Origin: Gammaproteobacteria bacterium
Lineage (GTDB): Bacteria > Pseudomonadota > Gammaproteobacteria > JAADGQ01
Assembly: GCA_021648145.1 (NCBI GenBank)
Contig: JAKITI010000007.1
Coordinates: 65,018 to 129,017, forward strand
DNA length: 64,000 bases
Reading direction: 5' to 3'
In this document: positions 1 through 64,000 of the stretch, in pieces
Position numbering within the stretch: the first letter of the stretch is position 1
Layout of the letters: each line of letters begins with the position of its first letter
Made by a program: the position numbers and the translations under genes
The notes under the pieces: model-generated
The model's input: only the letters and a program-made list of their open reading frames with translations
Told to the model about the DNA's origin: nothing
Databases searched by the model: none

Positions 1-2
1 CT

Positions 3-368
3 GCGGTGTTATGGATATTATGGATTTATCTACTATTGCCAATATTAGCGCCATTACTATTATTGATTGGCAATGATGTTCAAACCATAAGTCATATTGA
101 AGGTTCATTAAATATTAAACAGTTCATTGCTATACTCCCTTTTATTGCCATGATTGCTCTGATGTATTGGTTGTGGAGTAAATACAATACGTTACTGTAT
201 CTTCAACGCAATAAAAAAGATAAGGGGAATAGTATTCAACAGTATGCGTCATCAAACTATTTTGGTGCTTCAACCAAAGAGCTGAGCTGCTGGCGGAATT
301 TTAAACAGGTGACTGTCAAGCTAACTGAGCAAGGCGATATCTCTTACGTAAAAGAACATAAATTGTAA
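3..368 (+). CDS. pgaD: PgaD-like PGA biosynthesis protein, 5' partial
   Basis: Small inner-membrane protein resembling PgaD, which helps the PgaC glycosyltransferase make poly-beta-1,6-N-acetylglucosamine. The frame is open to the left edge, so the true start and probably pgaC lie outside. Two hydrophobic helices are visible (about residues 2-23 and 38-58), followed by a YNTLLY segment comparable to the YNKLRF stretch of E. coli PgaD and a short soluble tail. Family PgaD is about 135-150 residues; about 120 are seen here. The GTG at position 6 could be a start but has no visible ribosome-binding site. Assignment rests on topology and these short similarities. Confidence 0.6.
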   Translation, partial: AVLWILWIYLLLPILAPLLLLIGNDVQTISHIEGSLNIKQFIAILPFIAMIALMYWLWSKYNTLLYLQRNKKDKGNSIQQYASSNYFGASTKELSCWRNFKQVTVKLTEQGDISYVKEHKL

Positions 369-456
369 AATAGATATCTGTTGATATTATGTGAGTATTA
401 GAGAAGCAGAGAATGGACATGTAATTATTTTCCATCATTGGATCAGGTTGTTAATT

Positions 457-485
457 GCCTTACTTATTAGTAAGGCATATATAGT
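457..485 (+). promoter_or_regulatory. Palindromic operator/promoter in front of the vapBC remnant
   Basis: A perfect inverted repeat, arms GCCTTACT (457-464) and AGTAAGGC (469-476) with loop TATT, is followed at once by a TATAGT -10-like hexamer (480-485). The start codon of the fused remnant is 27 bases further on. AbrB/VapB-type antitoxins usually repress their own operon through such palindromes, so this may be the surviving operator. It could instead be the terminator hairpin of the upstream gene, although no T run follows. Confidence 0.4.
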
Positions 486-512
486 GAGATTAAATAGCAA
501 AGGCAAGCAACA

Positions 513-701
513 ATGCAGACAGCAACGATTACAAGTAAAGGGCAGATAACCATCCCAAAGGATATTAGAGATTCAAAAGTATCTAATGCTGACTTTTCAG
601 ATCACTTATTAGCACGTAAAAATGAATCTGCAGGTTGTAAAACCACCGTTACTTTTGATAAAAAATCTTCAAAGCAACCCGCTTTCAAGCTACTTAAATA
701 A
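513..701 (+). pseudogene. Fused remnant of an AbrB antitoxin / PIN toxin (VapBC) pair
   Basis: A 62-codon frame whose first 19 residues (MQTATITSKGQITIPKDIR) are the start of an AbrB/SpoVT swapped-hairpin antitoxin. From about residue 25 the text is the end of a PIN-domain toxin (ADFSDHLLARKNESAGCKTT, then TFDKKSSKQPAFKLL). The antitoxin's C-terminal half and most of the PIN domain, including its first acidic catalytic residues, are missing. A deletion of roughly 400-500 bases joining the two genes in frame explains this. The product should have no nuclease activity; it might still bind DNA as a very short AbrB-like peptide. Confidence 0.65.
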
Positions 702-854
702 GAGACTGACTGGTGCAGTTTTGATGTGTTAATCTGATATAAATTTTGCTGTGAGCAACCAAAGGTTGTGTGATAACAGTCACTAAGTCCTCGGCTCTAT
801 AGTGAGACTATCTTTCACTTCATCTCATATATTAAAAATCTGGAAATCATTAAT

Positions 855-2036
855 ATGCAGTGCTTCCGCTCATTTCATGCCTTTGCAACCCTTACCCTAT
901 TAACTTTTTTACTTTTCGTCACAGGTTGTGGTGGTAACAGCGACCCACAAAGCAGTGACGATACGGACAGCTCAATTGTAAAAATCAATTACGATGCAGA
1001 ATCAGCGAGCTGGTGGCTACATTACAGTTCCGATGAGCCTGTGCTCTGTGCGATTAATCTAGGTCAAACAAGCTCAGAGGGATTTAGCCAGCTGCAATCC
1101 ATGGATATGACACGCCCGGTGAGGGAACATAGCCTTGAACTCACCCTTGTGGCCGATATGCGCTACCGAGCTATGCTGACCACCTTTGATACAACAAACA
1201 ACGTACAACGCTCTCAAATTTTTCATTTCACCACAACCCGCAACCAAAATGGTGATCTGAACCTCATTGAAGAGACAGTTACTCAACTAACAACTGTTGA
1301 CGATTTAAGCAATGCCGCTGAGATCTGGCAGATTACTCCCAATAGCTCAGAGGTCAGCTCCAATAGTGCAACCATTCAGTTCGAAACAGATATACCAACA
1401 CTTGTAAGTACAGCCTATGGTAAATCGACAAACTTCGGACTATCGGAGCGCATGGCCGGTGGCATGGCCACAACAGAGCACATGCTTCAACTCATGGCAC
1501 TTTCTGCTGAGATGGCCTATCACTACAATATCATCGTGATTGATGAGTCTGGCGAGTTGTATCAATCAGAAAATCTTACATTTACGACCGAACAAAACAT
1601 CATTCCAAACAGTAGTTTGGGCGATAATATTGCACTGAAATCATTAGGCGCAAGCATCTCAAGCGTAAGCAGTAACTGGAGTAACGGTGATAACGACAGC
1701 AGCTTTGGTGCTAATAACGCCATTGACGACGACCCTAACACCGAGTGGTCATCCAACGATGAGGGAAACAACGCGACCATAGAAATTACGCTGGATAAAG
1801 CATACGCTATTACCGGAATCGGCTTCTGGACAAGAACAATGGGCAGCAGTGCCCAAATCACACAGTTCGAAGTATTGACCACAGATGGCACTTCACTCGG
1901 TATATTCGACCTGCCTAATGCCACTCAACTCCATAAATTCGATATTTCAGAAACTATGCAGAAAACATTGAAATTCAGCGTGATAAGCAGCAATGGGGGT
2001 AACACTGGGGCTAGAAGTATTGAGATTTATCAGTAA
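855..2036 (+). CDS. Lipoprotein with C-terminal discoidin (F5/8 type C) domain
   Basis: Exported lipoprotein of 393 residues. The N-terminus is a signal sequence ending in a lipobox (VTGC, Cys25). The middle (about 45-250) is rich in beta-strand-like segments and resembles fibronectin-type repeats. Residues about 256-391 look like a carbohydrate-binding discoidin domain: they contain NAIDDDPNTEWSS, a pattern typical of that fold, and end in a strand naming SIEIYQ. No catalytic domain is recognised, so a surface adhesin or glycan-binding role is inferred. It is flanked by accessory sequence and has no operon partner. Confidence 0.6.
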   Translation: MQCFRSFHAFATLTLLTFLLFVTGCGGNSDPQSSDDTDSSIVKINYDAESASWWLHYSSDEPVLCAINLGQTSSEGFSQLQSMDMTRPVREHSLELTLVADMRYRAMLTTFDTTNNVQRSQIFHFTTTRNQNGDLNLIEETVTQLTTVDDLSNAAEIWQITPNSSEVSSNSATIQFETDIPTLVSTAYGKSTNFGLSERMAGGMATTEHMLQLMALSAEMAYHYNIIVIDESGELYQSENLTFTTEQNIIPNSSLGDNIALKSLGASISSVSSNWSNGDNDSSFGANNAIDDDPNTEWSSNDEGNNATIEITLDKAYAITGIGFWTRTMGSSAQITQFEVLTTDGTSLGIFDLPNATQLHKFDISETMQKTLKFSVISSNGGNTGARSIEIYQ

Positions 2037-2108
2037 ATACTGAGATAAGGAATAAGTATGGAGTAATTTATAAAATTATTCTGTGATCGTTCTGTAGAAA
2101 ATTGGGTG

Positions 2109-2125
2109 GCTGAGTGACGCTCAGC
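2109..2125 (-). terminator. Hairpin after rmuC
   Basis: A 6-bp inverted repeat (GCTGAG / CTCAGC, loop of 5) sits three bases past the rmuC stop codon. On the minus strand a short T run (TTTT) follows 6 bases later, so this is at best a weak intrinsic terminator. Confidence 0.35.
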
Positions 2126-2127
2126 GC

Positions 2128-3414
2128 TTACCTGATTTTTTCGGTAGTAGATCTAACGCTTGTTTCAATGCAATCTGGCTGCTCAACCTCTTTGCTTGTT
2201 CTAATACCTAGCTTTGTGAATTTTTGTGCGGCTGGGGTAATCTGGCGTTCAAATGATCCGATGGCTTTGTTGTAGTGCTCTACGGTATTTTCGAGATTGT
2301 TACCGAGTTTTCCTAAGTGTTCTGAAAATGTGGCAAGGCGTTTGTACAGGTCTTCACCGAGGTCACGAATGGTTTCTGCATTGTCGGCCAGTGTTTGTTG
2401 TCGCCAGCCATAAGCGATGGTGCGCAGCAGTGCGACGAAGCTGGTCGGGGTGGCGAGAATCACTTTTTTGATGAGTGCTTTTTCTAACAGGTCTCGGTCG
2501 AACTCCAGTGCGGCACTTAAAAATGGATCGCCAGGGATAAACAACACGACAAAATCTGGGCTATTTTTGAATTGTTTCCAGTAGTTTTTACTGGCCAGTT
2601 CGTTAACACGGCGATTGACATTTCGCGCATGTTTTTCTAGGTACTTGTTACGTGTTTGATCATCAGGGGCTTCAATGGCGCTGAGGTAAGCATCCAGCGG
2701 TGTTTTAACATCGACAATAATTTCACGAGACCCAGGAATGCGTATGATCATATCGGGGCGAAAAGCACCTTCAGGTGTTGTTGTATGCTCTTGTTCATAG
2801 AAATCACAAAATTCAACCATGCCTGAAAGTTCGGCAAGGCGTTTCAGGGTTAATTCACCCCATTGACCACGCACCTCTGGCCTGCGCATGGCTTGACTTA
2901 AATTGTGTGTCTCAGTATGGAGCATCTGCTGAGTTTGCTGCATTGAATCGAGGTATTGACTCAGTGAGCCATAGGCTTCTTTGCGGTCCTGTTCAACACG
3001 TTGAATTTGCTGATCTGTTTTGTTGAGCGCTTCTTTGATCGGATCAAGCATCGCTTTAATGGAGTGTTCTTTTTGAGCGAGGTCACTTTGGGATTGTATG
3101 TGGAGTTGCTTCAGGTTTTCGTTGGCCAGTTTGAGAAACTGCTCATTATTTTGATTGAGCGCCCTTGTGGAGAGCATTGAAAAGGTATCTCTGAGCTGCT
3201 TTTGCATGGTGTGGGTGTCGGCACGTTTTTCTAATGCATTTTGTCGTTCAAGTTCCAGAGTGGTTCTGAGCTTTGTATTTTCTTCACGCAGTTCGCTTTG
3301 TTGGCGCAGCGCCCAGAAATAGGTGAATGTCCATGCGGTCATTGCGGAGAGTAGGGCGGTGATTGCAAATAGTATATAGAGTATGTTTTCAGTAAATATC
3401 AGTTTTAAATCCAC
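2128..3414 (-). CDS. rmuC: DNA recombination protein RmuC
   Basis: RmuC-family protein of 428 residues that limits DNA inversions and other rearrangements; the family has a restriction-endonuclease-like core. There is an N-terminal membrane helix (about 8-30), a long coiled coil (about 35-175) and the RmuC domain (about 180-400) with REIIVDVKTPLDAYL carrying the conserved acidic and lysine residues. The start is a GTG that overlaps the end of the upstream phosphatase gene by 10 bases, which indicates translational coupling. It is the last gene of the mtaD-ubiG-gph-rmuC unit. Confidence 0.9.
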   Translation of the reverse strand: MDLKLIFTENILYILFAITALLSAMTAWTFTYFWALRQQSELREENTKLRTTLELERQNALEKRADTHTMQKQLRDTFSMLSTRALNQNNEQFLKLANENLKQLHIQSQSDLAQKEHSIKAMLDPIKEALNKTDQQIQRVEQDRKEAYGSLSQYLDSMQQTQQMLHTETHNLSQAMRRPEVRGQWGELTLKRLAELSGMVEFCDFYEQEHTTTPEGAFRPDMIIRIPGSREIIVDVKTPLDAYLSAIEAPDDQTRNKYLEKHARNVNRRVNELASKNYWKQFKNSPDFVVLFIPGDPFLSAALEFDRDLLEKALIKKVILATPTSFVALLRTIAYGWRQQTLADNAETIRDLGEDLYKRLATFSEHLGKLGNNLENTVEHYNKAIGSFERQITPAAQKFTKLGIRTSKEVEQPDCIETSVRSTTEKIR

Positions 3415-4052
3415 TGCAAAATATCCTGTGGATGGTGAATCAGCCCATCGGCTTGCCAGCTTTGTGGATAATCATTGTCACTAATATAGCCAAACAGTGC
3501 GGCCAATGTTGTCATACCTGCACGATTACCGGCTTCAATATCTCGCTCGGCATCTCCGACGTAAAGGCACTTTTCAGGGGGTTGGCTGGCCAAACGGCTG
3601 GCATGGAAAAGTGGTTCGGGATGGGGTTTTCTCATTGAAGTTGTATCACCGCTGACAATGCAGGCGGCTCGATCAGACAGCCCAAGCTGATCCATGAGCG
3701 GGTCGGTTAAAAATGCGGGTTTATTGGTGACTACACCCCAGGTTTTTCCTTGTTGCTCGATATGATCCAGCAGTGAATTCATGCCGTTAAAAAGGCTGGT
3801 TTCACGCGTAATATTGTTGGCATAAATTTCAATGAGCCTCTGACTGAGTATTTGATGGTTTTCTGTTTCACCAAAGCCAAGTTTAATCAAAGCACCTGTG
3901 CCGTTGGATGCTGCAACGCGAATTTTTTCAAAAGGACATAGGGCTTTGCCTTGTTCTTTCAATACAGTATTCAGAGCATAAGCCAGGTCGGGCGCTGTAT
4001 CAGCTAGTGTGCCATCCAGATCAAACAGAATGGTTTCTATTTTTGAACTCAT
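3405..4052 (-). CDS. gph: HAD phosphatase: phosphoglycolate phosphatase (Gph) or MurNAc-6-phosphate phosphatase (MupP)
   Basis: HAD-superfamily phosphatase of 215 residues. The nucleophile motif FDLDGT (Asp11, Asp13) opens the protein, with VVTNKP as motif II and [11 protein letters not shown] as motif IV. Its ATG overlaps the ubiG stop by 4 bases. Genes here are usually labelled gph, but in Pseudomonas the gene next to mtaD and ubiG encodes MupP, which dephosphorylates MurNAc-6-phosphate in peptidoglycan recycling. The identical neighbourhood makes that function at least as likely; sequence alone does not decide it. Confidence 0.85.
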
Positions 4053-4759
4053 TTAGGGCGAACCACATGAACCAGATAGTTGACGCTGAGATCCTGATTA
4101 AGTTTATAGCTCTGAGTCAGAGGGTTGTAGCTCATGCCTGTTATTTTTTTGAGTTCCAGACCAGCTTCTCGAATCCACTCTTCCAGTTCTGATGGACGAA
4201 TGAATTTCTGATAGTCGTGTGTGCCCTTGGGGAGCATTTTCAGAATGTATTCTGCGCCGAGAATGGCAAAGAGGTAGGATTTTGCATTTCGATTGAGTGT
4301 AGAAAAGAAAAGATTTCCACCTGGTTTAACCAGCTTGGCGCAGGATTTAATGACCGAAGAAGGGTCGGGTACGTGCTCCAGCATCTCCATGCAGGTGATA
4401 ACATCAAAAGTTGATGGTTGTTTTGTAGATAGAGTTTCTACTGAAGTTTGTTGGTAATTAACTTTTGCACCGGATTCAAGCAAGTGAAGTTCTGCAACAG
4501 AGAGTGCGGCTGTTGCCATGTCGATCCCCGTTACTTCTGCGCCACGAAAAGCCATGCTTTCAGAGAGTATGCCGCCGCCACAGCCAACGTCCAGCACCTC
4601 TTTTCCTGCAATGCTCGCGTGTTCGTCGATATAGTTTAAGCGAAGTGGATTAATGTCATGCAGGGGTTTGAATTCACTGGTGGAATCCCACCAACGTGAT
4701 GCTAAGGCATTAAATTTTCCAACTTCTTGAGGGTCAACATTTTGAAGGATTTCAGTCAT
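4049..4759 (-). CDS. ubiG: Ubiquinone biosynthesis O-methyltransferase UbiG
   Basis: SAM-dependent methyltransferase of 236 residues that performs both O-methylations of ubiquinone biosynthesis. The N-terminus has the UbiG signature [15 protein letters not shown] followed by LHDINPLRL. The SAM-binding motif I is [13 protein letters not shown] (about 55-67). Near the C-terminus SYNPLTQ is also family-typical. Full length; overlaps gph by 4 bases and lies 13 bases after mtaD. Confidence 0.95.
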
Positions 4760-4772
4760 GGTGAATTACCTA

Positions 4773-6089
4773 TCATTCTTCGGCAATACAAGTTTGCCAG
4801 CGCAGAGTTTTTTGTTTGATCTTCTGTTCATCTAATGTGGTGAGCATACCACTTTTTAACAAGTGCTGGCCTGCAACCCAGACATCCGTAACATTATGCC
4901 GGCCGCTGGTATAAACGATTTGTGATATTGGGTGATACATCGGCTGGCTTTCTAATGAACCAAGATTCACGGCGGTGATATCGGCTGCTTTTCCTGCTTT
5001 AAATGAACCTGTTTTATCATCAATTCCTAATGCTTTAGCACCCCCCAGTGTGGCTATTTTGAGGGCATCTTCTGCTGGTAAAGCACTAGCATCGTTGGCG
5101 ACTGCTTTGGCAAGAAGTGCGGCACTGCGCATCTCTCCAAACATATCAAGGTCGTTATTGCTGGCTGCGCCATCGGTGCCTAATGCAACGTTTCCACCCG
5201 CCCGCATGATTTTATGAACGGGGCAAAAGCCACTGGCGAGTTTTAAATTCGATTCAGGGCAATGTACAACGTGTACGCCTGCTTTAGTTATTTGTGAAAT
5301 TTCATCATCATTCAGGTGAGTCATATGAACGGCAATTAAACGGGGAGATATCAAACCCAGACGAGTCAGCCGCTCTAGTGGCCGCTCTTTATATTTTTCA
5401 ATGCTTTGGCTGATTTCATCAGAAGTTTCATGAAGGTGAATATGTACCGGAATATCGAGCTGCTCAGCCAGTGTATTGATCTGTTGTAGCGGTTCATCGG
5501 AAACCGTATAGGGCGCATGAGGTGCAAATGTAGTGGTGATGCGGGGGTGGTGACGATAACGCTCATGCACTTCCAGACCTTTGCTGATGTATTCATCGGC
5601 ACCACTCGCCCACACCGTTGGAAAGTCAATAATGATCATACCAACAACGGCTCGTATGCCACTTTTATCTGCAATACGCGCCGCAACGTCTGGAAAAAAA
5701 TACATATCACTAAAAGTGGTTGTGCCGCCGCGTATCATTTCGGCGATTGCAAGCTCAGTACCGTCCTGAACAAAATCACTGTTAACCCACTTTCCTTCAG
5801 CGGGCCAGATGTGATCGTTCAGCCACTCCATCAAAGGCAAATCGTCAGATAACCCCCTGAACAGACTCATTGCCGCATGAGTATGAGTATTGATCAGGCC
5901 GGGAATCAGTGCATGTTCTGTGAGATTTTGTACGTTGTGGCCTAGATATTTTTCTTTGGCTTGGTCTGTAGGCAAGAGTTCCAGAATATGTCCTTCATGA
6001 ATGGCAAGGCTGTAATTTTCATGAACAATGTTTTCAGGCTCAACGGGAATAATCCAGCGGGCGTGGATGAGAGCATCTATATTTTGCAT
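4773..6089 (-). CDS. mtaD: 5-methylthioadenosine/S-adenosylhomocysteine deaminase (TRZ/ATZ family)
   Basis: Amidohydrolase of 438 residues that deaminates methylthioadenosine or S-adenosylhomocysteine, feeding methionine salvage. Metal ligands are seen in NTHTHAAMSLFRG (His69, His71), in HIHLHET and in GTDGAASNNDLDM. It is probably the first gene of the operon with ubiG, gph and rmuC. SAH clearance next to a SAM-dependent methyltransferase is functionally sensible. Related guanine or triazine deaminases share the fold, but the gene order favours MtaD. Confidence 0.88.
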   Translation of the reverse strand: MQNIDALIHARWIIPVEPENIVHENYSLAIHEGHILELLPTDQAKEKYLGHNVQNLTEHALIPGLINTHTHAAMSLFRGLSDDLPLMEWLNDHIWPAEGKWVNSDFVQDGTELAIAEMIRGGTTTFSDMYFFPDVAARIADKSGIRAVVGMIIIDFPTVWASGADEYISKGLEVHERYRHHPRITTTFAPHAPYTVSDEPLQQINTLAEQLDIPVHIHLHETSDEISQSIEKYKERPLERLTRLGLISPRLIAVHMTHLNDDEISQITKAGVHVVHCPESNLKLASGFCPVHKIMRAGGNVALGTDGAASNNDLDMFGEMRSAALLAKAVANDASALPAEDALKIATLGGAKALGIDDKTGSFKAGKAADITAVNLGSLESQPMYHPISQIVYTSGRHNVTDVWVAGQHLLKSGMLTTLDEQKIKQKTLRWQTCIAEE

Positions 6090-6139
6090 CTGTTTTTATT
6101 TTCAAGTGCGATTAGTGATAAATGAGCGAATTATACTGT

Positions 6140-6178
6140 TTATGGTGTGGCTGCGTATATGAAAATCCATAGAGTATT
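6140..6178 (+). promoter_or_regulatory. Copy 1 of a 39-bp direct repeat (candidate operator)
   Basis: This block matches 7391-7429 at 35 of 39 positions, including an unbroken identical stretch from GCTGCGTATA through TGAAAATCCA. It ends 89 bases before the start of the secreted-protein gene at 6268. The second copy precedes the two-component regulator gene. A shared promoter or binding site for that regulator is inferred. Confidence 0.55.
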
Positions 6179-6267
6179 AAGCAATATGAGTGCATTGCCG
6201 ATTTATTGAGTGGATAAGAGTTTTTTGATGCTGACTGCCCCATCTATGTTCAATCCAGGTAAACGAT

Positions 6268-7368
6268 ATGATCTATATTTTTAATCTTGTTAAAACAAAC
6301 TGCTGTTACCTGTTTCTGTTATTGCTCACCCCGTTGGCCATCTGCTTTCCTCAATGGGCAAACAGCGGAGCACTGTTTGATCTTAATTTTGAAGGTGTTG
6401 CTGGTGCTGATTTTCTCAAAGGTGGTTACGCGAACTCTGGACAACCTTTTGTGTGCCCTGATGCAAGTAATCCAGACTGTAATATTGGAACCTTTCCTGA
6501 CCCTGATACGACGACTTTTTTACATGAGCGAATTGGCGGCTATTGGCATCTTGTGATTGGCGACCCTAGTGAGGGTTTTGTGCAGGAGACCTATACACCG
6601 ATAAAAAACACGTTCTTATCGGATAGCGGCGGTCGTGAACCTGTTTTTTTTACGTTTAGTGGCAATCTGGAGCAATGGAGCGGGAATGGTTGGGATCCTT
6701 TAGAGTTTAACAATAAAACCTTTGGCCCTGATAATGTCAGCTTTTCTGGTAACGGTACGGGTAATCCTACAAAAGTTATTATGCGTCAGGTGCTTGGGTC
6801 TGGCTCTTTAGCTGCGACAAGCGATCGAGTTCGTGAATGGAGTTGTGATGCGGGTCAGTTCTGCCAAGAGTTTTTAAAATCAGACTTTGATTTCAAACCC
6901 GTCATCACTCAGCAGTTTGATTCAGATGAAACGACCTCTTTTTTTAAAGTAGATATGAGTGCGATAGATTACAATACGATGGGCACAACAGGGATCATTA
7001 CCAACACTCTTGCTATCACTGATCCTGATATGCCTGATAGTGATCAAGTGAACCCTTTTGGATCTAACCTTATCGCTCCTGATAGCAGCACCTTTGATAT
7101 GGCTGTCGATTCCGAGCGTTCAAATGCCAATGCGGGTCGTTACACTTATACTGCGGGTATAGGGTGGTATAACGATGGTGATGGTGATGGTTTTCGTGCC
7201 TTTGATCCTGGGCAGTACGATTATGAGGATATAGGCATTAATGCCGATCAGATGGAGATGGAGTGGGGCGTGTTCTTCGATCCCAGTCAAAACAGTTATG
7301 GTGGTAATGAAATCAAATGTGCTGTTGAAAATCTTGACCCGTGTAATTTTCCTGCTATCAACTACTAA
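6268..7368 (+). CDS. Secreted protein of unknown function
   Basis: 366 residues with a long signal sequence (hydrophobic stretch about 13-29, probable cleavage near residue 35). The mature part is acidic, rich in Asp, Gly, Asn, Phe and aromatic residues, and low in Lys, as in many exported beta-rich proteins. Three Cys pairs are possible (VCPDASNPDC, CDAGQFC, CAVENLDPC), consistent with a disulfide-bonded extracytoplasmic fold. No family is recognised. A repeat found again in front of the phoP-like gene lies upstream, so it may belong to the same regulon as the protease operon that follows. Confidence 0.6.
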   Translation: MIYIFNLVKTNCCYLFLLLLTPLAICFPQWANSGALFDLNFEGVAGADFLKGGYANSGQPFVCPDASNPDCNIGTFPDPDTTTFLHERIGGYWHLVIGDPSEGFVQETYTPIKNTFLSDSGGREPVFFTFSGNLEQWSGNGWDPLEFNNKTFGPDNVSFSGNGTGNPTKVIMRQVLGSGSLAATSDRVREWSCDAGQFCQEFLKSDFDFKPVITQQFDSDETTSFFKVDMSAIDYNTMGTTGIITNTLAITDPDMPDSDQVNPFGSNLIAPDSSTFDMAVDSERSNANAGRYTYTAGIGWYNDGDGDGFRAFDPGQYDYEDIGINADQMEMEWGVFFDPSQNSYGGNEIKCAVENLDPCNFPAINY

Positions 7369-7390
7369 TTCCCTTAACGCGATAGATGCT

Positions 7391-7429
7391 TTATGGCGCT
7401 GCTGCGTATATGAAAATCCATATAGTATT
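7391..7429 (+). promoter_or_regulatory. Copy 2 of the 39-bp direct repeat, ahead of the phoP-like gene
   Basis: Near-identical to 6140-6178 (4 mismatches). It ends 35 bases before the response-regulator start and contains TATAGT (7421-7426), a good -10 hexamer. A third partial copy of the first 12 bases (TTATGGTGTCGC) begins at 7431. Autoregulation by the PhoP-like protein through this element is inferred. Confidence 0.55.
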
Positions 7430-7464
7430 GTTATGGTGTCGCTATGTTTCAAAGGGATTAACCG

Positions 7465-8148
7465 ATGCGTGTATTAGTAATTGAAGATGAAGCCCCATTG
7501 CGAGAACAATTGACTGAGCGATTAACGAGCCAGGGTTTTGCTGTAGATTGTGCTGATAATGGTGTGGATGGTCTGTTTTTGGGGCAAGAGCACCCTTATG
7601 ATGTCATGGTGATTGACTTGGGGTTGCCGGGAATGCTTGGAATTGATGTGATTAAAACATTGCGTTCAGAAGGCAATATGTGCCCAATATTGATTTTAAC
7701 TGCGCGTGGGCGCTGGAACGAAAAAGTGGATGGCCTGGAAGCGGGGGCGGATGATTATATGGTGAAGCCTTTTCATATTGAAGAGTTACTGGCACGCCTT
7801 AACGTTCTGGCACGGCGAGCCGCGGGTTGGGCGCAGTCTGTATTGCAATGTGAGGTCATTGCATTGAACACAAGTACTCAGGTAGTCACTGTGAGTGACG
7901 AAGCGGTAGAACTGACATCTTATGAATATAAACTGCTGGAGTATTTAATGTTACATGCGGGCGAAGTAATTTCAAAAACTAACCTGACGGAACATTTGTA
8001 TGATCAGGATTTTGATCGTGATAGCAATGTCATTGAAGTGTTTATTCGACGTTTAAGAAATAAGCTCGATCCTGATAAAAAATTACAGCCTATCGAAACA
8101 TTACGTGGACGCGGATATCGTTTTACGCTGGCACGCTTACCAACTTAA
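7465..8148 (+). CDS. OmpR/PhoP-family response regulator
   Basis: 227 residues: receiver domain (1-115) with the acidic pocket at EDE (residues 7-9), phosphoacceptor Asp51 in IDLGLPG and Lys in VKPFH, followed by a winged-helix DNA-binding domain (about 125-222) ending in ETLRGRGYRF. It is most like PhoP/QseB-type regulators. The partner kinase starts 9 bases downstream. Gene order and the upstream repeat suggest it controls the protease operon and the secreted protein at 6268. Confidence 0.92.
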   Translation: MRVLVIEDEAPLREQLTERLTSQGFAVDCADNGVDGLFLGQEHPYDVMVIDLGLPGMLGIDVIKTLRSEGNMCPILILTARGRWNEKVDGLEAGADDYMVKPFHIEELLARLNVLARRAAGWAQSVLQCEVIALNTSTQVVTVSDEAVELTSYEYKLLEYLMLHAGEVISKTNLTEHLYDQDFDRDSNVIEVFIRRLRNKLDPDKKLQPIETLRGRGYRFTLARLPT

Positions 8149-8157
8149 CTTGAAATT

Positions 8158-9537
8158 ATGCGCTTATTCCAATCAATCAGTGGTCGTTTATTGCTTGCTG
8201 GAAGTCTGGTTTTGACGGCGTTTTTGGGGGTGACCGGCCTGATACTGGACCGGCTATTTTGTCATAGTATTGAAGCAGGTATTCAGCAGCGCTTGAAAAC
8301 AACAGCGTATTTACTGATGTCTGCGGCAGAGCTAGGGGGAAAGCAAGGGGTTCGTTTACCTGAGGTACTGCCAGAAGCACGTTTTTCAACTTTGAAATCA
8401 GGTTTATATGCACAAGTTGCAAATAATGCGGGCAATGGTTTATGGCGCTCGCCATCCATGAGTTCCTTGAATATCTCTTTTCATAAGGATTTGGCTCCAT
8501 TAGAGCAACGTTTTAAACGATCAGTGGCATCAAATGGCCAAGAGCTTTTTATTTTTAGTTTTGGTTTGACTTTACGGAATAATGCTGGGCCTGAAAAACA
8601 GTATACATTCAGTGTTGCAGAGAGTTTGGATAGTTATAAAAAACAAGTGGCTGCATTTCGTCAAAATCTAGCCATATCACTGGGGAGTGTTGCATTGTTG
8701 CTGCTCGTTACGCAGTGGTTAGTTTTACGTTGGGGTTTGGTTCCTTTGCGTCGTGCAGCAGATGGTTTGGTCGCAATAGAAACGGGGGAACAAACGCAGC
8801 TTCAGGGTAAATACCCCAAAGAGTTAAGAGGGTTAACGAATAATATTAACGCACTGATTCTTAGCGAAAGAGAACATATAACACGTTACCGAGATGCACT
8901 GGGTGATTTGGCTCACAGCATGAAAACACCTTTGGCTGTTTTGCAGGGTTATATGGAAGAGTCTGAAAAACATGACTCAAAAAACTCATTATTAAGTGAA
9001 GCAAAAGAACAAGTGGTGCGGATGACGCAAATTGTCGAGTATCAACTGCAACGTGCTGCAACATCGGGGCGTATTGCACTGGCCAAGCCCGTTCTTTTGA
9101 AACCATTAGTTAAAAAAGTGATTGGAGCACTCAATAAAGTCTACTCAGAAAAGTCAGTAGAAACCATGTTAGATTTTGATGATACGGTGATTTACCATGG
9201 TGATGAAGGTGATTTGATGGAAATTACCGGAAATTTATTGGATAACGCGTTTAAATGGTGTAACAGTCGTGTTGATGTGAGTGTTAAACGGGAGATAGCT
9301 GAAAATGGCACCATTGCTGGGATACAAATAAGAATATGGGACGATGGGCCAGGCATTCCAGTGGAGCAGATGGAAAAAGTATTGCAACGTGGAACACGTG
9401 CTGATGTAGGAATAGAGGGACACGGTATTGGGCTTGCGATTGTGGATACGATTGCTCAGCTTTATGGTGGACGAGTCAAGATTGAGGCGGGGCCACTTGG
9501 TGGTGCCATGATTTCAGTCTATTTAGAAGGTGCATAA
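8158..9537 (+). CDS. PhoQ-like sensor histidine kinase
   Basis: 459 residues. Two membrane helices (about 8-32 and 170-192) flank a periplasmic sensor domain. A HAMP-like linker leads to the H-box DLAHSMKTPLAVLQG with His253, and then an ATPase domain with N-box DNAFKW, G1 box DDGPGIP and a GHGIGLAIV G2 box. The DLAHSxKTPLAVL pattern is that of PhoQ. It is probably co-transcribed with the regulator and with the subtilase that begins 21 bases later. The signal sensed is not visible. Confidence 0.92.
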   Translation: MRLFQSISGRLLLAGSLVLTAFLGVTGLILDRLFCHSIEAGIQQRLKTTAYLLMSAAELGGKQGVRLPEVLPEARFSTLKSGLYAQVANNAGNGLWRSPSMSSLNISFHKDLAPLEQRFKRSVASNGQELFIFSFGLTLRNNAGPEKQYTFSVAESLDSYKKQVAAFRQNLAISLGSVALLLLVTQWLVLRWGLVPLRRAADGLVAIETGEQTQLQGKYPKELRGLTNNINALILSEREHITRYRDALGDLAHSMKTPLAVLQGYMEESEKHDSKNSLLSEAKEQVVRMTQIVEYQLQRAATSGRIALAKPVLLKPLVKKVIGALNKVYSEKSVETMLDFDDTVIYHGDEGDLMEITGNLLDNAFKWCNSRVDVSVKREIAENGTIAGIQIRIWDDGPGIPVEQMEKVLQRGTRADVGIEGHGIGLAIVDTIAQLYGGRVKIEAGPLGGAMISVYLEGA

Positions 9538-9558
9538 ATAAAAAAACAGGGGATAACA

Positions 9559-12069
9559 ATGACAAAATCAACCCAAACTTACACATACCATGCGGGCGAA
9601 AAGCTCATGCTCAAAAAAAAGCCCGATCAAATGGTGGTGCGTGCGTTACCCGATGTACTGGAAAAGGCTGGAATTCACTCATTAGAACGAGTCTCTTCGG
9701 CCTCATCTCGCGTGAGTGGTATTGCGCATGAAAAGCTTGATCAATTAATGGTGCGTGCGCGGGGTTTGGCGGTGACTCACCACGCTTATGAAGTTGATGA
9801 TAGTAGCAAGAGTGATTTTCTTATAACCGATCGTATATTCGTGACATTTATACCCAGTGCAACGCTGGAGTTAATTAGTGCATTAGCAGGAAAGTATGGA
9901 CTGATAACAAAAGCACGTTACAGTGGGCACGAATTTTTATATCAGCTCACCAATGCAACAGGTATGAACCCTGTGAAATTAATTGTTAAGCTGACTGAGG
10001 ATGAGCCTTTAGTAGAACGTGCTGAACATGACTTGAATCTGTTAGCCAAGACTCAGGCACTCTCTTTGCCGACTGATCCTTCTTATTATCGTCAATGGCA
10101 TCTTCATACTGATTTTGTTCATGATGATTTTGATTCGATCTCTTCAAGTCGCTGCCAATCTGCCTGGCAGTTATTGGAAGGGTATGGCAGCGCTGATGTG
10201 GTGGTTGGAGTCACCGATGATGGTTGCCAGCTTGATCATATTGATTTTGACTCGGGGCAAAAATTTTCAGGTTGGGGTTACTTTCAAGGTGATAGTCTTA
10301 TTACAAACAGTGCTGTAGGGGCTGATCCTGCTGAAATGTACCAGCTGGGTTCCAATCATGGAACTTCTGTTGCGGGTGTGGTTGCTGCTGAGCTTGATGC
10401 GCAATTAACTGTAGGCGCTGCACCAGGTTGCAAGCTGTTTCCTGTTAAATGGGAGTCTGATGGCCCAAACCTCTATATTTCAACAGGAAAATTTTATACA
10501 GCATTACGCTATCTCGCTGATAAAGTCGATGTTCTTTCAAACTCATGGGGAGTAACGCCTTCAAGTTATTGGCCCAGTTATGTGACGACATATATTGAAG
10601 CCTTGGCTAAAGATGGAGGGCGACGCGGCAAGGGGATTGTCTTTTTGTGGGCGGCGGGTAATGAAAATTGTCCGATCAATTACGAAAGTAATCTTGATAT
10701 ACCTTATTCTGATGGCTGGAGTTCTGGGGCTAATGGTTGGTACTGGAGCGGTGTTCGTACTTCCCGAAAGTTTACAAACGATCTGGTAGGGTTGGATGGG
10801 GTGATGCATATCGCTGCATTATCTAGTACGGGAAAACGCAGCCATTATTCAAATTATGGCAGAGGAATTTCACTGTGCGCGCCTAGTAGTAACGTCCATT
10901 CGTACTCTCGCCTTGAAGTTGATGGTTTAGGTATTACAACGGCAACAGGACCTTCAGCGGGTTCATCATCTCCCGTCACGCAAAGTTTCGGTGGCACTTC
11001 CAGTGCAGCACCTCTTGTTGCAGGTATTGCTGCTTTAGTGATCTCTGCGAATCCTGAACTGAGTGGACAAGCAGTGATATCACTGCTCAAACGTACGGCT
11101 TCAAAGCAGTTAAACATGTCGGGTTATCCAAGAACGCCCGCAGCAAGTTACGACCCTGATCCTGATTGGGATATTTCACCTGTCGCACCATTTGATCAAG
11201 GAGACTTTCAGGAAATTGAAGGTGAAGAGGGAAGCTGGAGTCCGTGGTTTGGCCATGGAAATGTTGATGCGTTTAAAGCAGTGCAAGCTGCGATAGGGAA
11301 ATCTCAAAGCACAGCTAAAACTGATGATTACCTATTTGAATCATCACCCAATAAAAATATTCCTGATGAAAACATGATCGGTATTCAAGATACGATTGAT
11401 GTGAATAAAAGTGGTCGCCTGGAAGGCGTTCAGGTGAGTTTGGATATTACTCATACCTGGGTGGGTGACCTGGAAGTACGATTAACAGCACCTGATGGCA
11501 ATAGCGTACTATTGCATAATAGAACGGGCTCTAATCAACAAAATATTCAGCAAAGTTATGACTTTAATAATCATGCTGCTTTGGCCTCTTTCAAAGGAAG
11601 CACAATCAATGGGCGTTGGGTTTTGCAAGTAAGAGATCTGGCAGGGCAGGATGTGGGTCAGTTAAATCAGTGGGGCTTACAATTTCAAATAGCTACTTTA
11701 GCTGTATTTAAAGAAGATAATAATTCAGAAAAAATTCCTGATAATCAGCCGGAAGGAATTACTAAAATAATTAAATTTGATGAAAAAATCATGATAAAGG
11801 CTATAAGAGTTGCTGTTGATATCACTCATCCGTGGGTTGGTGATTTGGTTGTTAAATTAATTGCACCAACTCAAGATGAATTTATTTTACATAATCGCAG
11901 TGGCCGTAGTCAGGATAATTTGAGGCATGAGTGGAGTGCTGAAAACTATGCTGAGTTTGGCCTTATGGTTGGGCAAGAAGCGAAAGGAGAGTGGCTGTTA
12001 AATGTTTCTGATCATGCTGGGCGTGATATTGGAAAGCTGAACCGATGGAGCATTACTGTTTCAGGTTGA
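9559..12069 (+). CDS. Subtilisin-like (S8) serine protease with two P domains
   Basis: 836 residues: an N-terminal propeptide-like region (1-165), a peptidase S8 domain with Asp220 (VTDDG), His267 (NHGTS), oxyanion Asn368 (AAGNEN) and Ser481 (GGTSSAAP), and two proprotein-convertase P domains in tandem (about 595-712 and 718-836), each containing HTWVGDLEV or HPWVGDLVV. The triad is complete, so it should be active. The N-terminus (MTKSTQTYTYHAGEKLML) lacks a recognisable signal peptide, which is odd for a kexin-like enzyme. It may act inside the cell or leave by another secretion route. Co-transcription with the two-component system and the SIMPL gene is likely. Confidence 0.9.
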   Translation: MTKSTQTYTYHAGEKLMLKKKPDQMVVRALPDVLEKAGIHSLERVSSASSRVSGIAHEKLDQLMVRARGLAVTHHAYEVDDSSKSDFLITDRIFVTFIPSATLELISALAGKYGLITKARYSGHEFLYQLTNATGMNPVKLIVKLTEDEPLVERAEHDLNLLAKTQALSLPTDPSYYRQWHLHTDFVHDDFDSISSSRCQSAWQLLEGYGSADVVVGVTDDGCQLDHIDFDSGQKFSGWGYFQGDSLITNSAVGADPAEMYQLGSNHGTSVAGVVAAELDAQLTVGAAPGCKLFPVKWESDGPNLYISTGKFYTALRYLADKVDVLSNSWGVTPSSYWPSYVTTYIEALAKDGGRRGKGIVFLWAAGNENCPINYESNLDIPYSDGWSSGANGWYWSGVRTSRKFTNDLVGLDGVMHIAALSSTGKRSHYSNYGRGISLCAPSSNVHSYSRLEVDGLGITTATGPSAGSSSPVTQSFGGTSSAAPLVAGIAALVISANPELSGQAVISLLKRTASKQLNMSGYPRTPAASYDPDPDWDISPVAPFDQGDFQEIEGEEGSWSPWFGHGNVDAFKAVQAAIGKSQSTAKTDDYLFESSPNKNIPDENMIGIQDTIDVNKSGRLEGVQVSLDITHTWVGDLEVRLTAPDGNSVLLHNRTGSNQQNIQQSYDFNNHAALASFKGSTINGRWVLQVRDLAGQDVGQLNQWGLQFQIATLAVFKEDNNSEKIPDNQPEGITKIIKFDEKIMIKAIRVAVDITHPWVGDLVVKLIAPTQDEFILHNRSGRSQDNLRHEWSAENYAEFGLMVGQEAKGEWLLNVSDHAGRDIGKLNRWSITVSG

Positions 12070-12097
12070 ATTTGTCAGATATTTAAAGGGGAAAGTT

Positions 12098-12796
12098 ATG
12101 TCAAAAATAGTTTTAACAGGTTTGGTTGTCTCACTGTTTTTAGCTCAGGCAACATGGGCTGACTCTGAGAAGTTGCATTACAATCAGGTCAACTTGTCAG
12201 CAACGGCCTCAGATGAGATTAAAAATGATATTTTGGTTGCAATGCTTTACGCACAAGAAGAGGGACGTTACCCCAATAATCTTGCAGATCGAGTCAATGA
12301 AAAGATTAGTAAGGCTGTTGAGAAAGCTAAACAACAGGCCGAAATAAAAGTTCAAACGCTGGCTTATCGTACAAATCCTTATTATAAAAAACAGAAAATT
12401 GCAGGCTGGCGAGTGCGCCAATCGATTCGATTGGAAAGTAAAAATTTCAGCCAGTTAAGTCAGTTGATTGGCGATCTTCAAGAGAGTTTGGCTTTGGAGC
12501 AGGTGAGCTATCAAGTGTCGTTAGAGAGGCGGGCGGAAGCAGAAAATCGAGTGATTACAAAAGCAATTACAGCATTTAAGGAAAGGGCTGGCATTATTAG
12601 TCAGCAGTTGGGTTTTGTGAGTTATAAATTGATTGATGTCAATGTGAATACATCGGGAGGGTATCCTGTTATGCAGGGGCGAATGAGTAGTGAAATGTAT
12701 GCGAAGGATGGTTTAAGGCAGATGGCAGCGCCGACACTTGAAGGTGGAACTCAAACAATACAAGTTAATATTAATGGGCGTGTCGAGTTACAATAA
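12098..12796 (+). CDS. Periplasmic SIMPL-domain protein
   Basis: 232 residues with a cleavable signal peptide (about 1-21, ending ATWA). The mature part has the SIMPL/DUF541 pattern: a beta strand (VNLSATASDEI), paired helices (AVEKAKQQAEI, ITKAITAFKERAGIISQQLG) and a C-terminal strand (QTIQVNINGRVEL). Family members are periplasmic and linked loosely to envelope stress; no enzyme activity is known. It follows the subtilase by 28 bases and is the last gene of the putative PhoPQ-protease operon, so it could be a substrate, chaperone or inhibitor of the protease. Confidence 0.75.
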   Translation: MSKIVLTGLVVSLFLAQATWADSEKLHYNQVNLSATASDEIKNDILVAMLYAQEEGRYPNNLADRVNEKISKAVEKAKQQAEIKVQTLAYRTNPYYKKQKIAGWRVRQSIRLESKNFSQLSQLIGDLQESLALEQVSYQVSLERRAEAENRVITKAITAFKERAGIISQQLGFVSYKLIDVNVNTSGGYPVMQGRMSSEMYAKDGLRQMAAPTLEGGTQTIQVNINGRVELQ

Positions 12797-12825
12797 AAAA
12801 CCCTGAAAGTGATCGTGCTTGCAGG
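12795..12825 (-). terminator. Rho-independent terminator of amiC
   Basis: On the minus strand a stem of 8 positions with one mismatch (arms 12818-12825 and 12802-12809, loop of 8) is followed by G and six T residues. It starts 7 bases after the amiC stop codon. It also lies between two converging genes and may stop both. Confidence 0.6.
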
Positions 12826-12832
12826 ATTTAGG

Positions 12833-14137
12833 TTATATTTGATACGGAATTTTTAGAACCTGTCCGGCTTTCAATGTTGCATTGAGTGAGAGATTGTTGG
12901 CTTTAAGTAAACGGCTTAAAGTCACATTGTAGTGATTGGCAATGAGTGTCAGAGTTTCCCCTTTTGTGGTGGTGTGCCTATTAGATGCCAGCCAGCTACC
13001 TGGTGGTGAATTTTGTGAAAAATAGCTATAAATGCCTGATGACATTGTTTTGGCAATCGTTTTTTGGTATCTCTTTGTGCGTAATTTACGTTCGTCACCA
13101 GGGTTGGATATGAATGCTGTTTCAACCAAAAGAGAGGGGATATTAGGTGATTTGAGTACAGCAAAACCTGCATGCTCCAGTTTAGGTTTGTGTAGTTTTA
13201 TTTTTCCACTTTTCTTGAAATGTTTCAAAATAACATTGCCAGCCTCAATACTGCTTCTCAGAGTTGCCGTTTGGGATAAGTCGAGTAAAACAGTTCTTAA
13301 CAGGGTATTGTCACTCTCTTCAATCACACCAGCAATTAAATCTGAGTTGTTTTCATTGTTGGCTATTAAGCGTGCCATTTCACTACTGGCACCCTCTTTG
13401 GATAGAACGTAGATTGAAGCACCATGTACACTTGAGGCTTTAAATGCATCTGCATGAATCGAAATAAACATATCAGCCTTGGCTTCATGTGCTTTGGCAA
13501 TGCGGTCACGCAGAGCTACATAGTAGTCTCCGTCACGAATCATTAATGCTTTCATCCCTTTTTTGTTATTAATTAATGTGGCTAATTCGTTAGCAATTTT
13601 AAAGACAACATCCTTCTCTTTTGTCTTTTTAAAGCCAATCGCACCAGGGTCTTCTCCACCATGTCCAGCATCAATAGCAATGACAACATCTCGTAATTTT
13701 TTGTTAGTAATTGTGTTTTTAACGGTTTTTATTTTCTTTTTAATTCCTGCCTGAACCAGATCTACAACAAGTCTGTAACCATTATTCTTGTATGGCTTTA
13801 AAATAAAGCTTTTAGCTTCAATTTTTGAGTTTAAGTCTAAAACAATACGATAATCAGTTTTATTTCTGACCGCAACGCGCATTCCTGATAGTGGGCTGTC
13901 ATTAAAACTGGAAATTATAGGGTTTTTTGGTGCTGAAGCATTGATTATATCTATAACCAGGCGCTCGGGTTTGCTTAGTGTGAATAGTCGATGCTCAATA
14001 TTTTTATTGATATCAAAAACAATGCGAGTTTTATTGGGCGCGTTCCACATACGCACATCATTAATAGTCGCAGGACTTGCCGCATAAATTTGTGTACAAA
14101 AAAAACAGCTAATAAAAGTGAGTATAAGTGATCGCAT
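12833..14137 (-). CDS. amiC: N-acetylmuramoyl-L-alanine amidase with AMIN and LysM domains
   Basis: 434 residues, exported (signal peptide about 1-19). An AMIN domain (about 22-125) is followed by a zinc-dependent Amidase_3 domain (about 150-370), whose ligands are seen in AIDAGHGGEDPGA, FISIHADAF and LLVETAFISNP. A C-terminal LysM domain (about 388-432) includes ANHYNVTLSRLLKANNL. It cleaves the stem peptide from glycan strands during daughter-cell separation. The AmiB/AmiC type with LysM is usual beside tsaE, which here lies 161 bases upstream on the same strand. Confidence 0.9.
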   Translation of the reverse strand: MRSLILTFISCFFCTQIYAASPATINDVRMWNAPNKTRIVFDINKNIEHRLFTLSKPERLVIDIINASAPKNPIISSFNDSPLSGMRVAVRNKTDYRIVLDLNSKIEAKSFILKPYKNNGYRLVVDLVQAGIKKKIKTVKNTITNKKLRDVVIAIDAGHGGEDPGAIGFKKTKEKDVVFKIANELATLINNKKGMKALMIRDGDYYVALRDRIAKAHEAKADMFISIHADAFKASSVHGASIYVLSKEGASSEMARLIANNENNSDLIAGVIEESDNTLLRTVLLDLSQTATLRSSIEAGNVILKHFKKSGKIKLHKPKLEHAGFAVLKSPNIPSLLVETAFISNPGDERKLRTKRYQKTIAKTMSSGIYSYFSQNSPPGSWLASNRHTTTKGETLTLIANHYNVTLSRLLKANNLSLNATLKAGQVLKIPYQI

Positions 14138-14256
14138 ACCTGACTATTCCGAAACGGCTAGTATTTAATAAAGTATTGTGTCGGCAAAAGATAAAAATTT
14201 ATTAATATTTAACAAGATAGGGTGTCTGATTAAATATTTCATCAAATATTTTTTGC

Positions 14257-14275
14257 GGCTATTTTAAAAATAGCC
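14257..14275 (-). terminator. Hairpin between tsaE and amiC
   Basis: An 8-bp inverted repeat with a 3-base loop (GGCTATTT / AAATAGCC) 24 bases past the tsaE stop. No T run follows on the minus strand, so termination is uncertain; it may slow or process read-through into amiC. Confidence 0.3.
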
Positions 14276-14298
14276 TCTATTTTAGCAAAAGTGCAATC

Positions 14299-14757
14299 TT
14301 AATGGTGGGTTATTTTTTTAATAATATTTTCAGCTATTAAGGACTGAGGTATTAAAGTCACTTCGCGTTTTATATTTTTATAGCAAATTTTGACTATTAA
14401 ATCAGGGGAAGGAAGGTGTGGTTTGCCCTTGTCGGGCCACTCGATAAGTGTCACCGTCTGCTGTGAGAAGTAATCTCTAATTCCCATAAATTCCAGCTCT
14501 TCGGGGTCACCGAGTCGGTACAAATCAAAATGGTGAATTGTTAAATTATTAAAAGGGTAAGACTCTACGATTGAATAAGTGGGGCTTTTAACTGTACCTT
14601 GATGCCCCATTGATTGAATAAAACCTCGGGAAAATGTTGTTTTTCCTGTGCCAAGCTCTCCTTTAAGGTAGATGATAGTTCCACCAGAGCATCGTTTGGC
14701 TAACTCTGCTCCGAGTACCTGCATGGCCGTTTCACTTTTTATGATGAGTTTTTTCAC
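14299..14757 (-). CDS. tsaE: tRNA N6-threonylcarbamoyladenosine ATPase TsaE
   Basis: 152 residues. The Walker A loop GELGTGKT (33-40) precedes SRGFIQSMG and SPTYSIVESY, both typical of TsaE. LYRLGDPEELEFMGIRDYF and LIEWPDKG complete the family signature. TsaE works with TsaB and TsaD to make t6A37 on ANN-decoding tRNAs. No partner subunit is in the window, except that YciO (40993) is a paralogue of TsaC. Confidence 0.93.
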   Translation of the reverse strand: MKKLIIKSETAMQVLGAELAKRCSGGTIIYLKGELGTGKTTFSRGFIQSMGHQGTVKSPTYSIVESYPFNNLTIHHFDLYRLGDPEELEFMGIRDYFSQQTVTLIEWPDKGKPHLPSPDLIVKICYKNIKREVTLIPQSLIAENIIKKITHH

Positions 14758-14841
14758 AAGAGAGATTGGTGAGATGAGTGGGTACGTGAAAACAAGATGC
14801 CATAGAGCACTCTATTTTTTAAGTGTTTATTTCTAAAATAT

Positions 14842-17712
14842 TTATTTGAGCTGGTATGTGATTCGTGTAATAAATAGACCTGGTTGGGTCTTTTCTACTT
14901 CGAATGTAATAAGGCCTGATACAAATTCAAAGTGATCACTATTAATGTTTTTTACAGTAACAACAAATTCACTTGTACCTTTTGATATATTATTGTTTGT
15001 ATTCCATGCAATCTCTTTTATAGCAATTTGTCGAGCATCTGTTGTTTTAAAAAGGTCAATATAGTCGGCCTCAATGCCATTGCGGTCAGCTTCGGTTGCG
15101 CCATCAAACCCAGTCGCGTCTATTGAAAATAACTTCATGAATTGAGTGATTTCACCCTGCTCATAGGCCGTTGTAAAATTACTGATTAAGTTAATCAAGT
15201 CAACTCTTTTAATGTTATTAGATGTTGTAGCCTTTTTGGTACTTTCATCTGAATAAAGAGTTGCCAGGGGCAATTTTTCTTCTGAAGTAGCAGGTGGTGG
15301 TTCTGTTGCTACACTGGGCTCTGGTATCTCTTCTACTGTCTCGGGGATAATTTCTTTTTGTGGTAAAAGTGTAGCTATGGTTTCTGATTGATCTTCAGCA
15401 AACTCCTGTACATTTGAAATTTCTGTGTTTTCCAGCCATGGATCATTACCTGATAATGACGAATCGTTATATTGTTCTTCAGTCGTATTTTTTGTCGATG
15501 TTGTTTCTACAGTCTCTTTAATAGTGCCCTCTATTTTGTCGTGAGCACTATTTTTTGTATCAAAAATTATTGCTTTGTTTGATAGTTGATTGGTGGTAGG
15601 TTCTGTTCCGGCAATAGCGTGCTCGTCTTTATGAGTGCTAAATTGTGTTTTGTAAATACCAATACCAATCGCTGTCGCTATAACTCCAATAATCAAATAT
15701 TTTGTATACACGCCTGACTTGTTATTGTCAGGTTTTTTGAATACGGGTCTGACAATCTCTGAAGGGTCTATAGTCTCTTCACTAAGAATTTTATAGGCTT
15801 CCTCTATGCGATCAGATTTAGCATCACTTTTTTGTTTTGTTTTTGCAGTGAGGCATGTTAATTCCTCCGTCTCTTTTGTTAGAGCCGTGTATGCCTTTTC
15901 TATACGAAATATGTATTCTGGTCTGTTTTTATGTTCGGTTTTCTGGTGGCTTAAAAATGCTTTAAGATGTTGGTAATTGCTTTTTATTTCATGAATAGAT
16001 GCATCATTCTGTAAGCCAAGAGTTCTATAATGATTGCCGCCAGGTTTAAGTAAAACTTCCCATATATAAAAATTAATTGCTGTTTGTAAATTTTTTCGGG
16101 AAATTCCTTGCAGTGATTGAGGGAGTGCTGCTTCAATCGTATTGTCATCTGCTGTTGCAAGTTCTAATAACTGTCCTGCATGATCTGGAGGAGGTTTACT
16201 CGGGTCTGTTAACTGTTCAAAGTGTTTGGGGGATAGTTGAAAGGCTAAAACAAGTTTCAGAAGTTTTTTTTCAATTTTTTTCTTGGGTAATGGTTGGGGT
16301 TTATCGCTTTTAAATTGAGGTTTTGAGGGCGAGCGTCGCTCTTTACCACCATCAATAACACGAAGCTTGGCTCTACTGATGGGTGCTGCTTCATTTGTGT
16401 TGAATGATGGTTGTGCAGAGTGAGCCATTGCAACAGCAACACAGCTTTCCAATTCTTCAGCTTTCAGGGAAGCGATGGCTTCTTGCTCAGATTGATCTGT
16501 ACTCAGGATCTCTTCTTCTATGGAAAATTCTTCTTGTAAAATGGATTCCTTTTTATCTTTATCTTCCAAAGTATTCTGCTCTTGGGACATCTGAGCAAAC
16601 ATTTCTGAATCAGAAGGTGTATTTATAACTGAATCTTGCGTGCTAATCTGCTCATCAAAATTGTCTTTGCTTTCAATAAGTGAAGGTGTTTCCTCTTCAG
16701 TATAAATACTTTCGGCTTGTGTACTTTCTTTAGGAGTAGAAGTAATGACTTCTATATTATGGTTTTCTAGTGGTGCGTCTACCTTATTCGTTTGTATCGT
16801 TTCAGTGGTGTTACCGTCTATTTCATACGGTACAGTAATAGCTCCATTATGATCTGTTTCATCAATTTTTATATTTTCAGACTTGTGTTGTGAAGCAGGT
16901 GTTTCCTGTTGAGATTCATTAATGACAACCTGAACAATCTCTTTCGAAATTTCTGTTTGTTCTTCAAGATAACCATAAAGAAGCAGCTTTTCACAAAATT
17001 TATTGATGCGGCGTGGAATACCTTCAGTATGTTCGTGGATGCAGAAAATAGCATCATATGAAAAGTGTGGATTACCCTGCCAGTTGGCATGTAATAGGCG
17101 ACTTTCAATATAAGCCTGTGTCTCTTGAAGAGTAAATGACACCAGATGATAATTTGCGACGACACGCTGTGTAATTTGAGTGAACTCTTGGGTACCCAAC
17201 ATTTGTCGGAATTGCTCTTGCCCCAAGAGAATTGTTTGTAATAGTGTTTTTGCACCTAATCTCAGGTTAGCGAGTAAGCGCAGCTCTTCAAATGCGCAGA
17301 GGGTTAAGTTTTGGGCTTCATCAATAACAAGTAGTGTACGTTTTCGTTCACGGATACAGGCCAGAAAAAAGTTTTTAAGTAATTTTAAAACTTCTGATTT
17401 GGATTGGCCTTCAGATTTGAGGCCAAATGAATCTGCTACAGCACACAATAAATCATCCGCAGCAAGGTGTGTGCTGGGTAGGTGGGCGACAACAACCGTT
17501 GTGTTGTTGGCAAGTTCTTTAAGTAAAACGCGTGCGAGTGTTGTTTTGCCTGTACCTGGTGCGCCTGTAATAACAACAAACCCCGTGCTTTGGCTAATGC
17601 CATAGCGTAGATGCGCCATCGCCAATTCATGACCTCGGCGTGTAAATATAAAGTCAGGATCAGGGTTTGAACCAAATGGTTTTGTGCTTAAGCGATAGAA
17701 TGATTCGTACAT
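14842..17712 (-). CDS. ExeA-type AAA ATPase with J-like segment, membrane anchor and NTF2-like tail
   Basis: About 956 residues from the ATG at 17712, chosen over a TTG seven codons upstream because GGAAGG precedes it by 6 bases. An ExeA/MshM-type AAA domain comes first (YRLSTKPF start, Walker A GAPGTGKT at 50-57, Walker B LLVIDEAQ at 127-134). It is followed by a long acidic Glu/Thr/Ser-rich linker, then a stretch resembling a J domain but without HPD (about 557-615), a single membrane helix (about 668-685), another acidic segment and a C-terminal NTF2/SnoaL-like domain (about 836-956). ExeA relatives remodel peptidoglycan for secretion or pilus assembly, but they lack this tail. The role is unknown. 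Confidence 0.7.
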   Translation of the reverse strand: MYESFYRLSTKPFGSNPDPDFIFTRRGHELAMAHLRYGISQSTGFVVITGAPGTGKTTLARVLLKELANNTTVVVAHLPSTHLAADDLLCAVADSFGLKSEGQSKSEVLKLLKNFFLACIRERKRTLLVIDEAQNLTLCAFEELRLLANLRLGAKTLLQTILLGQEQFRQMLGTQEFTQITQRVVANYHLVSFTLQETQAYIESRLLHANWQGNPHFSYDAIFCIHEHTEGIPRRINKFCEKLLLYGYLEEQTEISKEIVQVVINESQQETPASQHKSENIKIDETDHNGAITVPYEIDGNTTETIQTNKVDAPLENHNIEVITSTPKESTQAESIYTEEETPSLIESKDNFDEQISTQDSVINTPSDSEMFAQMSQEQNTLEDKDKKESILQEEFSIEEEILSTDQSEQEAIASLKAEELESCVAVAMAHSAQPSFNTNEAAPISRAKLRVIDGGKERRSPSKPQFKSDKPQPLPKKKIEKKLLKLVLAFQLSPKHFEQLTDPSKPPPDHAGQLLELATADDNTIEAALPQSLQGISRKNLQTAINFYIWEVLLKPGGNHYRTLGLQNDASIHEIKSNYQHLKAFLSHQKTEHKNRPEYIFRIEKAYTALTKETEELTCLTAKTKQKSDAKSDRIEEAYKILSEETIDPSEIVRPVFKKPDNNKSGVYTKYLIIGVIATAIGIGIYKTQFSTHKDEHAIAGTEPTTNQLSNKAIIFDTKNSAHDKIEGTIKETVETTSTKNTTEEQYNDSSLSGNDPWLENTEISNVQEFAEDQSETIATLLPQKEIIPETVEEIPEPSVATEPPPATSEEKLPLATLYSDESTKKATTSNNIKRVDLINLISNFTTAYEQGEITQFMKLFSIDATGFDGATEADRNGIEADYIDLFKTTDARQIAIKEIAWNTNNNISKGTSEFVVTVKNINSDHFEFVSGLITFEVEKTQPGLFITRITYQLK

Positions 17713-17925
17713 ACTGTGCCTTCCGTATCCCAAAACAGAGAAATAGATGCTATTAGAAGCTGATCTGAAAGATCGTTAATATTAAGCTGGATCATATAGT
17801 GTATATCTTCATAGTAAGCCTTTATACTGGCGATTGCACATACTATTGTGCCGTTTTGTGAGCTAATACCGAAAATTTATCTGGTTGAATTATAATTCAT
17901 TTTTTTATATTAATTTTTTAAGAAT

Positions 17926-18405
17926 ATGGCAAAAAAAAATTCTAAAAACAAAATCAGCGATAATACGATTGTGTTAAATAAAAAAGCACGTCATGATTAT
18001 TTTATTGAAGATCAATATGAGGCCGGTCTTGTTCTGGAAGGGTGGGAAGTTAAAAGTCTTCGTTCGAAAAAGGTGCAGATAAAAGAGAGTTATGTGATGT
18101 TGAAAAATCATGAAGCATGGCTGCTTGGAGCGCATATCACTCCGTTACCAACAGCATCCACGCATATCCATCCTGCCCCAGTACGAGCGCGAAAATTACT
18201 ATTTAACGGAAAAGAGCTGGGGAAACTTGCTGGCTTGGTTGAGCGTAAAGGGTATACGCTAGTCGCTTTGGCAATGTATTGGAAACAGGGGAGAGCCAAG
18301 CTGAAAGTGGGTTTGGCCAAAGGAAAAAAAGATTATGATAAACGTGCTGTCGAACGGGATAATGATTGGAAGCGGCAAAAAGCACGTCTACTTAAAGGTG
18401 GGTAA
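17926..18405 (+). CDS. smpB: SsrA-binding protein SmpB
   Basis: 159 residues. SmpB binds tmRNA and delivers it to stalled ribosomes. Visible signatures are [30 protein letters not shown] and the basic C-terminal tail [15 protein letters not shown] followed by [11 protein letters not shown]. The tmRNA gene (ssrA), often nearby, is not found in this window. ratA follows after 9 bases. Confidence 0.97.
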
Positions 18406-18414
18406 GGAGGGGGA

Positions 18415-18855
18415 ATGACAACAATTAAGAAAAGCGCATTAGTCTCTTACTCTGCTGCTCAAATGTTTGAATTGGTGGATGATGTTGAAGCTTATTCTGA
18501 ATTTCTTCCTTGGTGTTCAAAGTCGACAGTATTGAGCCGAAATAATGATGAGGTTCGAGCTTCATTGGAACTTTCCAAAGGAGGGTTGAAAAAAACATTT
18601 ACAACATGCAACCGAATCCAAAAAAATAAGATGATTGAAATTCGTTTGGAAGAAGGGCCATTTCACCATTTAGAAGGTTTTTGGCGGTTTGAAGCATTAG
18701 AAGGAGCCGCGTGTAAAGTCTCTTATGACATGGAGTTTGAACTTTCGGGAAAACTATTGAGTTTGACCATGGGGCCTGTATTCAGTCAAGTGGCAGAAAG
18801 CTTGGTGGACTCTTTTTGCCAAAGAGCGAAAGATATTTATGATGAGTGTCAATAA
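18415..18855 (+). CDS. ratA: RatA, START-like / ubiquinone-binding family protein
   Basis: 146 residues of the polyketide cyclase/START-like family, with SYSAAQMFELVDDVEAYSEF and LPWC near the start and FCQRAKDIY at the end. E. coli RatA was described as a toxin blocking 70S ribosome assembly; relatives (Coq10) bind ubiquinone, so the native role is debated. It lies between smpB and rnfH, the usual gammaproteobacterial order, and its end overlaps rnfH by 17 bases. Confidence 0.92.
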   Translation: MTTIKKSALVSYSAAQMFELVDDVEAYSEFLPWCSKSTVLSRNNDEVRASLELSKGGLKKTFTTCNRIQKNKMIEIRLEEGPFHHLEGFWRFEALEGAACKVSYDMEFELSGKLLSLTMGPVFSQVAESLVDSFCQRAKDIYDECQ

Positions 18856-19126
18856 AGTGATCGTCGAAATTGCTTACGCTCGTTCTGACGAGCAGGTTAT
18901 TATTCCTTTGAACGTCACTCCTGGTGTCATCGTTGAGGCTGCAATTTTGGAGTCAGGGATTCTGAAGCGCTTTCCTGAAATTGATCTGTTGAATTGTAAA
19001 GTGGGTATTTTTGGTAAACTTAGTAAACTAGATAAGGTATTGAATGATGGGGATCGGGTCGAAATTTACCGCCCCCTTATTGCTGACCCTAAAGCGGCTC
19101 GTAAAAAGAAAGCGAATAGCTCTTAA
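18839..19126 (+). CDS. rnfH: RnfH family ubiquitin-like protein
   Basis: 95 residues with the beta-grasp RnfH pattern: VIVEIAYARSDEQ, AAILESGILKRFPEID, KVGIFGKLSKLD and DRVEIYRPLIADPKAARKK. Its function is unsettled; it is named after rnf clusters in Rhodobacter and was proposed as the antitoxin to RatA. Two adjacent ATG codons (18839 and 18842) could start it. The overlap with ratA implies coupled translation. Confidence 0.92.
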   Translation: MMSVNKVIVEIAYARSDEQVIIPLNVTPGVIVEAAILESGILKRFPEIDLLNCKVGIFGKLSKLDKVLNDGDRVEIYRPLIADPKAARKKKANSS

Positions 19127-19128
19127 AA

Positions 19129-19437
19129 TTATTTGTTATTTATAATCTGGGAAAGGGTGTCGTCTTTAAATAAAAGTGAAAGGTGTTTTATTTCTGACTT
19201 TGAACCATCACCAAGTTGCAAGCTATAGATATAGTTCCAGCTATTGTTGCTAAACGCGCTTGTAACAAGAGGCTCTCCAAGGATAAATTTTATCTGCTTT
19301 TTATCCATGCCGAGTGTGAGCTTTTTGACGAGTTCGGCATCAATAATATTACCTTGCTGGATATCCACTTTATGTATTGAACATCCTGAGATAAGCAAAA
19401 TTGAAGAAATTAATATGGCTGTAAATGTTTTTTTCAT
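19129..19437 (-). CDS. bamE: Outer membrane assembly lipoprotein BamE
   Basis: 102 residues. A lipoprotein signal (LLISGC, Cys19) is followed by IDAELVKKLTLGMDKKQIKFILG and EPLVTSAF, the SmpA/OmlA fold signature. BamE is the small lipoprotein of the BAM complex that inserts outer-membrane beta-barrels. It converges on rnfH with only 2 bases between the stops and is divergent from fur. Confidence 0.92.
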   Translation of the reverse strand: MKKTFTAILISSILLISGCSIHKVDIQQGNIIDAELVKKLTLGMDKKQIKFILGEPLVTSAFSNNSWNYIYSLQLGDGSKSEIKHLSLLFKDDTLSQIINNK

Positions 19438-19475
19438 ATTTATATCTTTATAGATAATATTTTCGGTGTATTCTA

Positions 19476-19499
19476 AATTTTGTAATAGTATACAAAATT
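19476..19499. promoter_or_regulatory. Perfect palindrome in the bamE-fur divergent promoter
   Basis: Inverted repeat with 9-bp arms AATTTTGTA (19476-19484) and TACAAAATT (19491-19499) and a 6-base spacer, about 40 bases upstream of bamE and 76 upstream of fur. Its symmetry and position suggest a dimeric regulator's operator. It does not match the GATAATGATAATCATTATC Fur box well. Confidence 0.45.
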
Positions 19500-19575
19500 C
19501 AGAACTTCAAAGTTAATAATATTTCTATTGATTGAGAATTGGATTAAATTTTTCGTAAGCTGAGATGATTGTTGA

Positions 19576-19995
19576 ATGGCTGATAATGTAGAACTAAAAA
19601 AAGCGGGTCTTAAGGTGACGCTACCAAGAGTAAAAATACTTGAAATATTGGAGCGTAATTCTACAAGCCATATGAGTGCTGAAAGCATTTATAGGGAGTT
19701 AATGAGCGAACAGGAAGAGATTGGTTTGGCAACAATCTACCGAGTGTTGTCTCAGTTTGAAAGTGCGGGTCTGGTTATTAGGCACCACTTTGAAGGTGGA
19801 ATTTCAGTTTATGAACTGGATGATGGGAAGCACCATGATCATATTGTTTGTGTGAAGTGTGGAAAAATAGATGAGTTTTTTGATGATGTAATTGAGCAAC
19901 GACAACGCGAAATTGCTAAAAAATCAGGCTATATTGTGACTGATCACTGTTTAAATATTTATGGAATATGCCAAGAATGTAACAAAACAACTTAA
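19576..19995 (+). CDS. fur: Ferric uptake regulator Fur
   Basis: 139 residues. The winged-helix domain (1-82) contains LKKAGLKVTLPRVKIL and IYRVLSQFESAGLV. The dimerisation domain has the metal-binding HHDHIVCVKCGK and DHCLNIYGICQEC motifs, giving the two structural Cys pairs. It senses Fe(II) and represses iron uptake genes. The position opposite bamE is the conserved one. Confidence 0.96.
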   Translation: MADNVELKKAGLKVTLPRVKILEILERNSTSHMSAESIYRELMSEQEEIGLATIYRVLSQFESAGLVIRHHFEGGISVYELDDGKHHDHIVCVKCGKIDEFFDDVIEQRQREIAKKSGYIVTDHCLNIYGICQECNKTT

Positions 19996-20102
19996 AAATA
20001 TTAATATATTTAATGTGTTGGGTCGATAATTAAAGCAGGATGCGACTTTACGAAAGTGAAAGGGTGCTTTTGTTATGAAAATTATGGAAAATATAGTAGT
20101 CG

Positions 20103-20834
20103 ATGGATAGTGTATTGTTGATTCAAAAAGAGACATCCGGTCGAGCATTGGGGAGCAATGCCTTAATCGAACCGGCCTTCCTTTCAAACTTGAGCATCAT
20201 TGAGGGTGACCGAGCGTTAGGTGAGCGGGTTTCAAACCATCTGGCGCGCAAAATTGTTCGACGGATTGCTGATCTGGAGAGCCATACTCAGCGAATTATT
20301 ATTTATTCAAAATTTCAAAATCCAGACGCGGTCTATGGAGCGTTGTTAGACCTATTTATCGCACTTGGGGATAAGGGGTTTTTGATACGGCAAAGAATGT
20401 TGAATATGGTTGCCGAAGTTATTGGCTGTGCTCGTTATTCACAACTTCTTGGCGTATTGGATCGGGGAATAACGACTGATGAGTTATTGCCATGCACGCC
20501 TTATTCTATGTTAAGTGGTAGTTTTGTAGGAGCCAGTCGGCTTGTATATAAGTGCTCAATGGATGACATGGATATCAGGTCACCTCTGGAGGAAGCACGG
20601 GATCTTGTTGATTCAGGGATGATTGATGAAGGGAGGAAGCTTCTAGAGTCAAGTTTGTTGCTGGATCGTGGTAATGAAGCTCTTAATATAGAGTTGTTGG
20701 AAATTTACCGACATACAGAAGATGCAAATGCATTTAACAGAATGTTCGTTAAATTAGGCCGAAAACCATTGGCGGCGGTTGAAGAGTGGAATCGCTTGAA
20801 CGAACTTTTTGAAAAAAGTGAGGTGTCAACTTGA
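20103..20834 (+). CDS. FimV C-terminal/TPR-like protein, first gene of a GTPase-roadblock cluster
   Basis: 243 residues, no signal peptide or membrane helix. The N-terminal two thirds is helical and unrecognised. Residues about 160-228 (SPLEEARDLVDSGMIDEGRK, then LLLDRGNEALNIELLEIY) match the TPR-like repeat of the FimV/HubP C-terminal cytoplasmic domain, known as an interaction module at the cell pole. It overlaps the next gene by 4 bases (ATGA-type arrangement on TTG), so the two are translated together. An adaptor or scaffold role for the downstream GTPase is inferred. Confidence 0.6.
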   Translation: MDSVLLIQKETSGRALGSNALIEPAFLSNLSIIEGDRALGERVSNHLARKIVRRIADLESHTQRIIIYSKFQNPDAVYGALLDLFIALGDKGFLIRQRMLNMVAEVIGCARYSQLLGVLDRGITTDELLPCTPYSMLSGSFVGASRLVYKCSMDDMDIRSPLEEARDLVDSGMIDEGRKLLESSLLLDRGNEALNIELLEIYRHTEDANAFNRMFVKLGRKPLAAVEEWNRLNELFEKSEVST

Positions 20835-21961
20835 CTTCACCGACTAAAATGGTTGCATTTGGCGTTGATCAGCGCTCACGTGAAATGCTTCGAATGGTTT
20901 TTGCCGGCCCTGGAAATGGTATGTATGAGTTGGCCGAAGAATCTGTTGCAACGGCTGCCATTATTAATATGGATAGTTTGGGGGCTGAAGAGTTATTGAT
21001 CAAGTATCGAAAACGTCACCCATCACTGCCTACGATTTTGATTGCAATAAAACGCCCTGAACTAGAGCAACAAGGTGACTCCGAGTTTATTTTTGTACAA
21101 AAGCCAATGCGTGTTGATCGGCTGATTAAAGCACTTGCCTGTTTGCCGGTTAGTGAGCCTAAGTCTCCTCAGCCTCCACCCGCTACTTTATCGTCAGTAA
21201 AAGTCAAACAAGCAACAAGAGAAACACAGCGTTTAAAAAGAACGCGTAATGCAACTAAAATGCTGGAATCAATGGAAAGAAGCAGCACAACTCAAGAAAT
21301 TGATTCTTACGAAGAAAATAGAGAAGAGTCGATATATTTTGATGCTTCGGATCTACTGTTAGGGTATTTACTTCAAGCACGCAATCAAGCATTTTCCAGT
21401 AATCAGCCTGTTAGAATTGAAGACCAGCTGGTGGGTGGAGTTAAGCCTATTACTTTATTGCCAAAAAGTGCCGAAGTTGTAACCAGTATGACGGATGATG
21501 AACTGAAGTCCTTGTGCTTTGTTAAGCTGGATAACGCGGTCAATATTCGGCCTTTTACGACAGAGCAATCAGACGCTATAGACCCAAGTGCTGAAAAACA
21601 GTCGCTGGAATCTTTTATCTGGAAAGTTGCGATATGGACATCAAATGGCCGTGTGCCGGAAGGTACTCAGGTCGCAGCACACACATCATTAAAACAATGG
21701 CCTAATTTTACACGCCTCATGATGACACCTAATGCATTACGTATTTCCGCATTGTGGAATGATAGGCCGTACTCGCCTTTATTGGTTGCTAAAGTGCTTA
21801 AAGTCCCGGTTCAGCATGTTTTTTCTTTTTATACAGCCGCTCATTCGATTGGTTTGATCAACACTGCGGTACAGAAGAGTTCGACCTCAGTGGATGTTAA
21901 AAAACATAAACATCGCAGTTTATTTAAGCGGATTTTAAGTCACATTAAAAGGTCGGGTTAA
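20831..21961 (+). CDS. Pseudo-receiver protein of the GTPase-roadblock cluster
   Basis: 376 residues. The first 115 follow the fold of a response-regulator receiver (VAFGVDQRSREML, AIINMDSLGAEELL, LPTILIAI, FVQKPMRVDRLI), but the phosphoacceptor aspartate position is occupied by Asn46. The conserved Lys of the KP motif remains. A polar linker (about 120-165) leads to an unrecognised C-terminal region ending in helix-turn-helix-like text (SPLLVAKVLKVPVQHVFSFY) and a basic tail. The start is TTG. It is probably a non-phosphorylated protein-protein module acting with the GTPase at 22025. Confidence 0.55.
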   Translation: MTSPTKMVAFGVDQRSREMLRMVFAGPGNGMYELAEESVATAAIINMDSLGAEELLIKYRKRHPSLPTILIAIKRPELEQQGDSEFIFVQKPMRVDRLIKALACLPVSEPKSPQPPPATLSSVKVKQATRETQRLKRTRNATKMLESMERSSTTQEIDSYEENREESIYFDASDLLLGYLLQARNQAFSSNQPVRIEDQLVGGVKPITLLPKSAEVVTSMTDDELKSLCFVKLDNAVNIRPFTTEQSDAIDPSAEKQSLESFIWKVAIWTSNGRVPEGTQVAAHTSLKQWPNFTRLMMTPNALRISALWNDRPYSPLLVAKVLKVPVQHVFSFYTAAHSIGLINTAVQKSSTSVDVKKHKHRSLFKRILSHIKRSG

Positions 21962-22024
21962 TAACTCGAATATGGGGCGTAATATCATTGAAAGTGATGG
22001 TAAATAAAAAAGTTTGGGTATCAG

Positions 22025-22561
22025 ATGAGCAACTATAAAATAATATTCACAGGCCCAGTCGGTGCGGGTAAAAGTACTGCAATCGCAGCTTTGAGTGATG
22101 TTCCTCCTGTGACGACAGATGAACAGGCCAGTGATATGACAAAAGAGCTGAAACCAACCACCACAGTCGCGATGGATTATGGTGTGATGAAGCTTGGTGG
22201 AGATGAGTGTATTCATCTCTATGGTACGCCCGGCCAGGAAAGATTCAATTTTATGTGGGATATTCTTAGCGAAGGAGGGTTGGGATTGGTGTTATTGCTT
22301 AATAATGCACGTAATGACCCTTTTTTGGATTTGCACTTTTTCATGAACTCATTCAAAGGCTTTATTGAGCAGACAAAGGTTGTCATTGGTGTGACCCAGG
22401 TGGATTTGGCATCACATCCGCGAATTGATGATTATCATACTGAGTTGCAGAAAATGAATTTAAATGTTCCGGTATTTTCTGTTGATGCGCGTCAACGTGA
22501 TGACGTTTCAATTATGGTGCAGGCACTGCTTTATTCACTAGATCCTGGGCTGGGGGGGTAA
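22025..22561 (+). CDS. Ras-like small GTPase (MglA/COG2229-like)
   Basis: 178 residues. The G1 P-loop is GPVGAGKS (10-17), a switch-I Thr run is at 46-48, G3 is YGTPGQE (Gly replacing the usual Asp, as in MglA and COG2229 GTPases), and G4 is TQVD (120-123) in place of NKxD. Prokaryotic Ras-like GTPases of this type act as polarity switches, turned off by roadblock-domain partners. A roadblock gene lies two genes downstream. Its stop shares one base with the next start. Confidence 0.8.
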   Translation: MSNYKIIFTGPVGAGKSTAIAALSDVPPVTTDEQASDMTKELKPTTTVAMDYGVMKLGGDECIHLYGTPGQERFNFMWDILSEGGLGLVLLLNNARNDPFLDLHFFMNSFKGFIEQTKVVIGVTQVDLASHPRIDDYHTELQKMNLNVPVFSVDARQRDDVSIMVQALLYSLDPGLGG

Positions 22562-23196
22562 TGTCAAACTATCAAATCGCCGAAAACCGATATGTTACGC
22601 CAACTCCGGCAGGCGCATACTATGCAGTGTCCAGTCAATCAGAGGATATTGCGCGTAAGTTATTACTTCACTTGTTAGCTCAAAGTAGTACTCAGCTGTT
22701 TGATTTGGATGAGCTGCATTCGTGGGGCTTTAATGATGAGCATAGCGATGATGTTTTAGATCTTATACACCGAATGCAAAATCTGGGTTGGATACAAGGG
22801 AGTATAGCATCAAAGAAAGCTCCATTAGGCACGATTGAAGAAGAGCTTCCTCATTTGCTGGAAGCCCTCACGATTAATGGAAAAGCACTACTTGCAGATG
22901 GTGATGGTTTTTATCTTGCAACACATGGTTTTCCCCATGAAGCTGCCGAGGAAATTTCAGCACTGAGTGCTGATTTATCAAAACTGCACGATCGTCACGA
23001 AGGGTTGTTGAAAAACAACTTGAGTATTACAGTATCTGCATGGGGTGTGATTGATGCTGCAGGTAATAGCCAATTAGGGTTTTGGCCTATTTATATTGGC
23101 TCAAGCCACTTTGTGCTGGTTTTGTCGGGTTTGCCTAACTTAAATCAGTCTGCTTTCGTTGATTTGGTTTGGTTGTTAGGAAGGCGTTATTCATAA
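22561..23196 (+). CDS. Winged-helix plus roadblock-like protein of the GTPase cluster
   Basis: 211 residues, family not recognised. Residues 1-90 look like a winged helix (ARKLLLHLLAQSSTQLFDLD, VLDLIHRMQNLGWIQGS). Residues 95-210 have the order of a roadblock/LC7 fold: a leading helix, GKALLADGDGFYLATHGF, a helix AAEEISALSADLSKLHDRH, and paired strands ending in VLVLSGLPNLNQSAFVDLVW. A roadblock-like heterodimer with the downstream protein, or direct GTPase binding, is inferred from fold and position only. It overlaps the GTPase gene by one base. Confidence 0.55.
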   Translation: MSNYQIAENRYVTPTPAGAYYAVSSQSEDIARKLLLHLLAQSSTQLFDLDELHSWGFNDEHSDDVLDLIHRMQNLGWIQGSIASKKAPLGTIEEELPHLLEALTINGKALLADGDGFYLATHGFPHEAAEEISALSADLSKLHDRHEGLLKNNLSITVSAWGVIDAAGNSQLGFWPIYIGSSHFVLVLSGLPNLNQSAFVDLVWLLGRRYS

Positions 23197-23251
23197 GTAG
23201 CCAAGTAAAATTATTTTACAACACTGAAATGATTCAAGGAGTATAGAAACA

Positions 23252-23614
23252 ATGCGTGAAGAAATGATTTCGTCAATTCTCAGCGATTTAAATGGAACTT
23301 CAGCCGATATTGAGGCTTCAGCTGTTATTTCTACTGATGGTTTAATGATTGCCGCACTGTTGCCGAGTGGCATGGATGAAGATCGTGTTGGCGCAATGTC
23401 GGCCGCCATGCTCTCTTTAGGTGATCGAACGGCTCAAGAGTTAGCCCGGGGGAGTCTGGAACAAGTTATGATAAAGGGTAATCAAGGCTATGTTTTGATG
23501 ACTCACTCTGGAGAAGATGCTGTTCTATCTGTACTTGCTAAACCGAATGCCAGATTAGGTCTGATTTTTCTTGACGTAAAAAGAGCCGCCGAGAATATTA
23601 CTAAATTACTTTAA
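23252..23614 (+). CDS. Roadblock/LC7 domain protein (MglB-like)
   Basis: 120 residues covering a single roadblock domain: helix REEMISSILSDLNGT, strand pair AVISTDGLMIAALLPSG, the long helix RVGAMSAAMLSLGDRTAQEL and strands GYVLMTHSGEDAVLSVLA. MglB-type roadblock dimers are GTPase-activating proteins for MglA-type GTPases, so this is the likely partner of the protein at 22025. It is preceded by AAGGAG and closes the five-gene cluster. Confidence 0.85.
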   Translation: MREEMISSILSDLNGTSADIEASAVISTDGLMIAALLPSGMDEDRVGAMSAAMLSLGDRTAQELARGSLEQVMIKGNQGYVLMTHSGEDAVLSVLAKPNARLGLIFLDVKRAAENITKLL

Positions 23615-23669
23615 CAGCTAAAAAGCCTTTCCCTCGCTACGGCTCCTATTCTCGGGCAGGCTCCTAGTC

Positions 23670-23704
23670 TATAATAAGCTAATCTGATTTATTGATTAGC
23701 GGAG
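23670..23704 (+). promoter_or_regulatory. Promoter-like element and hairpin before pdxJ
   Basis: A TATAAT hexamer (23670-23675) is followed by an inverted repeat GCTAATC (23678-23684) / GATTAGC (23694-23700), directly abutting the GGAG ribosome-binding site of pdxJ. No clear -35 element is seen. The hairpin may influence translation start. Confidence 0.3.
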
Positions 23705-23710
23705 TTTGGT

Positions 23711-24454
23711 GTGGATGCAGTTCAGCCTATATTGTTAGGTGTTAATATTGATCATGTTGCAACATTGCGTGAAGCTCGGGGGACACGATACCCAGACCCT
23801 GTACAGGCAGCAATAGAGGCCGAGCAAGCGGGTGCAGACGTTATTACTCTACACTTGCGTGAAGATCGTCGTCATATTCAAGAGCGTGATGTAGAAATAT
23901 TTAAAGAAATTTTACAAACACGAATGAACCTTGAAATGGCAGTGACGAATGAAATGCTTGCCATTGCTGAACGTATTCAACCTGAGGACTGCTGCCTTGT
24001 TCCTGAAAGTCGTGAAGAGCTTACGACTGAAGGTGGTCTGGACGTATTAGGGCAAACATCACGCATCGCCGATGCGTGCTGTAAATTACAAGCAGCAGGT
24101 GTGCGGGTATCCCTTTTTATTGATGCAGATCTTGATCAAATTGATGCCGCAGCAAATGTGGGCGCACCGGTGATTGAAATTCATACGGGGCACTTTGCTG
24201 ATGCAAATAATCCACAAAAACGTCGCCAAGAGCTTGAACGTATCACTAAAGCGGTAGAACATGGAAAAAAAATGGGCTTGCACGTCAATGCAGGCCACGG
24301 TTTGAACTATCATAATGTGACCCAGATTGCAGCGTTATCTGATATTGTTGAATTAAATATTGGTCATGCAATTATTGCACGTGCTCTGTTTGTTGGGCTT
24401 TCTTGTGCGGTTAAAGAGATGAAGCAGCTCATGTATCTGGCGCGGAGTCTGTGA
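23711..24454 (+). CDS. pdxJ: Pyridoxine 5'-phosphate synthase
   Basis: 247 residues, GTG start 6 bases after GGAG. PdxJ condenses deoxyxylulose 5-phosphate with 3-amino-2-oxopropyl phosphate to give pyridoxine 5'-phosphate. Signatures: [49 protein letters not shown] and [13 protein letters not shown]. The TGA stop overlaps the acpS GTG. The usual era-recO neighbours are absent; the GTPase cluster takes their place. Confidence 0.96.
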
Positions 24455-24834
24455 TTTATGGGGTCGGCACCGATATTGTGTATGTTCCTCGTATGGAGAA
24501 AATATTCAAGCGTTTTGGCAGGAAATTTTCTCAACGTATATTGACACCGAATGAGCTTTTAAATATGGAGCAGACGGCACAACCTGCAAGGTTTTTAGCG
24601 AAGCGTTTTGCTGCTAAAGAAGCTTCAGCCAAGGCTTTTGGTACAGGTTTTAGGGATGGGCTTTCTTTACCTCATATAGGTGTTTCAAATAATAAAAATG
24701 GTAAACCATTGCTTGAATTTTTCGGGCAGGCAGAGCAGTTTATGATTAATTATAAAATTAGTAATACACAATTAAGTCTTTCTGATGATGGCGATTATGC
24801 CATTGCATTTGTAATTTTTTATAGCTCACCTTGA
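24451..24834 (+). CDS. acpS: Holo-[acyl-carrier-protein] synthase
   Basis: 127 residues, GTG start overlapping the pdxJ stop by 4 bases. AcpS transfers phosphopantetheine from CoA to acyl carrier protein. The Mg-binding residues lie in [13 protein letters not shown] and [15 protein letters not shown], and [13 protein letters not shown] ends the domain. Confidence 0.95.
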
Positions 24835-24919
24835 CACTTCCCACCTCGACTCTATTACAATCCCATTATTTCGTGCTCGTTCTTAAACTACTGTTATACA
24901 CATAAAAATACTAATCTAT

Positions 24920-27900
24920 ATGAATATATTTAGCCGATTTTTAACTCCAAAATGGAAGCACAAGAAGCTTGAGGTTCGTAAGCAAGCAGTTCTTGAGCTG
25001 ATTCCGGGGAAAAAAGAGTCCCAGATTATTTATTCGCAAGTGGCACAAAATGACCCTGGAAGTGAGTTACGGATCATCGCTGTTCGAAGGCTCAGGTTCA
25101 TTGATGTTGTGCAGAAAGTTGCAAATGATGGCCACGATAGCCGAGTGAAATCGGTTGCGAGTCGACGACTTCATCAACTGTTGACAGGTGAAAATGTTGA
25201 TATAGAAGCGTGTTTTGAAATTATTCAAAAAACAACAGATGAAAAGTTACTGGAACACGTTGCAAAATCAAGCAGTCAACTCAAACTAAAGCAAGCGGCT
25301 CTTGATCGTATTGAGCGCCAAGCATTTTTGGGTGATTTAGCCATTAATGATGATAATGCTTCAATACGTATGGCGGCATTGCAAAAAATTATGCAGCGCT
25401 CTACTTTGGCGAGAGTGGCAAAAAAGAGTCGTACAACAGATAAAAAAATAAGTACGCTCGCTAAAGAACGTGTTGCTGTATTGGTCGCAGAAGAGGAACG
25501 CCCCGAGCGTCTTAAAGCTGAAGCAAAGCAGTGTGCGAAAGATCTTTCATTGTTAATACAGGTTAATAAAAAAAATAGGGAGTGGCAGCAAACGAAGAGT
25601 CGCTATGAAAGTTTGCTCTCAACTTGGCATGGGCTGGAAGCGGAGTGGAGTGATGCGAAAAACTATGGGGTATGGAATGAACAGTTAGATGAGAGGTTCA
25701 CAGAGCTGTGTAATGAATACGCTTCATCACTCGCTATACAGAATGAAAAAGAAGCTGAAAAGCGTGCTTATGAAGCTGAACATGCGCCGATGAGAGCAGT
25801 GATCGTTGAGTTGTGTGAAACGTTGGAAACGATAGCTTCAGATTACTCAGGGAAATCTTCACCTGAGCCTGATGATGCGAAGGTTATTGAGCAGTATTTG
25901 AGGTCAGCTAATATACAGTGGAAAGAACTGCAAAATAAAGCACCAGAAGATGTGGCACTGTACAGCGCTCGTTTTGAGCAGGTTTGTGAAAAATTAAATA
26001 TTTATCAAAAAGGAATCGAGCTTCATACAGAGTCAAAATATAAAGCTCTGAATTTATTAGAAAATATTTCTACTGAAAATAACAATCAGCACTTAAATAT
26101 TCGCAACATTAAAAGTCTGGAAAAACGATGGAGCGAATTACCTAGGCCTCTTGATTATAAGTTGGAGCGTTCACTGATAGATTTAGTGACAGCCGGTTTT
26201 CAAACACTTCATGAAAAATTCAAACAACAGGAAACTGAATGTAAAGAGAGTGCTCTTCTATTTGAATCATTAGTGATTGAGATCGGGACGACACTGGATA
26301 ATGGGGAAGTGCGACATGCGGCCAAATTAGTCAACCAGGGACGAAAAATACTGGAAAAAATACCCGAAAAGAGCTTGAAATTACTAGTTGATCACGATAA
26401 AAAGCAGCGCTTTCAAAGATATTCTGCGGAGCTGAATGAGCTAAAAAATTGGCATGATTGGTCGAGCCTTCCTGTTAAAGAGCGTCTTTGTCAAGAGATG
26501 GAGCAGCTTGCAGTTGAAGTCGAAAAAAATCAGGAAAACCCCGATTATGATTTGGGTGAAGTGGCTCGTTTAGTGAAAGTAGCCCGCGATGAATGGAAAA
26601 CGACAGGTGCCAGTGATGATAAAAAGTTTTGGGAACGTTTTAATGATGCTTGTCACCGTGCTTATGAGCCTTGCAAAGGCTATTTTAATGCTCAATCGCA
26701 GCAGCGCGAGCAAAGCTTAAAACAAAAAGAGGCAGTTTGTGAAGGTTTGGAAAAATATGCTGACTTGCAAAAAATACAGGTTGAGCAAGGAAGCATTGAC
26801 TGGGCTGCAGCAGAAAAAATTATCCGTGCAGCACAACAAGAGTGGCATGAAGCTGGCTTTGTTGATCGCAAATACCTTAAAACGATTAACAGTCGTTTTC
26901 GTAAAGTGATGAATCAATTACGTCGTGCCACAAAAAACAATCGGATTGAGAATAAAAATAAAAAATTAGAGTTAATCAAACAGTCTGAAGACGTGCGAAC
27001 AAAATTGAATGAAGAAGAAATTGATATACAGCAAGCTATTCTTCAGATTAAACAAATTCAAGCGGTGTGGAAAATTGTTGGTAATGCATTAGATGACAGA
27101 GCTCTTTGGAAAGATTTACGTGTTATTTGTGATGATATATTCGATCGTCGTGATGAAAAAAATGAGGCAGCACATCAAGAGCAGTTGAATAATTTGACAG
27201 CAAAAGAGATTTTATGTGATGAAATTTCATCTTTAGCAAAGAACGATGTGGAGTTGATTCAAGTCGAGGTCGAAAAATTTCAAGATTTAAAAGATAAGTG
27301 GCAACAGTTAGGTGCTGTGCCTAAAAAAGAGTTTAAATCATCCAGCCAACGCTTTGAAAGTGTATGCGAGCAATTTGAAGTAAATTATAATAACTATATT
27401 AAAAATCAAAAGAAAATTAAAAAAGAACAACTGAAATTAAAACACAAAATATGCAGCGACCTTGAAAAACTATTAGGAGAAGTCGTGAGTGCCAATATTG
27501 AGAAAGCTGATTTAGAAGATAAAATATTAGCGATTGATGAACAATGGAACGCACTCGAAAGCCAGAGCTCAGCTATTGATGCCGCGATAGTCATGCGTTA
27601 TGAAAATACAAAATCTTCTCTTGATAGGCATAAAGTTGGTGAGGATATCACTGCTGATATTGATGCGTATTGCCAATCAAATCAGTTAGCAAAAGAGAAG
27701 CTCTGTTTACGTTTGGAGGTTCTTGCTGGCGTTCCGTCGCCGGAAGAGGTCAAGCTGGAACGAATGCAGTATCAAGTGGCTATTCTGGCGGATGAGATGA
27801 AAAATAGTGAACCAAAAGATAAAAACTCTACACGCTTGGAGATTGAACACTCTTGGTATGCAGTAGGTTTGGTACCCGATGAACTTAATAGGCAACTGGA

Positions 27901-27934
27901 AAAGCGGTTTTTTACTGTTTTGGAAAATTTTTAA
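24920..27934 (+). CDS. Large DUF349 domain protein
   Basis: 1004 residues, almost wholly helical and highly charged. The N-terminal 190 residues look like HEAT-type repeats (RKQAVLEL, RIIAVRRLRFID, IRMAALQKIM). The rest holds repeated DUF349 units, each with a W-x-x-x-G or W-x-x-L pattern such as AAQQEWHEAGFVDRKYLK and DKWQQLGAVPKKEFK. DUF349 proteins occur across Proteobacteria, have no assigned biochemical role, and some are linked to RNA or stress. Its stop shares one base with the next start. Confidence 0.8.
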   Translation: MNIFSRFLTPKWKHKKLEVRKQAVLELIPGKKESQIIYSQVAQNDPGSELRIIAVRRLRFIDVVQKVANDGHDSRVKSVASRRLHQLLTGENVDIEACFEIIQKTTDEKLLEHVAKSSSQLKLKQAALDRIERQAFLGDLAINDDNASIRMAALQKIMQRSTLARVAKKSRTTDKKISTLAKERVAVLVAEEERPERLKAEAKQCAKDLSLLIQVNKKNREWQQTKSRYESLLSTWHGLEAEWSDAKNYGVWNEQLDERFTELCNEYASSLAIQNEKEAEKRAYEAEHAPMRAVIVELCETLETIASDYSGKSSPEPDDAKVIEQYLRSANIQWKELQNKAPEDVALYSARFEQVCEKLNIYQKGIELHTESKYKALNLLENISTENNNQHLNIRNIKSLEKRWSELPRPLDYKLERSLIDLVTAGFQTLHEKFKQQETECKESALLFESLVIEIGTTLDNGEVRHAAKLVNQGRKILEKIPEKSLKLLVDHDKKQRFQRYSAELNELKNWHDWSSLPVKERLCQEMEQLAVEVEKNQENPDYDLGEVARLVKVARDEWKTTGASDDKKFWERFNDACHRAYEPCKGYFNAQSQQREQSLKQKEAVCEGLEKYADLQKIQVEQGSIDWAAAEKIIRAAQQEWHEAGFVDRKYLKTINSRFRKVMNQLRRATKNNRIENKNKKLELIKQSEDVRTKLNEEEIDIQQAILQIKQIQAVWKIVGNALDDRALWKDLRVICDDIFDRRDEKNEAAHQEQLNNLTAKEILCDEISSLAKNDVELIQVEVEKFQDLKDKWQQLGAVPKKEFKSSSQRFESVCEQFEVNYNNYIKNQKKIKKEQLKLKHKICSDLEKLLGEVVSANIEKADLEDKILAIDEQWNALESQSSAIDAAIVMRYENTKSSLDRHKVGEDITADIDAYCQSNQLAKEKLCLRLEVLAGVPSPEEVKLERMQYQVAILADEMKNSEPKDKNSTRLEIEHSWYAVGLVPDELNRQLEKRFFTVLENF

Positions 27935-28887
27935 TGAAATATTGCGATGTATTTAATGGTGATGCGGATGGTATTTGTGCTCTGCAACAGCTCAGACTGG
28001 AAAGCCCACAGGCAAGTCAGCTTGTAACAGGTGTAAAAAGAGATATTGCGTTACTGAATCGTGTTGATGCAGACGCGGGTGATTTTGTAACTGTATTGGA
28101 TATCTCGCTGGATAAGAATAGGGGAAGTTTATTAAGGCTATTAAATACAGGTGTCAAAGTTCAATACTTTGACCATCATTTTGCCGGTGACATTCCTGAA
28201 AATGAGCGTCTGGATGCAATGATTAATCCATCTTCAGATGTTTGTACCAGCATACTTGTCAATCAATATTTAAATGGAAAGTTTTCTGATTGGGCCGTCG
28301 TTGGAGCATATGGGGATAACCTGGCTGTAACGGCAGAGCAAGTAGGTAAGTCACTAAATAGCGAACAAAAAATTCTACTCCGCCAGTTGGGAGAGTGTAT
28401 GAACTATAATGCATACGGAGCTTCATTAGATGATCTGCATTTTACGCCGACTGTATTATTTAATTTGATTCGGCCTTATGAGTCACCTTTTGAGTTTATT
28501 GAAAAAGAGTCAGATGCTTATAAAAGCTTGTGTGATGGTTATCGCCAGGATATGCAGAAGGCTGAAAATATCAAAATGATGAAAGCCGATGATGCACATG
28601 CTGTTTTACTATTTCCTAATGAAGTTTGGGCGCGACGTGTGAGTGGTGTTTATGCCAACAAACTTGCAAGTGAAAATCCAAATCGGGCTCATGCACTGCT
28701 CACTGAGCGAAGTGACGGTGGTTATCTTGTCAGTGTCAGAGCCCCTTTTTCAAATAAGGATGGTGCTGATTTGTTATGCCGCAGTTTTCCAACGGGAGGC
28801 GGACGTAAAGCTGCTGCGGGTATTAATAATTTACCTGAAAATATGCTGAATGAATTTCTGGAACAATTTAAGCGAGCCTATATTTAG
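27934..28887 (+). CDS. DHH-family phosphoesterase
   Basis: 317 residues. The DHH motifs are seen as FNGDADGICAL (Asp10, Asp12), VLDISLD and YFDHH, with the DHHA1 glycine-rich end GGGRKAAAGI. Such enzymes cleave short oligoribonucleotides or cyclic dinucleotides with Mn(II). The sequence does not fit NrnA or RecJ clearly, so the substrate is open. It overlaps the DUF349 gene by one base, and the SLC13 gene follows after 2 bases. Confidence 0.8.
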   Translation: MKYCDVFNGDADGICALQQLRLESPQASQLVTGVKRDIALLNRVDADAGDFVTVLDISLDKNRGSLLRLLNTGVKVQYFDHHFAGDIPENERLDAMINPSSDVCTSILVNQYLNGKFSDWAVVGAYGDNLAVTAEQVGKSLNSEQKILLRQLGECMNYNAYGASLDDLHFTPTVLFNLIRPYESPFEFIEKESDAYKSLCDGYRQDMQKAENIKMMKADDAHAVLLFPNEVWARRVSGVYANKLASENPNRAHALLTERSDGGYLVSVRAPFSNKDGADLLCRSFPTGGGRKAAAGINNLPENMLNEFLEQFKRAYI

Positions 28888-28889
28888 CA

Positions 28890-30659
28890 ATGATGTGGGA
28901 AGCCTGGTTCACGTTAAGTGTTATTGCGCTCTGTTTTGGTATCCTGAGCTTGACACGACTGGCACCAGATATGGTGCTGGTCGGTGGGTTAACACTTCTT
29001 TTATTAAGTGGTGTGCTGACACCACAAGCAGCGCTGATTGGTCTTTCAAATGAAGGTATGGTTACGATTGGAATGTTGTATGTCGTTGCCGCAGGAGTGC
29101 GGGAAACTGGCGCAATAAACTCATTTGTTCCGACTCTTTTAGGTCAGCCGAAATCACTTCAACATGCACAAAGCCGATTGATGGCTCCCGTTGCCGTGAT
29201 GAGTGCTTTCATGAACAATACACCTGTTGTTGCCATGTTAATTCCTGTCGTGAGTGAATGGGCGAAAAAATACCAGTTTGCCGTTTCCAAGCTCATGATT
29301 CCTCTGAGTTATGCAGCCATTGCAGGTGGAACTTGTACGCTGATCGGTACCAGCACTAATCTGGTGGTCAATGGTTTATTAGTTTCGGAGACTGATCATG
29401 CCAGCTTGGGAATGTTTGAAATTGCCTGGGTGGGCGTGCCTGTTGTAATTGCCGTGATGTTATTCGTTTTGTTGTTTAGCCGATGGCTATTACCTGAGCG
29501 CCAGTCTGCAATTGCCCAACTGGCTAATTCTCGCTCTTACATTGTCGAAATGTTGGTGGAGGAAGGTAGTTCGCTTGCAGGAAAAAGTATCAATGATGCT
29601 GGATTGCGTAATCTGCCTGGTATGTATTTGATGGAAATTGATCGTGAAGGTCATATTATGCCGGCTGTTTCCTCTTATGAGCATTTAAAAGAGAATGATC
29701 GACTGATTTTTACAGGGGTTGTAGAGTCTGTCGTTGATTTACACAAAATTCGAGGGTTAACACCTGCAACGGATCAGGTCTTTAAATTAAACTCTCCACG
29801 TACTGATCGGTCACTGGTTGAAGCTGTTGTTTCAGATAGTTGCCCTTTGGTTGGAAAAAGTATTCGTGAAGGGCGGTTTCGTACAAGATATAATGCAGCA
29901 ATCATTGCTGTTGCCCGTAATGGTGAGCACATTAATGAAAAAATTGGTGATATTGTACTGCGCCCAGGTGATACTTTGTTACTAGAATGCCACCACTCAT
30001 TTGCTGATCAGGAAAAAAACTCAAAAGACTTCTTTCTTGTCAGTAAAATAGAAGATTCAACTCCGCCTCGACATGAAAAATCTGCGATTGCTTTAGTAAT
30101 TCTCATTGGTATGGTGGCTTGTGCAACGTTTAACATCCTGAGTATGCTGGAAGCCTCAATGTTAGCCGCAGGTTTGATGATATTGACAGGCTGTGTTTCC
30201 GCATCAAGTGCCAGGCGTAATGTTGACTGGATGGTTTTAATCGTTATTGCGGCTTCGTTTGGAATCGGGCAAGCAATGCAAGTCAGCGGAGCCGCTGAGC
30301 AAATAGCGCAACTTCTCATCTCTTTTACAGCAGGAAACCCTTGGGTTGCGTTAAGCATGATATTTTTGATTACCGCAATATTTACGGCCATGATCACAAA
30401 TAATGCTGCGGCTGTATTAATGTTTCCAATTGCATTGCAAACGGCGCAGAACCTTGATGTGAACTACATGCCTTTTTTAATTGCCATTATGGTGGCTGCA
30501 TCGGCAAGCTTTGCGACACCTATTGGTTACCAAACAAACTTAATGGTGATGGGCCCTGGCGGCTATCAATTTAAAGATTATCTAAAAATTGGTATTCCTT
30601 TAACAATAATAGTTGGAGCGATTACCATACTTATCGCACCCTTGGTCTGGCCTTTTTAA
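28890..30659 (+). CDS. SLC13/DASS-family anion permease with two RCK_C (TrkA-C) domains
   Basis: 589 residues. Membrane helices occupy about 5-190 and 395-588. The NTPVVAMLIPVV and GTCTLIGTSTNLVVNG motifs, and the second-half FTAMITNNAAAVLMFPIA with FATPIGYQTNLMV, are the paired hairpin/SNT signatures of the family. Two TrkA-C domains (about 210-290 and 305-385) sit in the cytoplasmic loop. Substrates in the family are sulfate, dicarboxylates or other anions; this domain layout is often annotated as a sulfate or Na+/anion transporter. Confidence 0.85.
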   Translation: MMWEAWFTLSVIALCFGILSLTRLAPDMVLVGGLTLLLLSGVLTPQAALIGLSNEGMVTIGMLYVVAAGVRETGAINSFVPTLLGQPKSLQHAQSRLMAPVAVMSAFMNNTPVVAMLIPVVSEWAKKYQFAVSKLMIPLSYAAIAGGTCTLIGTSTNLVVNGLLVSETDHASLGMFEIAWVGVPVVIAVMLFVLLFSRWLLPERQSAIAQLANSRSYIVEMLVEEGSSLAGKSINDAGLRNLPGMYLMEIDREGHIMPAVSSYEHLKENDRLIFTGVVESVVDLHKIRGLTPATDQVFKLNSPRTDRSLVEAVVSDSCPLVGKSIREGRFRTRYNAAIIAVARNGEHINEKIGDIVLRPGDTLLLECHHSFADQEKNSKDFFLVSKIEDSTPPRHEKSAIALVILIGMVACATFNILSMLEASMLAAGLMILTGCVSASSARRNVDWMVLIVIAASFGIGQAMQVSGAAEQIAQLLISFTAGNPWVALSMIFLITAIFTAMITNNAAAVLMFPIALQTAQNLDVNYMPFLIAIMVAASASFATPIGYQTNLMVMGPGGYQFKDYLKIGIPLTIIVGAITILIAPLVWPF

Positions 30660-30671
30660 AGATACTTAATA

Positions 30672-32786
30672 ATGACGAATCGCCGCTCTTGTCTGGTTTT
30701 TTCTGGTAAACATGAGTGGTGTCAGGATAATGCAAAAAAGCTGCTTGATGATTCAGGTTTTTCTTCTACATTATGGGTGTCAGATAGCCCGCCTGATGGC
30801 GTGAATACGCTCACTAATAAGCAAGCAAAAAAAGTGTTAGGCCAAGAATTTGATGCAGTTGTTGTGGATGCTTGGTCGGGTCTGAATCCAGATGTTTTAG
30901 GCGCTGTTGCGGGTACGGTACATGGTGGTGGAGTGCTCGTATTATTGGTGCCAAAATTGAGTGAATGGCCACTGTTTAATGACCCTGAATATACGCGTCT
31001 TATAAATATTCCTTATCAAACAACTGATATTAAAGGACGTTTTTTAAAGCGCTTTTCTCATGTGATTGCCAGTGATTCAAATATAACATTGTTAAAACAA
31101 GAGAGAAACCAACTATTAAGCAGCGCGCTTCCCGCCTTACATAAAAAGAGTAATAAAGTAACAAGTCGAACAGCGGATCAACAACGAGCTATAGATGCCG
31201 TGATCAAGGTAGCAACAGGTCGTCGTCGCCGTCCCATTGTTTTAAATGCAGATCGTGGGCGCGGTAAATCAGCTGCATTAGGGATGGCATCAGCAGAGCT
31301 ATTTCAGCAAGGCGTGCAACGTATTATTGTCACTGCACCGCGTAAAGAGGCCGTAGCGATACTCTTTGAACATGCCGCTTCACTATTTCCAGAACCAGCA
31401 ACAAAGCTGGTCTTTATACCCCCTGACGAATTATGTCAATCAAAACCACAGACTGATCTGTTGTTGGTTGATGAAGCGGCGGCAATTCCGGTGCCAATGC
31501 TGGAAAATCTATTGAAAAAATATTCCAGAATTGTTTTTTCAACGACTGTTCACGGTTATGAAGGAACCGGTCGGGGCTTTTTTTTACGCTTTCATAAAAT
31601 ATTGGATCAACGTACACCAGGATGGAAAACAGTTCATTTAAAGCAGCCCGTTCGCTTTGATGAAAATGATCCTGTTGAGCGATTTATTTTTCGGGCTTTA
31701 ATGTTAGACGCATCTTATGCGCCTATAGATCAGGTGGATAGGGCAAGTCCAAGCAACTCTATTGTTGAACGCATTAATCGTGATGAGCTGGTGAATGATG
31801 AAAGCATGCTTTCCCAACTGTTTGGACTGCTTGTATTCGCACACTACCGAACACGACCCAATGATTTACGCCATCTACTGGATGCGCCCAATTTATCGGT
31901 TTATGTGTTGCGCCATGAAGGTTTTATTGTGGCAACAGCACTGGTGTCACAAGAAGGCGGTTTAGATGGCATATTAAGCAAAGCAATTTACGAAGGTCAT
32001 CGTCGAGTACAAGGACATCTTATACCGCAATCACTGGCTGCACATGCAGGGCTTGTTAATGCGCCTGAACTGAAGTGTGCACGTATTATGCGTATTGCTG
32101 TTCATCCAGAGTTGCATGGGCGAGGGCTTGGAACGCAGCTGCTTTCCGAAGTTACAAAAATGGCAAAAGTTGAAGGCTTTGATTATATCGGAGCCAGCTT
32201 CGGCGCAACTTGTGAACTTATTCGGTTTTGGGGAAATTCTGATTATCATCCCGTTCATTTGGGGTTGAAACGAGAGCATGTGAGCGGCAGTCATGCTGTG
32301 ATGGTATTAAAACCATTAACAAGTAAAGGGGAAAGCTTATATCAACAAGCACGTCAGAAGTTGTCCATCTGCTTTCCTCACTTGCTGTCAGAATCTTTGT
32401 GTGACTTAGAGCCTGAAATTGCTTCAATGTTGATGTTCAATCTGGTAAAAAATAAAGTTTGTATAAAAGACCAGATTGATTGTGAAGAGTGGCGTGATAT
32501 AAAAGCATTTGCTTTTTCCAAACGTGGCTATGAAGTCACACTGTTGCCATTATGGAAATTGACTGTCTGCGTATTAACCGAATCAAAAGGTCATGGTTTA
32601 TTAAACGATATGCAACGCTCTCTACTTGTGACAAAAGTTTTGCAAAAGAGGAGATGGTCTGAAGTAGTATCGCTATTAAATTTGCAAGGGCGTGCCCAAG
32701 CGATTGAGATGTTACGTCAAACGATTGCTGATTTATGCGCAGCTATTTCAAGCAAACAATCCAGCCAAGAGAAAGCCAATCGCTAG
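30672..32786 (+). CDS. tmcA: tRNA(Met) cytidine acetyltransferase TmcA
   Basis: 704 residues. TmcA makes N4-acetylcytidine at the wobble base of elongator tRNA-Met. It contains a P-loop ATPase/RNA-helicase-like part (DRGRGKSAALG, Lys199; LLVDEAAAIPVPML) and a GNAT acetyltransferase part (IMRIAVHPELHGRGLGTQLL), followed by a C-terminal tRNA-binding region. Its end overlaps the converging DUF350 gene by 39 bases. Confidence 0.95.
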   Translation: MTNRRSCLVFSGKHEWCQDNAKKLLDDSGFSSTLWVSDSPPDGVNTLTNKQAKKVLGQEFDAVVVDAWSGLNPDVLGAVAGTVHGGGVLVLLVPKLSEWPLFNDPEYTRLINIPYQTTDIKGRFLKRFSHVIASDSNITLLKQERNQLLSSALPALHKKSNKVTSRTADQQRAIDAVIKVATGRRRRPIVLNADRGRGKSAALGMASAELFQQGVQRIIVTAPRKEAVAILFEHAASLFPEPATKLVFIPPDELCQSKPQTDLLLVDEAAAIPVPMLENLLKKYSRIVFSTTVHGYEGTGRGFFLRFHKILDQRTPGWKTVHLKQPVRFDENDPVERFIFRALMLDASYAPIDQVDRASPSNSIVERINRDELVNDESMLSQLFGLLVFAHYRTRPNDLRHLLDAPNLSVYVLRHEGFIVATALVSQEGGLDGILSKAIYEGHRRVQGHLIPQSLAAHAGLVNAPELKCARIMRIAVHPELHGRGLGTQLLSEVTKMAKVEGFDYIGASFGATCELIRFWGNSDYHPVHLGLKREHVSGSHAVMVLKPLTSKGESLYQQARQKLSICFPHLLSESLCDLEPEIASMLMFNLVKNKVCIKDQIDCEEWRDIKAFAFSKRGYEVTLLPLWKLTVCVLTESKGHGLLNDMQRSLLVTKVLQKRRWSEVVSLLNLQGRAQAIEMLRQTIADLCAAISSKQSSQEKANR

Positions 32787-33641
32787 ATAGATCGCAGCTT
32801 CAATGGCTCCCACCGCAACATTCTTTTGTTTATCGACCTCTAAAGCAACGTCAACACCGGCAAGGACCACTTTACGAGTGATAGCAGCAGCTCCCGTTAA
32901 TAATAGAAACATAATGCAAGCCACAACAAACCAGAGTACCGCTTGAATCGTTAAGCTATCTTCAATATAAGCAACCATGCCGGAGGCCGCCGTCACAGCC
33001 AGTGCGACACCGATACGATACCCAGAAAAGCGCAAGGCGAGGGCGATGTTATTCTTTTCAATCTCTTGGTGAATAGAGCCGCCAGGGTGACGAGAGACGA
33101 ATAGTTTACTGCGGTATAACGTAGCAAGTAGCAGTAGAATCTGTGATAACAAAAATCCCCCAAGAACCATAAAAATATCACTCAGTGCACTGCCATCGAC
33201 CCAAGTCATAACGGCGCGAATAATGATGGCTGTTGCGATCATGTTGCCGGCATCAACCAGTCCCGCAGCAATATTACCTTTCATTATCTCACTTTGAATT
33301 GAGATGTGAGGCAGGGAAATTCGATCAAATACAATGCGGGTGAGCCACATTAGAAAAATACCAGATACGCCATAAACAAGTATGAGTATTAACTCATCCA
33401 GTAGGCTGGTACTGATATCACCTGAAAGTACGCCCATCAGCATGATAGCAATAGCAATAATCGCTCCTGCTTTTGCGATCCCGAGTGCAGGGTTTGCTTG
33501 CCTGGATTGTTCGTTTGAAACGCTTGCGACCAACCCCATCATTAATTTCACACCCGCCAGCATTGCAACAACGACTATGAAATCAAGAAAATAATAGCCT
33601 AGTGTGATCGCATCAATATTGATAAAGTTTTCCATTTTCAT
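32748..33641 (-). CDS. DUF350 membrane protein (YjfL-like, tandem)
   Basis: 297 residues with about eight membrane helices in two repeated DUF350 halves (NPALGIAKAGAIIAIAIMLMG and KNNIALALRFSGYRIGVALA). E. coli YjfL is a single-copy relative in the yjfIJKLMC locus. Its role is unknown, but DUF350 proteins recur beside PspA/IM30 proteins and ATP-grasp or aminopropyltransferase genes. It is the last gene of the PspA unit and overlaps tmcA in the opposite direction. Confidence 0.8.
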   Translation of the reverse strand: MKMENFINIDAITLGYYFLDFIVVVAMLAGVKLMMGLVASVSNEQSRQANPALGIAKAGAIIAIAIMLMGVLSGDISTSLLDELILILVYGVSGIFLMWLTRIVFDRISLPHISIQSEIMKGNIAAGLVDAGNMIATAIIIRAVMTWVDGSALSDIFMVLGGFLLSQILLLLATLYRSKLFVSRHPGGSIHQEIEKNNIALALRFSGYRIGVALAVTAASGMVAYIEDSLTIQAVLWFVVACIMFLLLTGAAAITRKVVLAGVDVALEVDKQKNVAVGAIEAAIYLAIGFLLAGLFA

Positions 33642-33656
33642 TCTCTCGAAAGTCGA

Positions 33657-34631
33657 TTACTTGCCACGTTTTAAACCGCGTGAACCAGATGAAGTTCCAC
33701 GGCTGCTACTGGAATAGGATGAATAAGTTGAAGCGCGCTTTGAAGCACTTCCAAAACCACTGGGTTTGGATGATGAGCCACGGTTTGCCGCATAATTACT
33801 TTGACGTTTTTGACCAGCAATACTGCCATATTTTTTGGCTGGAGGCGTTTTAATTCCTTTTTTTGCCAGGCTGCCTTTGTTTTTTTCCCAACCCGCACGA
33901 TCTGATGCGCTACCGTATGAGGAGCGTCCATAATCTTGATGGTAGCTGTAATTTTGACGACTGTGCCAGTTGTCACGATTGATTAAGCCTCGATTATAAC
34001 CAAAGCCGCCACCAAATACAGCGTTAGCCACTGTGCTGAGCATCATGTATTGGCCATACCACTCCCAAAAAGAGGTGCCCGAAGAGTCTGTTTTCCATTC
34101 GCCGTAACCGGGGTTTCCGACCAATTGGTTGCCAGGCGTAGTAAGCTCACCAGCTTGTTTTTTAGGAATATTGACTCGGGGGAGTTTGCCATCTGAGAGG
34201 TCAGCCAGTGTATTGACAATATCCAGGAGTGAATCATTAAAAATGATGGGATCAGAGGCAACCCATAAATTATTCAGTTCATTGATTGATGCATTGAATG
34301 CTTGTTCATTCTCTGGTGTTTGCTTGACCGCTTGAAGGCGGGTATTCAGTGCTGTGTAAGGGGTACCAGAAGAAGTTGCATCGCGCCCAAGCATATCGGC
34401 AATATCTGCCATATCGGGTTGCTGATAGATAAGTTTGTCAGCATAATTTTTAGCGATGAGTGCATTACGCAGTTGTTTATTATCCAATGATTTGCCAAGA
34501 TCACTAATGCGCTGGGCGGTCATTTGATAATTTTCAGCAACCTTCTCTTCATATTGATTGCCGCAGCCTTGTAGTACCAGCATCAGGCAAACAATGAAAA
34601 ACACTTGCGACAGGTTTCTCAAATTGTTCAA
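33657..34631 (-). CDS. Lipoprotein with Ser/Gly-rich basic tail
   Basis: 324 residues. The signal sequence ends in a lipobox (LVLQGC, Cys23). The N-terminal half is helical, with an evenly spaced Asn/Ala/Leu pattern. A Gly/Tyr-rich middle (GGGFGYNRGLINRDNW) contains WYGQYMMLSTVANAVFGG, and the last 60 residues are Ser, Gly, Arg and Lys. The family is not recognised; comparable lipoproteins accompany DUF350/PspA genes. It lies 15 bases upstream of the DUF350 gene, so an envelope partner of that system is inferred. Confidence 0.6.
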   Translation of the reverse strand: MNNLRNLSQVFFIVCLMLVLQGCGNQYEEKVAENYQMTAQRISDLGKSLDNKQLRNALIAKNYADKLIYQQPDMADIADMLGRDATSSGTPYTALNTRLQAVKQTPENEQAFNASINELNNLWVASDPIIFNDSLLDIVNTLADLSDGKLPRVNIPKKQAGELTTPGNQLVGNPGYGEWKTDSSGTSFWEWYGQYMMLSTVANAVFGGGFGYNRGLINRDNWHSRQNYSYHQDYGRSSYGSASDRAGWEKNKGSLAKKGIKTPPAKKYGSIAGQKRQSNYAANRGSSSKPSGFGSASKRASTYSSYSSSSRGTSSGSRGLKRGK

Positions 34632-34687
34632 AAGGTTATCTCCATAATATATTGTTACTGCAAGATTATTGCAGAACGCTTTGTATG

Positions 34688-35017
34688 CTATTCGTTTTGG
34701 GCTTTTTCTGCAAATTCAATTAAATCGTTGCGAATGGCTTCTCTGATGCTCTCTTTATCGTCCGGTGACAGGCAATATCGAGTGGCTAAAGATTGATAAT
34801 CTTTCTGATTAAGTGAAATTGTAAGGCGAGGGCGCTTTGGCGGTGTGACTTCCAAACCAATAATTTTCCTGATTTGATCAGAGGGACTCAAACCCAGTTT
34901 GCTGGCTTCATCACGAATAATATGTGGAATATTGCCGCTGAACTCGAAAGCAAGTTGAATCGCTCGAATGCTTTTTGCCGAGCGACTCCAGTTTTGTGGC
35001 AGTTTTTTTTTGACCAA
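34688..35017 (-). CDS. Small basic protein in the PspA-DUF350 unit
   Basis: 109 residues, soluble and basic. It contains IRKIIGLEVTPPKRPRLTISL and SREAIRNDLIEF-like text resembling a ribbon-helix-helix or small DNA-binding protein, but no family is certain. It lies between the DUF2491 and lipoprotein genes on the same strand, 18 bases from the former. A regulator of the unit is possible. Confidence 0.55.
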   Translation of the reverse strand: MVKKKLPQNWSRSAKSIRAIQLAFEFSGNIPHIIRDEASKLGLSPSDQIRKIIGLEVTPPKRPRLTISLNQKDYQSLATRYCLSPDDKESIREAIRNDLIEFAEKAQNE

Positions 35018-35035
35018 TTTAATAACCTTTGCGGA

Positions 35036-35680
35036 TTATTTTGAAGGCCAGAGCTCTTCAATTTTACTGATAGGCAAGTAGACTGTTAATTTCACTTCAG
35101 TACGGCCACCATCATGCACTTCAATCTGGATACTGAATTGACGGTCATCACTCACCAATAAATAGTAGTCAAACTCTTCACTGCCATCTTCAAGTCGAGA
35201 AAGTACACGTTCTCTATAGTCTCCAGCATGGAGGTAGGCTTGATGCCCCGTTTCCTGGCGGTAGAGAGAGGTTGTCCAGCCGTTGATGTGGTCGGGTTCA
35301 CCCATGCGCTCCAGTACGTGATTGACTCCAGAGTCTGAATCAAATATTTGGGCAAATTGTTGAATATCAAAAACTTGTTCGACAGTATCAGGCAACACGG
35401 ATTGTGATATTTCTAAAAAATCCTGACCACGCTCATTAACGACTGCCAAATCAAAAATAGACTGGCCACCCTCAAGGGTAAACAGAGTCTTCTTTTTGCT
35501 ATCGCCACCTAAATCGTAGGTTTTGATCGCCTTCACTTTGAAGGTTTCATTACTGATGCCTGATTGAGCGGTAAAACTGAACTTGATGATGTCGTTAATT
35601 TGAAGGTCTTTGGGGTGTTCAAGTTGGCGAGAAGGGGACTTATCCTCCTCGCGGTTGAACAGACTTTTAAAGAAGCTCAT
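35036..35680 (-). CDS. yjfK: DUF2491 protein (YjfK-like)
   Basis: 214 residues, cytoplasmic. The pattern LQINDIIKFSFTAQSGISNE, FDIQQFAQIFD, INGWTTSLYRQE and SRLEDGSEEFDYYLL is typical of DUF2491/YjfK. No activity is known. It sits 32 bases after the PspA-like gene, matching the yjfI-yjfJ-yjfK order of Enterobacteria. Confidence 0.82.
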   Translation of the reverse strand: MSFFKSLFNREEDKSPSRQLEHPKDLQINDIIKFSFTAQSGISNETFKVKAIKTYDLGGDSKKKTLFTLEGGQSIFDLAVVNERGQDFLEISQSVLPDTVEQVFDIQQFAQIFDSDSGVNHVLERMGEPDHINGWTTSLYRQETGHQAYLHAGDYRERVLSRLEDGSEEFDYYLLVSDDRQFSIQIEVHDGGRTEVKLTVYLPISKIEELWPSK

Positions 35681-35712
35681 GCCTGACCATACCTTTATTT
35701 AGTTAACCAGAT

Positions 35713-36420
35713 TTATGACTTTTTAGTTTTTTTATCTTTTTTAGCTTTGAGGCGTGCTAACACATCATTGCTGGATGCTCCGCCACTGACGATTCCGGCT
35801 TTTTTCATTCGTGCTTTCAGATCACCGCCATCTGTTTCGTTTTGCAGATCCATTGCAGCACTCATCTGATCGCTACGTTTTTGCTGCTTTTGTTTGATAC
35901 GCTCAAGTGATGCTGTGGCTGAAGTCATGGCAGAGTTACTGCCTGAAAACTTTGCTGCGGCCGCTGAGCTGGCTTTTTGTACACTCTCAGTCGTTTTAAC
36001 AACTGACAGTTCACGATCCAGTGATTTAACATTACGCTCAGTGGTTTTGATCGTGCTTTTCAGGTTGTTGATGCTATTGCCGTAACTGGAGAATAACTCT
36101 TCTTGTGCTTCAAGTTCGTTACTAAATTCAACGATTTTGTCAGCAATTTCGATGGCAAGTTCTTCATCACCTTTATCAAGTGCTTGGCTTGCATAAGTTT
36201 CATGCTCTGTAATCTCTTTTTTCAAACGGGTCACTTCACGCTCTACACCCATTTTTTCAGCCATCACTTTAGTCAGGTTCTCTTTGGCTTGATTCAGATG
36301 TTTTTTGGCATCACGCATCTCTTGCTCCATGATACGAATCGCTTGGGTATCGACGATGGCTTCACCGGCTTCTGTTGCTGTGCCACGAACGGCTGTCCAA
36401 AGTTGTTTTAATATGCTCAT
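35713..36420 (-). CDS. yjfJ: PspA/IM30-family protein (YjfJ-like)
   Basis: 235 residues, mostly coiled coil, with an N-terminal LKQLWTAVRGTATEAGEAIVD instead of the amphipathic helix of classical PspA. The family forms ESCRT-III-like filaments on stressed membranes. This paralogue lacks the pspBC partners and is instead flanked by DUF2170, DUF2491 and DUF350 genes, as in E. coli yjfJ. The C-terminal tail is basic (AKKDKKTKKS). Confidence 0.88.
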   Translation of the reverse strand: MSILKQLWTAVRGTATEAGEAIVDTQAIRIMEQEMRDAKKHLNQAKENLTKVMAEKMGVEREVTRLKKEITEHETYASQALDKGDEELAIEIADKIVEFSNELEAQEELFSSYGNSINNLKSTIKTTERNVKSLDRELSVVKTTESVQKASSAAAAKFSGSNSAMTSATASLERIKQKQQKRSDQMSAAMDLQNETDGGDLKARMKKAGIVSGGASSNDVLARLKAKKDKKTKKS

Positions 36421-36447
36421 AAGTATTGTCTCCTAAAAAAATCGGGT

Positions 36448-36867
36448 TTATTTCAAATAGTCATTGACGGCTTCGATGGCATCCAGTGTATTTTCACTGA
36501 GCACTGATATCTCATATTTAATATCTTCAATCGAAGAGGTACTTGTCAGAGCACCAAAAAGAATATACTGGCTGCCTACTTTAGAAAAAGAAGAGAGTGG
36601 CATCGGTACATTCATGGTTAAAAGGGCATCAAGCAACTCTTCACGCAGCTCTTTTTTAACTTCAGACTCTTGCCATAAGTGGGTCACACAGAGAATCTGG
36701 CTTTCATCTAAGGTGATATAGATCGGAAACTCTTCTCGGTCTTGTACGGTGACTTGCAGTACATCGACCTCACCTGGAATTATTTCAGCTCCAAAGTTCA
36801 AACCTTCTTCAGTCTGTGTGCCATTTAAAGTAGATTCCAGTTCCTTCAGTTTTTCTAGGTTGTTCAT
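36448..36867 (-). CDS. yjfI: DUF2170 protein (YjfI-like)
   Basis: 139 residues, first gene of the PspA unit. DUF2170 features are DEFPIYITLDESQILCVTHLW-like text (REEFPIYITLDE, CVTHLW), LTMNVPMPLSSFSK and DIKYEISVLSENTLDAIE. Function unknown; it is a constant neighbour of the YjfJ type of PspA. AAGGAG precedes the start and the promoter below lies 25 bases upstream. Confidence 0.85.
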   Translation of the reverse strand: MNNLEKLKELESTLNGTQTEEGLNFGAEIIPGEVDVLQVTVQDREEFPIYITLDESQILCVTHLWQESEVKKELREELLDALLTMNVPMPLSSFSKVGSQYILFGALTSTSSIEDIKYEISVLSENTLDAIEAVNDYLK

Positions 36868-36891
36868 GATTTCTCCTTACAGGATGATGTA

Positions 36892-36939
36892 GACATAATA
36901 TGGGGTATTGGTGTTTGTTGTCAAGACATATTATGGGGT
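36892..36939 (-). promoter_or_regulatory. Near-consensus sigma-70 promoter with two operator-like repeats
   Basis: Read on the minus strand: -35 TTGACA (36924-36919), an 18-base spacer, and -10 TATTAT (36900-36895), the best promoter seen in the window. Two 15-base direct repeats differing at one position (ACCCCATAATATGTC at 36939-36925 and ACCCCATATTATGTC at 36906-36892) lie 33 bases apart, about three helical turns. One abuts the -35 and the other covers the -10. Each has a CATA-N-TATG core. Repression by a dimer is inferred. Confidence 0.65.
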
Positions 36940-36957
36940 TGCTAAATATTCGATGAT

Positions 36958-37467
36958 CTATTTCCCTTTTTTATTAGCAGTCAACCAGTCTGATGCTGCA
37001 AACAATAGTATAGAGACAACAAAGGTCATGTGAATCCCGACTTGCCAGGCAAGATCTTCATTTGACATGTTATCCACAGTAAGAAAAGCTTTCAGCAGTT
37101 CGATTGCAGAGATGGCAATGATAGTGCCCATCATTTTCATTTTCAGGTCTGAAAAACTGACCTTGCCCATCCAGCTGGGTTTATCTTCACTGTTTTCTAC
37201 ATCAATTTTTGATACAAAATTTTCATAGCCAGCAAAAATAATAATTAATAATAAATTGGCAATCATCACAACATCAATAAGTGTCAACACACCTATAACG
37301 ACATCTGATCCTGTGCCAGTAAAAACAGTGACCACAAAACCTGCAAACTCTTTGATAAATTTAACCAAAAGCAGGGCGATACAAGCGACGAGACCCAGAT
37401 AAAAAGGAACCAGTAACCAGCGGCTGCTGAAAATAAGGGCTTCAATAAAATGTTCTATTTTTTTCAC
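36958..37467 (-). CDS. yqhA: YqhA-family membrane protein (TIGR00645)
   Basis: 169 residues with three or four membrane helices. The family pattern is seen in EALIFSSRWLLVPFYLGL, DVVMIANLLLIIIFAGYENFVSK and MKMMGTIIAISAIELLKAFL. Its function is unknown. It follows the aminopropyltransferase gene by 21 bases and precedes the PspA-unit promoter. Confidence 0.88.
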   Translation of the reverse strand: MKKIEHFIEALIFSSRWLLVPFYLGLVACIALLLVKFIKEFAGFVVTVFTGTGSDVVIGVLTLIDVVMIANLLLIIIFAGYENFVSKIDVENSEDKPSWMGKVSFSDLKMKMMGTIIAISAIELLKAFLTVDNMSNEDLAWQVGIHMTFVVSILLFAASDWLTANKKGK

Positions 37468-37488
37468 TTTGTTATTTTGTCTCCAAGA

Positions 37489-39201
37489 TTAATGTTCATA
37501 AATTCCCTGCTCCTGTTCCCATGCTTGGTGGTGATATAGGTACGCAGTATTTGAACCGGATCGATTTATTTTAATTTGATCCAATCCATCAAAGTAGTGA
37601 CGACCAAATTCAAATGATGCCAGTATGATACCTTTTGTTATCCAGCCATCATTAATTGGGAGTGACTCCATATTTTTCAAGCGTTGTCTGGCTGAAATGC
37701 CATTTTTAGTTGCAATTGTCCAGCCCCACTCTCCAAAGCTGGGTACATTTTGGTGATATTGATCAACGTTTCTAAAGCCTGCATGTTTGACTGTTTTTCC
37801 AATTGACAAGAAGGCATTTTTGGCATGGTACGGTGACGTTGATTGTATTGATATTGCACCATCCCCCGATAATAAGTTACCCAGTTTGGCATAAAACCGA
37901 GCTGAATACAGGTTGTTTAGATCTGGATGGCTGGGATCCGGAAGATCAACAATGATTGTATCAAAAAAGCGGTTTTCGGAAAGGAGTTCATCCACTTTCA
38001 AGTAAGCATCACCTATACGAATTTCAACGCGTGGGTCAGAAAAAGAGTAGTCATTTAATTTAAGCAAAGGTTCATTAATAAAACGTCCATTTTCTTCAAG
38101 AGGCGTTGAAAAAAACTGAATCACCTGTTCGTCGAGATCCAGTAGTGTCACTTTTTCAGGGTTCCATTGCAGTACATTACGCAGTGCAAGACCATCGCCC
38201 CCGCCGACTATGAGTATTTTCTCATGTCGTGCTGAAGCTGCCATCGCGGGGTAGGTCAGCATGGAATGGTAGATATGTTCATCATTGCTGGCAAATTGTG
38301 TTCTGCCATTAATGTAAAGGGTCAGCACAGGGGGCTTGGCAGGATCCATAGTGCGTTCTGTTATGGTGATATGTTGATATTTTGTGTTCATGCGATAGAT
38401 CACTTTATCTTGATAAAGCATATCTTCCATTGCTTTATCCCAGTTCGACCCGTGATTTGCGATGATGATGATAACGACGACCACAATGCCGTGCAGAGCG
38501 AGTAGCAGTCGGCTGAAACGGATGCGCTTTCTGTATAGTGCGAGGAACAACAAGCCTGCAACAATATTGGCAGAGGCGGTGATGATTGCTGCGCGATAAG
38601 GATCAATGGCCAGCATGAAGGTCACCCACAGTGCAGCGCCCACACCTGCGCCAATATAATCAATACCATAAATAGACCCTGTGTTGTTCTCTAAGTGCTC
38701 GCCATAAAGTTTTTCACGTACTTTGGCAATGAGGGGGATTTCCATACCAATCATCAGCCCCAAAATAAAACCAAACAGATAAGGTGTTATTTTAGTAAAT
38801 GCAATCATCCCTTGTATGATGCCACCGGTGGGTGCCAGGTCAGGGGGCAGGCCATATACATCGGCGATAATTTGTGGCATTAAGTGTGTTAATGAAAAGA
38901 TAACGGCGATCATTAAAACGGCTGTTGCCCCGAGCAGCGCGATTGCAACTTCAAGCCAGGCAAATGCGGTAAAGCAGTCTTTAAATATGCGTGCAAGGAA
39001 TGCACCGATTCCCATTGCCACGATCATGATGCCAATCATGATGAAAATGGAGGTTGCTACTGTACCTAAAATGCGACCGGCGTAGTGTGAAAGCAGGTAT
39101 TCATAGATTAAACCACAGCCAGCAAGTATGGCCATGATTGAAAAAATAGCCACATCATGCCAAAACAGTGCGCGTTTATTTTGAGGCTTTTTTGTATTCA
39201 A
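37489..39201 (-). CDS. Membrane-bound polyamine aminopropyltransferase (spermidine synthase-like)
   Basis: 570 residues. Seven or so membrane helices fill about 12-250; the C-terminal 290 residues are a spermidine-synthase domain with YQHITITE, the dcSAM-binding GGGDGLALRNVL (about 327-338), LLDLDEQVI and IVDLPDPSHPDLNNLYS. The soluble enzyme transfers an aminopropyl group to putrescine; the membrane-fused form has no settled substrate. Such fusions recur beside PspA/DUF350 genes. It starts 6 bases after yciI. Confidence 0.85.
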   Translation of the reverse strand: MNTKKPQNKRALFWHDVAIFSIMAILAGCGLIYEYLLSHYAGRILGTVATSIFIMIGIMIVAMGIGAFLARIFKDCFTAFAWLEVAIALLGATAVLMIAVIFSLTHLMPQIIADVYGLPPDLAPTGGIIQGMIAFTKITPYLFGFILGLMIGMEIPLIAKVREKLYGEHLENNTGSIYGIDYIGAGVGAALWVTFMLAIDPYRAAIITASANIVAGLLFLALYRKRIRFSRLLLALHGIVVVVIIIIANHGSNWDKAMEDMLYQDKVIYRMNTKYQHITITERTMDPAKPPVLTLYINGRTQFASNDEHIYHSMLTYPAMAASARHEKILIVGGGDGLALRNVLQWNPEKVTLLDLDEQVIQFFSTPLEENGRFINEPLLKLNDYSFSDPRVEIRIGDAYLKVDELLSENRFFDTIIVDLPDPSHPDLNNLYSARFYAKLGNLLSGDGAISIQSTSPYHAKNAFLSIGKTVKHAGFRNVDQYHQNVPSFGEWGWTIATKNGISARQRLKNMESLPINDGWITKGIILASFEFGRHYFDGLDQIKINRSGSNTAYLYHHQAWEQEQGIYEH

Positions 39202-39207
39202 GTTGAT

Positions 39208-39507
39208 TTAAGGTAAAACCTTTTTAAACGGCTTAATAGTGACTTGATTGTAGACGCCCGCTTGCAAATAAGGATCGTCATTCGCCCAAATTTCTGCTTC
39301 TTGTAGCGTTGTAAATTCAGCAATGACCAAGCTGCCCGTAAAACCTGCTTCACCGGGCTCATTGCTGTCACTGGCTGGGTGAGGCCCAGCAATAATGAGC
39401 CGCCCTTGTTCTTTCAGCTTGTTTAGGCGTTCAATATGAGCTGATCGTGAATTTTTTCGCAGAGGCAAGCTATTTTTTACGTCTTGTGAAAATATGGCGT
39501 ATAACAT
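39208..39507 (-). CDS. yciI: YciI-family protein
   Basis: 99 residues of the YciI/DGPF dimeric ferredoxin-like fold: YAIFSQDVKNSLPLRKNSR, SAHIERLNKLKEQGRLIIAGP, and AEIWANDDPYLQAGVYNQV, with the His-Asp pair thought to be catalytic. Activity is unproven in most members. It shares one base with yciB. Confidence 0.92.
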   Translation of the reverse strand: MLYAIFSQDVKNSLPLRKNSRSAHIERLNKLKEQGRLIIAGPHPASDSNEPGEAGFTGSLVIAEFTTLQEAEIWANDDPYLQAGVYNQVTIKPFKKVLP

Positions 39508-40052
39508 TACTTTTCAACTTCCACTGCTTTCATATGTTTGGCGAGCCAGATACCTTGGGCGACGATAAATACCAGAGTCATTCCCATCATTCCAAATAGT
39601 TTGAAATTAACCCAAGCATCCATATCGTAATTGTAAACAACATAAAGGTTCGCCAAGCCTGAAATGATAAAAAAGATCGCCCAGGCCAGATTAAGTTGAA
39701 TCCAGAGGGCATCGGTCAGACCAACCGCTTTTCCCAGCATGCGTTGCATGATAGGTTTCTTCCCAAAGAAAAACTGACTGCCTATAAATACCGCAGCAAA
39801 TAACCAGTTGATTACAGTGGGTTTCCATTGGATGAAGAGCTCATTTTTCAGCAAAAGTGTGGCTCCACCCATCACAACAACCAGAGCCAGAGTGATTAAG
39901 TGCATATTTTCAAAGCGGCGGTGTTGTAACCAGTGCACGGCAACTTGAACAAATGATGCGACAATGACAACGATTGTGGCGACATAAATATCGTAAGTTT
40001 TATAAGCGATAAAAAAGAGTACAATAGGGAAAAAATCAAACAGGAATTTCAT
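39507..40052 (-). CDS. yciB: Inner membrane septation protein YciB (IspA/A-type)
   Basis: 181 residues with five membrane helices. Signatures: FLFDFFPIVLFFIAYK, PTVINWLFAAVFIGSQ, NLAWAIFFIISGLANLYV and DAWVNFKLFGMMG. YciB helps envelope and septal peptidoglycan synthesis. It heads the yciB-yciI-aminopropyltransferase-yqhA run and is divergent from rnm. Confidence 0.94.
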   Translation of the reverse strand: MKFLFDFFPIVLFFIAYKTYDIYVATIVVIVASFVQVAVHWLQHRRFENMHLITLALVVVMGGATLLLKNELFIQWKPTVINWLFAAVFIGSQFFFGKKPIMQRMLGKAVGLTDALWIQLNLAWAIFFIISGLANLYVVYNYDMDAWVNFKLFGMMGMTLVFIVAQGIWLAKHMKAVEVEK

Positions 40053-40116
40053 CTTTGCTCGTCTATCAGTTAGTTTATAAAAATCGAACGCAGATTATAC
40101 GTGAAACAAACCCTAC

Positions 40117-40971
40117 GTGTTAGAAAATAGCGCTCTTTGTTACGATCTTCATAGTCACTCTATTGCTTCAGATGGTGTGCTTACGCCTACTGAGCTGGTG
40201 GCGCGCGCCTCTAAATGTGGTGTAGATGTCTTGGCGTTGACTGATCACGATGGGCTTTCAGGAGTTCCTGAAGCATTGTTGGCAGCAAAAAATCATGACC
40301 TGAAAGTTGTACCTGGTGTTGAAATATCAGTCACTTGGAACAAATATCTATTGCATATTGTAGGTTTGTGTGTGGATCATACAAACCAAATTTTAAATGA
40401 AGGTTTGAAAAAAATACGAAATACACGCACAGAGCGAGCCCATGAAATGGCGCGTCGCCTAGAAGCTTATGGCATTCCAGATGTACTAGAAGGTGTCATG
40501 AAACATGCAAATGGTGAGGTTATTAGCCGCAGCCATTTTGCTTATTTTCTAATAGAAAAAGGCTATGCCAAAGATCAAAAGCAGGTTTTTAAAAACTTTT
40601 TGGTTTCCAATAAACCCGGTTATGTTGCAACGGAGTGGGCGACGCTTGAAGAGACCATTAACTGGATTCGTGGTGCGGGGGGGATTGCTGTCATTGCTCA
40701 TCCTGCGCGATACAAAATGACTGCAACAAAATTCCGTAAGTTACTCGCAGAGTTTAAGTTATTGGGTGGTGCGTCGATTGAGGTGCTTTCCAGTAGCCAT
40801 AGCTTTGATGAAAGCATTAAAATGTCGGCTTATGCACAAAAATTTGATCTGTATGCTTCGCAAGGTTCTGATTTTCATCGACCGCATACACAATATGTCG
40901 AACTCGGGCGTTTGCCAAAAATGCCAGTGGGTTGTACTCCCGTGTGGGAAAGTCCAGAATGGCGCGTTTGA
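40117..40971 (+). CDS. rnm: RNase AM / PHP-domain phosphoesterase (YciV)
   Basis: 284 residues, GTG start. The PHP metal-binding motifs are DLHSHSIASDGVLTPTEL, ALTDHDGLSG, GVEISV, AHPARY and SQGSDFHRP. E. coli Rnm removes 5' nucleotides from rRNA precursors and short oligos. It is divergent from yciB and followed after 21 bases by yciO, the standard order. Confidence 0.92.
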   Translation: MLENSALCYDLHSHSIASDGVLTPTELVARASKCGVDVLALTDHDGLSGVPEALLAAKNHDLKVVPGVEISVTWNKYLLHIVGLCVDHTNQILNEGLKKIRNTRTERAHEMARRLEAYGIPDVLEGVMKHANGEVISRSHFAYFLIEKGYAKDQKQVFKNFLVSNKPGYVATEWATLEETINWIRGAGGIAVIAHPARYKMTATKFRKLLAEFKLLGGASIEVLSSSHSFDESIKMSAYAQKFDLYASQGSDFHRPHTQYVELGRLPKMPVGCTPVWESPEWRV

Positions 40972-40992
40972 TGGTATGAATTGTAGTGACCG

Positions 40993-41616
40993 ATGAGCCA
41001 GTTTTTCGTAATACACCCGGATAACCCCCAAGTTCGCTTGATCACTCAAGCCGTTCAATGTATTCAGCAAGGGGGCACTATTGTCTATCCGACCGATTCG
41101 GGATATGCATTGGGGTGTGCTATTGGCAATAAAAATGCGATGGAACGTATCAGGCAGATACGTCAATTAGACCATCAACATAATTTTACCTTGTTATGCC
41201 GAGATCTCTCAGATATTTCTGTATACGCAAAAGTGAGCAATACAAATTATCGTTTGTTAAAATCAATGACACCGGGCCCTTATACTTTTATTCTTGAGGC
41301 CAGCAAGGAAGTGCCGAAACGCCTGCGCCACGCAAAGCGAAAAACGATTGGTTTGCGCGTTCCTGAGAATAATATTGCTCACGATTTATTGGCGCAGCTG
41401 GGTGAACCTTTGATGAGCTCCACTCTGATTTTACCCAATGATGATATGCCTTTAACGGATCCGTACGAAATGCGTGATGCGCTAAGTCATCAGGTTGACC
41501 TGATTATTGATGGCGGTTATTGCGGCTTTGAACCAACGACAGTGATTGATTTAATGGATGATGTGCCACAAGTGATCAGGCAGGGGCGCGGTGATGCCAG
41601 TGTATTTACTCATTAG
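40993..41616 (+). CDS. yciO: Sua5/YciO/YrdC-family protein YciO
   Basis: 207 residues: GGTIVYPTDSGYALGCAIGNK, RIRQIRQLDHQHNFTLLCRD, GPYTFILEASKEVPKRL and TIGLRVPEN. It resembles TsaC, which makes threonylcarbamoyl-AMP, but YciO is a separate branch of weak activity and unclear role. It is downstream of rnm on the same strand. Confidence 0.93.
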   Translation: MSQFFVIHPDNPQVRLITQAVQCIQQGGTIVYPTDSGYALGCAIGNKNAMERIRQIRQLDHQHNFTLLCRDLSDISVYAKVSNTNYRLLKSMTPGPYTFILEASKEVPKRLRHAKRKTIGLRVPENNIAHDLLAQLGEPLMSSTLILPNDDMPLTDPYEMRDALSHQVDLIIDGGYCGFEPTTVIDLMDDVPQVIRQGRGDASVFTH

Positions 41617-41650
41617 AAAATACGGAATGAATTAAAGAAGCTCTGAGCTT

Positions 41651-42301
41651 ATGGATACGAATATAATACAAACAATAGCTATTTGGGTTTTGCCTGTGCT
41701 GTTTGCAATTACAGTGCATGAAGCCGCACATGGCTGGATGGCCAAGCGTTTGGGTGACTCTACCGCGATGATGTTGGGACGGTTAACCCTTAATCCTATT
41801 AAACACATTGATCCTATTGGCACGATACTGGTGCCTGTTGTGTTATTAATATCAGGAAGTGGCTTTCTTTTCGGTTGGGCGAAACCTGTACCAGTTACTT
41901 GGGAAAATTTAAAAAATCCTCGCCGAGATATGGCATTGGTCGCACTGGCGGGGCCTGCGTCTAACTTGATTATGGCCATCATGTGGGCGATTGTCGCTAA
42001 AATTGCGATCGTAATTGATGGAGGAGGAGGGGTGTTGCAACCCTTGATTTTAATGGGGCTTGCCGGTATACAAATCAATATTATATTAATGGTGCTTAAT
42101 CTTTTACCTATACCGCCGCTTGATGGTGGGCGAATTGTTACGGGACTATTGCCTGGGCCAATGGCTTGGCAGTTTAGTCGTATCGAACCATTTGGGTTAT
42201 TTATTTTAATCGGTTTGTTGCTCATTGGTGTGCTTTGGCAAATATTAGGGCCGATTGTTGCGGCGGCTCAAAGTTTTATTTTTCTTATTACGGGATTGTA
42301 A
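41651..42301 (+). CDS. Site-2 protease family (M50) membrane metalloprotease
   Basis: 216 residues and about six membrane helices. The zinc site is HEAAH (His23, His27) with Asp in LPIPPLDGGRI near 155-165. This compact M50B type lacks a PDZ domain, unlike RseP. It is a usual neighbour of trpS and scpA in gammaproteobacteria. No substrate is known. Confidence 0.92.
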   Translation: MDTNIIQTIAIWVLPVLFAITVHEAAHGWMAKRLGDSTAMMLGRLTLNPIKHIDPIGTILVPVVLLISGSGFLFGWAKPVPVTWENLKNPRRDMALVALAGPASNLIMAIMWAIVAKIAIVIDGGGGVLQPLILMGLAGIQINIILMVLNLLPIPPLDGGRIVTGLLPGPMAWQFSRIEPFGLFILIGLLLIGVLWQILGPIVAAAQSFIFLITGL

Positions 42302-42313
42302 GCGGAGGCTTTC

Positions 42314-43531
42314 TTGAATTCAGTTCCTTCACGAAACCAGCGAGTGCTTTCAGGGATGCGTTCCACTGGCAAGCTTCACTTGGGCCATTATCATGGCGTT
42401 CTTAAAAATTGGTTGTCACTACAGCATGAGTATGACTGCTTCTTTTTTGTAGCAGACTGGCATGCATTGACGACACATTATGATGATCCATCAATCATTC
42501 AAAAAAGTGTTTGGGATATGGTGGTTGATTGGCTGGCTGTGGGTATAAACCCCAGCGCGGCTAAAATTTTTATTCAATCCCGTGTTCCTGAACATGCTGA
42601 ATTACATCTGCTGCTCTCCATGATGACTCCACTAGGATGGCTGGAGCGTGTTCCAAGCTATAAAGATCAGCAAGAAAAACTGAAGGAAAAGGATCTCGAT
42701 ACCTATGGTTTTCTGGGTTATCCACTGCTGCAAAGCGCGGATATTCTTATCTATCGCGCAGGCCAGGTGCCGGTGGGTGAAGATCAGGTGGCACATATTG
42801 AGTTGACGCGTGAAGTTGCGAGGCGCTTTAATCATCTTTATGGTCGTGAGCCTGATTTTGAAAAAAAAGCAGTGAACGCGATTAAAAAACTGGGGAAAAA
42901 ACAGGCAAAACTTTACAATAGTTTTCGCAGAGCTTATCAGGAGCAGGGCGATGCTGAAGCTTTAGGGAGTGGGCAAGCACTGCTGGCGGACAATCAAAAT
43001 CTTGTTCGATCTGATCGTGAACGACTTTATGGTTATCTGGAGGGCTCTGGAAAAATTATTTTGCCAGAGCCTCAAGCACTATTAGCTCCTGTATCAAAAA
43101 TGCCAGGGTTAGATGGCCAAAAAATGTCCAAATCGTATGGTAATACGATTAGTTTGCGTGAATCTCCTGAAGTAGTCACACAAAAAATACGTAAAATGCC
43201 AACTGATCCCGCTCGTGTGAGGCGTACAGATCCAGGTGATCCAAACAAGTGCCCTGTTTGGGAGTGGCATCAAATTTATTCAGAAGATGATATTCGTGCA
43301 GAGGTGAAAGCAGGTTGCCGCAGCGCAGGTATTGGATGTATTGATTGCAAACAGCATATCATTGATGCAGTTATAAAAGAGCAGGCTCCTATTCGTGAAC
43401 GTGCAAAAGAGTATGAAGAAAGCCCCAGTATTGTGCGCAGTATTATTGCCGAAGGTTGTGATGAAGCACGCGACGAAGCACGTAAAACATTGAGTGAAAT
43501 TAAGAAGGTTATGGGGCTGAACTATAAGTAA
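42314..43531 (+). CDS. trpS: Tryptophanyl-tRNA synthetase
   Basis: 405 residues, TTG start after GGAGG. Class I synthetase with the HIGH-type motif LHLGHYHG (21-28) and KMSKS (270-274), plus the VPVGEDQVAHIE loop. It is longer than the usual 330-350 residues; the extra length includes an insertion with four Cys (NKCPVWEWH, GCRSAGIGCIDCKQH) near the C-terminus, which may bind zinc. Confidence 0.95.
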   Translation: MNSVPSRNQRVLSGMRSTGKLHLGHYHGVLKNWLSLQHEYDCFFFVADWHALTTHYDDPSIIQKSVWDMVVDWLAVGINPSAAKIFIQSRVPEHAELHLLLSMMTPLGWLERVPSYKDQQEKLKEKDLDTYGFLGYPLLQSADILIYRAGQVPVGEDQVAHIELTREVARRFNHLYGREPDFEKKAVNAIKKLGKKQAKLYNSFRRAYQEQGDAEALGSGQALLADNQNLVRSDRERLYGYLEGSGKIILPEPQALLAPVSKMPGLDGQKMSKSYGNTISLRESPEVVTQKIRKMPTDPARVRRTDPGDPNKCPVWEWHQIYSEDDIRAEVKAGCRSAGIGCIDCKQHIIDAVIKEQAPIRERAKEYEESPSIVRSIIAEGCDEARDEARKTLSEIKKVMGLNYK

Positions 43532-43545
43532 TTGTTGAGTATACA

Positions 43546-44361
43546 GTGAATAAACCAGAGTTCGGCCCACAAATACCACTTGCTCTGGTCGAGGGGCAAG
43601 CGGTGACAGAGCTTCCCAAGGATTTATACATCCCACCAGATGCTTTACAGGTTATTTTGGAAACCTTTGAAGGGCCTCTGGATCTGTTGCTTTATCTCAT
43701 CAAACGTCAAAATCTGGATATTCTGAATATACCCATTGCAGACATTACGCATCAATACATGGGCTATGTTGAATTGATGAAGTCTATGAATTTAGAGTTG
43801 GCTGCAGAATATCTGGTGATGGCCGCCATGTTGGCAGAAATCAAATCACGAATGTTGTTGCCCAGACCATCTGATGTCGAAGATGAAGACGATCCACGGG
43901 CAGAGCTCATCAGGCGTTTACAAGAGTATGAGCGATTTAAACAAGCGGCGCAGGATATTGATTGTTTGCCACGAATTGAGCGAGAAATTTTCCCCGTGCA
44001 GGCCGAAGTTCCAGTGACAAATATAACCCCATTAGTGCCTACAGTTGAGCTGGCTGATATTTTTTTGGCTTTGAAAGATGTCATTGCACGAGCAGAACTA
44101 TTTACTCACCATGAGATTAAAAAAGAAGCTCTTTCTGTGCGGGAACGTATGACGAAGGTATTAACTCAATTAAGAGATGACAGGTTTTGTGAGTTTACAT
44201 TGTTGTTTCCTCTGGATGAAGGGCGGGCAGGGGTTGTCGTGACACTGCTGGCAATTTTAGAATTGGTCAAAGAGTCACTGATTGAGATGATTCAAAACGA
44301 TCTGTTTGCTCCGATTTATGTCAAAACAGCGGGTTCGATGAATGAATCAGCAACAGCTTAA
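43546..44361 (+). CDS. scpA: Segregation and condensation protein A
   Basis: 271 residues, GTG start. ScpA is the kleisin that bridges SMC heads. Signatures: FEGPLDLLLYLIKRQNLDILNIPI, YLVMAAMLAEIKSRMLLP and a winged-helix C-terminus. Its last 20 bases overlap scpB. No smc gene is in the window; a MukBEF-free condensin is implied. Confidence 0.95.
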   Translation: MNKPEFGPQIPLALVEGQAVTELPKDLYIPPDALQVILETFEGPLDLLLYLIKRQNLDILNIPIADITHQYMGYVELMKSMNLELAAEYLVMAAMLAEIKSRMLLPRPSDVEDEDDPRAELIRRLQEYERFKQAAQDIDCLPRIEREIFPVQAEVPVTNITPLVPTVELADIFLALKDVIARAELFTHHEIKKEALSVRERMTKVLTQLRDDRFCEFTLLFPLDEGRAGVVVTLLAILELVKESLIEMIQNDLFAPIYVKTAGSMNESATA

Positions 44362-44932
44362 AAATATCATTGAAGGCGCACTGCTGACAGCAGGCCAGCC
44401 TTTGACTGTTCACCGGTTATTGGCACTGTTTGAGGCGGAAGATCAACCTTCACATCAGGAGATTCATGATGTTTTAGATAGGCTGAGTGAAGAGTATGAA
44501 TCACGAGGCATGGAACTGAAAGAGGTTGCGAGCGGGTTTCGCATTCAAATCAAACAATCGCTTGCGCCGTGGGTATCGAAACTATGGGAAGAGCGCCCCG
44601 TACGTTACTCACGTGCACTGCTGGAAACGTTGGCTTTGATTGTTTATCGTCAGCCAATTACACGGGCAGAAATTGAAGAAGTTCGTGGAGTTAGTGTCAG
44701 CACTTCAATTATTAAAACATTATTGGAGCGCGAATGGGTGCGTGTTGTAGGGCATAAAGAGGTTCCGGGTAAGCCCGCACTGTATGGCACAACAAGTGAG
44801 TTTCTTGACTATTTTAATCTGAAAAAACTGGATGAATTACCCGATTTATCAGATCTTTCTGATTTGGATAGTATTGAAAAAAAGTTTAAAAATGAATTGT
44901 CAGCAATTAATGTAACGCTGCGACAAGCGTAA
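44342..44932 (+). CDS. scpB: Segregation and condensation protein B
   Basis: 196 residues with two winged helices: LKNIIEGALLTAGQPLTVHRL and the conserved LALIVYRQPITRAEIEEVRGV followed by GRxxxPGxPxLYGTT-like text (VPGKPALYGTTSEFLDYF). It dimerises and binds ScpA. Translation is coupled to scpA by the 20-base overlap. Confidence 0.95.
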   Translation: MNQQQLKNIIEGALLTAGQPLTVHRLLALFEAEDQPSHQEIHDVLDRLSEEYESRGMELKEVASGFRIQIKQSLAPWVSKLWEERPVRYSRALLETLALIVYRQPITRAEIEEVRGVSVSTSIIKTLLEREWVRVVGHKEVPGKPALYGTTSEFLDYFNLKKLDELPDLSDLSDLDSIEKKFKNELSAINVTLRQA

Positions 44933-44945
44933 CGAAGGTGAAATA

Positions 44946-45767
44946 ATGAGAGAGAGAATACAAAAATTATTGGCGCAGTCTGGTTTTGGGTCACGCCGAG
45001 AAATTGAGGGCTGGATTCGAGCTGGGCGAATCACGGTTAATGGTCAGTTAGCTAAGCTGGGTGATGTGGCTTCGGAAGATGATAAATTAACTCTGGATGG
45101 GCGTTTGGTTCATCTGAAAAAACGTGAAACTGTTACAACGCGAGTACTGGCTTACCACAAACCCGTTGGACAAGTATCTACCCGCAGTGATCCTGAAGGT
45201 CGCCCGACTGTTTTTAACAGTTTGCCGCGGCTGTCGGGTGAGCGCTGGATTGCTGTGGGTCGTCTTGATTTTAATACCAGTGGCTTGATATTAATGACCA
45301 ATAACGGTGAATTAGCGAATCGTTTGATGCATCCATCGAATGGCATGGATCGAGAGTATGCCGTGCGTATACTCGGCGAAGTTGATAACGACATGTTGCA
45401 GCGTTTGCGTGATGGCGTAATGCTGGAGGATGGTAAAGGCCGTTTTGAAGATATTGTAGACAGCGGTGGAGAAGGGGCTAATCATTGGTATCACGTTGTT
45501 CTAAAAGAAGGGCGCAACCGCGAAGTTCGGCGTTTGTGGGAGTCGCAAGGTGTCAGGGTCAGTCGATTGCAGCGTGTACGCTTCGGGCCAATTATTTTAC
45601 CGCGTAAAATTAGACCTGCAAAATTTCAAGAGTTGGAAGAGGGCGATCTTACCGTGTTGATGGAAGAAGTCGGTATGAAATACCGCAGACCAGTGACCAC
45701 TAAAAAAGGGAGCCAGCGCGTGACACGTGCACCCAAGTCTAAATATTCAAGAAAAACTAAATTTTAA
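44946..45767 (+). CDS. rluB: Ribosomal large subunit pseudouridine synthase B
   Basis: 273 residues. An S4 RNA-binding domain (1-60) precedes the RsuA-family catalytic domain, with Asp108 in [13 protein letters not shown] and [15 protein letters not shown]. RluB makes pseudouridine 2605 in 23S rRNA. A basic tail ends the protein. The gene converges on orn with an 11-base overlap and follows scpB, the standard order. Confidence 0.94.
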
Positions 45768-46302
45768 AAACATGCTTGCGGTAATGGATGAGTTCATTAA
45801 TTGAGTCTTTGATATCATCCATTGCCAAGTGCGAAGAGCTTTTTTTGATCATTTTTACAATATCAGGTGACCAATGCTGTGTAAGCACTTTGATTGTGCT
45901 GACATCCAGATTTCTGTAATGAAAATAGTTCTCAAGCTCTTTCATATGACGATATAGGAAGCGACGATCCTGGCAAATGCTGTTGCCGCAAATTGGCGAA
46001 CTGTTCTCTGGAACATATTTTTTGAGGAAGTCTAACGTTTCTCGTTCAGCTTCAACTTCAGTATATTGGCTTGCCTTGACTCGGTGAGTCAACCCTGATT
46101 TTCCGTGTTGTTTGGTATTCCATTCATCCATGCCTGCGAGCACTTCATCACTTTGATGAACAGCAATAATAGGGCCTTCTGCAACTGTATTAAGCTCGCT
46201 GTCGGTAATGACTGTTGCAATTTCAATAATACGATCATGATCTGAGTCTAACCCTGTCATTTCCAAGTCAATCCAGATGAGATTATTTTTATTTTGCAGC
46301 AT
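45757..46302 (-). CDS. orn: Oligoribonuclease
   Basis: 181 residues of the DEDDh 3'-5' exonuclease family: [40 protein letters not shown]-type core ([14 protein letters not shown]) and [14 protein letters not shown]. Orn finishes RNA decay and removes pGpG from c-di-GMP turnover, relevant to the EAL protein at 60.5 kb. Confidence 0.96.
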
Positions 46303-46305
46303 GTT

Positions 46306-46749
46306 TTAACTCCTTTTTTTTATAAAAAGTACTTCGGCTAAAGCACTTTTGTTCTGGCTTATGAGATCAGCAAGTGTGTATTGATCGAGTACTTTTAAAA
46401 ATTGTTGGGTGGCTTGATCCAGAATTTGGGTGAGTTGGCATATTTCCGAAATAACACAGTTCTGAGTTAAATTATTACAATCGAATGCGGATAAATTGAC
46501 TTCAGTGTGGCGTATGAGGTCGCCGATATTAATTTCACTGGGTGGCTTGTTAAGGGTGGCTCCCCCATTTTTTCCAAGTACTGTGTGAATGAACCCGCCC
46601 AATGAGAGCTGATATACTACTTTTGCAATATGATGTCTGGAAATATTATAGCTTTGAGCAATCTCATTAACAGTCACAACTTCGCCTTGTTTGACAGCTA
46701 AATAGATCAATACGCGCAGTGAGTAATCGGTGTAACGTTTTAATTGCAT
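46306..46749 (-). CDS. nsrR: Rrf2-family regulator, NsrR-like
   Basis: 147 residues. The winged helix is TDYSLRVLIYLAVKQGEVVTV, with HIAKVVYQLSLGGFIHTVLG. Three Cys (Cys91, Cys98, Cys104) match the iron-sulfur ligands of NsrR, the nitric-oxide-sensing repressor; the first gap is longer than in E. coli. IscR-type function is less likely because its Cys spacing differs. It starts 1 base after recR's end on the same strand and 3 before orn. Confidence 0.8.
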   Translation of the reverse strand: MQLKRYTDYSLRVLIYLAVKQGEVVTVNEIAQSYNISRHHIAKVVYQLSLGGFIHTVLGKNGGATLNKPPSEINIGDLIRHTEVNLSAFDCNNLTQNCVISEICQLTQILDQATQQFLKVLDQYTLADLISQNKSALAEVLFIKKRS

Positions 46750-46750
46750 T

Positions 46751-47359
46751 TTATGGCGATGACTCTATTTCACGCCTTCCGGAAAAGGCATGAGATAAGG
46801 TTCCACCATCGACAAACTCCAGTTCACCCCCTAGAGGCACACCGTGAGCAATGCGTGTTGTTTTGATCTGTCGACTGCGTACCATTTCACCAATGTAGTG
46901 CGCAGTGGCTTCACCTTCAATGGTTGGGTTGGTGGCCAGAATGATTTCTTTTATTTTGCCTGAATCAAGATGTGTTGCGAGCTGGTTTAAGCCGATTTCA
47001 TCAGGCCCCAGGCCATCAATAGGGGAGAGGTGCCCCATCAATACAAAGTATCGCCCCTGAAATCCGGTTGATTGCTCAATGGCTTGTACATCGGTCGGCA
47101 TTTCTACGATACAAAGCAGGCTGCGATCTCGTTTTTCATTGGAACATAAACGACAGACTTCCTTTTCACTCAAATTTCTACAGATTGAGCAGTGCCCCAC
47201 TTTATCAGCCGCTTCGGTCAGATAGTGCGCGAGGCGGCGTGCGCCATTTCGGTCACGCTCTAAAAGATGAAATGCCATGCGTTGTGCAGACTTAGGACCC
47301 ACTCCAGGCAGGCAGCACAGAGAGTCAATAAGTTGGGCAACGAGTGGTTCTTGAGTCAT
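46751..47359 (-). CDS. recR: Recombination protein RecR
   Basis: 202 residues. A helix-hairpin-helix ([17 protein letters not shown]), a four-Cys zinc finger ([16 protein letters not shown]), and a Toprim domain ([16 protein letters not shown] and [15 protein letters not shown]) are all present. It acts with RecF and RecO at gaps. Order dnaX-ybaB-recR is conserved. Confidence 0.97.
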
Positions 47360-47385
47360 AAATATTTTTCAATCACTTAATTAGC

Positions 47386-47706
47386 TTAGAATGGCATTTT
47401 AAAACCAGGAGGCATTGGGAACCCTGCAGTCATGCCGGACATTTTTTCCTGACTCTCTTTTTCAATTTTACGTACGGCATCATTAACGGCGGCAGCAAGA
47501 AGGTCTTCAATCATCTCTTTGTCATCATCCATGAGTGCATCATCAATACTGACACGTTTCACATCATGTTTGCCTGTCATGATGACACTGACCATGCCGC
47601 CCCCTGCTTGCCCAGTCACTTCCATGGTTGCAAGATCTTCCTGAGCTTGTTGCATATTTTCCTGAATTTTCTGAGCTTGTTTCATCAGGTTGCCTAAATT
47701 TTTCAT
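47386..47706 (-). CDS. ybaB: YbaB/EbfC nucleoid-associated protein
   Basis: 106 residues; [22 protein letters not shown] helix and [21 protein letters not shown] strand pattern are typical. It binds DNA as a dimer. It lies between dnaX (33 bases) and recR (26 bases). Confidence 0.95.
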
Positions 47707-47739
47707 AGCAGTCTCCTTTTATAATGTAACTTGTTCGGG

Positions 47740-49503
47740 CTAGGGAAGTGGTTTTATTGAGTCAGTAACGACTCTGGCATTAAATCTATCTTGCAGTGCT
47801 TTAACATGAGCATCTTCAGAAATGGATTGTTTGGCCATTTCTAAACGCTCATCCGCTTTACGTTGCTGGCGTACAGCGGGTGTTTCTGTTTTGAGTGATG
47901 TTGCTGGTTCACTTTTCAGCTGGTCTTTTGATTCAAATATAAGTTTTACTGGAGCACTGAAGTAGTGTTGTAACGCCTTTTCCAGCCTTTCGATCAATTG
48001 TGGGCTGCGTAATCGCTCACCATTACGATCAACTTGCAAGGTTATCGTATTGCCGTCACGGTTTTTATACAAACTATTAAGTGCCAGTTGTTGAACCAGG
48101 CCTGTTAATTGTAATGACTCAACGATGGTATGCCAATCGTCTGAAGGAGAAGCTGCGGGTTGAGTCTGTATTTTTTGCCTAGAAGTTTTAAGGGGGGGTG
48201 TCACTTCTGGCTTTGAAGGTTTAGATTTTGCTAACTCTTTAGCGGCTGCAATCGCCTGTTTTGCTGGGCTGAGAACGGGTGCTTCAGGTTGCTGCTCTGG
48301 AGCTTTGGGTGGTTTTTGAGTTTTTATATTCAGTGATGCAGCCAGTGCCGGTTTTTTTTGTGGAACTGCAGCGGTGGGTTGTATGTTTTTTTCTGAGTTT
48401 GGAGTCGTATTTGATGCAGGTACAGGTCTGAATGCCAGCATACGTAACATGATCATTTCGAAACCCGTGCGTAAGTCGGGTGACAAGGATAAATCTCGTC
48501 GACCCATTAAGGCTATTTGATAATAAAGCTGAACATCTTGTGGTGATATATTTTCTGCAAGCTGTACGATAATCTCTCTATTATCCTCATCATCACTAAA
48601 AGCCGATGGAGCGGTTTGTTGCAGTGCAACACGATAAAACAGGGCAATCAGATCAGCGAGTACGCCATTAAAATCCGGGGCTTGCTCGGCGAGTTGGTGA
48701 ACGCAGCCTAGCAAAGCTTCTGCACTGTTTTCGGCGAGTGCTTGTGCCAATTTTAATACATGTGTTTGTTCAATGGTGCCAAGCATCTCATGCATTTGAG
48801 CGGTCGTTAGTTGGCCACCGCTGTATGCTATGGCTTGATCAAGCAGGCTGAGTGCATCGCGCATACTGCCATCAGCAGCACGCGCAAGTTGCTTTAATGC
48901 GCTGTTTTCTGCTTCAATTTTTTCAGCTGTCAACACATAGCTTAAATGCTCTTGAATCAGCTCTGGAGGTAAACGTTTCAGGTTGAACTGCAAGCAACGA
49001 GAAAGAATGGTGGCAGGTAGTTTTTTCGGGTCGGTTGTTGCAAGTAAAAATTTGACGTGAGGTGGTGGTTCTTCCAGAGTTTTTAGTAGTGCATTGAAGC
49101 TGTGCGTTGATAGCATATGCACTTCGTCAATAAGGTATACTTTGTAGCGACCGCGCGTTGCTGCGTATTGTACGTTATCAAGTAACTCTCGGGTATCTTC
49201 CACTTTGGTACGAGAGGCGGCATCAACTTCAATCAGGTCAATAAAACGTCCGTCATTAATCTCTTGGCAAATACTACATTGACCGCATGGAGTCGAGCTG
49301 ACCCCCGCTTCACAGTTGAGTGACTTGGCAAAAATGCGGGCAATGGTTGTTTTACCTACGCCCCGGGTACCCGTAAAAAGGTAGGCGTGGTGCAGGCGGT
49401 CGTTATCCAGCGCATTGGTGATTGCGCGCAGTACATGAGTCTGACCGACCATTTCGCTAAAGATGCCTGGGCGCCATTTACGCGCCAGCACTTGATAACC
49501 CAT
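47740..49503 (-). CDS. dnaX: DNA polymerase III subunits tau and gamma
   Basis: 587 residues. Walker A GTRGVGKT (45-52), the four-Cys zinc module starting at Cys64, DEVHML Walker B and the SRC sensor (LSRCLQF) are present. The tail from about 365 is Pro/Lys/Ala-rich, then a domain for binding polymerase alpha and DnaB. Codons 382-384 read CAA AAA AAA, giving an A8 run where slippage would yield a gamma-like protein of about 406 residues. A short stem lies between the 4.5S RNA gene and this gene. Confidence 0.96.
   Translation of the reverse strand: MGYQVLARKWRPGIFSEMVGQTHVLRAITNALDNDRLHHAYLFTGTRGVGKTTIARIFAKSLNCEAGVSSTPCGQCSICQEINDGRFIDLIEVDAASRTKVEDTRELLDNVQYAATRGRYKVYLIDEVHMLSTHSFNALLKTLEEPPPHVKFLLATTDPKKLPATILSRCLQFNLKRLPPELIQEHLSYVLTAEKIEAENSALKQLARAADGSMRDALSLLDQAIAYSGGQLTTAQMHEMLGTIEQTHVLKLAQALAENSAEALLGCVHQLAEQAPDFNGVLADLIALFYRVALQQTAPSAFSDDEDNREIIVQLAENISPQDVQLYYQIALMGRRDLSLSPDLRTGFEMIMLRMLAFRPVPASNTTPNSEKNIQPTAAVPQKKPALAASLNIKTQKPPKAPEQQPEAPVLSPAKQAIAAAKELAKSKPSKPEVTPPLKTSRQKIQTQPAASPSDDWHTIVESLQLTGLVQQLALNSLYKNRDGNTITLQVDRNGERLRSPQLIERLEKALQHYFSAPVKLIFESKDQLKSEPATSLKTETPAVRQQRKADERLEMAKQSISEDAHVKALQDRFNARVVTDSIKPLP
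48352..48359 (-). other. A8 slippery run inside dnaX
   Basis: Eight consecutive A residues on the coding strand, read as Q382-K383-K384. A -1 shift gives 22 new codons and then TGA, a predicted product of about 406 residues; a +1 shift stops even sooner. E. coli and Thermus use such A runs in dnaX to make the gamma subunit. Confidence 0.55.
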
Positions 49504-49519
49504 AGCTGCACCTGTTTTA

Positions 49520-49541
49520 AAGCTTGCTAATTTCCAAGCTT
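49520..49541 (-). terminator. Weak hairpin between the 4.5S RNA gene and dnaX
   Basis: Inverted repeat AAGCTTG / CAAGCTT (49520-49526, 49535-49541) with an 8-base loop, followed on the minus strand by TAAAA. It could end the 4.5S transcript or attenuate read-through into dnaX. Confidence 0.4.
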
Positions 49542-49552
49542 AAGAGTATATG

Positions 49553-49667
49553 GGTGGCAACTTGTACCCGCCGAATCCCGGCACACGCATCTGCTGCTGC
49601 CGTTGCTCCCTTCCGAGTCTGGCGGGGTTCACAGCGTAGCGTTGCGAGAAGACCGATACAAGTCACC
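49553..49667 (-). ncRNA. ffs: 4.5S RNA (small signal recognition particle RNA)
   Basis: About 115 bases. The minus strand reads the invariant SRP core TCGGAAGGGAGCA in the apical loop region, then GGCAGCAGCAGATGCG and GTGTGCCGGG, the Ffh-binding helix 8. The ends (GGTGACTTGTA and TACAAGTTGCCACC) pair to close the long hairpin. It binds Ffh for co-translational targeting. The gene lies just upstream of dnaX on the same strand. Confidence 0.92.
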
Positions 49668-49698
49668 ATAAACTTTTGTTGTTTTACAACATCGGCGC

Positions 49699-49727
49699 AT
49701 TATCAGTGATAATGCGCCGCTATTCAA
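49699..49727 (-). promoter_or_regulatory. Promoter of the 4.5S RNA gene, overlapping a palindrome
   Basis: On the minus strand, -35 TTGAAT (49727-49722), a 17-base spacer and -10 GATAAT (49704-49699). The predicted start leaves a leader of about 25 bases before the mature RNA, like the 24-base leader that RNase P removes in E. coli. An 11-bp perfect inverted repeat (49694-49704 with 49708-49718) covers the -10 and may also end the upstream gene's transcript. Confidence 0.5.
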
Positions 49728-49772
49728 TCTGTTTTAAAAATTATTTATTTTGTGAACGTTCTTAAAGAAAGC

Positions 49773-50627
49773 TTAAAATCCTTTAATTGATGATTCTACA
49801 AAGTCTTTCCATGAGGTGGCCGCTTGATAATCTTTTGGAACCGAGTATTTTGCAAGGTCAAATTTCTTTTTTTCTACTGAAATGACCTCTTGCTCATCAC
49901 GTATTGTGTCATCCTTGGAATTAGTTTTTTGAGGCATATCTGGAGTCGCTGCAAACATACCGTTACCGTACTTGATTCGTTTAATAAAATAGCCTTTATC
50001 ATCTAACGTCGCTTCTGCATCTTTTTCAGGATCTTTCATTTTTTTGCCGAACATGGCTTCTTGCATGCCGCCCATTGTCTCTTTGAACTCTTTGGATAGT
50101 TTATCCAGTTTTTTAATATCAATCTCTTTGGAAATATCTTTCTCTAATGCCTTTGAAACCCATATTTCGCTGACTTTTTCATCACCTACCTTTAATACAT
50201 ACAGATCAGAATCATAGCCTTGTATAGAGGTTGAACCCTCTTTTTTTACGGTGATTTTTACATCACTCTGTTTTGGTAACATCTGCTCCATCATTTGCTT
50301 CATATAGGCTTGGTCTTCACTGCTCATTGCAGCTTTGCCTTCTTCGACTTTACTGGACATGAAACTCTTGAAAGCTGGTGCCATGCCTTTGCAGTCACCC
50401 ATAAAGTACGATTTTTCACTGTGATTGAGTTGTGTGCAGTTGTTACTGTTGAAATCAATAATGGCGGACAGAGTGCCATTTTGCTGATTTATATATGTAC
50501 CACTTTGAAAAATATGAGCTTCAATATTATCGCCACTTTTCTGTTTGACCATAATTCCGGCACTGACTGCGCTGCAAGCAAATGAGCTACTAATCAGTAC
50601 GGCTAAAACTTTATTTGTTATTTTCAT
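49773..50627 (-). CDS. Exported DUF4412-like protein
   Basis: 284 residues with a cleavable signal peptide (about 1-22, ending VSA). The mature part is Lys/Asp-rich with one Cys pair (NNCTQLNH, GDCKGM). The central segment SDVKITVKKEGSTSIQGYDSD and IWVSKAL resembles DUF4412 periplasmic proteins, which have no known role. It starts at the last base of the upstream permease gene, so it is likely co-transcribed with it. Confidence 0.55.
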   Translation of the reverse strand: MKITNKVLAVLISSSFACSAVSAGIMVKQKSGDNIEAHIFQSGTYINQQNGTLSAIIDFNSNNCTQLNHSEKSYFMGDCKGMAPAFKSFMSSKVEEGKAAMSSEDQAYMKQMMEQMLPKQSDVKITVKKEGSTSIQGYDSDLYVLKVGDEKVSEIWVSKALEKDISKEIDIKKLDKLSKEFKETMGGMQEAMFGKKMKDPEKDAEATLDDKGYFIKRIKYGNGMFAATPDMPQKTNSKDDTIRDEQEVISVEKKKFDLAKYSVPKDYQAATSWKDFVESSIKGF

Positions 50628-51424
50628 TATATTTTCCTCTGTTTAACATCGAGTCGATCTCGTAAGTAATCGCCGAGCAAGTTTACTGCAAGTACCACCA
50701 GCATTAAAGCAATTCCTGGAATAATTACCATATGAGGTGCGACTAACATGTATCTTGCGCCATCACGAATCATGCTACCCCATGATGCATCGGGGGGCTG
50801 AATGCCTAAGCCAAGAAATGAAAGCCCTGCTTCACCGATAATTACGGCAGCGACACCGAATGTGGCTTCAACAATCAATGGAGCCATAATCAGTGGCAGT
50901 AGATGTCGAATTACAATCTGAAAAGGGGGGATGCCGAGTGCTTCTGCGGCCTGCACATGCTCTCTTTGTCTGATAGAAAGCACTTGGGCACGAGAGAGAC
51001 GTGCATAGCCAACCCAACCGACTGTGCAAAGTGCGATAACAACATTATCTATACCTGGACCCATTAAGCCTGCCATGGCGATGGCAAGAAGAATGCCAGG
51101 AAAAGCGAGGAATATATCAATGATTCGCACAATAAGGTGATCCCACCATCCGCCAATATAGGCACTAAAAGCGCCAACGAGTGTTCCTACCACTGTGGAG
51201 ATTAAAATCACCCAGAATACGACATAAAATGAACTCTTTGCACCCATCACCAGACGATCCCAAAGGGGTCGTCCAAGATCATCATAACCCAGCCATGCCT
51301 CTATGTTGGGTGGTGTTAATATTTCAGTGAGATTGACTAAATTTGGTTGAAGTGGGAGCAGGGAGCCGAATAGAGCAAAAAACAGCCATAAAATGACGAT
51401 TGCGAGTGGAATGTAGAAGCGCAC
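50627..51424 (-). CDS. dppC: ABC transporter permease, dipeptide type (DppC-like)
   Basis: 265 residues with six membrane helices. The EAA loop is seen as EHVQAAEALGIPPFQIVIRH followed by LLPLIMAPLIVEA. With the DppB-like protein 2 bases upstream it forms the membrane channel of a peptide or nickel importer. No solute-binding protein or ATPase gene is in the window. Substrate cannot be told from sequence. Confidence 0.88.
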   Translation of the reverse strand: MRFYIPLAIVILWLFFALFGSLLPLQPNLVNLTEILTPPNIEAWLGYDDLGRPLWDRLVMGAKSSFYVVFWVILISTVVGTLVGAFSAYIGGWWDHLIVRIIDIFLAFPGILLAIAMAGLMGPGIDNVVIALCTVGWVGYARLSRAQVLSIRQREHVQAAEALGIPPFQIVIRHLLPLIMAPLIVEATFGVAAVIIGEAGLSFLGLGIQPPDASWGSMIRDGARYMLVAPHMVIIPGIALMLVVLAVNLLGDYLRDRLDVKQRKI

Positions 51425-51426
51425 CG

Positions 51427-52353
51427 TTATGAGTTTCCAAGTCGGATGCGTGGATCAATCAACGCATAAACTACATCAGTCAATGTATTAACAACAACAT
51501 AAGTGAGAGCAATCACCAAAATACAGGCTTGCACAACGGGGTAATCGCGACGATTGATTGAATCAATTGTTAATTGACCAATTCCGGGCCATGAAAAAAC
51601 AATTTCGGTAATTACAGCACCGCCAAGTAGTACGCCAAGTTGCAAACCCAGAATGGTAATAACGGGTAGCAAGGCATTGCTTAAACCATGTTTTAAAACA
51701 ACGCGACGCTCTTTGAGTCCTTTGGCGCGAGCTGTGCGAATAAAATCTTCATCCATCACTTCAAGCAGGGCGGCGCGTATCATTCTTGATAAAATAGCTG
51801 CCATTGCCGTGCCTAGTGTGATCGCGGGTAAAATCAAAGCTGCCCAGCTCTCATGGCCACTGACGGGCAGCCAGCCGAGCCAGAGTGAAAAAACCAGGAT
51901 AAGTAGGGGGCCTAGCCAGAAGTTGGGCATGGATACGCCGATGAGTGCAACTCCCATTGCGCCGTGATCCCACCAGGTATTACGCCGGATAGCAGCAATT
52001 ATCCCTAAAGGAAAAGCAATGATGACTGCGACCAGCAAGCCTGCGACTGCCAGTTGAAATGTTGCTGGAAGGCGTTCAGCGAGTAGTTCAGTAATGGGGC
52101 GTTTGGAGTGAAGTGATGTGCCGAGGTCGAATTGCAGCAGGTTTCCAAAGTAGTTAACAAGTTGCTGATGAATGGGGAGGTCAAGCCCTAATGCATGGCG
52201 TAACGCTTCACGATCAGCCGGCTTCGCACTTTCGCCCAGCATCACTTCAACAGGATCACCAGGTACGAGGTGAATAAGTAGAAAGACTAGAGTGGAAACG
52301 CCGATAATAACAAAGACAGCGCTGGCTAATCGCGTTAGTATGAAATGCAACAT
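51427..52353 (-). CDS. dppB: ABC transporter permease, dipeptide type (DppB-like)
   Basis: 308 residues with six membrane helices: ILTRLASAVFVIIGVSTLVFLLIHLVPGDPVEVMLGE start, EDFIRTARAKGLKERRVVLKH EAA loop and IDPRIRLG end. Partner of the gene at 50627. It is divergent from the small membrane protein at 52374 with 20 bases between. Confidence 0.9.
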   Translation of the reverse strand: MLHFILTRLASAVFVIIGVSTLVFLLIHLVPGDPVEVMLGESAKPADREALRHALGLDLPIHQQLVNYFGNLLQFDLGTSLHSKRPITELLAERLPATFQLAVAGLLVAVIIAFPLGIIAAIRRNTWWDHGAMGVALIGVSMPNFWLGPLLILVFSLWLGWLPVSGHESWAALILPAITLGTAMAAILSRMIRAALLEVMDEDFIRTARAKGLKERRVVLKHGLSNALLPVITILGLQLGVLLGGAVITEIVFSWPGIGQLTIDSINRRDYPVVQACILVIALTYVVVNTLTDVVYALIDPRIRLGNS

Positions 52354-52373
52354 AAGTTAATGGATACGTTTAA

Positions 52374-53973
<1,600 letters not shown>

Positions 53974-54321
53974 TTATTTGTTAAAAATTTTAGTGTAAGT
54001 ATCTTCATTAAAGCCTATGTAAATTTCATCTTGATGTGCTAATACGGGTCTCTTAACCAGTGTGGGGTTTTCAAGAATCAATTTCATCGCTTTGTTGTCA
54101 TCAATATTTTTTTTATCTTCATCAGAGAGCTGTCGCCAGCTAAGGCCGCGCTTGTTTAAAACAGTCTCCCATCCGGCTGAGGCAATCCAGTGATGTAGGG
54201 TAGTTTCGTCAATGCCGTCCTTACGAAAGTCATGAAACGTATGTTCGATACCTTGATTGTTGAGCCACTTGATGGCTTTTCGCACGGTATCGCAGTTTTT
54301 AATGCCGTATATTGTTGTCAT
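53974..54321 (-). CDS. ArsC/Spx-family protein (YffB-like)
   Basis: 115 residues, thioredoxin-like fold. It has a single N-terminal Cys (GIKNCDTVRKAIKWL) and TLVKRPVLAHQDEIYIGF, which separates it from true arsenate reductases. Such proteins sit routinely between dapD and dapE in gammaproteobacteria; the reason is unknown. Confidence 0.9.
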   Translation of the reverse strand: MTTIYGIKNCDTVRKAIKWLNNQGIEHTFHDFRKDGIDETTLHHWIASAGWETVLNKRGLSWRQLSDEDKKNIDDNKAMKLILENPTLVKRPVLAHQDEIYIGFNEDTYTKIFNK

Positions 54322-54339
54322 GATTTTTTATCTAAAAAT

Positions 54340-54366
54340 GGCTCGATTTTCTAAAAAAAACGAGCC
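54340..54366 (-). terminator. Hairpin after dapD
   Basis: Inverted repeat GGCTCG (54340-54345) / CGAGCC (54361-54366) with a 15-base loop and ATTTTTAG following on the minus strand. It starts 11 bases past the dapD stop and may reduce read-through into the ArsC-like gene. Confidence 0.4.
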
Positions 54367-54377
54367 AGGTTTCAGCC

Positions 54378-55199
54378 TTAAATATCTCTTAAGAGTTCGT
54401 TGATACCGACTTTGCTACGAGTTCTTGCATCTACTTGTTTAACGATCACTGCACAGTAGAGGCTGTAAGTGCCATCTTTTGAAGGTAAATTACCAGAAAC
54501 AACGACTGAACCGGCAGGAATACGACCGTAAGTGACTTCGCCCGTTGCGCGGTTAAAAATCTTAGTGCTTTGGCCAATATAGACACCCATTGAAATCACC
54601 GCACCTTCCTCAACGATCACACCTTCCACCACTTCAGAACGAGCACCGATAAAGCAGTTATCTTCAATAATGGTTGGGCTGGCTTGCAGTGGTTCCAATA
54701 CGCCACCAATGCCAACACCGCCCGAAAGGTGAACGTTCTTACCAATTTGAGCACATGATCCTACCGTTGCCCAAGTATCGACCATGGTGCCGCTATCTAC
54801 ATAAGCACCGATATTGACATAAGAAGGCATTAATACAACCCCCGAAGCGATGTATGAACCTTTACGTACCGTGGCGGGGGGAACAATTCGAACGCCTGCT
54901 TCACGGAAGTCGCGTGAATTATAGTCTGCAAATTTAGGGGAAACTTTATCGTAATAGTTGGTTTCGCCACCATTCATTGGGTAATTGTCTTCGATGCGAA
55001 AAGAGAGCAGCACTGCTTTTTTCAGCCATTCGTTAACAACCCAGTCACCGTCTTTTTTCTCGGCAACACGACGCTCTCCACAATCCAGAGATGCAATCGC
55101 TTCATTGACGGCTTCTTTAACATGCGTATCAACATTTCGAGGTGTGATTTCTGCACGCTTTTCAAATGCTTCATTAATGATTTGTTCAATGCTTCTCAT
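54378..55199 (-). CDS. dapD: Tetrahydrodipicolinate N-succinyltransferase
   Basis: 273 residues from the ATG at 55199, preferred over an upstream TTG because AAAAGGAAA precedes it. Left-handed beta-helix hexapeptide repeats ([40 protein letters not shown]) dominate. It uses succinyl-CoA to protect the lysine/peptidoglycan precursor. dapC is 53 bases further upstream in reverse order. Confidence 0.96.
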
Positions 55200-55251
55200 T
55201 ATTTTTCCTTTTAAAAACAACTAAATAATAGATTAAGTTAATGTTAAAACT

Positions 55252-56451
55252 TTAAAGTGATTTGATAAACTCTTTAATACGATTTGCTGCATCAATGCAT
55301 TCATCCAGCGGCGCAACCAGAGCCATTCGGATACGATTTTCTCCTGGGTTTAAACCATGGGCATGACGAGAAATGTAACGGCCTGGCAACACGGTCACAT
55401 TCTGCTTGGCATAAAGTTGCTCGGCAAAGTCGGTATCATTAATAGGTGTTTCTGCCCATAGATAAAAACCTGCCGGAGGGCGTTCTATCTCCATGACGGG
55501 TTTTAATATTTCGAGCACAGCATCGAATTTTTGACGATACATTTTACGGTTTTTTTGTACATGCTTTTCATCTCGCCAAGCTAAAATACTGGCAGCTTGA
55601 GTGTGCAGTGGCATGGCGCTGCCGTGGTAGGTACGATACAGCAAAAATTTTTCGATGATACTTTGATCACCCGCAACAAAACCTGAACGCAAGCCTGGTA
55701 GGTTTGAACGCTTGGAAAGGCTATGAAATACGATGCAATTTTTATAGTCACTGCGTCCCATTTGTGCCGCTGTTTCCAAGAGGCCCGTGGGTGGTTTGCT
55801 TTCATCATCATAAAGCTCTGAATAACATTCGTCAGAGGCAATAATAAAGTTGTGTTTGTCTGATAGTTGAATTAGCTTTTTAAATACAGGTGCTTCAATG
55901 GTCGCACCACTCGGATTACCTGGCGAACATAAATAGAGTAACTGGCAATCCTCCCAGATTGATGCAGGAACTTTATCAAAATCAGGTTGGTGATTTGTGT
56001 CTGCCGTTGCATTGAGAAAGTAAGGCTGCGCTCCTGACAAAAATGCAGCGCCCTCATAGATCTGGTAAAAAGGATTAGGCATTAAAACTTTGGCGTTGTT
56101 TTTTGTGCGATCTATAACGCATTGAGCAAATGCAAAGAGTGCTTCACGTGTGCCGTTGACAGGTAAAACATTTTTTGCAGCATCCAGACTGTTCTCTGGC
56201 AGTGAAAAGCGTTTTTTTAGCCACTCAGTGATGGCTTCACGTAATTCATCCGATCCTTTGGTGGTCGGGTAGCGGCATAAGCTGTGCATGTGAGTGATCA
56301 CCTCTTCACATACAAAGCTCGGTGGCATGTGTTTGGGCTCACCGATAGAGAGCAAAATAGGTTGTTTGTCAGTGGGAGGTGTGACCCCGGCTTTGAGCTT
56401 TGCAAGAAATTCAAATGGATAAGGGCTCAGTTTGGCTAAATTGGGGTTCAT
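55252..56451 (-). CDS. dapC: Succinyldiaminopimelate transaminase
   Basis: 399 residues, PLP fold type I aminotransferase. CSPGNPSGATIE and FHSLSKRSNLPGLRSGFVAG carry the PLP-lysine (the K of SLSKR), and LNPGENRIRMALVA binds the carboxylate. It is the usual DapC of Proteobacteria and lies beside dapD. Confidence 0.93.
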   Translation of the reverse strand: MNPNLAKLSPYPFEFLAKLKAGVTPPTDKQPILLSIGEPKHMPPSFVCEEVITHMHSLCRYPTTKGSDELREAITEWLKKRFSLPENSLDAAKNVLPVNGTREALFAFAQCVIDRTKNNAKVLMPNPFYQIYEGAAFLSGAQPYFLNATADTNHQPDFDKVPASIWEDCQLLYLCSPGNPSGATIEAPVFKKLIQLSDKHNFIIASDECYSELYDDESKPPTGLLETAAQMGRSDYKNCIVFHSLSKRSNLPGLRSGFVAGDQSIIEKFLLYRTYHGSAMPLHTQAASILAWRDEKHVQKNRKMYRQKFDAVLEILKPVMEIERPPAGFYLWAETPINDTDFAEQLYAKQNVTVLPGRYISRHAHGLNPGENRIRMALVAPLDECIDAANRIKEFIKSL

Positions 56452-56524
56452 TCTTTAAATCGGTATTCTTTGCTTGAAACGGCGCAGTATAACAAAGGAA
56501 CGGTCACAAAAAAATTAGCGTCGC

Positions 56525-57430
56525 TCAAGATCTGGGAATTGAGAGAGTGGCACTGGCAGGATCCTGGTGAATAATAACCTCAGCGTCAGGAAATGCTTTG
56601 AGCAGTGCAATTTCAACATCATCTGCAATGGTGTGAGCTTGAAGTAAGCTTAGCTCATCATCCAACTCCAAATGCAACTGAATGAAACTAAACATCCCTG
56701 AGCGACGTGTTCGCAGGTCATGCATGCCTCGCACCTCAGCATGCCTTAATACGATTTGCTCAATGCGGTAGCGTTCGTCGTCGGGCAGTTCACGATCCAT
56801 AAGTAGCTGAACAGATTCATTGCCAATCTTCCAGGCACTGTGAAGAATGAAACCTGCGATTGCTATTGCGATAATTGAATCAAATATAGGTGATCCCATG
56901 CTTGCAAGCAGCAAGCTGATAATCACGCTAAAATTAATCAAAAGATCCATTTTATAGTGCAGTGAATCTGCTTGAATGGCTGTGGACTTCGTTCTTTTTA
57001 TTACGTATCGCTGGATGGAAAGTAGAATTAATGTTGCGAAAATAGAAAAAATCATCACAGCGATTCCAATACCAATTGCATCCGGTGTATGAGGGTTAAA
57101 CAAACGACTGCTTGCTTCGAGCAATAAAAAGGCGGCTGACCCTGCGATAAATGCAGATTGCCCCAAACTGGCGAGTGATTCAGCTTTACCGTGGCCAAAG
57201 CGATGCTCGTCATCAGCGGGTTGCAGTGCATGTCTGATAGCGTATAGGTTCAGAAGAGATGCTGCTGCATCAAGACAGGAGTCAATCAGCGTGGCTAACA
57301 GGCTGACTGAGTCGCTCATCAACCAGGCAATCAATTTTGTCGCAATTAAAAGAAAAGCAATAGATACCGACGCATAGGTCGCCAGTTTTAATAGACGTTT
57401 AGTTTCATGGGGTGGGAGTCGGTTGTGCAT
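56525..57430 (-). CDS. fieF: Ferrous-iron/zinc efflux transporter FieF (CDF family)
   Basis: 301 residues and six membrane helices. Metal-site Asp residues are in LIDSCLDAAAS and IQADSLHYKMD; EHRFGHGKAESLASLGQS is the FieF signature. The C-terminal cytoplasmic domain binds further metal. The direction of transport is out of the cytoplasm in exchange for protons. Confidence 0.9.
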   Translation of the reverse strand: MHNRLPPHETKRLLKLATYASVSIAFLLIATKLIAWLMSDSVSLLATLIDSCLDAAASLLNLYAIRHALQPADDEHRFGHGKAESLASLGQSAFIAGSAAFLLLEASSRLFNPHTPDAIGIGIAVMIFSIFATLILLSIQRYVIKRTKSTAIQADSLHYKMDLLINFSVIISLLLASMGSPIFDSIIAIAIAGFILHSAWKIGNESVQLLMDRELPDDERYRIEQIVLRHAEVRGMHDLRTRRSGMFSFIQLHLELDDELSLLQAHTIADDVEIALLKAFPDAEVIIHQDPASATLSIPRS

Positions 57431-57451
57431 AAACCTGATTGTACTGCATAC

Positions 57452-57476
57452 AGAAGCGGTAAAATATACCGCTTCT
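57452..57476. terminator. Strong stem-loop between DUF484 and fieF
   Basis: Perfect 10-bp stem AGAAGCGGTA / TACCGCTTCT with a 5-base loop. A T run follows on the plus strand, where no gene needs it; on the minus strand, after the DUF484 gene, there is no T run. It may be an mRNA stabiliser or weak terminator. Confidence 0.4.
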
Positions 57477-57496
57477 GATTTTTTAAGAGCTTTAGT

Positions 57497-58201
57497 TTAA
57501 AGAGTAAAGTTACGTCGTAATGAGTGGCTGATAATTTCACTTAAAAAAGATAAAAACAGAGTCCCTTGGGTCGCATGATAGCGATTTTTATCGAAGCTCC
57601 CGAGTCCCAGTACACCAAAGCAATGATTTGTTCCCAATGGCAAAAACACAGCCGATTGAATTTTCTCGGATTGCTGACCAAATAGCCATTTTAGTATTTC
57701 AGGATTTAACTTTCCACATGAAAATTTTCCTACCTGCAAGAGCTCTTCAAAAGAAGCCAGACTTTCATCAGTTCGGTCTAGGTACTTAATTTTAAGCGCT
57801 GCACTTGTTGCGTGCTGATTGCTGTCTGAAAATAAGTTGAGTGTTATAAGGTCCGTATTAAAGTCAATTTTAAGGCAATCATACAGAGCCGATATTTGCT
57901 TGTCAGGTGTTTTTGCATCAAGTAATTTTAATGTTAATCCTCGAACATGTTGATTGATTTTGTCATTATCATGGGCAATGCCAACCAATTCATGCATCTG
58001 TTGTTTGAGTTGTTTAATCGTTTCCTGTTGTACTTTGGTTTGATGCTCAGAGAATGAGGTCGTACCTTTTGTATATCTGGATGTACTCAGTTTATTAAAC
58101 AGATCGGTATGATTCACTAAAAAATCAGGATGAGCCTGTAGGTAGTCAATTACAGATTGAGCATTCAGAGTGTTTGATTGTAAAAATGGTTCTATAGTCA
58201 T
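57497..58201 (-). CDS. DUF484 GAF-like protein
   Basis: 234 residues. A helical N-terminus (SVIDYLQAHPDFLVNHTDLFN, coiled coil LKQQMHELVGIAHDND) leads to a GAF-like domain with AVFLPLGTNHCFGVLGLGSFD and RYHATQGTLFLSFLSEIISH. It overlaps dapF by 4 bases. Such genes usually lie between dapF and xerC; xerC is missing here. Confidence 0.9.
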   Translation of the reverse strand: MTIEPFLQSNTLNAQSVIDYLQAHPDFLVNHTDLFNKLSTSRYTKGTTSFSEHQTKVQQETIKQLKQQMHELVGIAHDNDKINQHVRGLTLKLLDAKTPDKQISALYDCLKIDFNTDLITLNLFSDSNQHATSAALKIKYLDRTDESLASFEELLQVGKFSCGKLNPEILKWLFGQQSEKIQSAVFLPLGTNHCFGVLGLGSFDKNRYHATQGTLFLSFLSEIISHSLRRNFTL

Positions 58202-59031
58202 AGTTCAATATCACCTTCATAGACGGTATTGGTGGGGCCTGTCATCCATATAGGCTCTTTCTCTTTTCCTGTCCAACATATTTTTAATGTGCCACCCGGT
58301 AACTCGACAGTCACATTTTGATCAATTATTCCCTGGCGCTGACCGACTGCTACAGCAGCACACGCACCACTGCCACAAGCCAGTGTTTCGCCGCTGCCTC
58401 GTTCGAAAACTCGCAGGCGAATATAGTTGCGTGTCACGACTTCCATAAAGCCTACATTGACCCGATCAGGAAACCGAGGGTGTGACTCTATTTCTGAGCC
58501 CAGTTGATGAACCGCCGCTGCAGCAACATGATCCACTTGCAATACTGCATGAGGATTACCCAGGGAGACAGCACCAATCTCAACACGTTGGTCTTCCAAG
58601 TCCAGAAAATAGCGGCCAGCAAGGGCTGGGGCTTTAAAGGGAATTTGCTCTGGTTCAAATTTTGGGAGCCCCATATTCACACTGACTTGTCCATCTGCTT
58701 CGATATGCAACTTGATGATTCCCGTGGCGGTGCTTACTATAATATTATTTTTATCAGTAAGATAGTGGTCTCTGACAAAACGTGCAAAGCAACGTGCGCC
58801 ATTGCCACATTGTTCAGCTTCACTTCCATCAGCATTAAAAATCCGATAATGAAAATCAACGTTTGCTTCTTTCGAATTCTCAACCATAAGCAGTTGATCG
58901 CAACCAATTCCAAAATGGCGATCAGCCATCAAGCGAATTTGTTCTTCGGCGAGATTTATATTTTGATTGATAGCATCAATGACAATGAAGTCATTACCTA
59001 AACCATGCATTTTTGTAAAGTGAATGCGCAT
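58198..59031 (-). CDS. dapF: Diaminopimelate epimerase
   Basis: 277 residues. The two catalytic Cys are in EQCGNGARCFARF and LACGSGACAAVAVG. It converts LL- to meso-diaminopimelate. MHGLGNDFIVIDA marks the N-terminus. It is separate from the dapC-dapD-dapE run. Confidence 0.97.
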   Translation of the reverse strand: MRIHFTKMHGLGNDFIVIDAINQNINLAEEQIRLMADRHFGIGCDQLLMVENSKEANVDFHYRIFNADGSEAEQCGNGARCFARFVRDHYLTDKNNIIVSTATGIIKLHIEADGQVSVNMGLPKFEPEQIPFKAPALAGRYFLDLEDQRVEIGAVSLGNPHAVLQVDHVAAAAVHQLGSEIESHPRFPDRVNVGFMEVVTRNYIRLRVFERGSGETLACGSGACAAVAVGQRQGIIDQNVTVELPGGTLKICWTGKEKEPIWMTGPTNTVYEGDIEL

Positions 59032-59674
59032 TCTTAAAATGTACTGCAGTATTTAAAGAACTTCTAATCGACGTAATCAGAAATTTCTTTACTTTAAGAG
59101 AGTAAACAGAGTTTTATGCCGGATTTTCCTCCATAAGTCAATATTTTAATGCACTTATTATTTAGGTGTATTGAAAGCTCGTTTGAAGGAGAATCGTTGT
59201 CTATTTTTATTCCGATTTGTTCTGGGTGATTTTCCTGGGTTCAAGGTGAATTTGTAGCGATTGAAGGCGAATGCTCTGACGTAGCATTTTAGAGGAGGAA
59301 AAATTAATCTTGAATGTGACATTTAAGTGTTGACTTTTGTAAAAATCCACAGCTTTTAATTTTTGGGTGTCAATATATTATTTGTGTAGACATAAAATTT
59401 AATAAGAGTCAATAATTTGAGTTTATGTAATTTAAGTCATTGAAATATATTGTAAAAAAATAATTGTACATTTTTTGGCCGTTTTAATATAAAGTGAGTC
59501 ATAGTGCCGTTTGACACCTTTTTTTAAGAATTCATCCACAAGGTTATCCACAGGCTCTGTGAATAAACCGTGAAAGCCCTTGTGGGGCTGTGATTTGTAA
59601 TAATTTCTGACTTTTTTAGTCAAATTAAGGTGTTGTATAATGAGTTGCAATAACAATTTTTTAAGGTGAAAAAT
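59032..59674. other. Gene-free gap with DnaA-box cluster
   Basis: 643 bases with no supportable gene. An AT-rich stretch (about 59360-59520) leads to three DnaA-type boxes: TCATCCACA (59532-59540, one mismatch), TTATCCACA (59544-59552, exact) and TTATTCACA on the minus strand (59558-59566, exact). A weaker match, AAATCCACA, is at 59343. They could mark an origin-like region or DnaA control of hugZ-like transcription. Neighbours are not those of a standard oriC. Confidence 0.45.
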
Positions 59675-60175
59675 ATGAAGTCAGATGCTTTGACTTTAGA
59701 TGTAGAAAGAGAGGCTTGTCGTCAGTTCATTGAAGGTTTTTCTTCGGTCTTAATGGCAACAGTCAGTTGTCATGGTGAGCCTGAAGCCAGTTATGCTCCA
59801 TATGTTGAATATGAAGGCCACTATTTTGTATTGATCAGTGAGTTAGCCATGCATACCAGAAATTTGATTGTAACGGATAAAATAAGTTTGTTGTTTATAG
59901 AAAATGAGTGCGAGGCTAAAAATATTTTTGCCAGAAAGCGGGTAAGTTATCAATGTCAGGCATTGAAAGTTGAGAGAGGAAGTGACATCTATAATTTAGT
60001 ATTGCTTGCTTTCTCTAAAAAATTTGGAAAAGTGATTGATGTTCTAAAAACGTTAAAAGACTTTCATTTGTATCGCTTGTCGCCGCAACAAGGACGGTAT
60101 GTGGCAGGGTTTGGTCGCACCTTTGTCATGAATGATGGTGGGTTTGAAATGGTTAAGAAGTCTCCGAACAGGTAG
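59675..60175 (+). CDS. HugZ/pyridoxamine-oxidase-fold protein
   Basis: 166 residues from the ATG at 59675, preferred over a GTG three codons earlier that lies in the ribosome-binding site (AAGG). The split-barrel fold is shown by FSSVLMATVSCHGEPEASYAPY, YFVLISELAMHTRNL and VLLAFSKKFGKVI...LYRLSPQQGRYVAGFGRTF. HugZ relatives degrade heme; here the C-terminal heme ligand residues cannot be confirmed. FMN-linked roles are also known. Confidence 0.75.
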   Translation: MKSDALTLDVEREACRQFIEGFSSVLMATVSCHGEPEASYAPYVEYEGHYFVLISELAMHTRNLIVTDKISLLFIENECEAKNIFARKRVSYQCQALKVERGSDIYNLVLLAFSKKFGKVIDVLKTLKDFHLYRLSPQQGRYVAGFGRTFVMNDGGFEMVKKSPNR

Positions 60176-60252
60176 AATAAGAGATAAGAAGTTTGTAGAG
60201 TTGATTATGAATCGTTAGAATCAAAGTAATATTTAATGGAGATCAGGTTATC

Positions 60253-60540
60253 ATGGGTTTTAGTGGAATAAGTATTTGGCAACTATTAATTGTTCTCGTC
60301 ATCGTGGTGCTTATTTTTGGTACAAAACGCTTGAAAGGGATGGGAACAGATGTTGGGGGGTTTATAAAGGGCTTTCGTGGTGCGATGTCAGGTGGTGATG
60401 ACGATGAGAAAAAAAAATCAGGCCACGAAGAGAAAAAGCTTGCCAATGAGAGTGAAAATTTAGAAGAGATCAATGAAGAGGCCGATAAAATAAAAAAAGA
60501 ATCTAAAGAGTCTTCTTATGTCGCTTCGCGTGATAAGTGA
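60253..60540 (+). CDS. tatA: Sec-independent translocase protein TatA
   Basis: 95 residues. One membrane helix ([15 protein letters not shown]) is followed by the TatA hinge [20 protein letters not shown] and an acidic/basic tail. TatA forms the pore for folded, twin-arginine-tagged proteins. tatB and tatC are not adjacent, so this is an isolated copy in the window. It converges on the c-di-GMP gene with 2 bases between. Confidence 0.92.
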
Positions 60541-60542
60541 TT

Positions 60543-62417
60543 TTATAGAATTGACGGTTGCGGTTTACCTGTATAATAGCCCTGAATATAATCAATACCG
60601 TACTCTTTAAGCAGTTCAAAAGTTTCCTGATCGGTAACAAATTCAGCAACGGTACTTTTGTTTAAGGTTTTTGCGATTTCAATGATCGCTCTAACGAGTG
60701 TTTGGTCGACGGGGTTATTGATTAAGTTTGTAATGAAAGCACCATCAATTTTTAAGCAATCAACATCAAAATGTTTTAAATAACTAAAAGAGTTGAATCC
60801 TGCTCCAAAATCATCTAAAGCAAATTTGCAGCCCAATGCTCTTAGGTGATTGAACATCTCTTGTGATTTTTCAAAGTTATTAATCGCTGCCGTTTCAGTG
60901 ATTTCAAAAGTAATTCGTTCTGGATTAATACCTGTTTGTTGTAATTTGAATTGAACTAACGGTACGAGTGATGGGTTTGTAAATGAGTGTGTGGAAAGAT
61001 TAATATTTAATGATATTGGCAAACATCTTTTTGGTAGTGAGTTTAGTGTATTAAATGCATTTTCAACCACCCACAAATCAATGTCATGAATCAGTCCCAT
61101 GCGTTCTGCAATGGGGATGAAATTATCAGGGCTAATAAATTTTCCACTATTATCACGCAGTCGAATCAGAGCTTCATAGCGTGTTACTTCGTTATTTTTA
61201 ACATCGAGTACAGGTTGGAAAAAAAGCTGAAATTGATTTTTTTCTAAGGCATTTTTAATGATAGGAATCCAGTAATTAGTGCTTTTGAATTCAGCAATTT
61301 GACTGTCTTTTTCGCTGTAGATATGAATTTTTTCTGGTGTACTTTTCCTGGCAACGCAGCAAGCCTGTTCTGCACGAGACAAGATGTTACCAGGGTTGCT
61401 GGTACTCCAGGGTTGTATAAATGCGATGCCAATACGAGCCACTATTTTGTATCGTTGTTCGTGGTGTTTGACGGAGATTTCTGTGATCTCTTGATAGAGT
61501 GACTTTGCAATATCAGACACCTCCTGCTTTGATGTATTTTCAATCAGGGCGGTAAATTCATCAGGTCCCACACGCGAAAGCTCTTTTGATGTGGCTCCTA
61601 ATCGTTTTTTTAACACATTGGCAATACGAATCAGTATTTGATTGCCCGTTCCATATCCTTCGGTGTCATTGATGACTTTGAACTGCTCCAGGTTCAAGTA
61701 TAGCAGTGCGTGGGTTGTACTGTCTTTTCGGCAACTGTGAATGGAGTGAGTGAGTGACTCTTCAAGGTGTTGGCGATTATTGAGCCCGGTCAGATGATCG
61801 TGGCCAGTTACAAATTTAAGACGTTCTTCAATATCACGTCGTTCTTCAAATTCAGACTTAAGTTCTTGTTCGCGATGCTTTCTAAGGTCACGCTCTTTTT
61901 TTAAAGTGAGCGTCGACATAAGGCGTGGAGCGAGCTCTCGGCGGTGAACAGGTTTGAAAATAACATCAATGGCGCCTGCATTAATGCCATTGTTAGCTAT
62001 TTCATCGGGCCACATGTTCGCAGCAGTGATAATAATGACTGGAATATCTTTCCAGGCTTCTCTTTTTTTGAGGGCATTGCATACTTGGTAACCCTCCTGC
62101 CTCGGCATCATTGTATCGAGTAAAATCAAATCAATAGCACACTGTTCTTTCTCCGTATGGTTGTTGAGGTGTTCTAATGTTTTTTCGCCAGATAAAGCGG
62201 ATGATGTGTTTGTGAATCTGCTACGTTGCAGGATGACCTGCAATAGTTCAATATTTTCAGGGGAGTCATTGATAATCATTATATGCATATTATGCACATC
62301 ACTGCTTTGTCTGGGTGGGGCTGTTAAATTTTCTATAGATGGAATCACTTCATCCAATGGAAAGGGAATTGTGAATTGTACAGGTTGTTGTGCCGAGGTT
62401 GCTTCGAGTATTTCCAT
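60543..62417 (-). CDS. Receiver-GGDEF-EAL protein (probable c-di-GMP phosphodiesterase)
   Basis: 624 residues: receiver domain (about 45-170, phosphoacceptor Asp101 in LLDTMMP), GGDEF domain (about 205-370) and EAL domain (about 385-620). The GGDEF active site is GPDEF (284-288) instead of GGDEF, so cyclase activity is doubtful. The EAL part is intact (YEALIRL with Glu415, LDDFGAGFNSFSYL, and VDCLKIDGAFI), so c-di-GMP hydrolysis is expected. The sensor kinase partner is not nearby. Confidence 0.88.
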   Translation of the reverse strand: MEILEATSAQQPVQFTIPFPLDEVIPSIENLTAPPRQSSDVHNMHIMIINDSPENIELLQVILQRSRFTNTSSALSGEKTLEHLNNHTEKEQCAIDLILLDTMMPRQEGYQVCNALKKREAWKDIPVIIITAANMWPDEIANNGINAGAIDVIFKPVHRRELAPRLMSTLTLKKERDLRKHREQELKSEFEERRDIEERLKFVTGHDHLTGLNNRQHLEESLTHSIHSCRKDSTTHALLYLNLEQFKVINDTEGYGTGNQILIRIANVLKKRLGATSKELSRVGPDEFTALIENTSKQEVSDIAKSLYQEITEISVKHHEQRYKIVARIGIAFIQPWSTSNPGNILSRAEQACCVARKSTPEKIHIYSEKDSQIAEFKSTNYWIPIIKNALEKNQFQLFFQPVLDVKNNEVTRYEALIRLRDNSGKFISPDNFIPIAERMGLIHDIDLWVVENAFNTLNSLPKRCLPISLNINLSTHSFTNPSLVPLVQFKLQQTGINPERITFEITETAAINNFEKSQEMFNHLRALGCKFALDDFGAGFNSFSYLKHFDVDCLKIDGAFITNLINNPVDQTLVRAIIEIAKTLNKSTVAEFVTDQETFELLKEYGIDYIQGYYTGKPQPSIL

Positions 62418-62951
62418 CCGTGTGACTCTTCCTTGTGTTTATATTTAACGAATTCCTTTCGTGAACGTTCTTCACACTCTACAGGTTTATTGATCCCAGT
62501 CGCTAGTCAAAATTATGCATTTTAGTGTAAGGTCTTAGCACACAAAAAGCATCGCGGAGCGATTTGATAAGTAATGACTTTCAGTCGTTCCAGAAACAAC
62601 CTGTGGACTTTCAGTCCATAGTGGTTGAGTCAAAACCATCCCTGAATGGATCATCTAATATTCAGCGGTACGCTTTTTGGAAAAACTTATTCTGTAATAA
62701 TGCCTGAATTCAAGTCATAAGTGCATAAACCACCTAGTCTAAGAATGTCAGTTGTGTCTCCTGTAGCTTTATAAAAAGGTGCCTACCCGTTCCGTTTTCA
62801 CGATTTTTGGCCACCATCGCACATAAACACCAGCGAATAGTGATGGCAGGATAGCCTTACCAGTACTTCGGATAACAACGCTAAAAGACAACACCGAGAT
62901 CAATAATACAGGGCACTGGCATTAACAACTTTGAACCACCACTGCTCGTTT
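62418..62951. other. Gene-free gap of 534 bases
   Basis: No frame here looks coding. The left half holds a run of short hairpins (listed separately); the right half (about 62740-62950) is GC-richer than its flanks and reads like a decayed or repeated noncoding block, but I recognise nothing in it. Confidence 0.4.
62551..62664. repeat. Cluster of hairpins, possible IS200/IS605 end or REP-like relic
   Basis: Four inverted repeats in 114 bases: ATCGC-gga-GCGAT (62551-62563); AATGACT-ttc-AGTCGTT (62573-62589); TGTGGACT-ttc-AGTCCATA (62602-62620), extended by AACC/GGTT; and CTGAAT/ATTCAG (from 62642). The repeated GACTTTCAGTC core recalls hairpins at the ends of IS200/IS605-type elements, but no transposase or TnpB is present. 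Confidence 0.4.
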
Positions 62952-63299
62952 TTAGCAAGATAGCTTCTGGACTGCAATAAACGTAAATGAGCTGGCTGTT
63001 GTGAACCTATCATCTAACCTACCAGAGTCAGAGCGCCATGTTGATATAGTAAACTCATTGCTTGCGACACTATCTATAATGAGGATAGTATTTGCATTCA
63101 TTGGTGTTGCAATAATATGCAGCTGATGTTCAGGGTTCGTCAGCTCTAGATTGTGTGTTATTTTATAAATTTCAGTTTGTTCCATTTTCCAGACTGTCCA
63201 GCCTTCAATATTAGGAATAGGTTCTGGACTATTAAACCCTTGATGCTTATCAATGTAAGCCGAATATGTCTTTACATTACTAAAAAAAGATTGATACAT
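62952..63299 (-). CDS. Hypothetical protein
   Basis: 115 residues, no signal peptide, no recognised family. A good ribosome-binding site (AGGAAA) precedes the ATG by 8 bases. The composition is ordinary and the text has regular beta-strand alternation (ILIIDSVASNEFTISTW), which supports a real gene. It is isolated between the hairpin gap and sbcB, suggesting acquired DNA. Confidence 0.55.
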   Translation of the reverse strand: MYQSFFSNVKTYSAYIDKHQGFNSPEPIPNIEGWTVWKMEQTEIYKITHNLELTNPEHQLHIIATPMNANTILIIDSVASNEFTISTWRSDSGRLDDRFTTASSFTFIAVQKLSC

Positions 63300-63444
63300 A
63301 GTTATGTTTTCCTTTGTGCGCTGAATTGATTAGTCAAGCATAATCTTCCAATTTAATATTTCGCTTGAGAAAATAAAACGTAACATAATATTTGAATTTT
63401 TACTATAGTCCGCCCAATTCAACATATAGAGTCCGCCATTACTC

Positions 63445-63466
63445 ATTAGCCTTACGAAAGGCTAAT
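63445..63466. terminator. Hairpin downstream of sbcB
   Basis: Perfect 9-bp inverted repeat ATTAGCCTT / AAGGCTAAT with a 4-base loop, 67 bases past the sbcB stop. No T run follows on the minus strand, so intrinsic termination is unproven. Confidence 0.35.
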
Positions 63467-63532
63467 ATTATTGTGGAAAAAAGCTGCCTTAATAAACTAT
63501 CCCACAGCAAGCTGATGGGATATCGCTTCATA

Positions 63533-64000
63533 TTAAGAGGCAAGCTCTTTTCCGTAACTTTCCAGCTCATTCAGTAGCGATTGTTCTGCTGTCGACAGCT
63601 CTTTATTCTGTCGATAGGCTTCGATCTTCTGATAAAATTCATCTAGAGTTAATTTGCCTTTTTCAGGGCGAGTCAGGCGATCCTTGCGGTATTCGTTCCA
63701 GTCGGATTTTTCCTGGTTCGACAGGCTGTCAGGAAAGTTTCTGGCTCGGTAACGAAATAACATTTCAGGAAGTCTGGAGTCATTGAAAACTGGGGAAAGC
63801 TTTGCAAGTTGCTCAGCTGTCATGTTGTGAATCGCTTCCATTTTTTCTTTATCGGCATTTTCAAAAAATGCACCACTATAGAGTTGTGTGTCTGGATCAG
63901 TTTTTGCTTCAAATTGTGTCATTGAAAAAGCTTGTTGGATTTTTTGCTGTAAATCGGGCATTTTTTTGATTAGTTTATGATGGTCAAGGCTGGTTGGAAT
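63533..64000 (-). CDS. sbcB: Exonuclease I, C-terminal part (cut by window edge)
   Basis: The minus-strand frame is open to the right edge. The last 142 residues after an internal Met plus 13 more codons are visible. LPEMLFRYRARNFPDSLSNQE and a C-terminal ELSTAEQSLLNELESYGKEL match the end of SbcB, including the conserved RYRARNFP. SbcB is the 3'-5' single-strand DNA exonuclease of mismatch repair and recombination; its DEDD catalytic domain lies outside. Confidence 0.85.
   Translation of the reverse strand: MPTSLDHHKLIKKMPDLQQKIQQAFSMTQFEAKTDPDTQLYSGAFFENADKEKMEAIHNMTAEQLAKLSPVFNDSRLPEMLFRYRARNFPDSLSNQEKSDWNEYRKDRLTRPEKGKLTLDEFYQKIEAYRQNKELSTAEQSLLNELESYGKELAS

Follow-up and report, generated by a model that had tools for sequence, protein, structure and literature searches.

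The analysed window comprises 64,000 nucleotides of a contig from a gammaproteobacterium (JAKITI010000007.1) and harbours five ORFs on the plus strand at positions 20103-23614, hereafter referred to as genes A to E. Gene A (20103..20834, 243 aa) and gene B (20831..21961, 376 aa, start codon TTG) overlap by 4 bases, as they also do in the sister species (L016). A gap of 63 bases separates gene B from gene C (22025..22561, 178 aa), which overlaps by 1 base with gene D (22561..23196, 211 aa), and gene E (23252..23614, 120 aa) follows after 55 bases. These coordinates and the four junction lengths agree exactly with those of the original prediction, which had also placed the cluster between fur and pdxJ. 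The flanking genes are indeed smpB, a ratA-like gene, rnfH, bamE (minus strand) and fur on one side and pdxJ, located 96 bases behind gene E, acpS and a DUF349 gene on the other. With dN/dS ratios of 0.17 (A), 0.15 (B), 0.04 (C), 0.07 (D) and 0.00 (E) in comparison to the sister species, genes A to E are real genes under purifying selection.

By its sequence motifs gene C encodes a small GTPase. Both the P-loop (G1, GPVGAGKS) and the YGTPGQ motif noted in the original prediction were detected, and the GTPGQ of G3 is invariant across 36 aligned relatives. In G2 the arginine of Group 1 MglA proteins is replaced by a threonine (T-T-V-A), G4 reads TQVD and lacks the lysine which is found at this position in some relatives, and G5 corresponds to DAR, as in 77 of 80 relatives. 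The protein scores above the cut-off of the Pfam model Ras (24.5 bits, cut-off 21.6) and higher with ATP_bind_1 (46.5 bits), and it shares 58-63% identity with its homologues in Neisseria. Because G4 lacks the lysine of guanine specificity, the use of GTP by the gene C product is a presumption.

The same marks, namely GTPGQ, threonine instead of arginine in G2, a G4 often without lysine and DAR, characterise Group 3 MglA in the relevant passages of the survey by Wuichet and Sogaard-Andersen (2015; PMC4316618). According to these passages the group is known from sequence in beta- and gammaproteobacteria, Neisseria being named, and its closely conserved neighbourhoods encode a protein with a receiver-like N-terminus and a predicted winged-helix C-terminus, the MglA and one or two MglBs. 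Based on its motifs, its partners and the gene order in common with Neisseria the cluster can be assigned to the Group 3 MglA systems. Judging from the passages on this group, genes B to E thus represent the already published system and not a new combination. A literature search on Group 3 turned up only the 2015 survey and a study of Snodgrassella, and it retrieved no biochemistry on any Group 3 GTPase.

The order A-B-C-D-E is kept from gammaproteobacteria to Neisseria in dozens of genomes and recurs in a considerable proportion of the loci, which were fetched by their GTPase gene; gene A is missing from some Group 3 loci. The linkage of the five genes in related genomes, on which the original prediction had been staked, is therefore preserved. 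In a second Group 3 layout (L054-L062, L065, L078, L087, L092, L095) genes B and C precede a gene for an ABC-type ATPase with a fused phosphatase-like domain and one for a small protein that is roadblock-like but matches no Pfam model; a ferredoxin-like reductase gene is often present as well. Furthermore, some genomes encode two to five Group 3-like GTPases (G034 with L011 and L014, G028, G173, G240, G366), and a C-B-C tandem in G034 suggests duplicated switches.

The product of gene E is an MglB-type roadblock protein, as indicated by its match to the Pfam model Robl_LC7 (58 bits, E 8e-16), its similarity to the solved roadblock proteins of Thorarchaeota (7f8m, E 1.9e-26) and CvnB5 (3leq, E 1.9e-9), and the invariant D29-G30 pair expected of the MglBs of Groups 2-5. 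Gene D scored 15 bits with the roadblock model of Pfam, which is under the cut-off; a phmmer search against the PDB gave no match, and a profile search against the same database found nothing better than CvnB5 at E 0.1, followed by a single weaker match. Since the sequence searches against the PDB gave almost nothing, a fold prediction was needed for this protein. For its AlphaFold model (pLDDT 93.1) the matches listed by Foldseek in the PDB were roadblock proteins or roadblock-containing complexes, with an E of 2.0e-4 for the MglB of M. xanthus. The model consists of a helical, winged-helix-like N-terminal region and a divergent roadblock domain (residues about 92-211), and gene D is accordingly predicted to encode a roadblock fold. 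The original prediction had made its validity dependent on roadblock folds of the proteins starting at 22561 and 23252, and these were recovered by AlphaFold and Foldseek for gene D and by Pfam for gene E. Its proposal of an MglA-type GTPase with roadblock proteins was thus borne out by the motifs of gene C, the sequence of gene E and the fold of gene D.

A profile of gene B matches receiver domains in the PDB (8svz, E 1.2e-4). The protein is composed of the receiver domain, a variable linker and a conserved C-terminal region, and a C-terminal winged helix is a prediction made for the Group 3 receiver-like protein in the survey's section on this group (PMC4316618). Like a canonical response regulator it keeps the lysine of the KP motif, which is invariant in the family, whereas the acid pair of beta-1 is replaced by G-x-D (G in 36 of 47 sequences) and the presumed phospho-Asp position is occupied by D in 36 and by N in 11 of the 47, the window having N46. 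By its sequence gene B therefore encodes a receiver fold that lacks the usual pocket for phosphorylation, and the pseudo-receiver identity given to the second protein in the original prediction held.

Gene A gave no match in Pfam or NCBIfam, neither to FimV_core nor to FimV_Cterm nor to any other model. In its product a disordered linker connects an all-helical domain (about residues 18-117), which is conserved in the gene A family only and for which no relative was found elsewhere, to a FimV-type TPR (about residues 155-240). The AlphaFold model is helical (pLDDT 86, pTM 0.54) and as a whole retrieved no significant match with Foldseek; given the disordered linker between its domains, this result carries little weight. 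A search of 369 genomes of the class with a profile of 35 relatives detected full-length A genes, mostly within a few kilobases of the GTPase gene, while most other matches covered only residues about 157-236 and lay in much longer ORFs. In the genome of the window this long ORF encodes a FimV with FimV_core and FimV_Cterm. An alignment of both with hhalign (probability 95.9, E 5.8e-9) covered FimV residues 519-599, a segment distinct from the FimV_Cterm domain at 749-792. As judged by profile, the TPR of gene A is thus a homologue of the cytoplasmic TPR inside FimV. The designation as a FimV-C-like TPR protein therefore stands as far as the relationship to FimV is concerned, but the matching part is the internal cytoplasmic TPR and not FimV_Cterm.

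Compared to FimV/HubP, the gene A product shares the cytoplasmic TPR but has no FimV_core or FimV_Cterm matches, and in gammaproteobacteria it also has no membrane segment. The A proteins of Neisseria, which were detected by a profile built without Neisseria, possess an additional N-terminal membrane segment. A profile of the Neisseria A proteins did not match the FimV of the genome of the window, so that the link to FimV is based on the gammaproteobacterial proteins. Moreover, homology between the TPRs does not prove that gene A and FimV have partners in common.

In most gammaproteobacterial loci the D-E interval or the region behind gene E holds one to three small genes. Their products are small single-domain proteins which match the Pfam models PAS, Phosphonate-bd (PhnD-like), CZB or Protoglobin, each over the cut-off. 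Among the 44 non-Neisseria loci with gene D and downstream genes 32 harbour at least one PAS, CZB, protoglobin or PhnD-like gene. Across 62 loci 61 sensor genes were located inside the operon zone and 2 outside, an enrichment whose p value is inflated by taking gene clusters from the same loci. The RHPDMP motif was present in 19 of 21 operon PAS proteins; we take it to be the motif of the FAD-binding PAS of Aer and therefore refer to these proteins as Aer-like. The PhnD-like proteins appear by eye to have an N-terminus without signal peptide. In the sister species PAS and PhnD-like genes are located between gene E and pdxJ, whereas neither the window nor Neisseria has sensor genes within the operon, and a whole-genome search with working controls detected no PhnD-like gene in the genome of the window.

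Elsewhere in this genome a roadblock gene is followed after 35 bases on the same strand by an ODP gene (L128:5980-7142, C2; also L003), the ODP being of the oxygen-binding diiron type and the pair lying beside cytochrome-c-like genes. The adjacency recurs in G001 and G011; as a general rule, that ODP genes adjoin roadblock genes is unsupported, with adjacency in 3 of 185 genomes. At a further locus (L127:5057-8412, C23; also L002) a protoglobin gene and a roadblock gene are arranged tail to tail; they adjoin a gene of 365 aa that matches no Pfam model and a gene whose 304-aa product has a roadblock match at its C-terminus. Considering the sensors added in the operons of relatives and the further roadblock genes by protoglobin and ODP genes in its own genome, it is doubtful that the cluster is self-contained, as had been proposed.

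According to its gene content the genome of the window encodes type IVa pili and FimV: TfpB (910 bits) and PilM (420 bits) score over their cut-offs, two PilT-family ATPases are present, and FimV has both its core and C-terminal domains. PilB by the standard model remained under the cut-off, and the pilus ATPase is TfpB, which exceeds its own. A second FimV_core protein without FimV_Cterm is encoded about 8 kb from the TfpB gene (L125:1962-4313, C1), and another locus (L123:4107-6476, C10) encodes a PilB/GspE-like ATPase of 789 aa, which has an additional N-terminal portion and an MshE-type c-di-GMP-binding motif that scores over the cut-off.

In the survey of 369 genomes a PilT-family gene was found in all 62 Group 3-positive genomes and in 247 of the 307 others (Fisher p 7e-6), in a test that treats genomes as independent of ancestry and for a gene that is common in the class. 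The PilT-family gene is an imperfect pilus marker, since the E. coli control was positive. Downstream of the operon pilB and pilC are located in L023 and two FimV genes in L049, while most Group 3 loci have no pilus gene alongside. In Snodgrassella, a Group 3 organism according to its authors, motile flares and gut colonisation are both altered when an orphan mglB carries a point mutation (PMC11112851). SgmX, a TPR partner of the Myxococcus MglA system, is reported to act on type IV pili (PMC7519303). From this context and the co-occurrence we infer a coupling of the operon to pili, and the system may act in polarity or surface sensing, as originally proposed.

The identities of the GTPase, roadblock, pseudo-receiver and TPR proteins follow from sequence or predicted structure. 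From them we infer how the proteins interact, in which direction the signal runs and what the output is: a GTPase switch that, by means of FimV-type TPR contacts, would act on type IV pili at the pole, a reading to which we assign a probability of about 0.5. Gene E, alone or together with gene D, would set the nucleotide state of gene C as MglB does for MglA, and gene D may additionally bind some partner via its N-terminal region. Gene B would recruit or gate the complex, similar to RomR. Gene A might serve as the effector or adaptor that brings the GTP-bound gene C product into polar FimV-type TPR contacts and through them to the pilus machine, a role modelled on the TPR protein SgmX in Myxococcus. 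In relatives the roadblock proteins would be set by small soluble sensors of oxygen, redox state and zinc, and in the window this input would have to come from elsewhere, for instance from the separate operon with roadblock and ODP genes or the roadblock/protoglobin pair.

A more far-reaching version, in which a Ras-like switch directs movement on surfaces, towards or away from certain oxygen and redox conditions, is offered tentatively and appears rather doubtful. In it no chemotaxis kinase would be involved, and the signal would pass from the sensors via the roadblocks, Group 3 MglA and the FimV-type TPR to type IV pili at the pole. Its sensors would be interchangeable and soluble, comprising the Aer-like PAS, protoglobin, CZB, ODP and PhnD-like proteins. 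Elsewhere PAS, protoglobin, CZB, ODP and PhnD-like domains are parts of chemoreceptors or transporters.

The helical, winged-helix-like N-terminal region of gene D also allows for a transcription switch, in which genes B and D bind DNA by their winged-helix regions under control of the GTPase state, the more so as the Group 3 passages of PMC4316618 predicted a winged helix in gene B and proposed gene regulation. However, winged helices often bind proteins, and the first gene encodes a FimV-type TPR protein, membrane-anchored in Neisseria, which points to the envelope; a function in transcription thus seems unlikely. About equally improbable is a polarity or envelope switch that acts via FimV but mainly on type II secretion, Chp/cAMP, chemosensory arrays or cell-wall growth instead of pili. 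FimV/HubP proteins are established to serve several polar machines, and besides the intact FimV the genome of the window contains a gene set (L124) which reads by eye as gsp-type type II secretion. The reported action on type IV pili of a tested MglA system whose TPR partner is SgmX (PMC7519303) and the PilT-family gene in every Group 3 genome surveyed argue instead for the pilus output.

Given the sensor genes in 32 of the 44 non-Neisseria loci, RHPDMP in 19 of 21 PAS proteins and the adjacency of roadblock genes to an ODP gene and a protoglobin gene in the genome of the window, the system might also be regarded as an energy- or redox-sensing module reading small soluble sensors, with the version in the window as a reduced remnant. 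Yet genes A to E of the window are under purifying selection although it lacks operon sensors, as does Neisseria, and ODP and roadblock genes adjoin in just 3 of 185 genomes, so that we consider this explanation very improbable.

Group 3 MglA occurs in many beta- and gammaproteobacteria including Neisseria. The TPR gene and the interchangeable oxygen, redox and zinc sensors provide concrete candidates for its effector and inputs, and with them it can be examined whether pili are steered by Ras-like switches beyond Myxococcus and Thermus as well.

With the Group 3 systems of PMC4316618 the cluster shares the receiver-like protein, an MglA with GTPGQ and DAR but without the G4 lysine, and two MglB-type proteins, whereas the FimV-type TPR gene and the operon sensor genes go unmentioned in the survey's account of this group. 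As far as the relevant parts of the papers show, gene A and the sensor genes in the operons of relatives are hence undescribed in the literature found. The Myxococcus system of MglA, MglB, MglC, RomR and SgmX (Group 1) likewise combines a GTPase, a roadblock pair and receiver-like and TPR partners with a link to type IV pili. However, the Group 1 MglAs of Myxococcus and Thermus have TVPGQ and an intrinsic arginine finger in G2 where gene C has GTPGQ and threonine; here gene B is receiver-like, corresponding to RomR by analogy, and gene A, in the place of SgmX, is FimV-like. The actinobacterial conservons (Group 2, CvnA-D) resemble the cluster in their compact operon, the combination of GTPase and roadblock and the sensory input beside the GTPase, but they include a histidine kinase in the membrane and a single roadblock protein, whereas here a pseudo-receiver and two roadblock proteins are encoded without a kinase.
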